Assembly (NCBI GenBank): GCA_902593125.1
Contig: CACJGU010000001.1
Coordinates: 1-64,000 of the forward strand
DNA: 64,000 nucleotides
Direction: 5' to 3'
Source of the DNA: an uncultured Alphaproteobacteria bacterium
GTDB lineage: Bacteria; Pseudomonadota; Alphaproteobacteria; HIMB59; GCA-002718135
Shown: piece after piece, positions 1-64,000 of the stretch
Position numbering within the stretch: position 1 is the first letter of the stretch
How the letters are laid out: the number at the start of each line of letters is the position of its first letter
Made by a program: the position numbers and the translations under genes
Notes under the pieces: model-generated
The model's input: only the letters and a program-made list of their open reading frames with translations
The model's database searches: none
What the model was told of the DNA's origin: nothing

Positions 1-147
1 ATACCTGCTAGTAAAGCAGATATAGACGCAAAATTAATTTCATTAAATCCTGGTCTTAAAATAATTAAAACTCCTAAGAAACCTGTAAAAACAGCAATCC
101 ATCTATGAACACCGACACGCTCTCTTAATATAAATATTGAAATAATT
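1..147 (-). pseudogene. C-terminal-half fragment of an EamA/DMT-family transporter (continues past left edge, no visible 5' part)
   Basis: Minus-strand reading gives ISIFILRERVGVHRWIAVFTGFLGVLIILRPGFNEINFASISALLAG, resembling the middle of the EamA protein at 52660-53547 (VIFLKERIYLIRTFSLVLGFIGTLIILRPG). An in-frame stop lies just upstream, so about 110 N-terminal residues are missing. Confidence 0.55.
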
Positions 148-155
148 AAGTGTAA

Positions 156-1064
156 TTAATTAAAAATTTCATTAACAGCTTGGAATATAATACTATGTCT
201 TTTTGCTAATTCTATATTATTATCTGAATATCCACCACCTATAACAGTTGCAATTGGTATAAATTTATTTTTAAAAAAAGATAATACCATTTTATCTCTT
301 TCTAAGATTCCTTTCGAAGTAAGATTTAAATTACCAAGTTTATCATTCTTGTGTACATCAACTCCAGCATCATAAATTAAAATATCTGGATTAATATTAT
401 CCATACATTTTTTTAGAGTTTGTTTTAAAATATCTAAATATTGATGATCATTTAAACCATTATCTAATTCAACATCTAAATCACTTTTAGATTTTCTAAA
501 TGGAAAGTTATTTTTACAATGTATAGAACACGTAAAAATTTCTTTGTCTTTAGATAAAATTGCTGCTGTACCATCACCTTGATGAACATCAAGATCAATA
601 ATTAAAATTTTCTTTACAAAATTTTCTTTTATTAATTTTCTAGAAGAATAAGCAATATCATTAAATACACAATATCCTGAACCAAAACTTTCATGAGCAT
701 GATGAGTTCCCCCAGCTAAGTGGCATGCAATTTTGTTTCTAAGTGCTTCTTTACATGTTAATAAAGTGCCATTTACTGCTAAAAAAGATCTATTAGATAA
801 TATTTCTGACCACTTAAAACCCAAACGGCGATTTTCTTTTTCTGATAATGACCCATCTTTAATCTTTAAAATATACTCTCTATCATGAACTATCTCAAGA
901 TCATGAACTGAGGCTTTGTTAGGACTTAAAATTACTGCATTTCTATAGAAGTCTTTTGTTTTCAATTCTTTATAAAGATCTGAGAATTTACTGGAGGTAA
1001 ATTTATGATTTTTTGGAAGAGGAATGTCATATTGATGATGAGTAATCCAACTAATTTTTTTCAC
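156..1064 (-). CDS. Histone deacetylase family protein (acetoin utilization/APAH-like)
   Basis: Motifs GGTHHAHESFGSGYCVFNDIA, DLDVHQGDGT and YDAGVDVH. Confidence 0.92.
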   Translation of the reverse strand: MKKISWITHHQYDIPLPKNHKFTSSKFSDLYKELKTKDFYRNAVILSPNKASVHDLEIVHDREYILKIKDGSLSEKENRRLGFKWSEILSNRSFLAVNGTLLTCKEALRNKIACHLAGGTHHAHESFGSGYCVFNDIAYSSRKLIKENFVKKILIIDLDVHQGDGTAAILSKDKEIFTCSIHCKNNFPFRKSKSDLDVELDNGLNDHQYLDILKQTLKKCMDNINPDILIYDAGVDVHKNDKLGNLNLTSKGILERDKMVLSFFKNKFIPIATVIGGGYSDNNIELAKRHSIIFQAVNEIFN

Positions 1065-1197
1065 AATTTTACCTTTTTTATACTAAAATTTAGTCTTTTT
1101 CTTAATATACATTATAAACCGTGGTGCTGATAAACCATTATATATTTAGTTAGTAAATGTATTCTATCCATAAAAATCTGCACCACGATTGATAAAT

Positions 1198-1269
1198 ATG
1201 GAAGCAGTACTTTTATTTGATATTTTTTTTATTTGTTTAATAGGGTTTTTTATAGTCTATTATCATTGA
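1198..1269 (+). CDS. Possible 23-aa single-TM micro-ORF
   Basis: ATG...TGA reading MEAVLLFDIFFICLIGFFIVYYH, not in ORF track; hydrophobic. Confidence 0.25.
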   Translation: MEAVLLFDIFFICLIGFFIVYYH

Positions 1270-1305
1270 TTATTATTATGTCTTTTACTAGAATATAATA
1301 TCTAA

Positions 1306-2085
1306 ATGAAAGAATATTATAATACTAATGGATTTTATTCTCCTTTAAGGCTTTTTAGTATTGATCAATCAAATGAATATAGAAAAAAATTAGAATTAAC
1401 AGAGTCTAAGATAGGACCTCTGCATTATTTTGCAAAAACTTATACAGTGATGAAATGGGTTTATGACGTTGCAACAAATAACACTATGTTAGATTTTGTC
1501 GAAGATTTAATTGGAAAGAATATATTACTTTACAATGCAACATTTATAATAAAAGAACCTAAATCCAAGACACATGTAAGCTGGCATCAAGATTTAACAT
1601 ATTGGGGTTTTGATAAAAATGAAAAACAAGTGAGTGCATGGATTGCCTTATCTAATGTTAACGATCTTAGTGGATGTATGAAAATGATACCTGGTTCACA
1701 TAAAAAAGGTTTTTTTGATCATAAATCTACAAATGATAGAAATAATGTTTTATCAAGAGGGCAGACAGTTTTAAATGTAGAAGAAGATAAAGCCATATCA
1801 TGTCCATTACTACCTGGTGAAGCATCTTTTCATCATGGATTAACTCTTCATGCATCTCAGCCAAATAATAGCAACGATAGAAGAATAGGACTTAATTTAC
1901 AATTTATTTCAACTGATATGCAGCAATTAAAAAGTGATAATGATAGTGCAATTCTTGTTCGTGGAAAAGATAATTATAATAATTTTAAAATAGATGTAGT
2001 TGCCGAAAATGATTTCGATGATTATGGATATGAAAGACTTCTTGAACGTAATGAACATTATAATAAAACAATCCGAGAAAAATAA
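1306..2085 (+). CDS. Phytanoyl-CoA dioxygenase (PhyH) family protein
   Basis: HxD motif in VSWHQDLTYW, distal H in SFHHGLTLHAS, R in NDRRIGL. Confidence 0.9.
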   Translation: MKEYYNTNGFYSPLRLFSIDQSNEYRKKLELTESKIGPLHYFAKTYTVMKWVYDVATNNTMLDFVEDLIGKNILLYNATFIIKEPKSKTHVSWHQDLTYWGFDKNEKQVSAWIALSNVNDLSGCMKMIPGSHKKGFFDHKSTNDRNNVLSRGQTVLNVEEDKAISCPLLPGEASFHHGLTLHASQPNNSNDRRIGLNLQFISTDMQQLKSDNDSAILVRGKDNYNNFKIDVVAENDFDDYGYERLLERNEHYNKTIREK

Positions 2086-2094
2086 TTTAGATAA

Positions 2095-3075
2095 ATGAAA
2101 TATAGAAAATTTAGTGATTTAGGATGGAATGTTTCAGAAATAGGAATAGGTTGTTGGGCGATTGGTTCTGAATGGGGAGATGTTTCAGAAAATGATGCTA
2201 AAGATGCTCTTTATGCATCATTAGATAATGGAATTAATTTTTTTGATACTGCCGATGTATATGGAGAGGGAAGAAGTGAAAAAATAATCGGTAAAGTATT
2301 AAAAAATACAAAAGAAAAAATATATGTTGCAACAAAAGCTGGACGAAGATTAAATCCACACAATGCAGATGGATATAATTTAAAAAATATTGAAAGTTTT
2401 ATTGATAGATCTCTAATGAATTTAGGAGTTGAGGTAATTGACCTTGTTCAACTTCATTGTCCTCCATCAGAGATATGTGGAAAAAAAGAAACATACGAAA
2501 TGATGGATGAAATAGTTAAAAAAGGAAAGATAAACCATTATGGAGTTAGCGTTGAGAAAGTTTCTGAGGCTTTAGATGCTATTAAGTATCCAAATGTAAA
2601 AAGTATTCAAATTATATTTAATGTATTTCGTCAAAAACCAAGTGAAATATTTTTTAAAGAGGCAAAAAAAAATAATGTGGCTATAATTGCTCGAGTTCCA
2701 TTAGCTAGTGGATTATTAACAGGGAAAATGAATAGTCAATCTTCATTTCCACAAAATGATCATAGAAATTATAACATAAATGGAGATGCTTTTGATGTTG
2801 GGGAAACATTTTCAGGTATAAATTTTGCAAAAGGATTAGAGGCAGTTGAAGAATTAAAAAAAATAAAACCAAATGATTTTTCATTAACTGATTTATCTTT
2901 AAAATGGATATTGTCTCATCCTGAAGTAACTGTAGTTATACCAGGTGCTAAAAACAAAATTCAAGCTGAATTAAATGTTAAAGCATCTGAACTTAATGAA
3001 ATAAATTCTATAAAAGACAGTATTAAAGAAATTTATAACAAATATTTTAAAAAAGATATTCATTCTAATTGGTAA
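2095..3075 (+). CDS. Aldo/keto reductase
   Basis: FFDTADVYGEGRSEKIIG, YVATKAG, DLVQLHCP, TVVIPGAKN. Confidence 0.93.
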   Translation: MKYRKFSDLGWNVSEIGIGCWAIGSEWGDVSENDAKDALYASLDNGINFFDTADVYGEGRSEKIIGKVLKNTKEKIYVATKAGRRLNPHNADGYNLKNIESFIDRSLMNLGVEVIDLVQLHCPPSEICGKKETYEMMDEIVKKGKINHYGVSVEKVSEALDAIKYPNVKSIQIIFNVFRQKPSEIFFKEAKKNNVAIIARVPLASGLLTGKMNSQSSFPQNDHRNYNINGDAFDVGETFSGINFAKGLEAVEELKKIKPNDFSLTDLSLKWILSHPEVTVVIPGAKNKIQAELNVKASELNEINSIKDSIKEIYNKYFKKDIHSNW

Positions 3076-3125
3076 ATATATGATAATAAACAAATCTTGG
3101 TTTTTTAAGTTTCTAGGAGGGGGAT

Positions 3126-3542
3126 ATGATAGAGAACTTTAATGGAATTTTTAATTTAATTTTAAATATTTTAATTTTATTTCTTTTTGCTGTTTATACT
3201 TTTAGAATTTTATTTGCACCTGCAGGTATTGCAAAAGAATTTAATGTAGATAAAAGTGGTATTTTTATTATTAGATATTTAGGATGTTTTGCACTTAGTG
3301 CTTTAATAGTAGGGTTGTGGATTTTATTTCGCCCTATGGGTCCAACTGGTACATGGCCATATTATAATTTTATTTTTCTAACTGCGATGTTTAATTTAAT
3401 TTATGATTTAGCTTATTATTTTAAAATTATTGATAAAGATATTGGTGCAAAGAATTCTCGTTTAGATATAGTTGTGTCTACATTTTTAACTGTGGGTTCT
3501 GCAATTTTAATCTTAAACTTGTCTAATAAAATATATTTATAA
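3126..3542 (+). CDS. Small multi-TM hypothetical protein (paralogue of 50600-51013)
   Basis: ORF with upstream AGGAGGGGG; hydrophobic; shared pattern with 50600-51013. Confidence 0.75.
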   Translation: MIENFNGIFNLILNILILFLFAVYTFRILFAPAGIAKEFNVDKSGIFIIRYLGCFALSALIVGLWILFRPMGPTGTWPYYNFIFLTAMFNLIYDLAYYFKIIDKDIGAKNSRLDIVVSTFLTVGSAILILNLSNKIYL

Positions 3543-3545
3543 AAA

Positions 3546-3566
3546 AACGGGTCTAGAAGACCCGTT
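3546..3566. terminator. Bidirectional intrinsic terminator hairpin between convergent genes
   Basis: AACGGGTCT aga AGACCCGTT, 9-bp stem preceded by A-tract, between stops of 3126-3542(+) and 3573-3938(-). Confidence 0.8.
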
Positions 3567-3572
3567 ATATAT

Positions 3573-3938
3573 TTAAGATTTTTTCCAAGGCCCAAAATCT
3601 TTTTGGTCACTTGTAAATTCATATGAAACAAATTCATCATCACTTACAATCCACCCATCGTGTCCTGGTGCTAAATAGTATGCATCACCTGCTTTAAAAT
3701 TATCTTCTGTCCCATCATCATGCTTTACTTTCATTTCGCCTTTAATAACAACTCCTACATGACCTGCTTGACAACTTTCAGTACCAACAATAGGTTTAAT
3801 ACAAGAGCTCCAGCTCCACCCTGGTTGTAACGTGGTTTTGCTCATTGTAACGTTACCAAGCTTAACAGTTGATGAATGTGCCTTATCAGGTGTTTTAATT
3901 TCTCCTTCTTCAAAAGAAACTTTCATTACATTAGACAT
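3573..3938 (-). CDS. Cupin domain protein
   Basis: Cupin-like HVGVVIKGEMKVKHDDGTEDNFKAGDAYYLAPGHDGW. Confidence 0.85.
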   Translation of the reverse strand: MSNVMKVSFEEGEIKTPDKAHSSTVKLGNVTMSKTTLQPGWSWSSCIKPIVGTESCQAGHVGVVIKGEMKVKHDDGTEDNFKAGDAYYLAPGHDGWIVSDDEFVSYEFTSDQKDFGPWKKS

Positions 3939-3953
3939 ATTTTATCCTTACGT

Positions 3954-4238
3954 TTAATTTTTATAATTTAATGTGACTTCACCAGTTTTTGTATCTACAA
4001 CATCAAAAGTATTTTCATTATTACTCATTCTTTTTGATCTTGCAGCTGATGCACGTTCCATTGCATCATTATCTGCATATAGAGAAACTGCCATTACAAT
4101 TGTATCACTTGCACGTATTTGTAATAATTGTTCTGCTTCTGGAAATTCACTAGGTGCTTTTTCTGAATAATCTTCAATTGATTTATCAGCATCTTCTTTA
4201 TTTTTAAAATTAATAGTTGTTATTCTTGCTACAGACAT
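3954..4238 (-). CDS. Small dimeric alpha/beta-barrel (ABM-like) hypothetical protein
   Basis: ORF length and fold-like pattern; adjacent to cupin gene. Confidence 0.6.
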   Translation of the reverse strand: MSVARITTINFKNKEDADKSIEDYSEKAPSEFPEAEQLLQIRASDTIVMAVSLYADNDAMERASAARSKRMSNNENTFDVVDTKTGEVTLNYKN

Positions 4239-4275
4239 TTTACCTCCAAATTATATTAATAAAAGTATGATACTA

Positions 4276-4695
4276 TTAATTTCCTACAAAACTAAAAGAT
4301 ATTTTTCTTTTATGAGGATTATATCTATGTTCAAAAAGATATATACCTTGCCAAGTTCCAAGAATTAGTTGTTTATTTTTAATAGGAATTGTCAAAGATG
4401 TTTGGGTCAACATATATTTTATATGAGCTGGCATATCATCATTTCCTTCATATCCATGTGAGTACAAAGATGAATCTTCAGGTACTAATTTTAGAAAAAA
4501 GTTATTTACATCATCTAACACATCGGGGCTTGCATTTTCCATTATTGTTAATGATGCAGAAGTATGTTGTATAAATAAATTTAATTGTCCTTGATTGATA
4601 TTATTTTTAGAAACCCAGTCATTAATATTTTCTGTAATCTCAAACATTCCCTTACCGGAAGTATTAAAGATTAAATCCTCAATAAGATTTATCAT
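4276..4695 (-). CDS. YjbQ family protein (UPF0047)
   Basis: FIQHTSASLTIMENASPDV, GYEGNDDMPAHIKYMLTQTSLTIPI, LGTWQGIYLFEHR. Confidence 0.93.
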   Translation of the reverse strand: MINLIEDLIFNTSGKGMFEITENINDWVSKNNINQGQLNLFIQHTSASLTIMENASPDVLDDVNNFFLKLVPEDSSLYSHGYEGNDDMPAHIKYMLTQTSLTIPIKNKQLILGTWQGIYLFEHRYNPHKRKISFSFVGN

Positions 4696-4707
4696 AATGT
4701 ATATTTA

Positions 4708-4812
4708 CTATACTAAAAAATGAAGTCCATGTGAAGATGTGGCACCTACAAGGAGAATTATAATAAAAATTAATGAAATAAAAAAAAGAACTATTCTTCT
4801 AATCAGTGCCAC
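4708..4812 (-). CDS. Possible 34-aa small membrane protein, GTG start
   Basis: Reads MALIRRIVLFFISLIFIIILLVGATSSHGLHFLV, not in ORF track; no clear SD. Confidence 0.35.
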   Translation of the reverse strand: MALIRRIVLFFISLIFIIILLVGATSSHGLHFLV

Positions 4813-4893
4813 AAATAATATTTATTTGTAAATATTGTTATAATATGGATATAATTAAGGAAAAATTATGATATTTATTTTTAGGGAGTAATT

Positions 4894-6255
4894 TTGATAA
4901 AATTAACAATAATAGGAGCTGGTAGCGCAGTATTTACTAAAAATATTGTTGTTGATTTGTTGCACATATCTTCATTTAAAAAAATGCATATATCTTTGAT
5001 GGATATTGATGAAACTAGACTTAAATTAGCAAAAGAATTAATAGATAGCGTCTCTTATAAACTTAATGCTATCCCCAAAGTTACCTTGCACACTAATAGA
5101 AAAGAAGCTTTACACAATGCTGATTTTGTTCAAACAACTATTCAGGTAGGGGGTTACAAGCCTTCAACAATTATAGATTTTGATATTCCAAACAAATATG
5201 GACTTAAACAAACTATTGGAGACACATTAGGAATTGGAGGTATAATGAGGGGTTTAAGAACAATTCCTATTCTACTTGATATAGCTAAAGATATTATGGA
5301 AGTGTGTCCAAATTCTCTTTGGTTACAATATGTAAACCCAATGTGCTCTAATATGATTGCAATAAAAAATAAGTTTCCAGAAATAAAATCGATAGGATTA
5401 TGCCATTCTGTTCAAGGAACAGCTGAAATGTTAGCAAAAGATTTAAATGAAGATATTTCTAATATTAATTTTACTTGTGCAGGAATTAATCATATGGCAT
5501 TTTTCTTAAAATTTGAAAAAAAACAAAATGGCTCAAATATCGATCTTTATCCCAAATTAAAAATATTAGCTGATGAAATAGTTAATGATAAAACCGTTTC
5601 ATCAAGAAGTAAAAAAATTTATTATGAATCTAATAAAATACTTCATGAAAAAGTTAGATATGAAATTTTACGAAGATTTGGTTATTTTGTAACTGAATCT
5701 AGCGAACATTTTGCTGAATATGTCCCGTGGTTTATTAAAAATAATAGAGATGATATAATTGATAAATATAAAATTCCAATTAACGAATATATCGATAGAT
5801 GTGAGTATCATATTAAATCTTGGAAACAATTAGAAAAAGATATTACGCCTTTAAATAATGAACCTTTAAAATTAAGTCATGAATATGCTTCTTACATAAT
5901 GGATGCAGTAACAAATAATAAAAGTATTACAATTAATGCAAATGTTATGAATAATAATTTTATTAATAATTTACCAAGTAATTGTTGTGTAGAAGTTCCA
6001 TGTTTAATTAATTCTGATGGGTATAATCCGCAAAAAGTAGGAAACTTACCTGAGCAATTATCTGCATTAATACGTACAAATATTAATGTTCAAATTTTAA
6101 CTGCTGAAGCAGCAACTACAAAAAAAAGGGAACATATTTATCATGCAGCAATGTTGGATCCATTAGCTGCCTCAACTCTTTCTATTGATGAAATATATTT
6201 GATGACCGATGAATTAATCGATGCTCACAAAGAATATTTACCTAAATATAATTAA
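4894..6255 (+). CDS. Glycoside hydrolase family 4 (alpha-galactosidase/alpha-glucosidase type, NAD-dependent)
   Basis: IGAGSAVFTKNIVVDLL, IGDTLGIGGIMRGLRTIPI, CHSVQGTAEML, INHMAFFL. Confidence 0.92.
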   Translation: MIKLTIIGAGSAVFTKNIVVDLLHISSFKKMHISLMDIDETRLKLAKELIDSVSYKLNAIPKVTLHTNRKEALHNADFVQTTIQVGGYKPSTIIDFDIPNKYGLKQTIGDTLGIGGIMRGLRTIPILLDIAKDIMEVCPNSLWLQYVNPMCSNMIAIKNKFPEIKSIGLCHSVQGTAEMLAKDLNEDISNINFTCAGINHMAFFLKFEKKQNGSNIDLYPKLKILADEIVNDKTVSSRSKKIYYESNKILHEKVRYEILRRFGYFVTESSEHFAEYVPWFIKNNRDDIIDKYKIPINEYIDRCEYHIKSWKQLEKDITPLNNEPLKLSHEYASYIMDAVTNNKSITINANVMNNNFINNLPSNCCVEVPCLINSDGYNPQKVGNLPEQLSALIRTNINVQILTAEAATTKKREHIYHAAMLDPLAASTLSIDEIYLMTDELIDAHKEYLPKYN

Positions 6256-8864
6256 TAATTAGTTATAGATAGTTCATCTCTTATTAATTTACTTAATAAA
6301 CTATAACCTAGTAAATTCATATGTAATGGATCTTCTCCATAAAATTTTTCATAACCAGTTTCTAACATTGGAGTACACAAGTCTATATATTTCCATTGAT
6401 CTAAGTAATTAATAGATTTTTTTATTTTTTCATTAGTTTCTAATATAATATCTAAATAATCTTTTCTAAAAATGCTAGGTTTGATCGAGATATAAAAACA
6501 TCTTGTATGAGGTATTTTTTCATTAACTTCCGAAGTGAATAAAATAAATTCATTTAGTAAATCTTCTGCTGATGTTCCACTTCCTATATCATTATCACCA
6601 GCATAAAATAGCATAGTGTCAGGATTGTAAGGAACAACAAGTCTATTAAAATAAGTTCTGCATGAAACCAGAGTTGAACCACCAAAACCTAAATTAGATA
6701 AATTATTTAAAGATAAATCTAGGTGTGCATTATTCCAGTCTTTAAAAGTTGAACTACCGTATAAAACAATTTTCTTATTTTCTAAATCTTTATTATGTAG
6801 ATTAATCTCTAATTCTCTTACGTCAGCTTCATATTCTTCTTCTACAGGTCCAACTAAATTAATATTAGTTTCAATATTTTCTAATTTTCTATTATCATTG
6901 TATATATTTTTGGCCAATTCAATTGCTTCTTCTACGTAACCTCTAAATTTTATTCTATATTCAACTAGAAATTGCTCTAATTCTTTTTTATTTTTAAAAT
7001 CTTTGATATATTTATTTATTCTTATAGGCTCTTTAATCACTGCGGAGTAAACAGTATTTGATATAGAGTGATCAAAATTTGCTAATGCAATAGGTATAAG
7101 AAGAGGTTCAGGCTCCAATTGATTAGCTAATAAAAATGCCCCTGGCTTAAAAGGTCCAGGAGAATTAATAGTAATATTATCTTTAGTTTCACTTGTACCT
7201 TCAGGTGCAATAACAAGTGGTCTATTTTGATCAAAAATATCTTGAGTTTCTACAAATAATTTTTCTTTTCGTTTCTTTTTTTCTAAATCAGTTTCTTCCA
7301 ATTTATCAGATTCAGGAGTATGTACAAATATATAATCTAAGTTCTCATAGTAATTATATCGCCAAAATTCTGTATTTCTGCTGTATCTAGCTATTCTTTG
7401 ACCGCCATCTCCATATTTTGGAAACAATATTTTAGCTGATATAAAATGACTATCAATACTGAAAGAATGCCCATTAGCTAAAGTATTCTCTTTAATACTT
7501 GCAAGATGGTTGTAAAAAAATATGTTCGTTGGTTCATCAGGCAAATTTTCCATACCTTTAATAACATATGGCACTTGATCAAAAGCTTTTATAAAATCTG
7601 AGTTAGTAAGCTTCTGAAGAGTTTTCTTATTAATTTCTTCATAGGATGTTGCAACTCTATTATAAATTTTAGTTAATTGATTAAAAAATCTATTTTTCCT
7701 CTCTAAACCAGACATTGCATCTATCATAAGGCTAGCAATTGATTTTTCATTTTCATTACCAGATACCAAAACTTTATAAATGATATCAAATGCTAATGAA
7801 TGGGTTAAATGATTTTTTAAAAGATGTGGTATATTGTATAACTTTGAATTTACTGGAATTCTTGAAGAATTATCATTTAAAAGATAATTAAATAATTCAG
7901 CCTCATTTTTTGCAGGATATGTGTTTAAACCTGATGAAGTTTGAATATATTTACCTAATTGCCATAATTGACGTTTTAAAAATTTTAAAGCTAATTCAGG
8001 ATCTTTCTTTATTAAATTATCAATGAAATCATTTGAAAATTTTATTATAGTAGTATCTCTAGTTGCTTTTATTGAATAAGGTGATTTAATACTATGTTGT
8101 CCTGCTGAAAGAGATAAAGCTACACCTGATCTTGCTATTGTTCTAGTATTTTTTTCTAATCGATTTTCTTTTTTAATATTGAAAGTTGCATCAACTTTTC
8201 CTTTAAGCAAAATATTGATACCATCAGATATTCTACCTTCAATAGTTATATATTCGTTTGCAGAAAAAAGCTTTATGCTACTGTAATCTAATAATTTTTT
8301 TAAATCTCGCTCACTAAGAAATGCAAGAAAGGCTGTATCCTTTATTCTTTTAGTATTGACAATTTCTCCACCAGTTTTGACTCCATCAGATATTGTAATA
8401 TTTTTTTGTAAATTACAATCATTTAAATTTCTTGAAGACCAAACTATATTAATTGACTGATATACAAGATAAGAATAAAAAAAACTTGTGTATAATGAGT
8501 CTGTTTTTTCAATTTCTTTAAATTTATTTAGATCAATTTCAATGAATTCTGAATTTGCTTTTATATAAATATCAGCCATATATCTTCTTGGTGGATTTAA
8601 TCCTGAAACACCAAGAGGTATACCTGAGCCTTTTAAAGTAGCTAATTTATATAATCTATTATTTTGATTTTTTTTAAATTCTGCTTGTCCATTTATAAGT
8701 AAAAAAAGTTTGTTTGCAATACCATGCTGTTCAGCTATCAATATTTCTTCTGATGTTTTTTTTAACGTAGATGAGTCATTAATTATTTTTTCTGTTTGAT
8801 AATTTGGATTTAAATTAAATCCTTTATCATTAAACATTAATGAAATTTTTTCCGAAATATTCAT
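6252..8864 (-). CDS. Multidomain protein: cyclic-nucleotide-binding-like domains, PlsC-type acyltransferase, C-terminal SGNH/GDSL hydrolase
   Basis: cNMP-like region in N-terminal half; NHLAS...APEGTSE (acyltransferase); LYGSSTF, LGFGGST, AGDND, DPLHMN (SGNH blocks). Confidence 0.85.
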   Translation of the reverse strand: MNISEKISLMFNDKGFNLNPNYQTEKIINDSSTLKKTSEEILIAEQHGIANKLFLLINGQAEFKKNQNNRLYKLATLKGSGIPLGVSGLNPPRRYMADIYIKANSEFIEIDLNKFKEIEKTDSLYTSFFYSYLVYQSINIVWSSRNLNDCNLQKNITISDGVKTGGEIVNTKRIKDTAFLAFLSERDLKKLLDYSSIKLFSANEYITIEGRISDGINILLKGKVDATFNIKKENRLEKNTRTIARSGVALSLSAGQHSIKSPYSIKATRDTTIIKFSNDFIDNLIKKDPELALKFLKRQLWQLGKYIQTSSGLNTYPAKNEAELFNYLLNDNSSRIPVNSKLYNIPHLLKNHLTHSLAFDIIYKVLVSGNENEKSIASLMIDAMSGLERKNRFFNQLTKIYNRVATSYEEINKKTLQKLTNSDFIKAFDQVPYVIKGMENLPDEPTNIFFYNHLASIKENTLANGHSFSIDSHFISAKILFPKYGDGGQRIARYSRNTEFWRYNYYENLDYIFVHTPESDKLEETDLEKKKRKEKLFVETQDIFDQNRPLVIAPEGTSETKDNITINSPGPFKPGAFLLANQLEPEPLLIPIALANFDHSISNTVYSAVIKEPIRINKYIKDFKNKKELEQFLVEYRIKFRGYVEEAIELAKNIYNDNRKLENIETNINLVGPVEEEYEADVRELEINLHNKDLENKKIVLYGSSTFKDWNNAHLDLSLNNLSNLGFGGSTLVSCRTYFNRLVVPYNPDTMLFYAGDNDIGSGTSAEDLLNEFILFTSEVNEKIPHTRCFYISIKPSIFRKDYLDIILETNEKIKKSINYLDQWKYIDLCTPMLETGYEKFYGEDPLHMNLLGYSLLSKLIRDELSITNY

Positions 8865-8906
8865 ATAACATTAATTAAAATAATTATTTTTTAATTGAAA
8901 GAAAAA

Positions 8907-9608
8907 TTATCTTCTAATTAGTGATTTAAAAATATTAATAAAAGATAATAGTATAATTTTTAATCTGAATATACTTACTATAGATTGTGCTAAATAAGTA
9001 AACGCAGCAGCTCTTAATACTGATCGACATTGTTTTAAATTTTTATTTGGAACATATTTTTTTAAAATATTTAAAGCTCTTTTACTGGCATCAAATTCTA
9101 CGGGTAATGTTATTAGGTGAATTACAACGTTAGTGGAAAGACATCCCATAATCATTATTCCTGCTAATAAAGTTATAAAAGGACTTTTTGTAAATGCAAA
9201 AATTGATGGAAGTCCTATAATTAAAAGGAATGAACCTATTCTTTGTAAAATAAGAGTTTTCTCAATTAAAGTTTGTCTTAATTTAAGTGGTTTATAATTT
9301 TCTCTATCTTGAATTGCGTGTCCAATTTCATGTGTTACTACAGAAATACTTGTAATACTTTTTTTATTGATTTTATCCTCAGATATATGAATTTTTTTTT
9401 CAATTGGATTATAGTGATCTAATTGTTTAATTGAATTTATACTTACACTTCTAATATTTTGCTCTTTTAGAATTTCTTCGCCTAATTCTTTACCCGTAAA
9501 TGGCATATCAGAAAAAGTTACATTAAATTTCCTTAAAACATAGTTTACCCATAAACTTGGTAAAAATAGCACTAAAAAGGGTAGAATATAAAAAAATAAT
9601 TTAACCAT
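8907..9608 (-). CDS. Zinc metallopeptidase, YugP family (membrane)
   Basis: VVTHEIGHAIQD (HExxH), TM segments, PVEFDASKRAL. Confidence 0.92.
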   Translation of the reverse strand: MVKLFFYILPFLVLFLPSLWVNYVLRKFNVTFSDMPFTGKELGEEILKEQNIRSVSINSIKQLDHYNPIEKKIHISEDKINKKSITSISVVTHEIGHAIQDRENYKPLKLRQTLIEKTLILQRIGSFLLIIGLPSIFAFTKSPFITLLAGIMIMGCLSTNVVIHLITLPVEFDASKRALNILKKYVPNKNLKQCRSVLRAAAFTYLAQSIVSIFRLKIILLSFINIFKSLIRR

Positions 9609-9689
9609 AATCTAAAAATAGTAATAATATTATTAAAAATCAATTTTATTAAATGTAGTTTTTTTTTAAAAATTATCTATTAAAAATTT

Positions 9690-10874
9690 ATGAAATCTAA
9701 ATTTGAAAGAATCAATAGACTTCCACCATATATTTTTTCAGAAATAAATAATCTTAAGTTCAAATTACGCTCACAAAAAAAAGATATTATTGATTTTGGT
9801 ATGGGAAATCCAGATATGCCAACACCAAACCATATTAGACAGAAATTAAAAGATACAATTGATAAACCTGGAGTAGGGCGATACTCTGTCTCTAAAGGTA
9901 TTAATGGATTAAGAAAAGCTCAAGCAAAATATTATAAAAGAAGATTTGATGTTAATCTTGATATCAATAAAGAAATTATTGTAACCATTGGTTCTAAGGA
10001 AGGATTAGCAAATCTTGCTCAGGCAATTACGTCCAAAGGCGATAAGATATTGTGTCCAGATCCATCATATCCGGTTCATCCATATGGTTTTACTATAGCA
10101 GGTGCTAAATTAACTCCCTTAAAAACAATTTATAATGGAAAATTTAATTCAGAAAAATATTTAATTAATATTGAAAAGAATATGAAAAAAAACTTTTCAA
10201 TAAAAGCCGTAATAGTTTCTTTTCCTTCAAATCCTACTGCACAAATAGTTGATTTGGATTTTTATAAGGATCTTGTAAAATTAGCTATAAAATATGAAAT
10301 ATATATTTTATCTGACCTTGCTTATTCTGAAATATATTTTGAAAATAATCCTCCTCCATCAATTTTAGAAGTTAATGACGCTAAAAAGGTAGCGGTAGAA
10401 TTTACTACTTTATCAAAAACATATGCAATGGCTGGATGGAGAATTGGTTTTGCTGTTGGAAACAAAACCTTAATTGAAGCATTAACTAAAATTAAATCTT
10501 ACGTAGATTATGGTGCCTTTACTCCAGTTCAAGTTGCTGCAACGGCAGCTTTAAATGGTTCTCAACAATGTGTTGAAGAAATTAGACAGACTTATAAAAA
10601 AAGAAGAGATGTTTTGATTGAAACATTTGCAAGAGCCGGTTGGGAAATCCCAAAACCAAAAGCTAGTATGTTTGTTTGGGCACCTATTCCAGATAAATTT
10701 AAAAAACTTGGATCTATGAAGTTTGCAAAAAAATTGATGATTAATGCAGATGTAGCCGTAGCGCCAGGATTAGCATTTGGAAAAAATGGCGAAGGTTTTG
10801 TTCGAATTGGTTTAGTTGAAAATACTCAAAGAATTAGACAAGCTGCAAAAAATATAAAAAAATTTTTAGATTAG
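9690..10874 (+). CDS. Class I/II PLP aminotransferase (alanine/LL-DAP aminotransferase-like)
   Basis: DFGMGNPDMPTPNHI, SFPSNPTAQ, TLSKTYAMAGWRIGFAVGN. Confidence 0.93.
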   Translation: MKSKFERINRLPPYIFSEINNLKFKLRSQKKDIIDFGMGNPDMPTPNHIRQKLKDTIDKPGVGRYSVSKGINGLRKAQAKYYKRRFDVNLDINKEIIVTIGSKEGLANLAQAITSKGDKILCPDPSYPVHPYGFTIAGAKLTPLKTIYNGKFNSEKYLINIEKNMKKNFSIKAVIVSFPSNPTAQIVDLDFYKDLVKLAIKYEIYILSDLAYSEIYFENNPPPSILEVNDAKKVAVEFTTLSKTYAMAGWRIGFAVGNKTLIEALTKIKSYVDYGAFTPVQVAATAALNGSQQCVEEIRQTYKKRRDVLIETFARAGWEIPKPKASMFVWAPIPDKFKKLGSMKFAKKLMINADVAVAPGLAFGKNGEGFVRIGLVENTQRIRQAAKNIKKFLD

Positions 10875-12211
10875 TATATATTTTTATCTAAACCTGGTAC
10901 CCAATTTGTACCTGCTAATGGAACTCTTGCCATAGCAGCTGCTTCAACAGTTAATGCGCATAAATCTTCAGGCTCTAAATTATGTAGATCATTTTTACCA
11001 CAGGCTCTTGCTATTGTTTGTGCTTCTAAAGTCATTACTTTTAGATAATTAGATAATTTTTTTCCAGCTTTTATAGGATCTAATCTTTTCATTAATTTAG
11101 GATTTTGAGTCGAAATACCTGCTGGATCATTACCTTCGTGCCAATCATCATATGCGCCAGCAGTTGAGCCAAGTTTATTATATTCTTTTTCCCATTTTGG
11201 GTCATTATCACCAATAGCAATCATTGCAGCAGATCCAATTGATACTGCATCTGCTCCAAGAGCTAACGCTTTTGAAACATCTGCACCATTTCTGATTCCA
11301 CCTGATATAATTAGCTGTACATCTCTGTGTACATTTAAATCTTGTAAAGCATCAACAGCTGGTCTAATACATGCCAGAGTGGGTTGCCCAACATTTTCTA
11401 TAAATACTTCTTGAGTAGCAGCAGTACCTCCCTGCATACCATCAAGAACAACACAATCTGCACCTGCTTTGATTGCTAAAGCGGTATCATAATAGGGGCG
11501 TGCACCAGCAATTTTTACAAAAATTGGTACTTTCCACTGAGTAATTTCTCTTAATTCAGTTATTTTAATTGCTAAGTCATCTGGACCTGTCCAGTCAGGG
11601 TGCCTACAAGCAGATCTTTGATCCACACCTTTTGGAAGTGTTCGCATCTCGGCTACACGATCTGAAATTTTTTGACCAAGAAGCATTCCACCACCACCAG
11701 GTTTTGCTCCTTGTCCTATTACAACTTCAATTGCATCAGCTTTTCTTAAGTCATCAGGATTCATTCCATATCGTGATGGTAAAAGTTGATAAACTAATGT
11801 TTTAGATTGACCTCTTTCTTCTTTTGTCATTCCTCCATCACCAGTTGTAGTAGATGTGCCAGCAATTGATGCACCTCTACCTAATGCTTCTTTAGCTGGT
11901 CCTGATAAAGCACCGAAGCTCATTCCAGCTATCGTTATAGGTATTTTTAATTGAAGAGGATTTTTTGCAAATCTGGTTCCCAAAGTGACATTTGTTGAGC
12001 ATTTTTCCCTATAACCTTCTAAAGGATACCTTGACATAGATGCACCCAAAAATAGAAGATCATCAAAATGTGGTAGTTTCCTTTTAGATCCACCACCTCT
12101 GATATCATAAATTCCTGTTTCTGCTGCTCTTCTAATCTCAGAATTAGTATATTCATCAAAAGTCCAAGATTGACGAGGTTTAGTAGTATTTTTTTTAATA
12201 TTTTTATTCAT
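10871..12211 (-). CDS. glxD: FMN-binding glutamate synthase-like protein (GlxD / N-methylglutamate synthase C-like)
   Basis: ITIAGMSFGALSGPAKEALGRGA, GQGAKPGGGGMLLGQK, DCVVLDGMQGGTAA. Confidence 0.88.
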   Translation of the reverse strand: MNKNIKKNTTKPRQSWTFDEYTNSEIRRAAETGIYDIRGGGSKRKLPHFDDLLFLGASMSRYPLEGYREKCSTNVTLGTRFAKNPLQLKIPITIAGMSFGALSGPAKEALGRGASIAGTSTTTGDGGMTKEERGQSKTLVYQLLPSRYGMNPDDLRKADAIEVVIGQGAKPGGGGMLLGQKISDRVAEMRTLPKGVDQRSACRHPDWTGPDDLAIKITELREITQWKVPIFVKIAGARPYYDTALAIKAGADCVVLDGMQGGTAATQEVFIENVGQPTLACIRPAVDALQDLNVHRDVQLIISGGIRNGADVSKALALGADAVSIGSAAMIAIGDNDPKWEKEYNKLGSTAGAYDDWHEGNDPAGISTQNPKLMKRLDPIKAGKKLSNYLKVMTLEAQTIARACGKNDLHNLEPEDLCALTVEAAAMARVPLAGTNWVPGLDKNIY

Positions 12212-12907
12212 TTAATATTCCGATACGTTATCTATTGTAAAGTTGTACAATTTTCTTGCAGAGCCAAATTTCTTAAATTTTGACGCTTTAAAATTTTTAA
12301 TTTTTCCTAATTTAAGTAGTTGTTCTACTTTTAATAAATCTTTTTTAGACATTTTTTTTTCAATACAATCTGCACCCAAGCTTTTTGGTTTTCCTATCAT
12401 ATAGATCACAGTTTCATAAATACTATCACCTAAAGCCTCTCCAGCGTTTCCACAAATTAATAAGCTACCTGATTGAGCCATGAAAGCCGACATATGACCA
12501 ACAGAACCTTTGACTATAATATCAACACCTTTCATAGAGATACCACATCTTGAACTAGCATTACCATCAATAATTATTGTTCCACCATGGGCAGTTGCTC
12601 CAGCAGATTGGGAAACATTTCCTTTTACATGTATTAGTCCTGACATCATGTTTTCACCTAGACCAGTGCCAGCATTCCCCTCTACAGTTATATTTGCCTT
12701 TTGATTCATTCCTCCACAATAATACCCAACATGACCTTTAATTTTAACTGATATATCCTGATGTAAACCTGCACAAATTGCATGATTGCCACTAGGGTTT
12801 TTAATAATAAATTCTCTTTGATTCTTTTTATAATCTATATTTTGAAGATAATTATTAATATTTCTAAGTGAATTTTTTTTAAAATCTAAATCTTCTAATT
12901 TCCCCAT
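12212..12907 (-). CDS. glxC: GltB3-domain protein (GlxC-like)
   Basis: Repeated beta-helix GxxxG pattern; located between GlxB- and GlxD-like genes. Confidence 0.87.
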   Translation of the reverse strand: MGKLEDLDFKKNSLRNINNYLQNIDYKKNQREFIIKNPSGNHAICAGLHQDISVKIKGHVGYYCGGMNQKANITVEGNAGTGLGENMMSGLIHVKGNVSQSAGATAHGGTIIIDGNASSRCGISMKGVDIIVKGSVGHMSAFMAQSGSLLICGNAGEALGDSIYETVIYMIGKPKSLGADCIEKKMSKKDLLKVEQLLKLGKIKNFKASKFKKFGSARKLYNFTIDNVSEY

Positions 12908-13785
12908 GTATAGACAACTCCTGGTTCAGGTTCATAAATATTTGCATTATTTACATTTGGCAGATGTGCCATAGCTTGAAATTCAGATGCTACGGCTACA
13001 TAATCTTTATTTTCAGCAATTACAGCAGGCTTGCATGCGATTTCATCTCTTAAAACTGCAAAACCATTATTTGTACCAGCTATAAATGTATAAAAACCAT
13101 CTAAATTTGAAAGACATTTTGTTAGAGTTTTTTTCATTGAATTGTTTTTTGATAATTGATTGCTGATATATCCGGCAGCAACCTCTGTATCATTAAACGA
13201 TTCAAATTTTTTTCCTTTTTTAATTAAGTTTCTTCTTAAATTGTTATGGTTTGAAAGAGACCCGTTGTGTACTAAACATTCATCTTCACCAGTAGAATAG
13301 GGATGAGAGCCATCCAAAGTTATTGCACTTTCTGTTGCCATACGAGTATGTCCTATTGCATGACTCCCAGAAAATTTATTTAATTGAAATTTCTTTACGA
13401 TGTCCTTTGGGTTGCCAACTTGTTTAAAGATTTCGATTGATCTACCATAACCAATTAATGATAATTCCTGATAATTATTTTCTAGAAATGACAAAAGTAT
13501 TTTAGGTCTTGTTTTTGTATGTATAACTAAATGATCAGAAATTAGTTTAATTTTAATGTCTTTAAATTTATCAATTATATTTTTTTTGAACAAATTTATA
13601 TTAAAATTTATTGGAAAACAAACTGAGTACTTATAGTTACGTAGTGAATTATTATTATTGTATATTGCAAAACCAGCTGAATCAGGCCCCCTTGAAGACA
13701 TATTGTCAAGCATGGGAGATAAATAATTACCTAATTTATCGTGTAATTTTTTCTTTTTTAAGTAAATGCCAACAATTCCACACAT
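12895..13785 (-). CDS. glxB: Class II glutamine amidotransferase (GlxB-like)
   Basis: MCGIVGIYL N-terminal Cys, SSRGPDSAG, AIGHTRMATESA, LVHNGSLSNH. Confidence 0.9.
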   Translation of the reverse strand: MCGIVGIYLKKKKLHDKLGNYLSPMLDNMSSRGPDSAGFAIYNNNNSLRNYKYSVCFPINFNINLFKKNIIDKFKDIKIKLISDHLVIHTKTRPKILLSFLENNYQELSLIGYGRSIEIFKQVGNPKDIVKKFQLNKFSGSHAIGHTRMATESAITLDGSHPYSTGEDECLVHNGSLSNHNNLRRNLIKKGKKFESFNDTEVAAGYISNQLSKNNSMKKTLTKCLSNLDGFYTFIAGTNNGFAVLRDEIACKPAVIAENKDYVAVASEFQAMAHLPNVNNANIYEPEPGVVYTWGN

Positions 13786-13851
13786 ATAAATTTGATTTTA
13801 TATATAGATATTTTTAATTTTATCTATTGCAAGTTTAATAAATAATAAATT

Positions 13852-14826
13852 TTAGATATCTAATAATTTTATATAATGAGAAAGTTCCAAACCCGCATCC
13901 CAAGCATCACTTAAACTTTTACCAAAAACCCAGTCGCCAGATAGAAAAACTTTATTATCTTTTGAATTTATCCATTTTTTTTTAGATAATGAGTTATATG
14001 TTATATTTGTTTGAGCATATAACCAACGATGGGTTTTTGTAAAAAAAGGTTTATTATTTATAATAAATTTATTTTCAAAAACAGAAATGGCATACTTTTC
14101 TAAATCAACATTATTAATATCTAGATTTTTTTTAGTATAATTACTACTCATATTTAAAACCCAGCTCTCATATTTTAATTGAGGAAATTTAAAATTTTGT
14201 CTCATAACAAAACTGATATCATCATGTAAATTTAAACCACCATCTATTTTAATATTAGTATTATCTTTAAAAGATAACATTAAAGTATAGATTGGATCAT
14301 ATTCAGGAATATGATTATTAGAAAAACTTATATAATCTTTTGATAATTCTCTCGCCTGTAAATAAGGTATACATATTAAAACTAAATCATAATTTTTAAA
14401 TTCTTGTCTATTTGTATACAAATTGTAATTATTTTTTTCATTTTTTAAAATCTTTAAAATTTTAGAGTTAAAATGACTATCAATATTAATTTTTTTAAAT
14501 ATATTTTTTGGAATAGAATTCATTCCATTTTTTCCAATTAAAATTTTTTTTTTAATTATTTTATTTTTTCCTAAATCAGTTGAAAATAAAATTTCTTTTT
14601 CTTTTATCAAATCAAATTTTGTTAGAACTTCACTTAATTGATTACTATTATGTTTCTTAGATAAATAATGTGCACCATGATCAAATATTAAGTCATCATG
14701 TATTCTAGTTGATATTCTTCCACCAGAACGCCACGATTTGTCAAACATTGTAATATTTTTGCCTTTTAAATTGTAAGCTAGAGACAAACCAGTCATTCCA
14801 GCACCAATTATTGCTATTTTTTTCAC
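13852..14826 (-). CDS. FAD/NAD(P)-dependent amine oxidase-like (renalase-like) oxidoreductase
   Basis: IAIIGAGMTGLSLAYNL, DHGAHYLS, FLSGDWVFGKSLSDAWDAGLE. Confidence 0.88.
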   Translation of the reverse strand: MKKIAIIGAGMTGLSLAYNLKGKNITMFDKSWRSGGRISTRIHDDLIFDHGAHYLSKKHNSNQLSEVLTKFDLIKEKEILFSTDLGKNKIIKKKILIGKNGMNSIPKNIFKKINIDSHFNSKILKILKNEKNNYNLYTNRQEFKNYDLVLICIPYLQARELSKDYISFSNNHIPEYDPIYTLMLSFKDNTNIKIDGGLNLHDDISFVMRQNFKFPQLKYESWVLNMSSNYTKKNLDINNVDLEKYAISVFENKFIINNKPFFTKTHRWLYAQTNITYNSLSKKKWINSKDNKVFLSGDWVFGKSLSDAWDAGLELSHYIKLLDI

Positions 14827-15030
14827 TTAATTAACTATTAAGATGCTAAGATATATTGATTTGATTTTATTAATTTTTTTTAATCCAAATCTACTACATA
14901 AGTTTTTATATCTTTGTTTTTTTGGTAAATTTATTGTTTTAAAATGAATATTATCATAACCAAACATACTTTTCTGACCATTTATTTCATATAGTTTTTT
15001 AAGAATAGTAGATTTCCTTTTAATAACCAT
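14827..15030 (-). CDS. Small basic hypothetical ORF
   Basis: ORF abutting downstream FAD oxidoreductase gene; no recognisable motif. Confidence 0.35.
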   Translation of the reverse strand: MVIKRKSTILKKLYEINGQKSMFGYDNIHFKTINLPKKQRYKNLCSRFGLKKINKIKSIYLSILIVN

Positions 15031-15032
15031 GT

Positions 15033-15116
15033 TTAATAAAAGAAAAAGATTGTTAAATTTAAAGCAATAAATATAAAAACTATTGCAAGCGCAGCATATA
15101 GATTTCTTTTGTTCAT
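15033..15116 (-). CDS. Possible 27-aa single-TM micro-ORF
   Basis: Reads MNKRNLYAALAIVFIFIALNLTIFFFY, absent from ORF track. Confidence 0.35.
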   Translation of the reverse strand: MNKRNLYAALAIVFIFIALNLTIFFFY

Positions 15117-15160
15117 AAAGATTTATAATAAATATATTGGTTAAAAGTCAAGTTTGTAAA

Positions 15161-16018
15161 TCAATTCATCAAAAGCGATTGTAGGAAATCTAAATTATCT
15201 AGTAATCTTCTCAATTCTTCTGGATCTAGACCTTTTAAATTTTCTTTAAATAAATTTTGGTAATCTAACGTATCTATCCGGTCAGTATATATTTCCTTCA
15301 ATGATATTGTATTTGAGTTATCATAGTCATAATTTCCAATTAATATCTTAGTCAATGCAGGAAAAATCAACGAAGTAGTAGTATATGTCGCAAAACCAAT
15401 ATCTCTATCTTCTTCTAGTCTTTTATCAATAAATGTAAAATATACTGCTATTCTTGCAGCACGAGTTAATTCAGCAACTGAAAGCTCATTATCCTCTGAA
15501 ACATCTAAAAATGTAAACGTTTCGTTTATACAGTTAGCTGGGTTATTATCATTATTACAAGTTTCAATGAGTTGAGAATTCATCAAACTTATTATTTCTC
15601 CATAGATAATTTGATACATACTTGGAATAGATTTGCATTTTTCATAAGTTGAGAAATCGGATGAATTTAAAAAAGAATAATCTATACCATCCCATCCTTC
15701 AGGAGCTGTATGTTCTAGTAAATAATCTCCATCTTTTTTTAAAAAATAGTAATAACTTCCATCTACTTCACCCCATTTATAAGCTACCCAATTTTGTACC
15801 TTAGCCGTTTTAGAAATATTAAAACCAACATATGTTTCATCAATCCACATACTAGTGTTATTTGAAATTATAAAAACTTGATTTTCAGACTGACAATCTT
15901 CACTCCAAATTCCTTGTAAGTTATTTGGAAATTTATTTTCAAAGATTAATTCAGCTTTTGTATTAAATGAAAATATAATAATTATTATAAACAAAGTTTT
16001 TATAACAATATTATTCAT
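15161..16018 (-). CDS. Secreted EF-hand calcium-binding hypothetical protein
   Basis: Signal peptide-like N-terminus; loops DVSEDNELSVAE and DYDNSNTISLKE fit the 12-residue EF-hand pattern. Confidence 0.7.
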   Translation of the reverse strand: MNNIVIKTLFIIIIIFSFNTKAELIFENKFPNNLQGIWSEDCQSENQVFIISNNTSMWIDETYVGFNISKTAKVQNWVAYKWGEVDGSYYYFLKKDGDYLLEHTAPEGWDGIDYSFLNSSDFSTYEKCKSIPSMYQIIYGEIISLMNSQLIETCNNDNNPANCINETFTFLDVSEDNELSVAELTRAARIAVYFTFIDKRLEEDRDIGFATYTTTSLIFPALTKILIGNYDYDNSNTISLKEIYTDRIDTLDYQNLFKENLKGLDPEELRRLLDNLDFLQSLLMN

Positions 16019-16517
16019 AAGGCATAACTCTTACTACATCCCCATAAATAATTACAACTCTTTGTCCATTTTGAATTGCCTGTTTATCTCCTTGAACAAA
16101 AGCCTTTTCTTGATTGCTTTCACAATCAGATATTTCTTTACCGCATTCATCTATATTAACAATGTATTGAAAACCATCATGATTACCTAATTTTGCTTGA
16201 ATAACTGATCCTAAAGCAGCCCCACCAATAGTTGAAAAAACTAAAGCTATATCTTGACATTTTGTTCCTAAAACCTCTTCTTCTCCACAAATTTGTGTGG
16301 CTAGTAAACCTCCAATCATTGCTCCGGCTGTAGCACCAACCCAGTCGCTTTCTCCTTCTATTTTTACCGGAAGGGAAGTTATAATTGTTCCATATTCTAT
16401 ATTAGTGACTTTTTGTGCATCAGATTTTTTTACTTTGTTTGGTGATGTTGTATTACAAGAAATTGCTAAAACACTTAATAATATTATAAAGATTAGAATA
16501 TTTAATGCTCTCTTCAT
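16011..16517 (-). CDS. Glycine-zipper 2TM outer-membrane lipoprotein, SlyB-like
   Basis: Lipobox-like LAISCN; GATAGAMIGGLLA...GGAALGSVIQAK. Confidence 0.82.
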   Translation of the reverse strand: MKRALNILIFIILLSVLAISCNTTSPNKVKKSDAQKVTNIEYGTIITSLPVKIEGESDWVGATAGAMIGGLLATQICGEEEVLGTKCQDIALVFSTIGGAALGSVIQAKLGNHDGFQYIVNIDECGKEISDCESNQEKAFVQGDKQAIQNGQRVVIIYGDVVRVMPYE

Positions 16518-16614
16518 AGTTTTATTTATATTATAAAGTAAAATTGTCTAAAATATGTAATTAAATTTTAATATAACATATAAATTTAATTATAATTAAC
16601 TATCTAGATATTTA

Positions 16615-18093
16615 ATGAAAAGTATGTTTTTGATACTAGGAAATCAGCTATTTCCACTAAAATACCTTAAACCATATAAGGATTCAACATTCTTAATGAT
16701 GGAAGACTATAGTTTATGCACATTTCAGAAACATCATAAATTAAAATTAATATTATTTTTATCAGCAATGAGATCTTATGCTGATGAATTAAAAAAAAAT
16801 AAATTTAAAATAAATTACTATGATTTAAATAATGACTTTAAAACTTCTTATGAAAAAAAATTAGAAAATTTTATCATTAAAAACAAAGTAAAAGAATTAA
16901 TTTCTTTTGAAATTGAAGATAAATTTTTTGAAAAGAAAATATTATCATTAACAAAAAAAGTTAAAATTAGTTGGAAAGTAATAAATTCACCTATGTTTTT
17001 AAATTCAAGGGATGATTTTAAAGACTATCTATCAAAAACAAAAAAACCATTTATGGCTAATTTCTATAAAACGGCTAGAATTAAGATAGATATTTTGATG
17101 GATAAAGGTAAGCCCAAAGGAGGAAAGTGGAGTTTTGATGAAGAAAATAGAAAAAAACTTCCAAAAGATATTAAAATTCCTGCAATGCCTGTAGCAAATG
17201 AAACTAGTCATACTAAAAATTTAAAAAAAGTAATAAAACAAATATTTAAAAGTCATCCAGGAGATGTTGATAATTTTTGGCTACCCACAACTCATAAAGA
17301 TTCAATTAATTGGTTAGATTATTTTATTGCAAAAAAGTTTAATTTGTTTGGTGATTACGAAGATGCTGTTGATACAGATAATAATTTTTTATTTCATAGT
17401 GCTTTAAGTCCTATGATTAATTTAGGTTTAATAACACCTGAACTTATTATTGAAAGAATTAAGAAAGTCGAAAATAAAATCAAAATTAATTCCTATGAAG
17501 GTTACATTAGGCAGATTATAGGGTGGAGAGAATTTATTAGAGGAATTTATCAGAATTATGATAAGATTTTAGAAGAAAATAATTTCTTCAAACATAAAAA
17601 TTCACTTACTCAAAAATGGTATGATGGTACAACTGGCTTAGACCCATTAGACCACTCAATTCAAAATGCTAAGAAGTTCGGATATACTCATCACATTGAA
17701 CGTCTAATGGTTTTATGTAATATTATGAACTTATGTGAAATTAAACCGATTGAAGTTTATAATTGGTTTATGGAAATGTTTGTTGATAGTTCTGATTGGG
17801 TAATGTCACCTAATGTTTATGGAATGGGTTTATTTAGTGATGGGGGAATCTTTAGCACAAAGCCATATATATGTGGATCTAGCTACTTTATGAAAATGAT
17901 GAATTTTAAAAAAGGTAATTGGAATGATATAATGGATGGATTGTATTGGAGATTTATTAATAAAAACAGAAATTTTTTTCAGTCTAACCCTCGTTTAAAT
18001 ATGATGGTTAGTATTTATGATAAAATGAATACTGAAAGAAAAAATCACATATTAAAAAAAGCAAATCAGTTTATACGTGATAATACTACTTAA
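16615..18093 (+). CDS. Cryptochrome/photolyase-related protein (DPRP, FeS-BCP type)
   Basis: Family-like ILGNQLFP, YEGYIRQIIGWREFIRG, HHIERLMVLCN, MSPNVYGMGLFSDGG, CGSSYFMKM. Confidence 0.9.
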   Translation: MKSMFLILGNQLFPLKYLKPYKDSTFLMMEDYSLCTFQKHHKLKLILFLSAMRSYADELKKNKFKINYYDLNNDFKTSYEKKLENFIIKNKVKELISFEIEDKFFEKKILSLTKKVKISWKVINSPMFLNSRDDFKDYLSKTKKPFMANFYKTARIKIDILMDKGKPKGGKWSFDEENRKKLPKDIKIPAMPVANETSHTKNLKKVIKQIFKSHPGDVDNFWLPTTHKDSINWLDYFIAKKFNLFGDYEDAVDTDNNFLFHSALSPMINLGLITPELIIERIKKVENKIKINSYEGYIRQIIGWREFIRGIYQNYDKILEENNFFKHKNSLTQKWYDGTTGLDPLDHSIQNAKKFGYTHHIERLMVLCNIMNLCEIKPIEVYNWFMEMFVDSSDWVMSPNVYGMGLFSDGGIFSTKPYICGSSYFMKMMNFKKGNWNDIMDGLYWRFINKNRNFFQSNPRLNMMVSIYDKMNTERKNHILKKANQFIRDNTT

Positions 18094-18470
18094 TGAAAAA
18101 AGTTAATGTTTCTGCTGCAGTTATTGTAAAAGATAGTAAATATTTTATTGCAAAACGAAATAAAGATAAACATCTTGGCGGTTATTTTGAATTTCCGGGA
18201 GGAAAGCAAGATGATAATGAAACTTTAGAACAAACCGTAATAAGGGAAATTAAAGAAGAATTAAATGTTGATATCACTGTAGATAGAAAATTAGGTGAAG
18301 AACATTATAGTGATGAGAAAATTAATGTTCATTTGCACTATTTTTTTTGCACAATTATAAAAGGGGATATTGTATTAAAAGAACATGAAGAAGCAGCTTG
18401 GGTATCAAAAGAAGAATTTAATAAATATAAATTTGCTGAAGGTGACAAAGATATAATATCTCTTTTATAA
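18093..18470 (+). CDS. NUDIX hydrolase, MutT-like
   Basis: GGKQDDNETLEQTVIREIKEELNV Nudix box. Confidence 0.92.
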   Translation: MKKVNVSAAVIVKDSKYFIAKRNKDKHLGGYFEFPGGKQDDNETLEQTVIREIKEELNVDITVDRKLGEEHYSDEKINVHLHYFFCTIIKGDIVLKEHEEAAWVSKEEFNKYKFAEGDKDIISLL

Positions 18471-18530
18471 ATATATTATTCCGCATATCTCCAGGAATAA
18501 TTCTAATTAACTAAACATTGTTAAAATTTA

Positions 18531-19259
18531 ATGATAAATGGTCAGCATTATATGAAAGTTAATAAAGATCAAATTTCAGCTTGGGGAGTGCATGCATTTA
18601 CAGGTTCTGGAGCTATACTTGGTTTTTTAGCTCTAGTATCAATACTAAATAATGATCAAGTTGGAAGTTTTCTTTGGCTTGGTATGGCCCTACTTGTTGA
18701 TGGGGTTGATGGTACTCTTGCAAGGAGAATAGGTGTAGAAGAAAAAGCACCAAATCTCGATGGTATAATCTTAGACTCTATAATTGATTATTTAAATTAC
18801 GTTATTAATCCTGCTCTTATGATTTATTGGTTTCAAATGGTGCCACAAGGATTTGAATTGATTTTACCTGCATTAATATTTGGAGTTTCTCTTTATACCT
18901 TCATTAATGTTAATATGAAAACAGATGATTATTATTTTCAAGGTTTTCCAGCTGTTTGGAATGTTGTTGTTTTATATTTTTTTATATTAAATACAAATGA
19001 ATGGATAAATTTAATTGTAATTATAATTTTATCTATATTAACTTTTGTGCCATGGAAATTTGTTCACCCATTAAGAGTTAAATCATTTAGAAACTTAACA
19101 ATTTTTTTTACTGTTATTTGGGCTGCCACAACTTTACGTTTAGTAACTAAATCTGAATTTAATTTAATTATTAATGATTCAATAGTTTTAATAATTTGGC
19201 TAATATGTACTGGATATTTTGCTTGGATTTGTTTTATAAGATCTATTAAAGATTATTAA
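18531..19259 (+). CDS. pcs: Phosphatidylcholine synthase (CDP-alcohol phosphatidyltransferase)
   Basis: DGVDGTLARRIGVEEKAPNLDGIILDSIIDYLNYV motif; likely start at internal ATG (MKVNKDQISAWG). Confidence 0.85.
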   Translation: MINGQHYMKVNKDQISAWGVHAFTGSGAILGFLALVSILNNDQVGSFLWLGMALLVDGVDGTLARRIGVEEKAPNLDGIILDSIIDYLNYVINPALMIYWFQMVPQGFELILPALIFGVSLYTFINVNMKTDDYYFQGFPAVWNVVVLYFFILNTNEWINLIVIIILSILTFVPWKFVHPLRVKSFRNLTIFFTVIWAATTLRLVTKSEFNLIINDSIVLIIWLICTGYFAWICFIRSIKDY

Positions 19260-19308
19260 AAATTAATTTGCTATATTATTTTATAAAAATTCAATATATT
19301 TAAAATAT

Positions 19309-19707
19309 ATGGAAATTGAGAAAATTTTTAAAAATTTAATATTAATTGATTTTGCTATTTTAATTCTAATTGTTATTTCCTCAATGTATCAATCAAATGA
19401 AATCAATCAGATAAACCAAAATTTGGAAAAAGGTTTACTTGATTACTATGAAAATTTTTCGAAAATAATTTCTTTAATTTTATTTTTTTTATATTTGTTT
19501 ACATTAAATTTGCTTTACAGATTTATTTCTTATGGAAAACAATTATATCTATTTTTAGTAATATCAGCTTTATTGCTCAATTACTTTAATGGTTCAGTAG
19601 TAAATACTTCTTTTGGAAGCGTAATTGATCAAGTAGGGGGAATGGTCTCGGGCGCTATTTTAATACTTCTTTATTTTTCACCAATTAAAAATAATTTTAC
19701 AAGATAA
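19309..19707 (+). CDS. Hypothetical membrane protein
   Basis: Hydrophobic ORF. Confidence 0.55.
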   Translation: MEIEKIFKNLILIDFAILILIVISSMYQSNEINQINQNLEKGLLDYYENFSKIISLILFFLYLFTLNLLYRFISYGKQLYLFLVISALLLNYFNGSVVNTSFGSVIDQVGGMVSGAILILLYFSPIKNNFTR

Positions 19708-19852
19708 ATATAAAAAAACTAGGATTTATAAGGTTTTTTGAAATTTATTACTAATTTGTGAATATTTTATTATAATATAATATGTTCAGTCGGTCACTAG
19801 CCTGAGAACTTGTTTGAGTTTAGTAACAAAAGGCCAAAAAATATATATTTAA

Positions 19853-20245
19853 GTGACTAGATTATTATCAAAAATTATAATTTCATTACTAACATTATGG
19901 GCAGTCTCTGCTTTTATCGCAGAAATAATGGGAGTCACAATATTTTTCCCCTTTAACATAGTTGAAAGACAAGAAATACCTTACCATCGTCTCTCATCTT
20001 TAAGATTATCTATTATGTTAACTTTTGCATATTTTGGTTTCAGATATCTATTTCTTCAAACAGATAAACTATATCCAATACAATTTTTAGATCTTTATAT
20101 TAAATCACTTACAATATCTAGCTTGTTTGTTTTTTATTCAATGAATGTGGAATTAAGAGAGTATTATTTTGTATTTTTCTTTTTTGTTGTTTCGGTAATT
20201 TTACATTTTGCTTCAAAAAGAAAAATAAGAAGTTATTTTAATTAA
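19853..20245 (+). CDS. Hypothetical membrane protein, GTG start
   Basis: Hydrophobic ORF followed by terminator. Confidence 0.6.
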   Translation: MTRLLSKIIISLLTLWAVSAFIAEIMGVTIFFPFNIVERQEIPYHRLSSLRLSIMLTFAYFGFRYLFLQTDKLYPIQFLDLYIKSLTISSLFVFYSMNVELREYYFVFFFFVVSVILHFASKRKIRSYFN

Positions 20246-20247
20246 AA

Positions 20248-20269
20248 CAAGCGGCTATTACACCGCTTG
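20248..20269. terminator. Bidirectional terminator hairpin
   Basis: CAAGCGG ctattaca CCGCTTG between convergent genes. Confidence 0.75.
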
Positions 20270-20276
20270 AAATATA

Positions 20277-20708
20277 TTAATACGCCTCAAATATAGTTCT
20301 AAGAATTATTAAAATTAATCCAACTAATGGAAACATTACTCCTCTAATATTGGGTGTAATGCCATAATTATTTACAAGATTAAAATATCTAACTACAGAA
20401 CTAATTAAAGCAATTGCCATAAGCATAAATAAAAATGAGTACCAAAATTTATATTGTACTACATTTTCTTCATAAGTATTTCCAGTTACATCAAAAGTTA
20501 GTAATATAGACATTAATAACATTGTTAAAAAAACAGCACCTAATGGTCCTCTAAAAACTAGTTTAGGCTCTTCATTTGAAAATCCTAATTCATTAAAAAA
20601 TTTATTATTAAAATAAAATTGATAAATGATAAATAAGTTAAAAAGCATAAACAAAACATGAAAAATAAAAGCTGTTGTTCCACCTGCTTCTAAAATTAAT
20701 TCAGACAT
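20277..20708 (-). CDS. Hypothetical four-TM-like membrane protein
   Basis: Hydrophobic ORF with upstream SD-like aggagataatt. Confidence 0.7.
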   Translation of the reverse strand: MSELILEAGGTTAFIFHVLFMLFNLFIIYQFYFNNKFFNELGFSNEEPKLVFRGPLGAVFLTMLLMSILLTFDVTGNTYEENVVQYKFWYSFLFMLMAIALISSVVRYFNLVNNYGITPNIRGVMFPLVGLILIILRTIFEAY

Positions 20709-20761
20709 AATTATCTCCTATTTATTAATCATATAAAAAAAATTACTGATTCTATATATAT

Positions 20762-21940
20762 TTAATTAATAAGAGTATTAGCTACCCATTTTGCAAAATG
20801 ATGAGTAGGATTATCTAGAACTGGAGAGAAATTTCCACCGTTATAAGCAGGAGAATATCGCCCCTCTTGCATACCTTCAATTATATCTAAATCTTCTTTC
20901 ATTATGTTCTTCCATTGAAAAAAATTTTCCTCTCTAATATTCTTATATTTATCAGAAATAGCTGCTTCTTCTCCAACATAATATATTTCCATGTGTTCAA
21001 TAGTTTTTGTATGATTAATTGGTTCCAACCAAAAGGCATAATAATGATCTTTATGAATTCCTAGCATTACATTTGGAAATAATGCTACATATTCTGCTTG
21101 TTTATTTTTACTAGTTGGCCAACTAGGAAAATTTGGAAAAGTTTCATTACTTTTAAATCTTGGATTGTAAACCAATGTACCTTGCCCTGCAAAACGGTTT
21201 GGTAAACCTTGAATATGATAATGATCATCAATTTTTGAATATTGATTTAAATTTGAATGAACGAAAGGGAGATGATAACTCTCACAAAAATTTTCTATAG
21301 CAAATTTCCAATTACATTTAGCTTCAAAATTAAAATATCCATAATCTTTAGGATGACAAATTAAATTATAATCTTTTTTTGCAATAAAAGTTGACCATCT
21401 TTTTTCCAAAGGTTTAATATATTCTTCAAATGGGATTGCGTTTTCAGAAATATTTACAAGAACTAAATCTAACCAAATTGTAGAACGTACCTCTTTTAAA
21501 TTATTTTTTTCTTTATTAAAATCTTTATGGTCATGAATATTTACTCCACCAATATGTGGAGTCGCAACTAATTTTCCTGTGAAATCATAAGACCATGAAT
21601 GATAAGGGCATCTAATAACTGTTTTAAGATGACAATCTTCTTTAATTAGTTTGTAACCTCTATGACTACATACATTATGAAAAACTCTAACTTTGTAATT
21701 TTTATCTCTTAATATAATTAATGGTATGCCTAATAAGTTAAATGATTTTGTATCACCTGGTTTTGGTATTGAAGTACCTGAACCTATAATAACCCAGTTA
21801 TTTTCAAAAATTTTTTTTCTTTCTATTTCATTATATTTACCTTCTAGATAACATTCATTTGGTAAGCCATGAGCATTTTCAATTGTCTCTAATACAGCAG
21901 ATAATTTTTTTTTATTAATATAGTTATATATTTCGTTCAT
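20762..21940 (-). CDS. Rieske 2Fe-2S aromatic-ring/betaine-type oxygenase alpha subunit
   Basis: CSHRGYKL...CPYHSWSYDFTGKL Rieske motif; ENFCESYHLPFVH iron site. Confidence 0.93.
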   Translation of the reverse strand: MNEIYNYINKKKLSAVLETIENAHGLPNECYLEGKYNEIERKKIFENNWVIIGSGTSIPKPGDTKSFNLLGIPLIILRDKNYKVRVFHNVCSHRGYKLIKEDCHLKTVIRCPYHSWSYDFTGKLVATPHIGGVNIHDHKDFNKEKNNLKEVRSTIWLDLVLVNISENAIPFEEYIKPLEKRWSTFIAKKDYNLICHPKDYGYFNFEAKCNWKFAIENFCESYHLPFVHSNLNQYSKIDDHYHIQGLPNRFAGQGTLVYNPRFKSNETFPNFPSWPTSKNKQAEYVALFPNVMLGIHKDHYYAFWLEPINHTKTIEHMEIYYVGEEAAISDKYKNIREENFFQWKNIMKEDLDIIEGMQEGRYSPAYNGGNFSPVLDNPTHHFAKWVANTLIN

Positions 21941-21967
21941 AAATAAATAGAAGCTTAATTCTAATAT

Positions 21968-22654
21968 GTGATAAAGAAAACAAAATTTATGCTAAAAAAT
22001 CTTATTTATGTACTAACTCTAAAGAAAATACCCGTATTACATTGGACTTCTAAATATGAATATAATTTAAAGCCAAAATTGATTACAGTTTTTTATCTTA
22101 TTTTTGGTTTAATATTATTTGGTATAGGTGAAACATTATTAATCACAGCAGGTATAGGTGTGAGTCCTTGGTTTGTTTTACATCAAGGATTATCACTTGT
22201 TAGTGGTTTTTCAATAGGCATAACAACATTTTTAGTTAGTGTTATAGTACTTTTTTTGTGGATACCCATTAAACAAAAACCAGGTTTAGGAACAATTTTA
22301 AACGCAATTTTAATTTCCATTGTTGTAGATATAACAATATTTATTCTACCTTATCCTGAAACTTTAATTTTTAAAATAATTCAGGTAATAATAGCAATGT
22401 TTATTATTGGTATTGGTAGTGGTTTTTATTTAATTGCAAATTTGGGTCCCGGGCCAAGAGATGGCTTGATGACTGGTTTGCAAAGAAAAACAAAATATTC
22501 TTTTACATTAATTAGAACTATACTTGAAATAAGTGCTGTATTATTTGGTTTTTTATTAGGTGGAGTTATTGGATTGGGAACAGTTCTTTATGCAATTATG
22601 GTTGGTCCCTCAGTATCTCTTGGTTTTTACGTTGTAGGAAGACTATTTAAATAA
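21968..22654 (+). CDS. YczE/YitT-like membrane protein
   Basis: GIGVSPWFVLHQGLS, LGPGPRDGLMTGL. Confidence 0.85.
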   Translation: MIKKTKFMLKNLIYVLTLKKIPVLHWTSKYEYNLKPKLITVFYLIFGLILFGIGETLLITAGIGVSPWFVLHQGLSLVSGFSIGITTFLVSVIVLFLWIPIKQKPGLGTILNAILISIVVDITIFILPYPETLIFKIIQVIIAMFIIGIGSGFYLIANLGPGPRDGLMTGLQRKTKYSFTLIRTILEISAVLFGFLLGGVIGLGTVLYAIMVGPSVSLGFYVVGRLFK

Positions 22655-22677
22655 TGAATTAATGATATAATAAATAA

Positions 22678-22857
22678 GTGTCGAGTATTCAGTTTTATAT
22701 TTATGTAAGTGGATTTATTACTTTTTTTATTGGATGTTTTTTTTATTATTTGTCTAGGAATAAAATATTAAATGAAAAACAGGTTTTATTAAGAAAAAGA
22801 ATAATGAATTTTTGTTTAATTATTTCTTTTCTTTGTTTAATTTATTCATGGTTGTAA
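22678..22857 (+). CDS. Possible 59-aa small membrane protein, GTG start
   Basis: Reads MSSIQFYIYVSGFITFFIGCFFYYLSRNKILNEKQVLLRKRIMNFCLIISFLCLIYSWL; stop abuts tRNA. Confidence 0.4.
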   Translation: MSSIQFYIYVSGFITFFIGCFFYYLSRNKILNEKQVLLRKRIMNFCLIISFLCLIYSWL

Positions 22858-22860
22858 TTT

Positions 22861-22937
22861 GCGCTCGTAGCTCAGTTGAATAGAGCAATCGCCTCCTAAG
22901 CGATAGGTCACAGGTTTGAGTCCCGTCGAGCGCGCCA
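22861..22937 (+). tRNA. tRNA-Arg (anticodon CCT), CCA encoded
   Basis: Acceptor GCGCTCG/CGAGCGC, anticodon stem ATCGC-CTCCTAA-GCGAT, T-loop TTTGAGT, G discriminator and CCA. Confidence 0.95.
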
Positions 22938-22982
22938 TTATAATAAAAAAAATTTATAGACTTTTGTATTAATGAAAACTAA

Positions 22983-24230
22983 ATGTATTTCATGAGTTAT
23001 GAATTAGATTATACTTCTTTGGACAAATTAGCCTATCTTGCAATTAAGAGGGGAGTGTCATTACAAAAAGGTCAAAATCTTCTAATTACTGCACCATTGG
23101 AATCTTTACCTTTAGTAAGGAAGATATGCGAGCATGCATATAAAGAAGGGGCAAATATAGTTACTCCAATATTTTCTGACTCAGAAATAACCTTATCACG
23201 TTTTAAATTTGCACACGACGAGTCTTTTGATATGGCTGCTAATTGGTTATACAATGGTATGGGAGAAGCTTTTGATAATAATACGGCAAGGATGGCTATT
23301 GCTGGTGATGACCCAATGTTGTTAGCAGAAATGGATCCTGACAAAGTATCTCGTGCAAATAAAGCTAATGCTGTTGCTTATAAACCTGCAAGAGAAAGAA
23401 TTACCGAATTTAAAATTAATTGGAATATTATTTCTTGGCCAGGAAAAGCTTGGGCCAAAAGAGTATTTCCTGATTTAAATGAACAAGAGGCAGTTAAAAA
23501 ACTTGGAGATGCTATATTTCATGCTTCAAGAGTGTCAACTGATGATCCAGTTGCTGAATGGGACGCTCATAATAAAAATTTACGAGAAAAAACTGATTGG
23601 TTAAACTCCATGAATTTTTCATCATTACTGTATGACGGTCCAGGTACTAACTTAGAGGTAGGACTTGCTGATGATCATGAATGGATGGGTGGGGCATCAC
23701 AGTCTCAAAATGGAATTATTTGTAATCCCAATATACCCTCAGAAGAGGTTTTTACTACTCCTCATGCATTAAAAGTTAATGGCAAAGTATGCTCTACAAA
23801 GCCCTTATCATATCAAGGCACATTAATTGAAGACATACAAGTAGAGTTCAAAGATGGAAAAATTATTAATGCTAGATCATCTAAGGGTGAGAATGTTCTT
23901 TTAAAAGTTTTAGATTCTGATGAAGGATCTAGAAGACTTGGTGAAGTAGCCTTAGTTCCCAATAGTTCTCCAATATCACAATTAGGAATAACATTTTATA
24001 ATACTTTATTTGATGAAAATGCTGCATCTCATATAGCTCTTGGGCAGTGTTATTCTAAATGTTTTAAATCTAAAAAAGATTTATCTAAAGAAGAAATCGC
24101 GCAAAGAGGTGGAAATTCTAGTATGATTCATATTGATTGGATGATTGGGTCTGGTAAAATTGATGTTTCAGGAAAAGATCAAAATGGAAATATTGTTCCT
24201 ATATTCAAACAAGGTGAATGGTGTAACTGA
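22983..24230 (+). CDS. Aminopeptidase, M29 family
   Basis: GPGTNLEVGLADDHEWMGG, NIPSEEVFTTPH, HIDWMIGS. Confidence 0.92.
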   Translation: MYFMSYELDYTSLDKLAYLAIKRGVSLQKGQNLLITAPLESLPLVRKICEHAYKEGANIVTPIFSDSEITLSRFKFAHDESFDMAANWLYNGMGEAFDNNTARMAIAGDDPMLLAEMDPDKVSRANKANAVAYKPARERITEFKINWNIISWPGKAWAKRVFPDLNEQEAVKKLGDAIFHASRVSTDDPVAEWDAHNKNLREKTDWLNSMNFSSLLYDGPGTNLEVGLADDHEWMGGASQSQNGIICNPNIPSEEVFTTPHALKVNGKVCSTKPLSYQGTLIEDIQVEFKDGKIINARSSKGENVLLKVLDSDEGSRRLGEVALVPNSSPISQLGITFYNTLFDENAASHIALGQCYSKCFKSKKDLSKEEIAQRGGNSSMIHIDWMIGSGKIDVSGKDQNGNIVPIFKQGEWCN

Positions 24231-24291
24231 AATATTGATAACTTAATAAATTTTTTATTTCATTTAATTTTTTTTCTAATAAATTCAAATC

Positions 24292-25086
24292 ATGCATAAA
24301 ATACTAGAACGCTCAAACGGTTGTTCTTCTATAGAAATAGTAAATAATAATATTAAAAAAATCTATCAAAGTGGTTGTTCTAAAATTCTAAATCCAAATA
24401 GCTATAATGATAATATTGATTTAGTATTAATAAATACTGCAGGTGGAATAACATGTAATGATAAAATTAAAGTTGATGCTTTAATTAAAAATTCAAATTT
24501 AAGTATATGTACTCAAGCCGCAGAAAAGATATATGCAGGAATAGGTGATCCGGCTGAAGTAGAGATTAATTTATCGCTCAAAAATTCTAATCTTTATTGG
24601 TTACCGAAAGAATTAATTTTATTTAATAATTCTAAGCTAATTAGAAAAATTAACATAAATCTCTTAGAAAAATCAAATCTAATTTTCTGTGAAACTACTG
24701 TTTTTGGAAGAAAAGAAATGTTTGAAAAAATTGATAATATTTTTTTTTCTGATCAATGGAAAATTAATGTAAATACACATTTAAAGCATTTTGAAGCTAT
24801 TAATATTGAAGGATCTATAGATGAAAATTTTAAAAATAATTATACCTTTGCAAATAATTCAACTTTATCAACAATTTTAATTTTTGGTGATATTATCGAA
24901 CAACTAGAGCTAGAATTAAGAAAAGTTATAAAAAAAATAGTGAATCATTATTGTGAAATGACAACATTTGATAATAAAATTATTGTAAGATGTTTAGCAA
25001 AAGACAATTACGATTTAAAAAAAACACTAAATTATATTATGAAAAACATTATTAATGATAAAATGCCAAAAAATTGGACACTATAG
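24292..25086 (+). CDS. ureD: Urease accessory protein UreD
   Basis: INTAGGITCNDKI, TQAAEKIYAG, operon position. Confidence 0.9.
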   Translation: MHKILERSNGCSSIEIVNNNIKKIYQSGCSKILNPNSYNDNIDLVLINTAGGITCNDKIKVDALIKNSNLSICTQAAEKIYAGIGDPAEVEINLSLKNSNLYWLPKELILFNNSKLIRKININLLEKSNLIFCETTVFGRKEMFEKIDNIFFSDQWKINVNTHLKHFEAINIEGSIDENFKNNYTFANNSTLSTILIFGDIIEQLELELRKVIKKIVNHYCEMTTFDNKIIVRCLAKDNYDLKKTLNYIMKNIINDKMPKNWTL

Positions 25087-25389
25087 ATGAAATTAACACC
25101 TAGAGAAAAAGATAAGCTGATGATTAGCATTGCAGCTAATGTAGCAAGAAAACGTTTAGAAAGAGGTGTTAAGCTTAACTATCCAGAAGCAATAGCTTTG
25201 ATAACAGATTTTGTTATAGAAGGTGCAAGAGATGGAAAAATGGTATCAGAATTAATGGAAGCTGGTGCTCATGTGATAAAAAAAGAAGATTGTATGGAGG
25301 GTATTCAAGATATGATACCAGAAGTACAAGTAGAAGCAACTTTTCCTGATGGAACTAAATTAGTAACTGTACATAAGCCGATTAGATAA
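25087..25389 (+). CDS. ureA: Urease gamma subunit
   Basis: [39 protein letters not shown]. Confidence 0.98.
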
Positions 25390-25697
25390 TGAAACCTGGT
25401 GAAATAATAACAAAACAAAATAGTGATATTTGCTTGAACGAAAACAGAAATTCAATAATTTTAAAAGTTGGAAATAGTGGTGATAGACCAATACAAGTTG
25501 GAAGCCACTATCATTTTTTTGAAACAAATGAAAATCTAAAGTTTGATAGAGAAAAATCAAAGGGCATGCGTTTAGATATACCATCTGGAACAGCTGTTCG
25601 ATTTGAACCTGGTCAATCAAAAGACGTAGAATTAATTCAAATAAAGGGAAATAGAAAGATATTTGGGTTTAATAAGAAAGTTATGGGTCAATTGTAA
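25389..25697 (+). CDS. ureB: Urease beta subunit
   Basis: [32 protein letters not shown]. Confidence 0.98.
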
Positions 25698-27403
25698 TGA
25701 AAAAAATAAAAAGAGAAGCTTATGCCGATATGTATGGACCAACAACTGGTGATAAAGTTAGACTTGCTGACACAGAACTTTTTATTGAAGTAGAAAAAGA
25801 TCTAACAACATATGGGGAAGAAGTAAAATTTGGTGGAGGAAAAGTAATTCGAGATGGAATGGGTCAATCTCAATTATCTCGTAAAGATGGTGCTGTAGAT
25901 ACAGTTATAACAAACGCTTTAATTGTTGATGTAAATGGAATTTATAAAGCTGATATTGGTATAAAAAATGGATTGATAAATGAAATTGGAAAAGCTGGTA
26001 ATCCTGATACCCAGCCAAATGTAAATATTATTATTGGACCTGGAACAGAAATAATAGCTGGTGAAGGTAAAATTATTACAGCTGGAGGATTTGATAGTCA
26101 TATACATTTTATTTGTCCTCAACAAATTGATGATGCTCTTCATTCAGGTATAACAACTATGTTAGGTGGAGGAACTGGTCCTGCTCATGGTACTTTAGCT
26201 ACTACAGTCACCCCTGGACCTTGGCATATAGAAAAAATGATACAATCAGCCGATGCTTTTTCTATGAACTTAGCTTTTGCTGGTAAGGGCAATAGTTCAT
26301 TGCCCAATGCACTTGAAGAACAAGTAATTGCTGGTGCAAGTTCACTAAAACTACATGAAGATTGGGGCACTACTCCTGCAGCAATCGATAATTGTTTAAA
26401 TGTAGCTGATCAACACGATATTCAAGTTATGATTCATACTGATACATTAAATGAAAGTGGATTTGTTGAAAGTACAATTAAAGCAATTAACGGAAGAACA
26501 ATTCACGCTTTTCATACAGAAGGCGCTGGTGGAGGTCATGCACCTGATATTATTAAAGTTTGCGGTGAGGAATATGTTATTCCATCTTCTACTAATCCAA
26601 CAAGACCATATACAGTTAATACAGTTGAAGAACATTTAGATATGTTAATGGTTTGTCATCACTTGGATAAATCAATACCTGAAGATGTTGCTTTTGCAGA
26701 AAGTCGTATAAGAAAAGAAACAATTGCTGCTGAAGATATACTTCATGACATGGGTGCTTTTTCAATTATTGCCTCTGACAGTCAAGCTATGGGTCGAGTA
26801 GGTGAAGTTATTATTAGAACATGGCAGACAGCACATAAAATGAAAGTTCAACGTGGAAAGTTAAAGGAAGAGAAGGGTGATAATGATAATTTTCGTGTAA
26901 AAAGATACATTGCTAAATATACAATTAACCCAGCAATAGCTCATGGTATATCTGAACATATTGGAAGTATTGAAAAAAATAAACGCGCTGATATCGTTAT
27001 CTGGGACACAGCTTTTTTTGGTGTTAAACCTGAAATGGTCTTGCAAGGTGGAAGTATTTCTTGTTCACAAATGGGAGATCCTAATGCATCAATCCCAACG
27101 CCCCAACCAGTTTATTCAAGACCAATGTTTTCTTCATTTGGAAAATCTTTAGAAAAATCTACTGCAACTTTTGTAAGTAAAGTATCTTTAGAGAAAAACT
27201 CATTTAAAAATTCGGGAATTAATAAATCTTTATTACCTGTAAAAAATATTAGAAAAATATCTAAAAAAAGTATGATTTTAAATGATTATTGCCCGAATAT
27301 AGAAGTTAATCCAGAGACTTATGAAGTTTTTGCAGATGGAGAGATAATTACTTGTGAGCCAGCAAAAACATTACCATTGGCACAACGTTATTTTATGTAC
27401 TGA
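25697..27403 (+). CDS. ureC: Urease alpha subunit
   Basis: [38 protein letters not shown] (carbamylated Lys), MVCHHLD. Confidence 0.99.
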
Positions 27404-27404
27404 G

Positions 27405-27851
27405 ATGAAAACTTCTTTCAAAATAATTCATCGCAATCAAAATAATAAAGAATTATTAGATGAAATTTATTTGACTTATGAAGAAAGATTTATTCGTCGG
27501 AAAAAAATGATTGCAAATAATGGCACTGAATTTTTAGTTAATCTTGAAGAAACAGTCAGCGTTGATGAAAATGATTTTTTTGAATTGGAAAACGGTAATT
27601 TAATTAAAGTAATCTTTAAAGAGGAAAATTTAATTGAAATAAAAGGTGATAATTTAAAACAAATTATTTGGCATATCGGTAATAGACATTTGCCTTGCCA
27701 AATTGAAGAAAATAGGATTCTCATTCAAGATGATGCTGTAATTCTTGATATGGTTTTAAAATTGAATGGAAATGTAAAAAAAGTTAATGAAAAATTTAAA
27801 CCAGAGGGTGGCGCTTATGGTATGGGAAGAACCCATAGTCATAAACATTAA
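27405..27851 (+). CDS. ureE: Urease accessory protein UreE (start trimmed from ORF track)
   Basis: WHIGNRHLPCQIEENRILI; ATG just after ureC stop. Confidence 0.95.
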   Translation: MKTSFKIIHRNQNNKELLDEIYLTYEERFIRRKKMIANNGTEFLVNLEETVSVDENDFFELENGNLIKVIFKEENLIEIKGDNLKQIIWHIGNRHLPCQIEENRILIQDDAVILDMVLKLNGNVKKVNEKFKPEGGAYGMGRTHSHKH

Positions 27852-27852
27852 A

Positions 27853-28488
27853 ATGAATAAAATTAAAGATCCACATCAGATATTGCAAGTATGGTTTTCA
27901 TCATCATTTCCGATTGGATCTTATGCATACTCACATGGATTAGAAGCGCTTATAGATGAAAAAAAAATTAATAATAAAGATGATGTTAAAGAATTTTTAA
28001 ATGCCCTTTTATTTAATGGAACTTTAAGAAATGATTACATTTTTATAAAATCTATTTACGCAGGTGAGGAAATTAGTGAATTGATTTTATCTAGTGCTTC
28101 GTCAAAAGAAAGATACATAGAAATGATTGATATGGGAAATTCCTTTCGTAAAATAATGAAAGATAGTTGGGAATTATCTTTACCTAAAAATACATCATAT
28201 ATCTATTGTTTAGCAAAAGCCGGATTATATTTTAATATTCAATTTGGTGATTTAATTAAATTTTATCTACAATCATTTATATCTAATTTAATTAATGTTT
28301 GTGTTAAACATATGCCAATGTCTCAAAAAGATGGACAGTCTCTTAATGTTGATTTTATTGATGAAATTTATAAATTTTTAAGTCAATCGAGTAAATTAAA
28401 CCTAAAAGATATTGGATCAACTTTTTTTCTTGCTGACATTTTTTCTATCAAGCATGAAAATTTAGACTCAAGGATATATTTAACATGA
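27853..28488 (+). CDS. ureF: Urease accessory protein UreF (start trimmed)
   Basis: [24 protein letters not shown]. Confidence 0.95.
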
Positions 28489-29096
28489 ATAATATTAACG
28501 GACCTTTAAAAGTTGGAATTGGTGGTGGAATAGGGACGGGTAAAACGAGTTTAACAGAAGCATTATGTCGACATTTATCTAAAAAAATATCTATGGCAGT
28601 TATATCGAATGATATTTATACTACAGAAGATGCCGAGTATTTGATGAGGGCACAAGTTCTTCCTATAGAAAGAATTAAAGGTGTTGAAACAGGAGGGTGT
28701 CCACATACTGCCATAAGAGAAGATTGTTCAATCAATTTACTGGCTGTAGACGAAATGAAAAAAAAATTTCCTGATTTGGAATTATTACTGATTGAATCAG
28801 GTGGTGATAATTTAGCAGCTACTTTCAGTCCAGAGTTAGTTGATTTAACAATTTATATGATTGATGTTGCGCAAGGTGCAGATATTCCAAGAAAAAAAGC
28901 ACCAGCTATAAAGAAATCTGATTTATTAATTATTAATAAAATTGATCTTGCCCCTTATGTAAATGTTAATTTAGAAAAAATGAAGGAAGATGTAAGTAAT
29001 GCTAGAAATGGCTTACCTTACGTTTTTGGAGAAATGAAAAATAATAATGGTATTGATAAAATTTCTAATTTTTTAATTACTCAAGGAGGATTATAA
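28485..29096 (+). CDS. ureG: Urease accessory GTPase UreG
   Basis: [48 protein letters not shown]. Confidence 0.98.
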
Positions 29097-29118
29097 TTAA
29101 TAATTTTTTACAAAATAG

Positions 29119-29172
29119 TTATCACGTATGTCGGGTTTAGTTAAATACCAAACAATCGACATCTCGTGATAA
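29119..29172. repeat. Long imperfect inverted repeat/hairpin
   Basis: TTATCACG..ATGTCG..GTTT / AAAC..CGACAT..CGTGATAA between ureG and bactofilin gene. Confidence 0.7.
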
Positions 29173-29213
29173 TAATAAAATAGTAATTTTTTTTTAAGAT
29201 TCAATTAAGCTTA

Positions 29214-29684
29214 TTATTTTTTTTCATCTTTTTTCATAGCTTCTTGCATAGAAACATTATCTTCTGTTGGCTTAACATCCTTTTTAATAGGTTGAATTTT
29301 CTCAGATAGCTTTATGTCACCGCTTATTTGACCACCAAGTTTGATTTGTAAATTTTGATATTCAATTTTTCCAGAAACTTTTCCCTGTTCTTGTATAGTC
29401 AAAGTTCCAGATGCTTTAATATCACCATCAAATTCACCCCAAACATCAGCATTATGAGTTTCAATATCACCTTTACAATTACCTGTTACACCCACAACTA
29501 AATTATCTGTTTTCATTGTAACATCTGCCTCACCATCAATTTGAACTTCATCTGACTTTTTTATTTCACCAGTAACTTGAACGCCGTGTCCAATAACAAC
29601 TTTAGCTGAACCTTTTGCAGGTCTAAATACGTCTGTTGTTGATGTTGAATTATCTTCTTTTTTATCAAACATTTTTGCCTCCAT
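29214..29684 (-). CDS. Bactofilin (polymer-forming cytoskeletal protein)
   Basis: VIGHGVQVTGEIKKSDEVQIDGEADV, beta-helix repeat, GKVSGKIEYQNLQIKLGGQISGDI. Confidence 0.92.
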   Translation of the reverse strand: MEAKMFDKKEDNSTSTTDVFRPAKGSAKVVIGHGVQVTGEIKKSDEVQIDGEADVTMKTDNLVVGVTGNCKGDIETHNADVWGEFDGDIKASGTLTIQEQGKVSGKIEYQNLQIKLGGQISGDIKLSEKIQPIKKDVKPTEDNVSMQEAMKKDEKK

Positions 29685-29741
29685 ATGTTTTGATAAAGCA
29701 GGTACTGCAACTGCTGTAAATGTTATTATAATTTAACAGAA

Positions 29742-31043
29742 TTAAATCATTTTTTCTATAAATTTTGTGCTATTTTCATATTTGGAAATAATAAGTAAAT
29801 TAAGAAATTCTTCATTTTTACTGCATTCCAAGAACTTAATTCTAAGATCTTTAATATTTAATGGTCTTTTAAGTCCTCCTTTTACATTTTTAATTATTTT
29901 TTCTAATTTTTTTCCATTTTTCATAAATATATGAATTGAGCAGGGAAAATTAGGGTCCATTTCAGTAAAACTTGCTGGTACTTTATATGGTTCAATTTTT
30001 GCTATTTTTGTTAAATCTTGTTTTTCTTTTGTTAAAAAAATTTCATTCATGAAATCATTAGGTTTTAATTTTCCATTCTGCAAAGTCACCATTGTACAAT
30101 ATGAAGGAGAAAAGCGAGCTTCTGCCTCATTATTTGGAATATGGAATCTTGAAACTTTTATAAATGGTTCTGGAGTTTTAATGATTACTTTTTCAATTTC
30201 TGAAATAGAGTTTATTTTAGAAGAAAGTATTTCTGCAGCTTCAACAATTCTATGTGTACAAGCGCACGATGGCCAAAGTTTTTTTATTACAGGATAATCA
30301 TCTGTTGCAAAACCTAATTGGCGAAATTTTGTACTTTCATCTAAGGTTCTACTTAATGATGTACCATATAATTTTTTAAAACCATCAATATCATCATAAA
30401 AATTATCATTGGCCTCAATATTTTCTTTTGCTAAAAAAGCTGCTTGAATACCAGCCTGTGCCGCTAAGCCTAAATGAATAACTTTCATTTCATTACCAAA
30501 TTGAATTTTCATTCCAGAAGATAAACTAGAAGCGATAGATAGGGTTTTTAACATTTGTATAGAATTTAATTTTAATAATCTTCCAATTGATGCCGCAACA
30601 CCAATACTACCAAGAGTAGACGCCGCATGCCAACCTTTTTCATAATGGCTATATCCAAGAGATAATCCCAGGCTTATAATAATTTCATATCCAACAATCC
30701 ATGCTTCTAATATTTGTTTGTAAGTAAAATTATTTTCTTTAATTAATGCTAGTACCGAAGAAACGATTGGAGCGGAGCAATGAGAAGAACCTGCTGCTTC
30801 ATAGTCATCATAATCAAGTATACCAGCCTGGCAACCATATAATAATGCATTCCCATAAATAGTATTTTGCTGATTCAAACTAATGTTATGTTTATTTATT
30901 TTTTTTGAAATAGAATGTTTTTTTCCTGCAAGAATACATGCAATAGTATCAATATAAGAATGTTTAGCATCTTCTATCGCATTATTTGAAACTATTAATT
31001 TTTCTTTAGTAGACCATTCTGAAAATCTATTTAAATATTTCAT
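29742..31043 (-). CDS. MmgE/PrpD family protein
   Basis: DTIACILAGKK, GCQAGILDYDDYEAAGSSHCSAPIVSSVLAL, KLWPSCACTHRIVEAA. Confidence 0.9.
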   Translation of the reverse strand: MKYLNRFSEWSTKEKLIVSNNAIEDAKHSYIDTIACILAGKKHSISKKINKHNISLNQQNTIYGNALLYGCQAGILDYDDYEAAGSSHCSAPIVSSVLALIKENNFTYKQILEAWIVGYEIIISLGLSLGYSHYEKGWHAASTLGSIGVAASIGRLLKLNSIQMLKTLSIASSLSSGMKIQFGNEMKVIHLGLAAQAGIQAAFLAKENIEANDNFYDDIDGFKKLYGTSLSRTLDESTKFRQLGFATDDYPVIKKLWPSCACTHRIVEAAEILSSKINSISEIEKVIIKTPEPFIKVSRFHIPNNEAEARFSPSYCTMVTLQNGKLKPNDFMNEIFLTKEKQDLTKIAKIEPYKVPASFTEMDPNFPCSIHIFMKNGKKLEKIIKNVKGGLKRPLNIKDLRIKFLECSKNEEFLNLLIISKYENSTKFIEKMI

Positions 31044-31048
31044 TTAAA

Positions 31049-31735
31049 TTAATCTTTTTGATGATTTACTACATCAACAAGGATGGCAATCACTAAATTT
31101 AGAATAGTAATTGAGCATATTGTAATAAAACTAAAGAAATAAATCCAAGACCACCAATAAATTGCTTGCATAGGTAACATAACATTTTCCCAGCTAGATA
31201 ATGTTAATACTTGGAAGAGGGTAATAAGTGAAATACCAAGATCTTCCCATCTCTCAGGATCATCTTCTCCAAATAAAATTGATCCCATGGTTGCATAAAT
31301 ATAGAGAATTATAAAAAGAAGAAGACTTACATAAAAAACTCTTTTTATTGATGCAAGAATTGCTTCAATTATTTTTTTTAATTCTGGTATTACTGAAATT
31401 AATCTTAAAACTCTAAATATACGAAGTAATCGTAAAACTAAGTAGCTAGAATTATTAGGAATAGGGATAAGTGAAATTGCAACTATAATTGTATCAAAAA
31501 TATTCCAACCATCCTTAAAGAAGTTTCTCTTCTCTTTTTCACCAATAAATCTAATTAAAATTTCAATTACAAAAAAAATCGTGATGGCATAATCAAGAAA
31601 ATGAATAAAGTTTAAAAATAAAGGTTCCAACTCATATGTAGTGGCGCCAATTAATACAGCATTGAGAATTATTATGATTACAACAGTAAATTGGAAAATT
31701 CGATTATCTCGTAATTTAGAAAAAAAATCTATCAC
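31049..31735 (-). CDS. Voltage-gated ion channel, BacNav-like six-TM protein
   Basis: S4 LVLRLLRIFRVLRLI; pore FQVLTLSSWENVM; S6 ILNLVIAILVDVV. Confidence 0.88.
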   Translation of the reverse strand: MIDFFSKLRDNRIFQFTVVIIIILNAVLIGATTYELEPLFLNFIHFLDYAITIFFVIEILIRFIGEKEKRNFFKDGWNIFDTIIVAISLIPIPNNSSYLVLRLLRIFRVLRLISVIPELKKIIEAILASIKRVFYVSLLLFIILYIYATMGSILFGEDDPERWEDLGISLITLFQVLTLSSWENVMLPMQAIYWWSWIYFFSFITICSITILNLVIAILVDVVNHQKD

Positions 31736-31793
31736 CTTCTACAATCCATTTTATGTTTATTCTAAAGCAAAAATAGTATTAATACCTTATTTA

Positions 31794-32729
31794 ATGAATA
31801 ACAATATTAAAGGATTATTGCTAATTATATTTGGAATGTTATTGTTCATTGTCCACGATACTTTAATCAAGTTAACAGTTAATGATTTGTCATTGCTTCA
31901 AATACTGGCTTTCAGAGCAATAGTAGGATCTTTAGTTTTAATTTTTTATTTACTTTATACAAAACAGAATATTGTTTTAAGTTCTGCATATCCCTATGTT
32001 GCTGTCTTTAGAGGTACATCATTCTTTTTTGGTTTTTTATTATTTTTTATTTCTCTTAGTAAAATTGGCCTTGCTGAAGCAACAAGCTTATTTTTTGTTA
32101 GTCCTTTTTTTATTACAATATTCTCTTATTTAATTTTAAAAAATGAAATAGGGATCAATAGAATTTTTAGTATAATAGTTGGTTTCTCTGGAACGTTATT
32201 AATTATTAAACCTGATTTTACGAATATAAATATTTATATGATATTTCCAATTATCACGGCGTGTAGTTATGCATTATCCATGACATTAGCTAAAAAAACT
32301 GCTGATAAAGATTCATTATTTCAACAGACTTTTCATATTTATATAGGTTCATTTATTGGAGGAACTTTAATTAGTGTTTTGTTATATAATTCAAATATAA
32401 ATTTTAATATTCTTGATAATTTAAATAATCCTTGGATCCTTAATGACATTCAGACAGTTATCTTTATTTTATTCATTGGAGTTTTAGGAAGTTTAGGCAT
32501 TATATCTTTAATAGGAGCTTACAGAATTGGATCTCCATTAATAAATGCACCAGTTGAATATGTTCATTTAATCTTTGCAGTTATACTAGGTTTTTTTATA
32601 TTTGATGAACTTCCAGATTTTTATTCTTTTGTTGGTATGTTTATGATTATTGTAAGTGGAATTTATATAGTATTTAGAGAGAACAGAAAAAATATGCTTG
32701 TAGTAACAAAAACTACTCTACGGTCTTAA
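31794..32729 (+). CDS. EamA/DMT-family transporter (start trimmed to ATG 31794)
   Basis: Two EamA-like repeats, GFSGTLLIIKPDF. Confidence 0.9.
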   Translation: MNNNIKGLLLIIFGMLLFIVHDTLIKLTVNDLSLLQILAFRAIVGSLVLIFYLLYTKQNIVLSSAYPYVAVFRGTSFFFGFLLFFISLSKIGLAEATSLFFVSPFFITIFSYLILKNEIGINRIFSIIVGFSGTLLIIKPDFTNINIYMIFPIITACSYALSMTLAKKTADKDSLFQQTFHIYIGSFIGGTLISVLLYNSNINFNILDNLNNPWILNDIQTVIFILFIGVLGSLGIISLIGAYRIGSPLINAPVEYVHLIFAVILGFFIFDELPDFYSFVGMFMIIVSGIYIVFRENRKNMLVVTKTTLRS

Positions 32730-32907
32730 TTCTAATTTTTTAAATAAACATTAATATTATTAAATTACACCAGAATAATTGAATTTATTACTTTTAATTA
32801 AAAATAGTATTAAATTTTACTATTTTTTTTAGTTATGTTAATTTTGCATATTAAAACTTTATCTTAAACATTTTACTATTGTTATGTTTTTAAATAAATG
32901 AAAATTT

Positions 32908-32958
32908 CGTTCATTTTGATTATTTTCAAAACGGAAGTAGACATAGGTCGAAGGAACG
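32908..32958 (+). promoter_or_regulatory. glnA-type glutamine riboswitch aptamer, copy 1
   Basis: CGTTC A TTTTGA..TCAAAA CGGAAGTAG AC atag GT CGAAG GAACG: P1, P2, P3 and conserved GGAAGTAG/GAAGGAACG. Confidence 0.85.
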
Positions 32959-32975
32959 CGTGCAAAGTTATAAAA

Positions 32976-33024
32976 CGTTCAATCTGTATTAAGCAGATCG
33001 GAAGTAGGGAAAACCGAAGGAACG
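32976..33024 (+). promoter_or_regulatory. glnA-type glutamine riboswitch aptamer, copy 2
   Basis: CGTTC A ATCTG..CAGAT CGGAAGTAGG GAAAA CCGAAG GAACG: same architecture as copy 1. Confidence 0.88.
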
Positions 33025-33057
33025 CAGATAAATTTAAATTCCCATAGCTAAGCATGA

Positions 33058-33083
33058 AATAACAAAAAGAAAGGTTTGTTATT
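33058..33083 (+). other. Hairpin downstream of tandem aptamers (candidate expression-platform element)
   Basis: AATAACAAA aagaaagg TTTGTTATT, 9-bp perfect stem. Confidence 0.55.
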
Positions 33084-33149
33084 GGTAATGATAGAATGGC
33101 TTTTTAAAAAAAAATTTTTCTTAATTAAATTTAGAAGTCTGATTTAGAT

Positions 33150-34556
33150 ATGTTTAACGAAATGTACCAAGCTGATTCTGAAATAAGAAATCATTATAAC
33201 AATATAAGTTCTTGGTTAGAAAATATGAGTTCAAAAGTTATTTTAGAAAAAAATGCAGAAGCAGAAACTCATTTTCGAAATATTGGTATTACATTTTCTA
33301 CAAACAGTGAAACAGCAAGAGAAAGAATCATACCCTTTGATTTAATTCCTAGAATCTTTACAAACAATGAATGGTCCAAATTAGAAAAAGGAGTTATACA
33401 AAGATCTAAAGCAATAAATGCATTTTTGTTGGATATTTATAACGATGGTGAGATTGTAAAAGCAAATATAATTCCTAAAGAACTAATTTATAAAAAAATA
33501 TCTTTTGAACCTACTATGGTTGGTTTTAAACCTCCAAGAGGTATTTATAGTCCTATTGTGGGTATTGATTTAGTCCGAACTGACAGTGATAGCTATTTCG
33601 TTTTAGAAGATAATTGTAGAACACCATCAGGTGTTTCTTATATGTTAGAAAATAGAGAAATAATGATGAGAATGTTTCCTGATTTATTTTTAAAAAATAG
33701 AGTTACGCCAATTGATAATTATCCTACAAGATTACTTCAAACACTTATGAGTTTGGCACCTCAAAAATGTGAAAATTCTGAACCCGTTGTAGTTTTACTT
33801 ACTCCTGGGCCTTTAAATAGTGCCTATTATGAACATAGTTTTTTATCTGATCAAATGGGCATAGAAATGGTTGAATCTAATGATTTAATTGTTGAAGGAA
33901 AATATCTTTATATGAAGACTGTAGATGGTCTTAAAAGAGTGGATGTTGTTTACAGAAGGATAGATGATGATTTTTTAGATCCACTATGTTTTAATTCACA
34001 ATCAGTTATTGGTGTTCCTGGGATAATGGATGTTTATAAAACAGGAGGTGTTAACATTTGCTCAGCTCCTGGTGCCGGGATAGCTGATGACAAAGCTATA
34101 TATATTTATGTTCCTGAGATGATTAAATTTTATCTTAATGAAAAACCAATATTAGAAAACGTTGAAACTTGGAACTGTGAAAAAAGTGATCAACTTCAAT
34201 ATGTTTTAGAAAATATTTCAAATCTTGTAGTCAAGGAGGTAGATGGTTCTGGAGGTTATGGAATGTTAATTGGTCCAAAATCTTCAAAAACTGAAATAGA
34301 TATTTTTAAAAACAAATTATCTACTAATCCCAATGGCTATATTGCTCAACCTTTATTAGATTTATCTTTTACTCCTACACTTATAAAAAACCATGTTGAA
34401 GGAAGGCGTGTTGATCTTAGACCTTTTTGTTTAATAGGTAAAGAAGCACAACTAAGTTCTGGTGGATTAACCCGTGTTGCAATGAATGAAGGATCTTTTG
34501 TAGTAAACTCAAGTCAAGGAGGAGGCGTTAAAGATACATGGGTTCTAGCAGAGTAA
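33150..34556 (+). CDS. Circularly permuted ATP-grasp type protein (DUF404/DUF407)
   Basis: FEPTMVGFKPPRGIYSPIVGIDLVRTDSDSYFVLEDNCRTPSGVSYMLENR, VVKEVDGSGGYGM, EGRRVDLRPF. Confidence 0.93.
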   Translation: MFNEMYQADSEIRNHYNNISSWLENMSSKVILEKNAEAETHFRNIGITFSTNSETARERIIPFDLIPRIFTNNEWSKLEKGVIQRSKAINAFLLDIYNDGEIVKANIIPKELIYKKISFEPTMVGFKPPRGIYSPIVGIDLVRTDSDSYFVLEDNCRTPSGVSYMLENREIMMRMFPDLFLKNRVTPIDNYPTRLLQTLMSLAPQKCENSEPVVVLLTPGPLNSAYYEHSFLSDQMGIEMVESNDLIVEGKYLYMKTVDGLKRVDVVYRRIDDDFLDPLCFNSQSVIGVPGIMDVYKTGGVNICSAPGAGIADDKAIYIYVPEMIKFYLNEKPILENVETWNCEKSDQLQYVLENISNLVVKEVDGSGGYGMLIGPKSSKTEIDIFKNKLSTNPNGYIAQPLLDLSFTPTLIKNHVEGRRVDLRPFCLIGKEAQLSSGGLTRVAMNEGSFVVNSSQGGGVKDTWVLAE

Positions 34557-34557
34557 C

Positions 34558-35493
34558 ATGTTAAGTAGAACAGCAGAATATTTATACTGGATAAGTAGAT
34601 ATATGGAGCGAGCTGAAACAACAGCCCGGTTGCTTGATGTTGGTTATAGAATGTCTCTGTTTCCTGATCTTAGTGGCTATAATAATGAGTGGGAGTCGGT
34701 GCTAGCTGCATCAGGAACAATAGATAGTTATAAAAAAAAATATAATGATATTGTTCAAAAACATGTTGAAGATTATTTATTTTTTGATGAAGAAAATCCA
34801 TCATCAGTTTACAATTGTATTTTGAATGCAAGGAATAATGCATTAGTTGTAAGAACTTCATTTACACCAGAATCTTGGCTTGCAATAAATAAAGCATATC
34901 AAGAAATAATAAATTTTAAACAAAACAAATATTCAACATCAGACTTACCAAATTTAACTGAGTGGGCAATAGAGCAAGTAAATCTTTTTCGTGGAACTAT
35001 AAATTCCTTACTTAGAAATGATGGATATAATTTTTTATTACTTGGTTTATTTGTTGAGAGAGCAGATAATTCCGCCAGATTACTTGATGTTAAATATTTT
35101 GTTTTATTACCTAAACCTGAATATATTGGAAGTAATATTGATAATATGCAATGGAGCATATTACTTAGATCATTATCATCATTTAGAGCATTTAGGTGGG
35201 CTTATGATGGTGAAATTACTGCTACAAAAATTGCTGATTTTTTAGTACTAAATGATAATTGTCCTAGATCATTGAGCTTTTGCATACAAAATATTGTTAA
35301 ACACTTAATTGATCTTCAATGCAGTCCGCAAAAAGTAAATAAAATATATGATACGTTAAAAGATTTGAATACAACTATTCAACAAGAAAAAATTGAAACT
35401 ATAATTGAGTATGGATTACATGAATTTGTTTCAAAATTTATTAATAAAATATCAAGTGTTGACAATGATATTCAGAAGGAATTTTTTATTTAA
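34558..35493 (+). CDS. Alpha-E domain protein (DUF403)
   Basis: MLSRTAEYLYWISRYMERAETTARLLDV, LGLFVERADNSARLLDVKYF. Confidence 0.93.
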   Translation: MLSRTAEYLYWISRYMERAETTARLLDVGYRMSLFPDLSGYNNEWESVLAASGTIDSYKKKYNDIVQKHVEDYLFFDEENPSSVYNCILNARNNALVVRTSFTPESWLAINKAYQEIINFKQNKYSTSDLPNLTEWAIEQVNLFRGTINSLLRNDGYNFLLLGLFVERADNSARLLDVKYFVLLPKPEYIGSNIDNMQWSILLRSLSSFRAFRWAYDGEITATKIADFLVLNDNCPRSLSFCIQNIVKHLIDLQCSPQKVNKIYDTLKDLNTTIQQEKIETIIEYGLHEFVSKFINKISSVDNDIQKEFFI

Positions 35494-35495
35494 TT

Positions 35496-36332
35496 ATGGA
35501 ACTTTCTATTAAACATACAACAAGTTATGAATATAATGTTCCAATTGATAATTTAATTCAAACTACTAAATTATATCCTTCAGAAAATAACGCATTAAAA
35601 ATAATAAACTGGAATGTGACTCGTGACGGATCTAAAAAATCACAAATGTACACAGATGGAGAAGCAAATATTATACAAAGTTTTTCAAATAAAAATAAAG
35701 TTAAAAGTGTAAATTTTTTTGTAAATGGCAAAGTAGAAACCTTTGATACAAAAGGAATTTATAATAATCCCTTAGATAAAATTAATCCCATTGTTTATTT
35801 AAGAAATACTACATTAACTCAATCAGATAGTGCAATAATAGAACTGGCACATGACGCTAAAAATGGTATTTCAAAAAATCACTTAGATGTATCACATGAA
35901 TTATTAAGACTGGTTGCAGAAAGAGTTGAATATAAACCTTTGACTACTTCAAATGAAACAACAGCAATTGTAGCTTACCAACAAAAAAAGGGTGTATGTC
36001 AAGATCAAGCACACATTATGATCAGTGCCGCTCGCTCAATAGGAATCCCAGCAAGATATGTAAATGGATATATGCATAATAACTCTCATAGTTCAGAATT
36101 TCAATCAACACACGCTTGGGCTGAATTCTATATAGAAAATTTGGGCTGGGTTGGATTTGATCCAACAAATAATTGTAGTCCAGATGAAAGATACATTAGA
36201 GTTTCATGCGGACTAGATGCAAATTATGCTGCGCCTATAAAAGGTGTTTTTTATGGAAGATCGAATTCTAATGGCTCGATTGAAAAATTAAAAATATCAG
36301 TTCAAACACTTGAGTATAACTCTCAGCAATAA
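35496..36332 (+). CDS. Transglutaminase-like family protein
   Basis: MELSIKHTTSYEYN, KKGVCQDQAHIMISAARSIGIPARYVNGYM, STHAWAEFYIENLGWVGFDPTN (Cys-His-Asp). Confidence 0.94.
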   Translation: MELSIKHTTSYEYNVPIDNLIQTTKLYPSENNALKIINWNVTRDGSKKSQMYTDGEANIIQSFSNKNKVKSVNFFVNGKVETFDTKGIYNNPLDKINPIVYLRNTTLTQSDSAIIELAHDAKNGISKNHLDVSHELLRLVAERVEYKPLTTSNETTAIVAYQQKKGVCQDQAHIMISAARSIGIPARYVNGYMHNNSHSSEFQSTHAWAEFYIENLGWVGFDPTNNCSPDERYIRVSCGLDANYAAPIKGVFYGRSNSNGSIEKLKISVQTLEYNSQQ

Positions 36333-36339
36333 TTTCAAA

Positions 36340-36381
36340 ATGGGGCAAAACTCCCTCAGTGGAGAGGGCTTTATACCCCAT
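36340..36381. terminator. Nested hairpin between convergent genes
   Basis: ATGGGG...CCCTC agtgga GAGGG...CCCCAT. Confidence 0.6.
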
Positions 36382-36410
36382 AATAATATAGTGTATTATT
36401 TGTTTTTAAT

Positions 36411-36680
36411 CTACTCGACTAAGAAAACTAATTCTTGGCTGTCTAGATCGACACCTGCATCAGTTCTCAGTTTTGCTAATTCTGGATCTTGCATAGCTTC
36501 TTGCATTTTTTCCATCGACTCAATCTCTAAAACTTGATAGATTTTCGTTTCATCATCTTTAGGATGGCCATATGCTAAAACTTTTATTCCATATTTTTCT
36601 CTATGCGTATCGACACTAAGAAAAAGATTTTTCCATTTTTCATAGCCTTCTTTTAATTTAACATTCATAATAATTTTCAT
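36411..36680 (-). CDS. Small dimeric alpha/beta hypothetical, paralogue of 37543-37818
   Basis: Shared GYExWK..F and VLAYGHPKD..., IYxVLxxESMExMQE, LRTxAGVDLxxQ. Confidence 0.75.
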   Translation of the reverse strand: MKIIMNVKLKEGYEKWKNLFLSVDTHREKYGIKVLAYGHPKDDETKIYQVLEIESMEKMQEAMQDPELAKLRTDAGVDLDSQELVFLVE

Positions 36681-36705
36681 AGTTCCTCCTTAAAAATAAG
36701 TTTAT

Positions 36706-37026
36706 TTACATTTCTGTAGCACCAGTCTCTGTTCTCCAAATTAATCCATCTTTTTTTAATGCAACCATCATTAAAGCTTCTTTGTCTCCAGATGCATAAG
36801 TATTAAAACGATGTGTGACTAAAATTTCATCATTTTCATAAATACAACGAACTTTATCTTGAGTAATATTATTGAACATTTCTAATGTTTGTTCTTCACT
36901 TCCTTCACTTGTTTTAAAAACTTTATTTTGCTTATGGCTAATAAATTCATGATCTTCATGGAAAAGAGCTCTGTGAGCTTTTGCATCTTTTTCTTCAAAT
37001 GCTTTTTGTAATTTTTCAAATAACAT
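36706..37026 (-). CDS. SnoaL/NTF2-like small protein
   Basis: FEEKDAKAHRALFHEDHEFISH-type pattern. Confidence 0.65.
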   Translation of the reverse strand: MLFEKLQKAFEEKDAKAHRALFHEDHEFISHKQNKVFKTSEGSEEQTLEMFNNITQDKVRCIYENDEILVTHRFNTYASGDKEALMMVALKKDGLIWRTETGATEM

Positions 37027-37143
37027 AAATCTCCTTTTGTTTTGTAAAATTTAAAATTATAATTTTACAAATTTATAATGATTGTATTATTCAGTTAAAT
37101 TAAATTTAAGTAAAAAAATTATTATTATAAATAAACAGCAATT

Positions 37144-37533
37144 TTAACTGAACTTTTCTGTTCTAATGTAGCCAACATCTGTTGTTTTAAAGTGTCTGAA
37201 GGGAACATTAAGATCTTCAATTGCTTTAATCGTTTCTTCTGTAATGTTTCCATAAACTTCTATTTCAAATTTATCGGCTATTTCTTGATGTTTTTCTACA
37301 TAAGCTACAACAGGAGGGTTATTAATGTGATGAACCATTGCTTCACTTGTTCGGTAGACTTCACTCCAGGTAAATTCTAATGGATCTGTTGGATCTTGAT
37401 CAAACGTATGGATCAGCATATCTGGTTCTGAAGCATTAACAGCTTCATCCGCTTCTTTTGCTATTTTAAGATACTCTTCAACCTTACCTTCTTTTACACG
37501 TATTCTAGCTATTAAAATAAATGGATTAGACAT
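37144..37533 (-). CDS. Putative antibiotic biosynthesis monooxygenase (ABM)-like protein
   Basis: LIARIRVKEGKVEEYLKIAKEA...FTWSEVYRTSEAMVHHINNPPVVAY. Confidence 0.8.
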   Translation of the reverse strand: MSNPFILIARIRVKEGKVEEYLKIAKEADEAVNASEPDMLIHTFDQDPTDPLEFTWSEVYRTSEAMVHHINNPPVVAYVEKHQEIADKFEIEVYGNITEETIKAIEDLNVPFRHFKTTDVGYIRTEKFS

Positions 37534-37542
37534 ATAATAATA

Positions 37543-37818
37543 TTAATTTCCACCTTCTAACATAATGAATGTTTGAGTTTCAAGATCTACTCCTGCTTCT
37601 GTTCTTAAATTTACCATTGAAGGTAAATTCAGCATTTCTTGCATTCGCTCCATGGACTCAACCTGAAGAACTGTATAAATTTCATCTTTATTATCTTTAG
37701 GATGTCCATAAGCTAATACAGTAACCCCATATTCTTGTCTTAAACTATCGTTTTCAACAAACGCTTGTTTCCAATGCTCATAACCTTTAGTTATTTTTGC
37801 GTGTGATATGATTTTCAT
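37543..37818 (-). CDS. Small dimeric alpha/beta hypothetical, paralogue of 36411-36680
   Basis: See 36411-36680. Confidence 0.75.
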   Translation of the reverse strand: MKIISHAKITKGYEHWKQAFVENDSLRQEYGVTVLAYGHPKDNKDEIYTVLQVESMERMQEMLNLPSMVNLRTEAGVDLETQTFIMLEGGN

Positions 37819-38009
37819 TATTAAACTCCTTTCTTACAATTCAAATTTGTATTCTTTAACACCTTAGTGTTACATATTTTTTACTGTCAGATTAATGCTT
37901 AGGAAGCAATATAGCCATGATATAATTCTATAACAGAGTCCTTAACAATAATGTAATTCTAATACTTAAATAAAAATATATCAAACTACAAAAACAAATA
38001 GGAAATTAT

Positions 38010-38492
38010 ATGAAAAATACATTATTAATTATTTTAACGTCTGCCATTTTTTTAGTATTTGGTTCAGCATTTGCTGGTGAAAAATATGAATTTACTGGAA
38101 CCGCATATAATACAAGTGGTTTTGAAGCACCGATAGTAACAGCTAGTGAAGCTCAAATTTGGAATTGGAGCAATGATTCTTTTTGGATTTACGATGATGC
38201 TCCAGAAGGGTGGCCTAAAGAAGTTATGGCAGACTGTAAGGGTAAAGGTATTGCAAATAAGGATGGCATTCCTCTAGCAGGATTTTTTATGTGTACAGTA
38301 CATGATACTGATGGTGATCTTTTTCTGACAAGTGGAAATTGGGAACCCTCTAAAGGTGGAGGAGATTGGACATTTATTTCGGGAACAGGTAAGTTTGAAG
38401 GAGTGACTGGTGGAGGTAGCTATTTAAATGGCGTTCAATTTATGGGTGGCGATACCTTAAACTTTGTTACGTCAATAGAAATGCCAAACTAA
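38010..38492 (+). CDS. Secreted hypothetical beta-barrel-like protein
   Basis: Signal peptide ending AFA; GTGKFEGVTGGGSY motif. Confidence 0.7.
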   Translation: MKNTLLIILTSAIFLVFGSAFAGEKYEFTGTAYNTSGFEAPIVTASEAQIWNWSNDSFWIYDDAPEGWPKEVMADCKGKGIANKDGIPLAGFFMCTVHDTDGDLFLTSGNWEPSKGGGDWTFISGTGKFEGVTGGGSYLNGVQFMGGDTLNFVTSIEMPN

Positions 38493-38512
38493 ATTATTTA
38501 GAAAGGAGAAAT

Positions 38513-38815
38513 ATGGTTAGAATACAGTGGATTATGAAACCTTTTCCTGGTCAAAACGATCAGGCAATGGAAAATGTTAAAAAATTTGCAAAGTTATGGA
38601 AAGATCAAGGTGCTAACAAATGCACAATAGCAATTATGTCTGGAAATATGTGGGGTCATATTTCTTTTAATTGTAATTTTAATAATTTTGAACATTTAGG
38701 TAAAACCAGAGACTTAGTTAGAAGTCATTCAGATTTAAAACTTATGATTAATGATGGAAGTAAGCTAGGTGAAATAGTTCAAGAAAACACATATAGTATA
38801 GTTGAAAATTACTAA
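38513..38815 (+). CDS. Small hypothetical protein
   Basis: ORF with GAAAGGAGAAAT SD. Confidence 0.65.
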   Translation: MVRIQWIMKPFPGQNDQAMENVKKFAKLWKDQGANKCTIAIMSGNMWGHISFNCNFNNFEHLGKTRDLVRSHSDLKLMINDGSKLGEIVQENTYSIVENY

Positions 38816-38849
38816 AACTTTAAATAAAAAATCATAAAGTAGGTGCAAA

Positions 38850-39161
38850 ATGTCATTAATGGTTTGGATCAAAGTTTATATTAAAGAAGGAAAAATGGAT
38901 GAATATATAAACTTACATAACTCACCAAATGGAAGGGCTTACACTTTATCTCAAGAAGGATGCAATAGTATTATTAGATCAATAGATACAGAAAATAAAA
39001 ATGTTTTACTTTTAACCGAGGAATGGAGCAGCATGGATGATTGGGATAAATATATAGCTAAAAGAGAAACTGGTGAAGAAGACGACAATTTTTTAAAGAA
39101 GATAGAAAATCTTCTTACCGATAAAGGTCACGAAATCACTTTTTCAGAAATAACTAAATAA
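38850..39161 (+). CDS. ABM-like small protein
   Basis: VWIKVYIKEGKMDEYINL...LLTEEWSSMDDWDKYIAKRE. Confidence 0.7.
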   Translation: MSLMVWIKVYIKEGKMDEYINLHNSPNGRAYTLSQEGCNSIIRSIDTENKNVLLLTEEWSSMDDWDKYIAKRETGEEDDNFLKKIENLLTDKGHEITFSEITK

Positions 39162-39210
39162 ATTGATTTATGTTTGCGACAAAAGAATTTGGCAATAATA
39201 AATAGTGGTT

Positions 39211-39230
39211 TAGCCCTTAAAAAAGGGCTA
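39211..39230. terminator. Bidirectional terminator
   Basis: TAGCCCTT aaaa AAGGGCTA between convergent genes. Confidence 0.75.
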
Positions 39231-39235
39231 TTTAA

Positions 39236-39718
39236 TTATTGTGGTAATACTACTTTATTAATGACATGAATAACGCCATTTGTAGTTTCAATATCTGCAG
39301 TAATTACTTCTGCATCATTTACAAAAACTTTACCATTTTCTGCTTTTACAATTAATTTTTGACCATTAACTGTTTCTGCTTCAATAGTTCCTGATATATC
39401 TCCAGACATTACTTTACCTGAAAGCACATGGTATGTTAAAATTCCTGCTAGAGTACTTTTATTTTCTGGCTTAAGAAGATCATTTAGTGTTGCTTCGTCA
39501 ATTAGAGCAAATGCATCGTCTGTTGGTGCAAATACTGTAAAAGGACCCTTGCCTTTAAGTGTATCAACTAAGTCAGCTGCTTGTACTGCAGCAACCAATG
39601 TATTAAATGCGCCAGCTTTAACAGCAGTGTCAACAATATCATGTTTGTGTCCGTCTGCTTTTAAAACATTAGCAAAAAATACAAATGGAATAATTAATGT
39701 AATAAATATTTTTTTCAT
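39236..39718 (-). CDS. Fasciclin domain secreted protein
   Basis: [43 protein letters not shown]. Confidence 0.95.
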
Positions 39719-39865
39719 ATTATTTCCTTTTCTAATATTTTTGAAATAGTTTGAAAAAAAATAAAAAAATGTGACAACCTGTACAAAATGAAATTTTTTT
39801 AAAATTTTTTTTTAATTTTATTTTTTATAAAATTAATTTTTATAAATTTGAATTTATAAGTATCA

Positions 39866-39944
39866 ATAGTTTGGCGTATGTGTCGTGAACACTTAAGACT
39901 AAGGAAAGATCAAGGGTTGATTGGCTAAGGAGGCAAGATACTAT
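39866..39944 (+). ncRNA. Candidate structured RNA element, unassigned
   Basis: ATAGT/ACTAT closing stem, GTGTcgtgaACAC hairpin, GATCAAgggTTGATT hairpin flanked by two CTAAGGA copies. Confidence 0.4.
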
Positions 39945-40033
39945 AAAAAAAATATAAAATAAAATTTTTTTTCAAATATTAATAATATTTAACAAGGTAT
40001 TTACTATTTAAAATAAAGACCTATTTATTATAA

Positions 40034-40402
40034 ATGCGACAATTTATAGTTGAATGTTGGGATGGTATTATGAATCATGACTTTAACCCATTAAAGCACA
40101 TTCCCGACCTACAAGTAAGACACATGGTATTGCAAATATTAGCTTGGATGTGGTGTGTAGCATTTAGTCTATATGTGGGATCATGGTATGTAATGGGAGT
40201 AACTTTTGCTACTCATTTTCTTTTAATCGCAGCCATTGCTATAACTATTGCTACTTTTAAAATATCTGAGAATGTCTATAAATTTAGAGAAGGTTACCAT
40301 TCAGCGAATAGAGCACGAGGTAGCGTTATTTATAGAGATAAATATGGCAATCCTTATAAAGTTACTTTGCCAAAAAATGATCCAGGTGGAGAACACGACT
40401 AA
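40034..40402 (+). CDS. Hypothetical two-TM protein
   Basis: ORF with central hydrophobic region. Confidence 0.7.
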   Translation: MRQFIVECWDGIMNHDFNPLKHIPDLQVRHMVLQILAWMWCVAFSLYVGSWYVMGVTFATHFLLIAAIAITIATFKISENVYKFREGYHSANRARGSVIYRDKYGNPYKVTLPKNDPGGEHD

Positions 40403-40442
40403 TTCTTTTAAATAACTACCAAACTTATTGTGAAGAAAATTA

Positions 40443-40859
40443 ATGAATATTAGATTTTATATAAAGATCATAGTTTCTTTATTGATTGTTAAATTTGCAT
40501 TTGCAGAAGTTATAGATGTCAATGATCAAGAAATGATAAAATTATCAAATGCTAATATTCCAATTGTAGATGTAAGAAGAAATTCAGAGTGGGATCAAAC
40601 CGGCGTTATTCCAAATAGTATTTTACTAACTTTTTTCGATGAAGAGGGGAATTATAATTTTGATGAATGGTACGAAAAATTACAACTAGAAATAAATGTA
40701 TCTGATCCAATAATCTTAATATGTAGATCAGGAAAAAGATCTAAGGTAGTCGTTAATATGATAGATGAGAAATTCAATACTATTATTTACAATGCTCAAA
40801 ATGGAATCAACTCATGGATTAATAAAAAATTCATAACAGTTGAGCCTCAAATTAATTAG
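40443..40859 (+). CDS. Rhodanese-like domain secreted protein
   Basis: IPIVDVRRNSEWDQTGVIPNSILL, ILICRSGKRSKVVVNM. Confidence 0.92.
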   Translation: MNIRFYIKIIVSLLIVKFAFAEVIDVNDQEMIKLSNANIPIVDVRRNSEWDQTGVIPNSILLTFFDEEGNYNFDEWYEKLQLEINVSDPIILICRSGKRSKVVVNMIDEKFNTIIYNAQNGINSWINKKFITVEPQIN

Positions 40860-40932
40860 AATAAGGGTAAGCGATAGGCCTTACCACTCACCCAGTTGAT
40901 CTATACGCTAATTAATTAGCAGAGTCCTTATT
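40860..40932. other. 73-nt multibranched inverted-repeat element / possible bidirectional terminator
   Basis: AATAAGG/CCTTATT outer stem, GGTAAG..CTTACC and GCTAATTAATTAGC inner stems. Confidence 0.5.
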
Positions 40933-40981
40933 TTATTAAAAATTATTATTAATATTTACTTATCTAATAGTAAAATTACAC

Positions 40982-42583
40982 CTAGTCTTCAAACATTAAA
41001 TCTGTTGCTTTATCGGCAATTGCCATTGCAGGTGCATTTGTATTAGCTGAAACAATATTAGGCATCATAGAAACATCAAATACTCTCAATTTTTCAATTC
41101 CTTTAACTTGAAGTTTTGTATTTAAAACACTCATTTCATCATCTTCAGTTCCCATTTTACACGTTCCAACTGGATGCCAATTTGTTTTTATCATTTTCTT
41201 ACAATAATTTTTTAATTCTTCATCATTTTTAATAAATTCACCAGGCAATGATTCTTCAATTACAATATCTGAGAGTGGTTTTGTCTTTAAAACTTTTCTT
41301 GCTAATTTAACTGCATCTAGAATTAAACTTAAATCCTCATCGTTGCTTAAAAAATTTGGATTTACTAAAGGTCTATCTTTCGGATTATCTGATTCAATAG
41401 TTACATCGCCTCTTGATTTGGGATTCATAATACACGGAGTTAAAGTAAGACCATGATCTTGTTTGACTCCCAACGTATCTCGATCAGTATAAGGGAAGGG
41501 AACACAATACAATTTTATTTTTGGATCAATTTTATCCTTTAAATTTTCTGGGTTTATAAATGAACAACAATCAACCCCAATTGAATTTACTGGGCCAGAT
41601 TTAAATAAAACATATTGAAGGCCATTTAATAACATTTTTAATCCCTTATCTTGACCATAGTATCCAAAACCCGCTTTAGTATGACTGATCACAGGAACCT
41701 CATGATGATCCTGTAAATTTTTTCCTACACCTTTTAAATTTTCAATTACAGGGATATTAAATTTATTTAATATCTTTTCATCACCAATCCCAGAGTGCAT
41801 CAGTATTTTGGGAGTGATAAGTGCACCAGCTGTAATAATTATTTCTTGTCCAAAAATCTTTTCAATCTTTCCGTTTCTTAATACTTCTATCCCAATAGCT
41901 TTTTTATTTTCTATTATTATCTTTGTTACCAAAGTATTTATTCTAATGTGTAAGTTTTTATTATTTTCAATAGGTTTTAAAAATGCTGATACTGCATCAC
42001 ATCTTTTATTATTTCCTATCGTATACTGCATTAGACCGACGCCATATTGATCACCATCATTAAAATCATTGTTATATGAGACACCCAATTCTTGCATAGT
42101 TTTTATGTACAAATCAGAACCTTTAGCAACATAATCAGAATATGAAACATTTAGAGGACCAGTAATTCCATGATGTTCACCATTTAATCTTTGATTACTT
42201 TCTAAATTAATAAAATTTTTCTTTATAGAATTCCAATTCCAATTTGAATCTCCAGTAGCCTCTTCCCATCTGTTATAATCTGAAGGCTTACCTCTCATAT
42301 AAACCATACCATTTACACTAGAGCCACCACCTAAAATTTTTGCTTGAGCAATATCGTGTTGACGATTATTTAATTGTTTCTGAGGAATAGACTTATAAAA
42401 CTTTAAATCATTACTGCCTTCCAATCTTTTCACCCAGTATGCCGGCATCGAAAAAAATAGATTATTGCTTCTTGATCCTTCTTCAACAATTAGAACTTTA
42501 AAATTTTTTTTAACAAGCTTATTTGCTGTAACAGATCCAGATGACCCTCCACCAACAATTATAAAATCGTACATTTCTTTCAT
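40982..42583 (-). CDS. GMC-family oxidoreductase (choline dehydrogenase-like)
   Basis: DFIIVGGGSSGSVTANKL, ILGGGSSVNGMVYMRG, GALITPKILMHSGIGD, NWHPVGTCKMG. Confidence 0.94.
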   Translation of the reverse strand: MKEMYDFIIVGGGSSGSVTANKLVKKNFKVLIVEEGSRSNNLFFSMPAYWVKRLEGSNDLKFYKSIPQKQLNNRQHDIAQAKILGGGSSVNGMVYMRGKPSDYNRWEEATGDSNWNWNSIKKNFINLESNQRLNGEHHGITGPLNVSYSDYVAKGSDLYIKTMQELGVSYNNDFNDGDQYGVGLMQYTIGNNKRCDAVSAFLKPIENNKNLHIRINTLVTKIIIENKKAIGIEVLRNGKIEKIFGQEIIITAGALITPKILMHSGIGDEKILNKFNIPVIENLKGVGKNLQDHHEVPVISHTKAGFGYYGQDKGLKMLLNGLQYVLFKSGPVNSIGVDCCSFINPENLKDKIDPKIKLYCVPFPYTDRDTLGVKQDHGLTLTPCIMNPKSRGDVTIESDNPKDRPLVNPNFLSNDEDLSLILDAVKLARKVLKTKPLSDIVIEESLPGEFIKNDEELKNYCKKMIKTNWHPVGTCKMGTEDDEMSVLNTKLQVKGIEKLRVFDVSMMPNIVSANTNAPAMAIADKATDLMFED

Positions 42584-42768
42584 ATATTTATATTATACTA
42601 ATGTTTTCATGAAAAAATAGAAAAAATGAGAGAAATACTAATTAAATTTCATATATGAATTCAAGTTTTAAATAAAAATTTAAAATATATACAATTTAAT
42701 TTACAATATATTTTTTTTGACGTACGTTTTTACCAATAAATAAAAACATTAAATACAGGGAGGTAAAA

Positions 42769-44058
42769 ATGTTTTTTAAAAAAATAATAACTGGTTTTAT
42801 TGCTACCTTTTTTATTTCAAGTGCAATAAATGCAGCTGATTTAAGTAATTATACAAATGCCAATATGGATTGGAAACAATTTGATGGTGAAACCGTTACT
42901 GTTCTTCTTTCGAAGCACCCATGGCAAGAACAAATTGAACCATTAATTCCTGAGTTTGAAGAATTAACAGGAATCAATGTAAAATTAAAATTACTACCTG
43001 AAAATCAATACTTAACAAAAGTTCCAGCAGATATGGAGGCAGGTACATTTAAATTTGATGTATTTATGACTCAATTATATGAAGCTCCTAAGTTTTGTGC
43101 AGAGAATTGGTTGGCAGATCTTGAACCACTAATTAACGATCCAAGTGTAACTGATCCCAATTGGTATAAGTATAATGATTTTTTTGAAGGTGCTAGAGAT
43201 GTTGCAGTAATTGGTAACACTTATCTATCACACATTGCTATAACTGCTGAATCACAAGTACTTGTATATAGAAAAGATATTTTAGATGAATTAGGTATTT
43301 CAGTACCTAGTACTATGGATGAATTACTCGCAGCTGCCACAAAAATAACTGAATCTGGTAAAGCTTATGGTATTACCACTAGAGGTGGACCTGCTATTTG
43401 GTGGCCTGGATTGGGTTATTTAGCATCTTATGGAGGGGAATATTTAGATAGTGATTTAAACATTGCTATAAATAGTTCTGAAAGTATCGCTGGAGCAGAT
43501 TTTTATGTAAAGCTTGCTCAACAAGCACCTCCAGGAGTTACTAATTTTGACTGGGATGAAATTAATACAGCTATGCTTAGTGGGCAGGCTGCGATGTTCT
43601 TAGACTCATCAGTAATTTACCCAAGACTACAAGATGATTCTATCTCTGAGGTTGTTGGAAAAGTTGGTGTTGCACCTTTTCCAACTGGCCCTAAAGGAGC
43701 TAAACCAAATTCTCACTACTGGACCGTTTCAATGAATGAAGCTACAGAAAATAAAAAAGCTGCGTGGCTTTTCCTTCAATGGGCTACATCACCAGATATG
43801 CAAGGACGTCTTGCATTAGCTGGTATACTTGGTCCAAGAACATCTTCATGGGAAGTTGATGGTCTTAGTGATCAATTAGGCGATGAATTTTTAGATGCTG
43901 CTAAAACAAGTTTAGGAGGAGCTGTAATACCAAGAGTAACTCCAGGCTTTTTTGAAAGAGTTGACATCTTCAGAGCGGAAATGCAGGAAGCAATCCTAGG
44001 CAATAAAGATGCTGCCTCTGCAATGAATGATACTGCAGAAGCTTGGTCTAAATTATAA
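42769..44058 (+). CDS. ABC sugar/polyol transporter substrate-binding protein (family 1)
   Basis: Signal peptide, FEELTGINVKLKLLPENQYLTKV, DVFMTQLYEAPKF, ILGPRTSSW. Confidence 0.92.
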   Translation: MFFKKIITGFIATFFISSAINAADLSNYTNANMDWKQFDGETVTVLLSKHPWQEQIEPLIPEFEELTGINVKLKLLPENQYLTKVPADMEAGTFKFDVFMTQLYEAPKFCAENWLADLEPLINDPSVTDPNWYKYNDFFEGARDVAVIGNTYLSHIAITAESQVLVYRKDILDELGISVPSTMDELLAAATKITESGKAYGITTRGGPAIWWPGLGYLASYGGEYLDSDLNIAINSSESIAGADFYVKLAQQAPPGVTNFDWDEINTAMLSGQAAMFLDSSVIYPRLQDDSISEVVGKVGVAPFPTGPKGAKPNSHYWTVSMNEATENKKAAWLFLQWATSPDMQGRLALAGILGPRTSSWEVDGLSDQLGDEFLDAAKTSLGGAVIPRVTPGFFERVDIFRAEMQEAILGNKDAASAMNDTAEAWSKL

Positions 44059-44076
44059 ACTAAAAAATTGATAAAT

Positions 44077-44106
44077 AACCTGCCTCATGAAATAAAGAGG
44101 CAGGTT
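44077..44106 (+). terminator. Intra-operon hairpin between SBP and permease genes
   Basis: AACCTGCCTC atgaaataaa GAGGCAGGTT, 10-bp perfect stem followed by attatttt. Confidence 0.8.
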
Positions 44107-44114
44107 ATTATTTT

Positions 44115-44972
44115 ATGAAAGATAAAACTTATTTTCCACTTTTACTAACACTTCCAGTTGTAATATTTTTATTAGCTCTGTTAATATACCCTCTGCTATA
44201 TACATTCACTATAGCTTTTTATGATGAAACTAGTGAATTCTATATCCCTTTTTCCTTAAATGTATTTAATAGCTTAGTCACAGAAGAAAGGTTTTTAAAA
44301 AATGTTTATCACACAATATTTCTTACTTTTTTTTCAACCTCAATATCTTTTGTTTTAGGAATTTTTCTAGCATATTGTCTTGATCAAATTAAATTTGGAA
44401 AATCAATTTTTCTTGTAATTTTAATTTCTCCTCTTGCAATTATGCCTGTTGTTTCTGCTTTAACATGGAGAACAATGTTTAATCCACTTTATGGTATTTT
44501 AAATAGTATATTAAAATATTTTGGTTTTGATGGATTAGAATGGGTTACAGATACAAGCTCAGCATTAACATGGATAACAGTTGTAGATATTTGGCAATGG
44601 ACTCCTTTTTGTCTTTTATTGATATATGCTGGTCTAAAAACTATTCCTGTTGATATCAAAGAATCTGCATCTCTAGATGGAATTAATTCATTCAAAGAAC
44701 TTATTTACATCAGTTTGCCAATTTTATTTAATCTTCTTCTTATAACTTTAATTTTTAGATTTATGGAAGCATTCAAGGCTTTTGATAGTATTATGGTTAT
44801 TACTCAAGGTGGACCAGGAAATGCAACTGAAACAATGGTTATAAGATCTTATTACACAGGCTTCAGATGGTATAAGCCTGAGATAACAAGTATGATAGGT
44901 ATTTTTCTTCTAATTTTTACAATCATTTGTACAAGATGGGCCGGAACTAAAATTGGAGAGCAGGAAAATTAA
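44115..44972 (+). CDS. ABC sugar transporter permease (MalF type)
   Basis: DIKESASLDGINSFKELIYISLPIL EAA loop. Confidence 0.93.
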   Translation: MKDKTYFPLLLTLPVVIFLLALLIYPLLYTFTIAFYDETSEFYIPFSLNVFNSLVTEERFLKNVYHTIFLTFFSTSISFVLGIFLAYCLDQIKFGKSIFLVILISPLAIMPVVSALTWRTMFNPLYGILNSILKYFGFDGLEWVTDTSSALTWITVVDIWQWTPFCLLLIYAGLKTIPVDIKESASLDGINSFKELIYISLPILFNLLLITLIFRFMEAFKAFDSIMVITQGGPGNATETMVIRSYYTGFRWYKPEITSMIGIFLLIFTIICTRWAGTKIGEQEN

Positions 44973-45799
44973 TGAAATATTTCAAAATTAATCTTCTTGT
45001 TAGTTATTTTTTTTTAATTTTATCTAGTGTTTTTTTTATATTACCAATTTTATGGATGTTTCTTCAATCATTTAAAAATGCTAAAGATACAATAGCTATA
45101 CCTCCAAAAATTTTCTTTACACCAACATTATCTAATTATGTAAAGGTTCTAAAAAATGATTATTTTTGGGAAGCTACAATTGATAGTGTAGTTGTTTCTT
45201 TAATGTCAGTGTCTGCAGCCTTGGCAATTGGTATTCCTTTTGCATATGCTTTAACGAGGTTTAATTTTAAAGGTAAGAATGAAATTGCACACTTTATTCT
45301 TTCAACAAAAATGCTACCCGGAATAGTAATTGCAATTCCTCTTGTACAAACATTTAATTATTTTAATTTATTGGACACACATATTGGAGTTAGCATTGCA
45401 CATATATTATTAATGTTAGCAGTAATAGTTTGGGTAATGAGAGCATTTTTACAAAATTTACCTATTGATTTAGAAGAAGCAGCATTGATTGATGGAGCGG
45501 GCAGGTTAAGGATAATTTGGTCAGTGGTTCTGCCAATTGCTAGACCAGGTATTGTCACTGTTACAGCTTTATCATTTTTATTTTCATGGAATGACTTATT
45601 TTTTGGCTTAACATTAGGTAGTTTTGATGTTGTTCCTCTTCCTATATATTTAACAACTGAATATATAGGTTATTTAGCAGTAAATTGGGGTGAATTATCA
45701 GCAGCAGGCCTATTATCAACCTTTCCTATAATTATTATCGTAATACTATTAAGGGATAATTTAATAAGGGGCCTTTCACTTGGTGCGATAAAGGGTTAA
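44972..45799 (+). CDS. ABC sugar transporter permease (MalG type)
   Basis: DLEEAALIDGAGRLRIIWSVVLPIARPGI EAA loop. Confidence 0.94.
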   Translation: MKYFKINLLVSYFFLILSSVFFILPILWMFLQSFKNAKDTIAIPPKIFFTPTLSNYVKVLKNDYFWEATIDSVVVSLMSVSAALAIGIPFAYALTRFNFKGKNEIAHFILSTKMLPGIVIAIPLVQTFNYFNLLDTHIGVSIAHILLMLAVIVWVMRAFLQNLPIDLEEAALIDGAGRLRIIWSVVLPIARPGIVTVTALSFLFSWNDLFFGLTLGSFDVVPLPIYLTTEYIGYLAVNWGELSAAGLLSTFPIIIIVILLRDNLIRGLSLGAIKG

Positions 45800-45830
45800 T
45801 TTTTAAAAAAAAAATTGCTATATTCTAAAT

Positions 45831-46781
45831 ATGTATAAAAAAAGAAATATTGGTTGGAAGCCTAACTATAAACTTCAATTTAGTCCTTTATTTTCAGAAC
45901 CATTAAATTTTGTAAAAATTTTTAAGTATCTTTTTTATTATCCTGGTCTAATCCTTCCATGGAATTTAGTTTTTTTACTAATAAGTGTTATATTGTTTTA
46001 TTTTTTAACTCCTGAAATTAAATACTTTAACACTTTTAGTTTTGAAATATTCCTTTACCTTTTTATTAGAAATTTATTCTTAATTATTATGATATGGGGA
46101 ACTTTACATTATTTATTGTACAAAATAAAAATACAAAATAATGATTATAAGTATAATGCGGAGTTTCCAAAATCAAACAATAAAGCATTTTTATTTAAAA
46201 ATCAGACTTTTGATAATATATTTCTAACAATATTTAGTGGGGTTCCTATTTGGACAAGTTATGAATATTTTGCATTTTATTGTTTTTCAAATAATTTTTT
46301 CCAGACAGTTTCATTAGTATCTAATCCAATATATTCTATTTTACTAATAATTTTATTTATTCCTATATTTCATGAATTGCATTTTTATCTCGTGCATAGA
46401 TTTATTCACATAAAATCCATTTACAAATATATTCATTATGTTCATCATAAAAATATAAATCCAGGACCTTGGTCAGGTTTAGCTATGCATCCCGTTGAAC
46501 ACTTCCTTTATTTTTCTGGCATTTTAATATTTTTAATTGTTCCATCTCACCCATTAATAGTTGTTTTCTTTATAATTAGAGCTTCAATTGGACCAGCTTT
46601 GACCCATTCAGGTTTTGATAAGATTTTAATTAAAAACAATAAATATTTGGAAGCTGGACATTATCAGCATTATTTACATCACAAGTATTTCAATTGTAAT
46701 TTTGGAGATATTATTATTCCTATAGACAAATGGTTTGGAACATTTAACGATGGCTCTATGGAAATCAAAAATAAAAAATAA
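45831..46781 (+). CDS. Sterol desaturase/fatty acid hydroxylase family protein
   Basis: Histidine boxes HELHFYLVHR, YVHHKN, HYQHYLHHK. Confidence 0.9.
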   Translation: MYKKRNIGWKPNYKLQFSPLFSEPLNFVKIFKYLFYYPGLILPWNLVFLLISVILFYFLTPEIKYFNTFSFEIFLYLFIRNLFLIIMIWGTLHYLLYKIKIQNNDYKYNAEFPKSNNKAFLFKNQTFDNIFLTIFSGVPIWTSYEYFAFYCFSNNFFQTVSLVSNPIYSILLIILFIPIFHELHFYLVHRFIHIKSIYKYIHYVHHKNINPGPWSGLAMHPVEHFLYFSGILIFLIVPSHPLIVVFFIIRASIGPALTHSGFDKILIKNNKYLEAGHYQHYLHHKYFNCNFGDIIIPIDKWFGTFNDGSMEIKNKK

Positions 46782-46834
46782 TCAAATATTTTCCTCTGTC
46801 TGTTTTCAATAAGATGCTTCTATTAAAAAGTTTT

Positions 46835-46939
46835 CTAATTGAATTCTGTAGCGATATCTTGAAGAGTAGGGTACTCATTTCTCTCTCCTTTTATGTAAAA
46901 ATTACGCGCTTCAGTGTAATCAGGACGTTTTCTTGTCAT
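46835..46939 (-). pseudogene. Truncated HTH-like 34-aa ORF
   Basis: MTRKRPDYTEARNFYIKGERNEYPTLQDIATEFN then stop inside a helix-turn-helix-like segment. Confidence 0.4.
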
Positions 46940-47022
46940 AAAAACATTAATGCGAATGATTCTTTATAAAGAAAGTTCTAGAAAAATTTTTTTGTTAAAA
47001 AAAATTTAATAATGTGAATAAA

Positions 47023-47757
47023 TTAGTTTTTTAAATTCTTTAAAAGTAAGTTTTTAAATTCTTCAACAGCAACTGTAGCAGGTTTATAAATAGCAAAATC
47101 AAATTGATCTTGATTACTTGATGGTTCCAGATTTAATTCAATTGTTGGTTTGCGCATATCTTTAAACATCGAAACGAAACCAGCAGCAGGGTAGACTTGT
47201 CCTGAAGTGCCTATAGAAACAAATAAACTAGATCGTTGAGCTAAATCTTGAATTTCATCCATTTGCATGGGCATTTCACCAAACCATACAATGTGAGGTC
47301 TCATTTGAGAGCCGCATTTAGGGCATTTATGGGTTTCATTTAGGTCCTCTAGCCATTCAAATACATGATTATCATCCATGATACATCTCGCTTTATTTAG
47401 CTCTCCGTGCATGTGAATTATTGATGATGATCCTCCAATCTCATGCAAATTATCGATATTTTGTGTAACTATATGAATTTTATATGTTTTTTCTAATTCA
47501 TGAAGAAGAATATGAGCCCTATTTGGCTTAATTCCTGAATTTAATTCTTTTCGACGTTTATTATAAAAATCATAGACAAGAGTAGGGTTTCTATAGAATC
47601 CTTCGGGACTAGCAACATCTTCAATCTTATGATTATTCCAAAGACCATCAGAGTCTCTAAATGTTTCAATCCCAGACTCTTTACTTATACCAGCACCGGT
47701 TAATACAAAGATCTGGGAATTAGCTGAAATCTGCGGTAATTGTTCCATTTGATACAC
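47023..47757 (-). CDS. cobB: Sir2-family NAD-dependent deacylase (CobB-like)
   Basis: VLTGAGISKESGIETFRDSDGLW, TQNIDNLHEIGG, HGELNKARC, CPKCGSQMRPHIVWFGE. Confidence 0.94.
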   Translation of the reverse strand: MYQMEQLPQISANSQIFVLTGAGISKESGIETFRDSDGLWNNHKIEDVASPEGFYRNPTLVYDFYNKRRKELNSGIKPNRAHILLHELEKTYKIHIVTQNIDNLHEIGGSSSIIHMHGELNKARCIMDDNHVFEWLEDLNETHKCPKCGSQMRPHIVWFGEMPMQMDEIQDLAQRSSLFVSIGTSGQVYPAAGFVSMFKDMRKPTIELNLEPSSNQDQFDFAIYKPATVAVEEFKNLLLKNLKN

Positions 47758-47877
47758 TATATACAGTATTTTATTACACGTGAAAATCTATATCTAGTTT
47801 GTAATATTAGAAATAGATTTAGATAATATATATAAATAATTGATATATAGTTATATTATTTATCACTTGACTATTAT

Positions 47878-47901
47878 TTACGATAACTGTAATTATCGTA
47901 A
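47878..47901. promoter_or_regulatory. Perfect 9-6-9 inverted repeat, dif-like core site or operator
   Basis: TTACGATAA CTGTAA TTATCGTAA, downstream of TTGACT, 10 bp before recombinase ATG. Confidence 0.75.
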
Positions 47902-47910
47902 TATATATAT

Positions 47911-48969
47911 ATGATTAAAATATCATTAAATGAAAATGTAAGTAAATTAAAAGAAAAGTCTAAGGCAAAGAATACACAAGATAAATATAATGGAGATTGG
48001 CTAAAATTTATCGACTATTGTAAAAATAAGTACAATTGTAGTCCGTTAGATGTTGATGATTTAGATAGCGCATATGCTTTAACAGCTAATTACATGGATT
48101 GGCTTCATGAAGATCCAGAGGCGAAAGTATTGAAGGGAACAAGTAATATCCCAGGAAGAGAAAAATTAAATAATAACCCCTACTCTGCATCTGCTTATAA
48201 AGCCTCAACTATACAAAGAATTTTAGCTTCTATAACTTATAAATATAGAATGAATGGTTTTCAATTTGATAGAAAAAATCCAAATATATCAGAAACTATA
48301 AGTGCAATAGTAAGAGATGAAAAAAATAATAAATCTGGTCAAGCAAAAGAGCTTCTAAAAGCAGATATTGAAAAAATAATAAATAAAATTCCAGCCGATA
48401 ATGATGATTTTAGAAACATAAGAGATAAAGCTCTAATATTAATTGGTTTTTATAGTTTTTGCAGAAGATCAGAGCTGTTAGGTATGAAATATGAACATTT
48501 AAATTTTGAAGATGATGGTGTTCAAGTTTTAATTCCTTTTTCCAAAACTGACCAAAAAGGTGAAGGTAGAATGATATATTTACCTAAAAATAATTCTCCT
48601 TTTTGCCCAGTATCTGCTCTAAAAAATTGGTTAGAAGTAGCATTAATTGACTCAGGTCCACTCTTCTACAAAATAAACAAAGCTAATAACATTGAAAAAT
48701 ACATTCTTAATAATAAAAATCAAAAAGTAAGTTTAACAGATACAAGCTTTGTTTTAATTTTAAAGAAAAGAGCTGAAGACGCTGGAATAGAAAATTGTGA
48801 TAAAATTTCTGGTCATAGTCTAAGAATAGGCTCAATAACTCAATCAAGAATGAATGGTGTACCGACTCATGAAATAATGGCGCAAAGTGGTCATAAAACT
48901 ACACAAATGATAGATAAGTATACAAAATTAACAAATATAAAAGAAACTAGTGCAGCTAAAAAATTATAA
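47911..48969 (+). CDS. Tyrosine recombinase/phage integrase family
   Basis: FCRRSELLGMKYEHL (R), SGHSLRIGSITQSRMNG (HxxR), MAQSGHKTTQMIDKYT (H/W..Y). Confidence 0.93.
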   Translation: MIKISLNENVSKLKEKSKAKNTQDKYNGDWLKFIDYCKNKYNCSPLDVDDLDSAYALTANYMDWLHEDPEAKVLKGTSNIPGREKLNNNPYSASAYKASTIQRILASITYKYRMNGFQFDRKNPNISETISAIVRDEKNNKSGQAKELLKADIEKIINKIPADNDDFRNIRDKALILIGFYSFCRRSELLGMKYEHLNFEDDGVQVLIPFSKTDQKGEGRMIYLPKNNSPFCPVSALKNWLEVALIDSGPLFYKINKANNIEKYILNNKNQKVSLTDTSFVLILKKRAEDAGIENCDKISGHSLRIGSITQSRMNGVPTHEIMAQSGHKTTQMIDKYTKLTNIKETSAAKKL

Positions 48970-49020
48970 CTATTAAATTTAAATATTTTCTTATTTTTAA
49001 TAATAATATTTAAAAAATAT

Positions 49021-49539
49021 ATGAAAATTTTTTACTCTTTAATTGTTTTGCTATGCTTAAGCTTTTTTAATGTCTCAAATGCTGGAAATTGTGATGTGGA
49101 GAATAAAGTCTGTATGTGTGGCATGCAATATTTTGGCTTTGGAGAAATACCTATTGTACGAGATATAAGAATTAACGCAGTAGTTCATGTTTTAGATGGA
49201 GATAAATCAAAGTGTAAAAGAATAGTTAATATTTTAAACGATGCAAAAATTAATAGTGAAACTTATAAAACTTTCATAATTAACCATACTGATGAACTTC
49301 AAATTACTCCCACACATGATGTTGATATTAGTGACATGCGAATGCAGTGGTTAGTTTCATGTACTACTGGTATAGTTAAAGATCCTAATAATAGACAAAA
49401 AATATGTGCAGATATTAAACCTTATACTTTAACTCTCATATCTGAGTTTCAAGATGGAAAGTATTTAGTTGAGGAAATTTTTAATGAAACTCTAAATAAT
49501 GAAAGTGCTCTAAATAAATTAGAAGAATTTTTTAAATAA
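49021..49539 (+). CDS. Secreted hypothetical protein, Cys-containing
   Basis: Signal peptide MKIFYSLIVLLCLSFFNVSNAGNC. Confidence 0.65.
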   Translation: MKIFYSLIVLLCLSFFNVSNAGNCDVENKVCMCGMQYFGFGEIPIVRDIRINAVVHVLDGDKSKCKRIVNILNDAKINSETYKTFIINHTDELQITPTHDVDISDMRMQWLVSCTTGIVKDPNNRQKICADIKPYTLTLISEFQDGKYLVEEIFNETLNNESALNKLEEFFK

Positions 49540-49555
49540 AATATAATACTGTAAT

Positions 49556-49981
49556 TTAATAAAAAGCTATAGCAGCAGATATAAGGACTATTATCAGTAA
49601 CCCTCTTCCACTCATTGTAGCTATTTTCATTATAGTTTTATTTGGTGGTAAATTATTTTTAGAAGAATTAAAAACATGAAAATTTACAAAAGCAGATAGT
49701 CCTAATAGAAAACCTGCTGCAATTATTTTGATTGTAAATGCGTTATTAATAATAAATCCTCCATAAAGATTAATTGATAATATAACTCCAGATATCCACA
49801 AAACAATTAAAGATATAAGGCCAATATAACCAAGTAATTTCAATATCTTTGCAGTAGTTAAATCAGGAATTTGATTTGCTTTTGCATAAACAGATTGAAT
49901 TACGCCGCCTCCAACTAAAACACCGCCAGAAAAAACTATTGCAATGTAGTGTATAAATTTAAATGTTATTATAATTGTCAT
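49556..49981 (-). CDS. Small membrane protein (DUF2269/CopD-like)
   Basis: FIHYIAIVFSGGVLVGGG...ILKLLGYIGLISLIVLWISGVIL. Confidence 0.6.
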   Translation of the reverse strand: MTIIITFKFIHYIAIVFSGGVLVGGGVIQSVYAKANQIPDLTTAKILKLLGYIGLISLIVLWISGVILSINLYGGFIINNAFTIKIIAAGFLLGLSAFVNFHVFNSSKNNLPPNKTIMKIATMSGRGLLIIVLISAAIAFY

Positions 49982-50028
49982 TAAAATTAAATATTAATTA
50001 TTTTATAGAATAGTATTAATATTTTATT

Positions 50029-50568
50029 ATGAAAATAAAACAAGGTGATAAAATAGAGGAAATTACCCTTCCTAAACCAGATGGTTCTATTTTTAATTTA
50101 TCTGAAACAAAAGGTAAAAAGGTTTTACTTACTTTTTATAGAATTGCTGGATGCAGTTTTTGTAATTTAAGGTTACACGAATTTAATAAACGTTTCGGTG
50201 AGTTTGGCAAGAATTTTACTCATGTAGGCATATTCCATTCACCGGTTGATAATCTAAAACTTTTTATGGGTAAACATGGTCCTTTACCCTTCACTGTTTT
50301 GGCCGATGCTGAATTTAAATATTTTCAAAAATATGAAATAGAAAGATCTTATTCCAAAATGTTTGCTACATTTCTATTTAAAGCTCATAGAGTTTTTCCT
50401 GCTTTAATAAGAGGTTATATTCCAACTAGAATAAAGGGGTATTTTGATATTGCTGTAACAGATGTTTTAATTAACGAAGAAGGCATAGTACAAGAGGTAT
50501 ATTATGCAAAAAAGGATATTGCTGATCATTTTCCGTTTAATAAAATAAAAGAATTTAGTTTAGGATAG
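50029..50568 (+). CDS. AhpC/TSA-family peroxiredoxin-like protein
   Basis: KVLLTFYRIAGCSFCNLRL, FTVLADAEFKYFQKYEI. Confidence 0.9.
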   Translation: MKIKQGDKIEEITLPKPDGSIFNLSETKGKKVLLTFYRIAGCSFCNLRLHEFNKRFGEFGKNFTHVGIFHSPVDNLKLFMGKHGPLPFTVLADAEFKYFQKYEIERSYSKMFATFLFKAHRVFPALIRGYIPTRIKGYFDIAVTDVLINEEGIVQEVYYAKKDIADHFPFNKIKEFSLG

Positions 50569-50594
50569 ATTGCCAGAATTAATCCAGCAATCTA
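50566..50594. terminator. Bidirectional terminator
   Basis: TAGATTGC..GCAATCTA between convergent genes. Confidence 0.65.
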
Positions 50595-50599
50595 ATATT

Positions 50600-51013
50600 T
50601 TATAAACCTATTCTATCTTGTAATCCTATTATGAGAACAATATTAATAATAACAAATACAATAGAAATAATTGTATCTTCTGTTTTATTAACGACAGTAT
50701 AGTTTTTATCTATTATCCCCATTCTATTTCCAAGATCGTAAAGTAGTTGATAGACTGTAGTCATAAGACCAAGAACAAAGTATACCCACATATTTTCAAT
50801 TGAAGTAAACATCAAATAAATTCCAACCAATACTAATGGTAGTATAAAAGATCCGATGAGTCTGATTGGAGCAATTGCTCCTTCTCCAACTTGATAATCA
50901 TTAATAATTTTTTTAGGATTTAATATAGTTAGATAACAGTAAAAAGATAAACCCAATAATTGAATAATAAAAAGTATTAAATACAGAATACTTCCACCAA
51001 AATTTTCGACCAT
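50600..51013 (-). CDS. Small multi-TM hypothetical protein (paralogue of 3126-3542)
   Basis: M(I/V)ENFxG start, IRLIGSF...LVGIYLMF, YDLxxxxxIIDK shared. Confidence 0.75.
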   Translation of the reverse strand: MVENFGGSILYLILFIIQLLGLSFYCYLTILNPKKIINDYQVGEGAIAPIRLIGSFILPLVLVGIYLMFTSIENMWVYFVLGLMTTVYQLLYDLGNRMGIIDKNYTVVNKTEDTIISIVFVIINIVLIIGLQDRIGL

Positions 51014-51113
51014 AAAAGCCTCCTATTATTATCTTTTATATAATTAATTAGGAGATTCTGCGCCACAAGATGACACATGTAGATTTAAATAATATAATTT
51101 AAACTAATAAAAA

Positions 51114-51632
51114 TTATTCATCTAAATCTGACCTGCTACCAAAAAAATCCATTAAAGCAAGTAACAAACCTGAAACTATAAAAATAGCATGAATATAGAT
51201 CATCAAATAAATTTCTTCAGGTGTTTTCTTAGATGTATCAACAAAAGCCTCTAGTAAACCTATAGAGCTAATTGCAATTATTGAAGCAATAACTTTAAGT
51301 TTAAGATCTTTAAAGCCAACTTTGCCTAAAAATTTTGGAGTATCTACTGAGTCTTCAGCAACTTCAATTCTTGAAACAAATGAGCTATAAGAGCTCATAA
51401 TTAATATTAATACAAGATTAGCAACTAATGCCAAATCAACGATATGTAAGACAAATATTAAAAGATCATTAACAGTCATTTCAAAAATATGAGTAATTTC
51501 ATACAAAAATTCTTGAACTGTTTTAACACCAATAATTATTAAAGTTAAAACAAGTACAATGTAGATAGGTGTTAGTAACCACCTAGAATTGAAAATGAAA
51601 TTTTCTAGAAGACCTTCTAATTTTTTTAACAT
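51114..51632 (-). CDS. UPF0114 family protein (YqhA-like)
   Basis: FNSRWLLTPIYIVLVLTL, VDLALVANLVLILIMSSYSSFVSR. Confidence 0.92.
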   Translation of the reverse strand: MLKKLEGLLENFIFNSRWLLTPIYIVLVLTLIIIGVKTVQEFLYEITHIFEMTVNDLLIFVLHIVDLALVANLVLILIMSSYSSFVSRIEVAEDSVDTPKFLGKVGFKDLKLKVIASIIAISSIGLLEAFVDTSKKTPEEIYLMIYIHAIFIVSGLLLALMDFFGSRSDLDE

Positions 51633-51675
51633 TTTACCTGAATATTTTTTAAATAATATTTGTCAATTAATTAAA

Positions 51676-52608
51676 TTATTTTCCCCAATTCATTGAGACT
51701 AAATCATAGTCTTTGGCGATAGATATAAGTAGATTTTTGGTATGATCATCTAAAATTTTTATTGGATGTCTGCAATATGCTGAATTAATTACACCTCCCT
51801 CTTTCATAATTATTTTTGTTGCTTGAAAACCGCATTGTCTATTTTCAAAATTTATTAATGGTAAAATATTATTGTATTTTTCTCCTGCTTCTTTTTTTTT
51901 ATCATTTAGAAAATCAATAATTACTGGTCTAATTTTATCTGGTAATAATGCAGAACTCATTGAACCAGTAATTCCCGCATATAAATCAGCCAATAATGTA
52001 ATTGATTCTTCACCATCAAATGGTGCATCTAAATTATTCTTACAATTTAATATTAATTGTCTTATTTTTGAAGCTGCCTGAGCACTTTCAATTTTAAAAC
52101 ATGTAAGATTCTCAATCTCATTAATCATTTTTGTAAGAAAAGGAACTGGTAACTCTATACCCGATAGAGGTGCATCTTGTATCATAATAGGTATACCTAT
52201 TTCGCTTACTTTAGAAAACTGTTTATAAATTTGATCTTGATTGCCTTTTAATAAAGCACCATGATATGGTGGCATCATCATGACTATATTTGCCCCTAAT
52301 GATTTAGCTAATCTAGCTCTTTCATAAACAATATCAGTAGCAAAATGAGAAATTGTCACTATAGATTTAATTCTTCCATTAATATGTTCTAAACATAAAT
52401 TAGTTAATTTAAATCTTTCATCATCAGAAAGTAAAAATTGTTCTGAAAAATTTGCCAGTATACAAACACCATCAACTTTTTGATCAACTATACAATCAAT
52501 TACTCTTTTCATTCCTTCATAATCAACTTTACCATCATCGTGAAATGGTGTTGGTGCAACTGGCCAAATACCAAAATATTTAAATTGATTGGATAGCTTA
52601 TTGTTCAT
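51676..52608 (-). CDS. Dihydrodipicolinate synthase/N-acetylneuraminate lyase family aldolase
   Basis: GIWPVAPTPFHDDGKVDYEGM, IMIQDAPLSGIELP, FKIESAQA. Confidence 0.92.
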   Translation of the reverse strand: MNNKLSNQFKYFGIWPVAPTPFHDDGKVDYEGMKRVIDCIVDQKVDGVCILANFSEQFLLSDDERFKLTNLCLEHINGRIKSIVTISHFATDIVYERARLAKSLGANIVMMMPPYHGALLKGNQDQIYKQFSKVSEIGIPIMIQDAPLSGIELPVPFLTKMINEIENLTCFKIESAQAASKIRQLILNCKNNLDAPFDGEESITLLADLYAGITGSMSSALLPDKIRPVIIDFLNDKKKEAGEKYNNILPLINFENRQCGFQATKIIMKEGGVINSAYCRHPIKILDDHTKNLLISIAKDYDLVSMNWGK

Positions 52609-52659
52609 GAAGTTATTTTATTTAATTTATATTCTTTTTTAAAGATAATTTTATAAAAT

Positions 52660-53547
52660 TTAATTTTTAAGTGGTATAGAATTTTTTGCTATATCCTTTT
52701 TTAGGTAATTTTCCCTATATGTAATAATAAGTACGGATGAAAATACTAAAATAGCACCAATCCATGTAAAAAAATCTGGTAATGAACCGAATATTATAAA
52801 ACCAAGTAAAGAAGCAAATATTAATTGAGTAAACCAAACTGGTTGAATAATTGATAAATCTGCTAACTTATAGGAGTTATTAATACATAGATGCAAAATA
52901 GTACCAACAATAGCTGCCAAAAAACTATAAAAAATTGATGTAACAGTTGGATTAGACCAATAGATTATTGCTAATGGCAAAGTAAATAATGATACAAATG
53001 TATATTGATATGTAAGGATTGTGATAGCTGAATCAGTTTTTGACATAAATTTTGTAATAATAATAACTGTTGACCATAACAGTCCGGAAAGAAGGACCAT
53101 ATAAACACCAATATTAATTTCGATAATACCAGGTCGTAAAATAATCAACGTTCCAATAAAACCTAAAACCAACGAAAAAGTTCGAATTAAATAAATTCTT
53201 TCTTTTAAAAAAATTACACTCAAAATTACGACTAAGATTGGACTTAAAAAACCAATTGCTTTTATTTGCTCTAAAGGAATATACATTAAGGCAGCAAACC
53301 CTAAAATCATCATAGGAACATTTATTATACTTCTTAAGATATGAAGTTTTAAATTAGCAGTATTATAAATTTTAAATCTTGATTTTATTATAAATGGTAA
53401 AATAATTAAAAATCCAAAGAAGAATCTCATAAAACCTACAGTGAATACATTTGCATCTTGTTGACCCAATTTAAGAAAAACTGACATTAAGACTGCACAA
53501 AATGATGCTATTAAAGCAAGAAGTACTGCTTGAATATTTTTACTCAT
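52660..53547 (-). CDS. EamA/DMT-family transporter
   Basis: Ten-TM-like pattern, GFIGTLIILRPGI. Confidence 0.92.
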   Translation of the reverse strand: MSKNIQAVLLALIASFCAVLMSVFLKLGQQDANVFTVGFMRFFFGFLIILPFIIKSRFKIYNTANLKLHILRSIINVPMMILGFAALMYIPLEQIKAIGFLSPILVVILSVIFLKERIYLIRTFSLVLGFIGTLIILRPGIIEINIGVYMVLLSGLLWSTVIIITKFMSKTDSAITILTYQYTFVSLFTLPLAIIYWSNPTVTSIFYSFLAAIVGTILHLCINNSYKLADLSIIQPVWFTQLIFASLLGFIIFGSLPDFFTWIGAILVFSSVLIITYRENYLKKDIAKNSIPLKN

Positions 53548-53556
53548 GGAAAACTA

Positions 53557-54678
53557 TTAAAGAAAAGGTAATTCGCAAATTTTCCCTTTATGTATATTTT
53601 TTTTACTTTTATCGATTAAATTTATTTCAAACTCTTGATCAACATTAAAATATGGTTTGTCTATCATGGCTATTCCAATTACCTTATCAAATGTTGGTGA
53701 ATAGACTGCTGATCTTAATTCTCCAATAACTTTATTATCAAAAAACAAACTAAGAGATCCAGTTATTTGAATTTCTTTAATATCTATAATTGCTCCCATT
53801 AATTTTTTTGTTATTCCATTTTCTTTAATTTTTTTTAATTTTTCTTTACCAAGAAAGTTAAACTCATTGTCAAGATCTACAAATTTATCAAATCCACACT
53901 CAAATGGATTATCATTTAGATCAATATCATTTCCATAGGATAGTAAACCACTTTCAATTCGTTCAATAAGATGGGGGCAACCAGGTTTTACTTTAAATTC
54001 ATCTCCAATATTAAAAAATTCATCATATAGTTTTAAACCAGCATCATCATCTTCAACATATATTTCAAACCCACCCTGTTTTGACCAACCAGATCTTGCA
54101 ACTAAATAAGATGATCCATCAAAATTATAATATTTAAAATTATAAAATTTCAAATCTAGAATTTCCTTACCAAAGACCTTACTCATTAATGCAAAAGATT
54201 TAGGACCCTGAACAGCCATAATATTAACATTAGGCTCAGAAATATTTACATCAAAACTCTTACCAATAGATAAACCTTTTGCAAATAACAACAAATCTGA
54301 ATCAGCAATTGATACCCACCATTTATTATCATTAAATTTTAGTATCACTGGGTCATTAATTAGGAATCCATTATCATCGACTATTGGACAATAATAACAT
54401 TTACCTTCAATTGATTTAGAGAGATTTCTAGGTGTCATTAATTGAATTAATTCACTTGCATCATTACCTGTAATTTGGATCTGGCGCTGAGCGGCCACAT
54501 CCCAAACTTGAACATGTTCTTTAAGATGAAAATAAGACTCCTCTAATGATTCAGAAAAACCTGCCGGAAGAAGCATATGATTGTAAACTGTATAAGATTT
54601 CAAACCCTGTTTCTCAATACGCGATGAATATATTGTACTTCTTAATCTTCTTGATTTAGCAACTGTAGGAATGTTCAT
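53557..54678 (-). CDS. dmdA: GcvT-fold aminomethyltransferase-like protein, DmdA-like (candidate DMSP demethylase)
   Basis: [91 protein letters not shown]. Confidence 0.75.
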
Positions 54679-54759
54679 TTGAAATATGGGCTATAAATAT
54701 TAGTACATATCATGTCAAATCATCATATTGATTATATTAAAATATTTGAATTAATTATG

Positions 54760-54936
54760 TCAAACATCTAAATACAAATTGTAAATGTAATATAGAGAAA
54801 ATACTACTAAAGTAATTGCCACCCATATAGATAAATTAGTAAAAAATATTTTAAAATTATTATTTGAGTTCATAAAAGCAGGCAAGATTAACAAAAAAAC
54901 ACCTACCATGTAAATAATTGGTACTATTTTATCCAT
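54760..54936 (-). CDS. 58-aa small two-TM protein, start overlapping upstream stop
   Basis: MDKIVPIIYMVGVFLLILPAFMNSNNNFKIFFTNLSIWVAITLVVFSLYYIYNLYLDV; TAATG coupling to 54936-55802. Confidence 0.6.
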   Translation of the reverse strand: MDKIVPIIYMVGVFLLILPAFMNSNNNFKIFFTNLSIWVAITLVVFSLYYIYNLYLDV

Positions 54937-55802
54937 TAATATTTTTCTTTATCAATTAATTCACTAATCAATGAATCTCCATTACCTCTTTCAACAGATT
55001 CTTCGTAAAATGTTTTAGCTATAGATGAAAACTTTTCTGCGTTAGGTAAATCTTTTAAAATATCATTTATATATGTTAAATCTTTTAATGTATTTGATAC
55101 AGAAAATGTATAACCTTTATAATCACCTGAAATAGCTTTTTCAGCTATTCTTCCTAAAGCACCCGAATTACCAGATCCCAGTTTAGCCGCTTCAAATAAT
55201 TTTCTCCAATCAACATCAAGTTTTTTAGCTGATTTAAAAAATTCAATTACTGTCGTAGTTGTTAATAATGATAAAAAATTTGATAATAGTTTAGCAGCGC
55301 AGGCTTTTTCAACAGAGCCGAAATTAAAAATATTTTCACAAAAAGTATCTAAATATATTTTTGATTCTTCAAATTTATTTTGATCACCACCCCATAACGA
55401 TCCTAATACTCCTTTTAAACTTTCGTTTTTTGAACCCATTACAGGAGATACAACAAAAGAAATTTTAAAATTATCAAATATATCTTTCATTTCTTTAGTA
55501 CCATTTTTATTATGAGTTGTTAAATCTATCACAAGAGTAGAGTTATCTAGTAATGGACCTACTTTCTTAGCAATTCTTAAAGCTATTGGAGTATCTGTTA
55601 CACATAACATCAAACAATCCAAATTCAGATTAGTTATTTCTTCATAAGATTTTATTTCTATTGCTCCATTTGTTATAAGATTTTCAATATTATTTCTTTG
55701 TTTGTTTGCTAAGACATAAAGCTTGTTATTTTTTAAAAGATTTTGAGACATGCCATGACCCATGTATCCATTGGCTCCAATAAAAAGTATATTTTTATTC
55801 AT
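54936..55802 (-). CDS. NAD(P)-dependent beta-hydroxyacid dehydrogenase family
   Basis: NILFIGANGYMGHGMSQNLLKN, KLLSNFLSLLTTTTVIEFF. Confidence 0.88.
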   Translation of the reverse strand: MNKNILFIGANGYMGHGMSQNLLKNNKLYVLANKQRNNIENLITNGAIEIKSYEEITNLNLDCLMLCVTDTPIALRIAKKVGPLLDNSTLVIDLTTHNKNGTKEMKDIFDNFKISFVVSPVMGSKNESLKGVLGSLWGGDQNKFEESKIYLDTFCENIFNFGSVEKACAAKLLSNFLSLLTTTTVIEFFKSAKKLDVDWRKLFEAAKLGSGNSGALGRIAEKAISGDYKGYTFSVSNTLKDLTYINDILKDLPNAEKFSSIAKTFYEESVERGNGDSLISELIDKEKY

Positions 55803-55832
55803 AATATTCTTATAAATTAAAAGTAAAAATTT

Positions 55833-57005
55833 TTAAGTTACAATTTGTTTTTCTTTGCTGTTAGTTAAGTAAACTACATAAATAACAATAAGTAAAAGCG
55901 GAATACACATAAAATTTAGAAATTGCCAACTTGTTGTATAAAGAAGAATTCCTGCACTCAAACTTCCAGTTGCTTGAGTAGCAAAAATAATGAAATCTGC
56001 TGATCCCTGGGCGACATATTTATCCTCAGGTTTGTAAGAAACTACTAGTAATGCACTAGAACATAGAAATAAAAAATTCCAACCTACTCCTAGTAAAATT
56101 AAACCAATTGCGTAACCAAAGTAAGTTTGAAATAAAATGTTTATAAAAATACTGCAGAAAAGTAAAAAAACACCTGTAACAATGATTATATTATGACCAA
56201 ATTTTTTAATTAAATCACCAGTAAATAAACTTGGAAGAAACATTCCTATTATATGGAGTTGAATTACAATAGAAGTTTCAAATATTGTAAATTCTTTAAA
56301 TATATGTAGAAATAATGATGAGGCTGTCATTATACTAGCCATTACATAATATCCCACTCCTCCACACACAATAGATAAGATTATTTTTGGATTTTTTAGA
56401 ATTGAATTTATTCTATTGAATTCAAATTTAGATTTTTCAATATTGATTTTGTCATCAGTATAAAAAAATAAAAATAATATTGGGATTAAAGCAGTTATTG
56501 ATAAGAAAAGAAATGAACCAGTAAACTGTGTATCAGTTAAGTCTTTAAAAAAGTTTGCTGAATTAGAGGCCAATAAAGCAGATACTATGCCAAGTAATAA
56601 AATATAGGACATAGCTCTTGGTACAAATGCCTTATCAACTGTTTCAGGCACGGCGAACCTATATTGATGAACAAAAGAATGAGCAGCTCCAATAAATAAA
56701 CATCCAAATGAAAAAATATAAAAATTTGAAATTGTTATCGAGTAAGAGCAAATAATGGCAGCAAAACTACTCATAACTGATGCAGTCATAAAACCTTTTT
56801 TTCTACCAATTATACTGAAAATTTTAGATGCAATAGGTGCAAAAATAAAAGTACCACATATCATTAAAGACATTGGGAGAGTACTTGCCCAATCAGTATC
56901 AATTAATTGACTTCCGATAATACCGCTCAATAAAACTGTTACGACTGGCGCAAATGATGCAATTGTAGAGCTTAAAAATATAATTATTAAATTTTTACTA
57001 AACAT
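55833..57005 (-). CDS. MFS transporter
   Basis: Twelve-TM-like; LSGIIGSQLI..., SIIGRKKGFMTASV. Confidence 0.88.
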   Translation of the reverse strand: MFSKNLIIIFLSSTIASFAPVVTVLLSGIIGSQLIDTDWASTLPMSLMICGTFIFAPIASKIFSIIGRKKGFMTASVMSSFAAIICSYSITISNFYIFSFGCLFIGAAHSFVHQYRFAVPETVDKAFVPRAMSYILLLGIVSALLASNSANFFKDLTDTQFTGSFLFLSITALIPILFLFFYTDDKINIEKSKFEFNRINSILKNPKIILSIVCGGVGYYVMASIMTASSLFLHIFKEFTIFETSIVIQLHIIGMFLPSLFTGDLIKKFGHNIIIVTGVFLLFCSIFINILFQTYFGYAIGLILLGVGWNFLFLCSSALLVVSYKPEDKYVAQGSADFIIFATQATGSLSAGILLYTTSWQFLNFMCIPLLLIVIYVVYLTNSKEKQIVT

Positions 57006-57083
57006 TTATTGATTACCTGTAAGACATCTTTGTATATAGTATTTATTACTAGACCGATAATCATATTTAAATTAATATTTGTA

Positions 57084-57977
57084 ATGGTTTCTAGTCACGA
57101 TTTTGAAGAAGATAAAAGAAATAAGAAAATTAAAATTTATGTTAATGGTAAATATTATCCTAGAGATAAAGCCAAAATATCTGTATTTGATTCATCAGTA
57201 TTGTTAGGAGATGGAGTTTGGACGAGTGGAAGAATATACAATGGTAAATTTATTTTTCTTAAAGAACATTTGGATAGATTATATAAAGACTTAAAACTTA
57301 TAAGTATAAAACTTCACTTAAACAGAAGAGAACTAACTCATATAATAAATAAAACTATTATAATTAATAAAATGCAAAATGATGTGCATATGAGAATTAT
57401 AATAACTCGTGGATTAAGAAGTACACCATATCAATCTGAAAAAGTTGTCGTTTCTAATCCCTCAATAATAATTATACCTGAATATAAAAAACCTAATATT
57501 AATATTTATAAAAAAGGATTGAAATTAGTTACTGTAAATACAATTAGAGGTAGTTTAAATGCTCAAAATCCTCAAATAAATAGTCTTTCAAAACTGAATT
57601 GTATATTAGCCTGTATAGAAGGACATAAAAAAGGTGGAGATGAGTCACTCATGTTTGATATTAATGGGAATGTTGCAACAAATAATAGTACGCATTTTTT
57701 TTATATAAAAAATAAATGTGTTTATACTTCAAAGGGAAAATACCAAGTGACAGGTATTACAAGACAAAAAATTATAGATATTTGTAAAAAAAATAAAATT
57801 AAAGTTTTAATTAAAGATTTTAAACTTAAAGAAGTTATGAAAGCTGATGAAGCATTTGTTACTGGTAGTTTTGGTGGTGTAGTTCCAGTTAATGCAATTA
57901 ATAATAAAAAATTAAAATTAAATAATAAAAACTTAACTTATCAATTAAGAAATTGGTATGAAAAATTATTAAAATAA
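57084..57977 (+). CDS. Class IV PLP aminotransferase (start trimmed to ATG 57084)
   Basis: IKIYVNGKYYPRDKAKISVFDSSVLLGDGVWTSGRIYNGKFIFLKEHLDRL. Confidence 0.9.
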   Translation: MVSSHDFEEDKRNKKIKIYVNGKYYPRDKAKISVFDSSVLLGDGVWTSGRIYNGKFIFLKEHLDRLYKDLKLISIKLHLNRRELTHIINKTIIINKMQNDVHMRIIITRGLRSTPYQSEKVVVSNPSIIIIPEYKKPNINIYKKGLKLVTVNTIRGSLNAQNPQINSLSKLNCILACIEGHKKGGDESLMFDINGNVATNNSTHFFYIKNKCVYTSKGKYQVTGITRQKIIDICKKNKIKVLIKDFKLKEVMKADEAFVTGSFGGVVPVNAINNKKLKLNNKNLTYQLRNWYEKLLK

Positions 57978-58691
57978 ATGAGAATATTTATGTGGTCTGG
58001 ACCTCGTAATATTTCAACAGCCTTGTTACGCTCATTTAGTAATAGGGACGATACAGTTGTATACGATGAACCATTTTATTCATATTATTTAAAAGAAACT
58101 GGCCTTAATCATCCAATGAGAGAGGAAATAATAGATTTTTATCCCACTAATGAAAATGAAGTTATTGAAACAATATTGAAGGAAAAAAAAGGTATTTATT
58201 ATCAAAAACACATGACTCATCATATTTTAGATAAAACTAACATTGAATGGCTAGATAAAGGCACGAATTGTTTTCTAATTAGACATCCATCAAAGGTAAT
58301 CAATTCATATATAAAAAAGAATAAACTTTATAGCATAACTGATATAGGTTTTGATCAAATGTTTAGACTTTTTAATTTTGTAAAAAAAAATATAACAAAA
58401 AATATAGTTATAATTAATGCAGATACATTGTTAGAAAATCCTGAGGTATATATTAAAAAACTATGTATGAAATTAAATATAAATTTTTCGACGAAAATGA
58501 TGAAATGGCCTAAAGGTACAATAAAAGATTTTGGAATTTGGCATACTCATTGGTATCATGATATAATAAATTCAACTAAATTTAGCCAAACTAGAAATGT
58601 TATTATGAATGTACCAAATGAATATGAAAAAATTTACACAGAAAGTCTAAATATTTACGAACATATGAATCAATATTCAATAAAATTATGA
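57978..58691 (+). CDS. Sulfotransferase-like P-loop protein
   Basis: MRIFMWSGPRNISTALLRSFSNRDDTVVYDEPFYSYYL. Confidence 0.85.
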   Translation: MRIFMWSGPRNISTALLRSFSNRDDTVVYDEPFYSYYLKETGLNHPMREEIIDFYPTNENEVIETILKEKKGIYYQKHMTHHILDKTNIEWLDKGTNCFLIRHPSKVINSYIKKNKLYSITDIGFDQMFRLFNFVKKNITKNIVIINADTLLENPEVYIKKLCMKLNINFSTKMMKWPKGTIKDFGIWHTHWYHDIINSTKFSQTRNVIMNVPNEYEKIYTESLNIYEHMNQYSIKL

Positions 58692-59482
58692 ATAATCAAC
58701 AAATAGTAGAAGCATCTAAGATTTTATTTAATCATAAATTAAATAAAACTGGATTAGATAACCTTAAACATCTCGAACCAAAAAGTTTAGATGATGCTTA
58801 CAAAATACAAGATGAATTAAAAGTTCATTATCTAAGTTTAAAAAATAATATTTGTATTGGGAAAAAAATTGGATGCACTTCTAAAGCAGCACAGGTACAG
58901 ATGAATGTATCTGAACCTTTCTATGGAAATTTATACAGTAAATATTCATCACAAAATTTAAACAAATTAAATTCAAAATATTTTTTTGAACCATTTGTAG
59001 AACCTGAAATAAGTTTTAGAATAAAAGAAGATATAGATATTTCTAAAGCCCCCTACTCTACAGAGAACATTAAAAACTTATTAGATGGTATATTATGTTC
59101 AATTGAAATTGTTGACTTTAGATTTCAAAAACCACTAGCAGATATTGGAGCAATTAATCTTATTTCTACCAATGGCGCATCAGATTATTGGATACACAAT
59201 GATAAAGTGTTTGAAATTAATGAAATTGATTTAACTGATTTTGAAGTTGCTTTATTTATTAATAATAAGCTTCAAGAAAAGGGTAATACAAATAATGTTC
59301 TTGATAACCCCCTTAATGCAGTTCAATGGTTAATTAATACCTTATGCAAAAAGGGAGAACCAATGTTAAAACATCAATTTATTTCTTCGGGTTCATGTAC
59401 AAAAGCTTATAGATTAAATCCTGGAAGTAGAATTAAAGCTGATTTTGGTAGACTTGGAATTATTGATTTCGAATACATTTAA
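58688..59482 (+). CDS. 2-keto-4-pentenoate hydratase-like protein (FAH family)
   Basis: DDAYKIQDELK, GKKIGCTSKAAQVQMNVSEPFYG, EPEISFRI. Confidence 0.92.
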   Translation: MNNQQIVEASKILFNHKLNKTGLDNLKHLEPKSLDDAYKIQDELKVHYLSLKNNICIGKKIGCTSKAAQVQMNVSEPFYGNLYSKYSSQNLNKLNSKYFFEPFVEPEISFRIKEDIDISKAPYSTENIKNLLDGILCSIEIVDFRFQKPLADIGAINLISTNGASDYWIHNDKVFEINEIDLTDFEVALFINNKLQEKGNTNNVLDNPLNAVQWLINTLCKKGEPMLKHQFISSGSCTKAYRLNPGSRIKADFGRLGIIDFEYI

Positions 59483-59496
59483 TATAAATAATATTT

Positions 59497-59859
59497 ATGA
59501 CTTGTAAGGTTTATTTTAATAATTCATGTAGTATATGTAAGTTTGAAATAGACCATTATAAAAAAATTACTAAAAATATAGATTGGGTTGATATTTCAAC
59601 TAATAACAAAGCAAAAAAAGAAACGAAAATAAGTGCAAAAAACCTACTTAGAAGACTTCATGTTAAGAAAAAAGATAAAATTTATCAAGGAGTAGATGCC
59701 TTTATAGAATTATGGGCTGAAATACCAAGATTTCGATTTTTAGCATTTTTATTAAAAAAACCTGTAATTTATCAATTATCATGGTGTTTATATGAATTAT
59801 TTGCACTATTTCTATTTTATAAAAACAAGAATCAATTAAATAAAATAGAGAAATTATAA
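59497..59859 (+). CDS. Thiol-disulfide oxidoreductase DCC family (DUF393)
   Basis: VYFNNSCSICKFEIDHY. Confidence 0.88.
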   Translation: MTCKVYFNNSCSICKFEIDHYKKITKNIDWVDISTNNKAKKETKISAKNLLRRLHVKKKDKIYQGVDAFIELWAEIPRFRFLAFLLKKPVIYQLSWCLYELFALFLFYKNKNQLNKIEKL

Positions 59860-60246
59860 ATGAATAATTATTTTGAACTATTAGAAAAAATCGTTCTATC
59901 TGTATTAATAGTTTGCACCATAATAGCAATTGGTATGGAAGTGCAGGCAATGATTTTAAATTATAAAGTCACTCTTGCGGATATTTTACTCTTATTTATT
60001 TACATTGAAATCATTGGAATGATTAAAGAATACTGGATATCTAAAGTGATACGTATGAGTTACCCTCTTTTCATAGCAATGACGGCTTTAGCCAGAATGA
60101 TTATCATGCAACGTAAGGATGTTGATCCGTCTGCATACGTCTATGAGTCAATAGCTATATTAATCATTGCAATAGCAATTGTTGTCCTGCGCGTAAGACA
60201 CATGGAAATTTTAAATAGAAGAACTAAAAAATTATCAGACGATTAA
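59860..60246 (+). CDS. PsiE-like phosphate-starvation-inducible protein
   Basis: LFIYIEIIGMIKEYW, RMSYPLFIAMTALARMIIM. Confidence 0.85.
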   Translation: MNNYFELLEKIVLSVLIVCTIIAIGMEVQAMILNYKVTLADILLLFIYIEIIGMIKEYWISKVIRMSYPLFIAMTALARMIIMQRKDVDPSAYVYESIAILIIAIAIVVLRVRHMEILNRRTKKLSDD

Positions 60247-60259
60247 TTAATTTATAAAA

Positions 60260-61441
60260 ATGTTCGAATCATCAATCAGCGCTGCTGAAAAAAACTTTAT
60301 TTCTTACTTACCTAAAACAAGTCTATATTACGAAAAAAATAGAAATTTCTCATTAGATCTTGAAACAAAAAAAAATACTACTTCACTTTTATCTCCTTAC
60401 ATAAGATACAGAGCAATTTCTGAAGAAACTATTCTTAAAAAAGTACTCGAATTTTCGGGCCCTAATAAAGCAGAAAAGTATATACAAGAGATATTTTGGA
60501 GAACATATTGGAAAGGATGGTTAGAACATCGTCCAGAAGTATATTCTGATTATTTAGATGATAAAAATAAACTTTATAAAGAATTTGAAAACAAAAAATA
60601 TTATTTGAATGCAGTTAATGCAAATACGAACTTGTCATTTTTTAACAAGTGGGTAAATGATTTAAAGCATAATAATTACCTTCACAATCATGTAAGGATG
60701 TGGTTTGCTTCAATCTGGATATTTACATTAAAATTACCATGGCAATTAGGTGCTGATTTTTTTATGCAAAATCTTCTTGATGGTGATCCGGCTTCTAACA
60801 CATTAAGTTGGCGTTGGTCTGCAGGTATACATACAAAAGGTAAAAATTATATTGCAAGAAAATCAAATATAGAAAAGTATAGTGATATTAAGTTAAAGCC
60901 TAACGAAAATTTAGTAGAAAATGAAGAGCCACTAATTGAAAATAAAGATTATAAAATTAGTAATTTAAAAATAAATAATCTTTCTAAAATTTCTGATATT
61001 TCATATATAATTATACCAACTGATGAAATAAATATATTAAAAGATTTAAATTTAAATAATTGTAATGCATTTGGTGGTTTCCCAAAAGTAGATTATAATG
61101 ATCATAATTTCAGTAATAATATTCTGGATCATATTAAAAACTTAGTTTTATCTTGTTATAAAGATGATAATTTTTATAGAGATACTTTAATTGAACTAAG
61201 TTTTGAAAATTATTATCAAGATTTAGATAAATGGATAATTAAAAATAATATTAATACTATTCATCTTCCATATGTAACTCAAGGTAATTGGAAAAAAATT
61301 TATAAAAAGATAATTAGAAAATATCCAAATATAAATTTTATTAAATTTAATAGAGATTATGATATAAATAGTTGGATTTATTCTAAAAAAGGTTATTTCA
61401 AGTTTAAGCAAAATATTCCAGAAATCATAAGCAATTTATAA
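60260..61441 (+). CDS. Photolyase/cryptochrome FAD-binding-domain protein lacking N-terminal antenna domain
   Basis: LLSPYIRYRAIS, EIFWRTYWKGWLEHRP, NHVRMWFASIWIFTLKLPWQLGADFFMQNLLDGDPASNTLSWRW. Confidence 0.88.
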   Translation: MFESSISAAEKNFISYLPKTSLYYEKNRNFSLDLETKKNTTSLLSPYIRYRAISEETILKKVLEFSGPNKAEKYIQEIFWRTYWKGWLEHRPEVYSDYLDDKNKLYKEFENKKYYLNAVNANTNLSFFNKWVNDLKHNNYLHNHVRMWFASIWIFTLKLPWQLGADFFMQNLLDGDPASNTLSWRWSAGIHTKGKNYIARKSNIEKYSDIKLKPNENLVENEEPLIENKDYKISNLKINNLSKISDISYIIIPTDEINILKDLNLNNCNAFGGFPKVDYNDHNFSNNILDHIKNLVLSCYKDDNFYRDTLIELSFENYYQDLDKWIIKNNINTIHLPYVTQGNWKKIYKKIIRKYPNINFIKFNRDYDINSWIYSKKGYFKFKQNIPEIISNL

Positions 61442-61448
61442 TTGAAAA

Positions 61449-62378
61449 ATGAAAAATATTTTAGAAATATACAATGTTAATAAAATTTATAGAAATTCAG
61501 TAAAGGCATTAGATAATATTGAATTAAATATTAAAGAAGGTGAAATTTTTTCATTACTAGGTCCAAATGGTGCGGGTAAATCAACTTTGATAAATTCAAT
61601 CTGTGGAATTGTAAATTTTAACTCGGGAACAATTAAAATAAATGGATATGATAATGTTAAAGAATATAGAAAAGCAAGACAGATAACAGGTATTGTACCT
61701 CAAGAATTATATTTAGAGTCTTTTGAAACAGTATGGAAAAATGTTAATTATTCAAGAGGGCTTTTTGGAAAAGCAAAAAATTATAAGTATGTTGAGCATC
61801 TATTAAAATTATTATCTTTATGGGATAAAAAAGATAGTAAAATTAAAGAACTTTCTGGTGGTATGAAAAGGAGAGTACTTATTGCGAAAGCATTGTCACA
61901 TCAGCCAAAACTTCTTTTTTTAGATGAGCCTACTGCAAGTATAGACGTTGAACTTAGAAAAGAAACTTGGGATATTGTAAGAAAATTAAATGAGAATGGT
62001 ACTACTATAGTTTTAACTACACATTATATTGAAGAAGCTGAAGAGCTAAGTTCCAGGGTAGCAATCATTAATGATGGAAAAATAATTCTTGTTGATGAAA
62101 CAGATAAATTAATAAAAAAATTAGGTGAAAAGTCTATTAAAATTCAATTAAAAAATGAAGAAATTAGCTTAAATGAAAATATTCAGAAGAAATATAATTT
62201 TGAAGTGCATAAAAATATTTTAACTTTTAAATATAATATTAAAGAAGATAACATTAATTTAACTAAAATGTTAAATGAAATAGAGAATAATGGATATCAA
62301 ATAAAAGATTTTGTCACAGAACAAAGTTCTTTAGAGGAAATTTTTATAAAATTAATTAAAGAAGATAAAAAACCATGA
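61449..62378 (+). CDS. ABC-2 type transporter ATP-binding protein
   Basis: LGPNGAGKSTLINSICG, LSGGMKRRVLIAKALSHQPKLLFLDEPTASID. Confidence 0.96.
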   Translation: MKNILEIYNVNKIYRNSVKALDNIELNIKEGEIFSLLGPNGAGKSTLINSICGIVNFNSGTIKINGYDNVKEYRKARQITGIVPQELYLESFETVWKNVNYSRGLFGKAKNYKYVEHLLKLLSLWDKKDSKIKELSGGMKRRVLIAKALSHQPKLLFLDEPTASIDVELRKETWDIVRKLNENGTTIVLTTHYIEEAEELSSRVAIINDGKIILVDETDKLIKKLGEKSIKIQLKNEEISLNENIQKKYNFEVHKNILTFKYNIKEDNINLTKMLNEIENNGYQIKDFVTEQSSLEEIFIKLIKEDKKP

Positions 62379-63136
62379 ATTATTTTGGTGTAAAAGCAAT
62401 ATTAATACATGAATTAGATCGTTTTAAAAGAACTCTTCTTCAAAGTCTGGCATCACCAATAATAACAACCTCTTTATATTTTATAGTATTTGGAACGGCA
62501 ATAGGTTCTAGAATTAAAGAAATCGATGGTATTAATTATGGTTCGTATATTGTTCCAGGAATGATAATGTTAACAATTTTGACTCAGGCCTTATCAAATG
62601 CATCATTCGCAATCTATTTTCAAAAATTTACTTCAACAATTTATGAAATTCATGCTGCCCCACTTTCTTCATTTGAAATTATAATTGGTTTTGTAGGTGC
62701 CGCCGCTATAAAATCAGTAATTATAGGTTTAATTATTATAATAACTGCAGGATTTTTTGTAGATATTGAAATTCAACACCCAATATTAATGATTTTCTTT
62801 TTAATATTAACATCAATTACATTTTCTCTTTTTGGTTTTATTGTTGGACTTTATGCTGATGGTTTTGAAGGTCTGCAAATAATCCCAATTTTAGTTATTA
62901 CTCCACTTACTTTTCTTGGTGGATCCTTCTATTCTATAACAATGCTTCCAGAATTTTGGCAAAAAATTTCTCTACTTAATCCAGTATTATATTTAATTAG
63001 TGGATTTCGGTATAGCTTCTATGAAGTATCAGATGTTTCTCTACTAACAAGCATTATAACAATTTTTACAATCTTAATTAGTTGTATACTTTTTATTTCA
63101 TATACATTTATTAAAGGTTACAAAATTAAAGATTAG
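62375..63136 (+). CDS. ABC-2 type transporter permease
   Basis: YIVPGMIMLTIL, TPLTFLGGSFYSITMLPEFWQKISLLNPVLY. Confidence 0.94.
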   Translation: MNYFGVKAILIHELDRFKRTLLQSLASPIITTSLYFIVFGTAIGSRIKEIDGINYGSYIVPGMIMLTILTQALSNASFAIYFQKFTSTIYEIHAAPLSSFEIIIGFVGAAAIKSVIIGLIIIITAGFFVDIEIQHPILMIFFLILTSITFSLFGFIVGLYADGFEGLQIIPILVITPLTFLGGSFYSITMLPEFWQKISLLNPVLYLISGFRYSFYEVSDVSLLTSIITIFTILISCILFISYTFIKGYKIKD

Positions 63137-63931
63137 ATGATTAATGACAAGATAAGAAATGAATTTCTTGAAAATGGAGTTGTGCTATTAAAACAAATAA
63201 TAGGACCAGATTGGATTTTAGAACTTCAAAAAGGATTAGAATATAATTTTCAAAATCCAAGTATATATAAGTGTGTTTATGAAAAGTATAATGGTGATGA
63301 AGTATTCTATGATGATTATTGTAATTGGAATAGGATAAGTGAATATAGAAATTTTATTTTTAATTCAAATATATCTAAAATAGCTGCTTTACTTATGAAC
63401 TCTGAAAAAGTTAATTTATTTCATGAACATGTTTTAGTAAAAGAAAAAGGATCAAAGAAGAGAACACCTTGGCATCAGGATCAGGGTTATTATTGTGTTA
63501 ATGGCAAAGATAATGTTAGTATTTGGATACCACTAGATAAAGTAGATAAATATTCATCAATGGAATTTATAAAGGGATCTCATAAATGGAATAAAATATT
63601 TCTTCCAACTAAATTTAAAGGTTATGATTATGATCACAAGGATAAAGAGTTTGAAAAAATTCCTGATATTGAGAATAATAGAGATAAATACGATATTATT
63701 TCTTATGAATGCGATATCGGTGATGCAATTGCTTTTAATTATGCCACCATCCATTCAGCCTATGGAAATAATTCTAAAAATAGAAGAAGAGCATTTTCAT
63801 TAAGATTAACTGGTGATGATGCAAGATATATAAAAAGGCAAGGAGAAATGTCGCCACCATTCCCTGAAGTTAAATTAAGAAATAATGAAGTTCTCGATTG
63901 TGATACTTTTCCAGTATTAATTTCTTCTTAA
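63137..63931 (+). CDS. Phytanoyl-CoA dioxygenase family protein
   Basis: TPWHQDQGYYCV (HxD), IHSAYGNNSKNRRRAFSLRL. Confidence 0.92.
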   Translation: MINDKIRNEFLENGVVLLKQIIGPDWILELQKGLEYNFQNPSIYKCVYEKYNGDEVFYDDYCNWNRISEYRNFIFNSNISKIAALLMNSEKVNLFHEHVLVKEKGSKKRTPWHQDQGYYCVNGKDNVSIWIPLDKVDKYSSMEFIKGSHKWNKIFLPTKFKGYDYDHKDKEFEKIPDIENNRDKYDIISYECDIGDAIAFNYATIHSAYGNNSKNRRRAFSLRLTGDDARYIKRQGEMSPPFPEVKLRNNEVLDCDTFPVLISS

Positions 63932-64000
63932 GAAGTAAATTAGTGGTAGAGCTGTTGCATACATAATTAAGCTATAAATTGCTGCGGGTATTAAATAGAC

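Follow-up and report, generated by a model that had tools for sequence, protein, structure and literature searches.

The inverted repeat at positions 47878-47901 is, with a probability of about 0.87, the chromosomal dif site of a Xer system with a single recombinase, which would resolve chromosome dimers with the aid of FtsK and probably represses its own gene. It is located in the 64,000-nucleotide stretch analyzed here (the window), directly upstream of a tyrosine recombinase gene. The conservation of the site, its single copy, its position at the terminus, the polarity of the surrounding signals, the absence of XerC and XerD, the presence of FtsK-gamma and the SAR11 homologues were all observed directly. 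From these data, we infer binding, cleavage, FtsK activation, dimer resolution and autorepression. The window belongs to a genome of 1.26 Mb in 38 contigs with 69% completeness, and those relatives that bear names, e.g. MarineAlpha5, are single-cell genomes and MAGs of marine Alphaproteobacteria.

The inverted repeat and the adjoining recombinase gene

The repeat, TTACGATAA-CTGTAA-TTATCGTAA, is composed of two arms at 47878-47886 and 47893-47901, matched in 9 of 9 pairs, and a 6-bp centre, CTGTAA, at 47887-47892. The letters and coordinates of this perfect 9-6-9 repeat given in the initial annotation were confirmed, and it was proposed as a dif site, a feature without assigned strand, on the basis of its conservation and single copy. 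The 64-kb window contains two perfect 9-6-9 repeats against 1.57 expected from simulated sequence of the same composition. As any such repeat occurs near chance level in AT-rich DNA, the repeat by itself was rejected as evidence (2 present, 1.6 expected by chance) and its significance rests on conservation across relatives. The exact 24-mer, with up to three mismatches allowed, has an expected count of 0.09 in the window. The 22-base core, TACGATAACTGTAATTATCGTA, was found to be invariant across 66 distinct loci, while the flanks average 78-85%; the other invariant block in this comparison is TTGACT. Lack of conservation in homologous loci had been named as the result which would speak against the site, and the core proved identical in all 66 distinct loci checked. 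The view that the inverted repeat arose by chance in AT-rich intergenic DNA agrees with the 1.6 repeats expected in the window, but it is refuted by the full conservation of 22 bases, both across the 66 loci and in other genera, and its probability is negligible.

The gene following the site (47911..48969, plus strand) codes for a single Xer-type tyrosine recombinase of 352 aa, and almost every genome with a match carries it once. Its earlier assignment as a tyrosine recombinase is supported by Pfam (PF00589, E=1.6e-16). Alignment of 15 relatives showed R185, K212, H302, R305, H328 and Y337 to be invariant, consistent with the catalytic set. The catalytic residues are intact, and the site is AT-rich, two-armed and present once. 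Scored against curated models, the protein reached 46.9 bits for XerC (cut-off 330), 31.9 bits for XerD (cut-off 335) and 18.2 bits for XerS (cut-off 267). As all these scores are below the cut-offs, the protein would act like a single Xer recombinase standing outside those protein families. The AlphaFold model of the recombinase is poor (pLDDT 50), so the Foldseek ranking, with Cre first and then XerH, was taken as a hint only. A second tyrosine recombinase (G000:C2:37525-37947, L100; 338-aa frame) occurs sporadically, in some relatives only, and is probably a mobile-element integrase.

The gap between the end of the site and the ATG (47911) is 9 nt, with the same spacing in relatives. TTGACT, which had been put forward as a candidate -35 element, was confirmed at 47867..47872 (plus strand) and is identical in 66 loci. 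The promoter scan combined it with a TG-extended -10 at 47888..47896 (plus strand; TG at 47888-47889, AATTAT at 47891-47896) over a spacer of 18 nt, which places this putative -10 within the repeat; shuffles of the region gave at least as many promoter-like sites. Site and promoter thus overlap as in an autoregulated promoter-operator. The autoregulatory operator suggested in the initial annotation is favored by this overlap and autoregulation is plausible, with repression itself predicted from the arrangement. A more restrictive explanation is that a dimeric protein, either the recombinase or another regulator, represses through the palindrome without any recombination. Palindromes overlapping promoters are typical operators, the -10 is inside the repeat, the -35 TTGACT shows the same invariance as the core, and promoter overlap alone could account for part of the conservation. 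This explanation was nevertheless considered improbable, as it leaves unexplained several of the features described in the following sections.

The site was found at one place per genome, adjoining the recombinase gene, in 72 of 102 genomes of the genus (search allowing at most one mismatch). No second copy was found in the genome of the window, where the next-best places carry 2-3 mismatches and do not exceed the count of the reversed-pattern control. No mobile element was seen around the site within the 64-kb window, and an Rfam search returned no match. On the other side of the site lies a divergent sir2-like (sirtuin) gene, an ORF at 47023..47757 (minus strand), and the order sir2-site-recombinase was observed in 56 of 56 genus loci. 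Tyrosine recombinases often adjoin their own att site, and the repeat could accordingly be where the recombinase integrates a mobile element or flips an invertible segment. This is very improbable, because the site is present in a single copy per genome, with the second att copy (attL/attR) anticipated earlier searched for in the own genome and the genus genomes, and because the gene is universal and conserved by vertical descent, in synteny with sir2 in 56/56 loci. The suggestion that excision or inversion would uncouple the gene from its promoter is unsupported, the site occurring once per chromosome with no surrounding element. That the repeat is the crossover site of the recombinase itself is very likely.

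Position of the site at the replication terminus

In all seven contigs of 172-400 kb, GC skew was positive on the left side of the site and negative on its right side, and the maximum of cumulative skew was located 5-26 kb from the site. The local left-right contrast in skew is not site-specific, being equalled by 13-56% of other positions in six contigs and, with a wider flank, by 73% of other positions in G082; the terminus placement rests on the cumulative maximum and KOPS polarity and not on the local contrast. GGGNAGGG, which is the KOPS of E. coli and was chosen beforehand, was found 24 times toward the site and once away from it. The octamer GAGTAGGG, selected post hoc as the best from the data, occurs 43 times toward the site and never away from it, the seven contigs being close relatives and the motif counts not independent. 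For AGTAGGG, six contigs have the strand switch between -309 and +293 bp, and G055 has it between -1037 and +288.

In the window, 5 of 5 copies of the KOPS-like GAGTAGGG are directed at the site. They are situated on the plus strand at 9871..9878, 46864..46871 and 47580..47587, the last within the sir2 gene, and on the minus strand at 48178..48185, within the recombinase gene, and at 59051..59058. Within 700 bp of the site, 57 of 67 loci had a copy on the left, near -309, and 61 of 67 had one on the right, near +288. The octamer at 48178 encodes Pro-Tyr; Pro is specified by CCC in 58/58 relatives, against 13.5% of the Pro codons elsewhere, and Tyr by TAC in 57/58, against 22%. The retention of these synonymous codons indicates selection on the DNA word itself. 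Terminus position, converging FtsK-orienting words together with FtsK-gamma, and linkage of gene and site were all found, and a site acting as an operator only would leave the terminus position and the KOPS convergence within about 300 bp unexplained. The dif-like reading of the repeat has been borne out by conservation, terminus position and KOPS polarity. The earlier proposal to search for the chromosomal dif elsewhere did not hold, since 47878-47901 was judged to be the chromosomal dif.

As a dif site, the repeat would have its two symmetric arms occupied by a pair of protomers of the 47911-48969 recombinase. In a chromosome dimer, FtsK, guided by the converging KOPS-like GAGTAGGG/GGGNAGGG signals, would unite both copies of the site at the division septum. 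The recombinase would then swap strands across the 6-bp centre and convert the dimer to monomers. Occupancy of dif probably represses the recombinase gene, because its own -10 sits in the site, and the supply of the recombinase would in this way be self-limiting.

Distribution of the recombinase and comparison with other Xer systems

The recombinase was found in 76 of 102 genomes of the genus (median completeness about 75%) and in 6 of 6 genera of the family, representing 82 of 110 genomes. Among genomes with at least 80% completeness, 9 of 37 lack the gene; as FtsK-gamma is absent about equally often, much of this absence is attributable to incomplete genomes. No XerC or XerD was found in the 110 genomes of the 6 genera, and none of the 102 genus genomes was above the cut-off of the XerD model (best matches E~1e-15). 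The recombinase is the only conserved Xer, with no second conserved recombinase detected. The sister family in the same order possesses two XerC/XerD-type proteins (E about 1e-65 and 1e-57, with matches ranging from ~1e-57 to ~1e-67, themselves under the strict cut-off), and the window-type recombinase was not found in the 52 genomes sampled from it, including a one-contig genome of 1.4 Mb. All seven genera of the order possess FtsK with the gamma domain. XerCD appears to have been replaced in the family of the window while FtsK was retained; a pure operator would not explain why FtsK-gamma is kept without any other Xer.

Outside the order, the nearest relatives of the recombinase were found in one-contig genomes of 1.2-1.3 Mb. 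Genome G366 is presumably SAR11, as four SAR11 16S probe sequences match it exactly and mimics of the site are present in Pelagibacter phages. In SAR11, which ranks among the most abundant bacteria of the ocean, the recombinase has 317 aa and is near-universal: it occurs in 230 of 297 genomes of the family, covering 13 of 14 genera, and in 112 of 128 genomes that are near-complete, and none of 197 SAR11 genomes gave an XerD-model match at E<=1e-30. The palindrome TATTACTAAYGATAA-TTAATTG-TTATCAATAGTAATA or a variant of it was observed right before each SAR11 ATG examined. In the phylogenetic tree, the recombinases of SAR11 and of the window family formed one clade with a support of 99/99. The site of G366 is at 674.7 kb. 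Skew in sampled 20-kb pieces of this genome drops from positive values to about zero at 660-700 kb, being clearly negative from 820 kb, and AGGG-type words in sampled pieces switch strand preference near the skew turn, in coarse agreement with the site. Carnoy and Roten listed Pelagibacter ubique as without dif/Xer, and the case was taken to prove that streamlined genomes can do without the system (PMC2731167). The present comparison suggests that SAR11 and a marine family of related lifestyle keep the function through one divergent recombinase which was missed by standard searches.

A close parallel is XerS/difSL of streptococci and lactococci, where one recombinase of ~356 aa is encoded by a gene adjoining dif at the terminus (PMC5357621, PMC2731167). 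Both form a single terminus module of one recombinase and adjacent dif, whereas difSL has 31 bp with an 11-bp centre and the window site is 9-6-9 with symmetric arms, placed inside the promoter of the gene. XerH/difH of Campylobacter and Helicobacter likewise employs one recombinase (354-362 aa), depends on FtsK and has an AT-rich terminus site which is often gene-linked (66 bp in Arcobacter); it differs in site sequence, and the structural match to XerH rests on a model with pLDDT 50. According to a review, single-recombinase systems may be characterised by linkage of gene and dif (PMC5357621). In Legionellales, a clade thought to be without dif/Xer, the divergent single recombinase XerL and its dif were recognised via hijacking by mobile elements (PMC9765430). 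That system belongs to another bacterial order, while gene and site of the window are fused at the promoter. With XerCD/dif, the window site shares the ATAA-N6-TTAT inner arrangement, terminus position, KOPS polarity and FtsK-gamma, but XerCD uses two recombinases, none of which is found in the family of the window or in 197 SAR11 genomes. Cre/loxP also has symmetric arms and one recombinase, and of the proteins with solved structures Cre is the one that matches best in sequence (E=3e-4). Unlike the chromosomal, universal and terminus-bound system of the window, Cre is an enzyme of phage P1 with an 8-bp spacer and no FtsK.

Divergent loci, islands and phage copies of the site

Some loci of other genera have kept the core at a recombinase identity as low as 58-66%. 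In G109 (L176, G109:C21; 66% recombinase identity), TTGACA is shifted by 6 bp and the promoter spacing is altered. The 22-mer in this locus is identical but inverted relative to the gene, with the centre TTACAG, which indicates that conservation acts on the palindrome including its centre and not on the -10. Invariance of a non-palindromic centre even when inverted against the promoter is not expected of a pure operator. In G060 (41% identity), recombinase and arms have diverged together, giving the perfect site GTATGATAA-GTGTAA-TTATCATAC. In G103, a different 13-7-13 palindrome, TTAGGTTTGATAT-GGGAGAG-ATATCGAACCTAA, is situated upstream of the gene. Divergent SAR11-like recombinases occupy the same locus in G103:C42 (L172/L248) and G032:C1 (L182), and these loci may represent turnover of recombinase/site modules.

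Foreign DNA was found directly to the left of the site in G059, with the junction at the site; the right half-site and all rightward DNA are native, and the left arm is TTACGTTAA. Besides a divergent sir2 and a second recombinase (39% identity), the island contains MzaB-E, Vsr and a cytosine methyltransferase. A like island is present in G060, which has the divergent recombinase only. Both are Mza-type anti-phage defence islands (L242:2598-12067 in G059:C2 and L244:10344-19415 in G060:C6); MzaB-E of G059 were named by PADLOC and the G060 genes are similar. A diverged sir2 also accompanies the island recombinases, and none was seen beside the SAR11 loci examined. The layout in G059 is the trace expected from an element entering at the centre of dif, such integration being suggested by one junction; the second junction was not found in the assembly. 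Islands at the locus in G059 and G060 could speak for an att site. Taking the repeat as dif, the terminus site would be a hotspot for islands, which look like passengers. Alphaproteobacterial tyrosine recombinases with palindromes GAGTCCGATAA-N6-TTATCGGACTC about 50 bp downstream were observed at L277:2088 and L272:2275 (recombinase-strand coordinates), and L264 has TTCCGATAA-N7-TTATAGGAA near the recombinase start. Such recombinases are a possible source pool of the window-type Xer lineage.

Copies of the SAR11 site were found in phage sequences, including the IMG/VR contigs L418, L428 and L438. Three IMG/VR contigs possess TATTACTAACGATAA-TTAATTG-TTATCAATAGTAAAC in intergenic position by terminase-like genes, named from reading of the ORFs, and other IMG/VR contigs have TTCCGATAA-TTAATTG-TTATCGGAA, the form found in the SAR11-family genome G258. 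Among cultured pelagiphages, HTVC100P matches the SAR11 site with 92% over 38 bp (E=1e-5; L442:3001-3037), and weaker matches were present in HTVC035P (L443:1501-1547) and HTVC106P (L444:1501-1526). The phage sites, two in tandem, are intergenic and stand in unannotated DNA adjoining the terminase gene. A protein search of viral contigs returned no relatives of the window recombinase, which is further evidence against an att site, and the SAR11 recombinase found one unrelated integrase only. For the site of the window family itself, mimics in viral contigs were limited to short matches, with 8-11 of 13 arm pairs. The SAR11 phage mimics suggest, by analogy with other Xer-using elements (PMC9765430), that pelagiphages may integrate through the host recombinase at dif copies; they have no explanation if the palindrome is an operator and nothing else.

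A wider scenario is put forward tentatively, at slightly below even odds. Chromosome dimers of SAR11 and one family of the HIMB59 order would be resolved, in place of XerCD, by a distinct Xer lineage which was apparently drawn from recombinases with CGATAA-N6/7-TTATCG sites of their own; occupancy of the promoter-embedded dif would set the enzyme supply, and integrase-less pelagiphages would carry dif copies to integrate with the host enzyme. The recombinase lineage and the dif within a promoter are new here, as is their presence in marine groups reported or assumed to be without dif/Xer. XerCD appears to be replaced between sister families, and the site provides a terminus marker for fragmented genomes. 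Chromosome dimer resolution in streamlined marine bacteria becomes directly testable, and the phage copies suggest a route by which integrase-less pelagiphages may become prophages.
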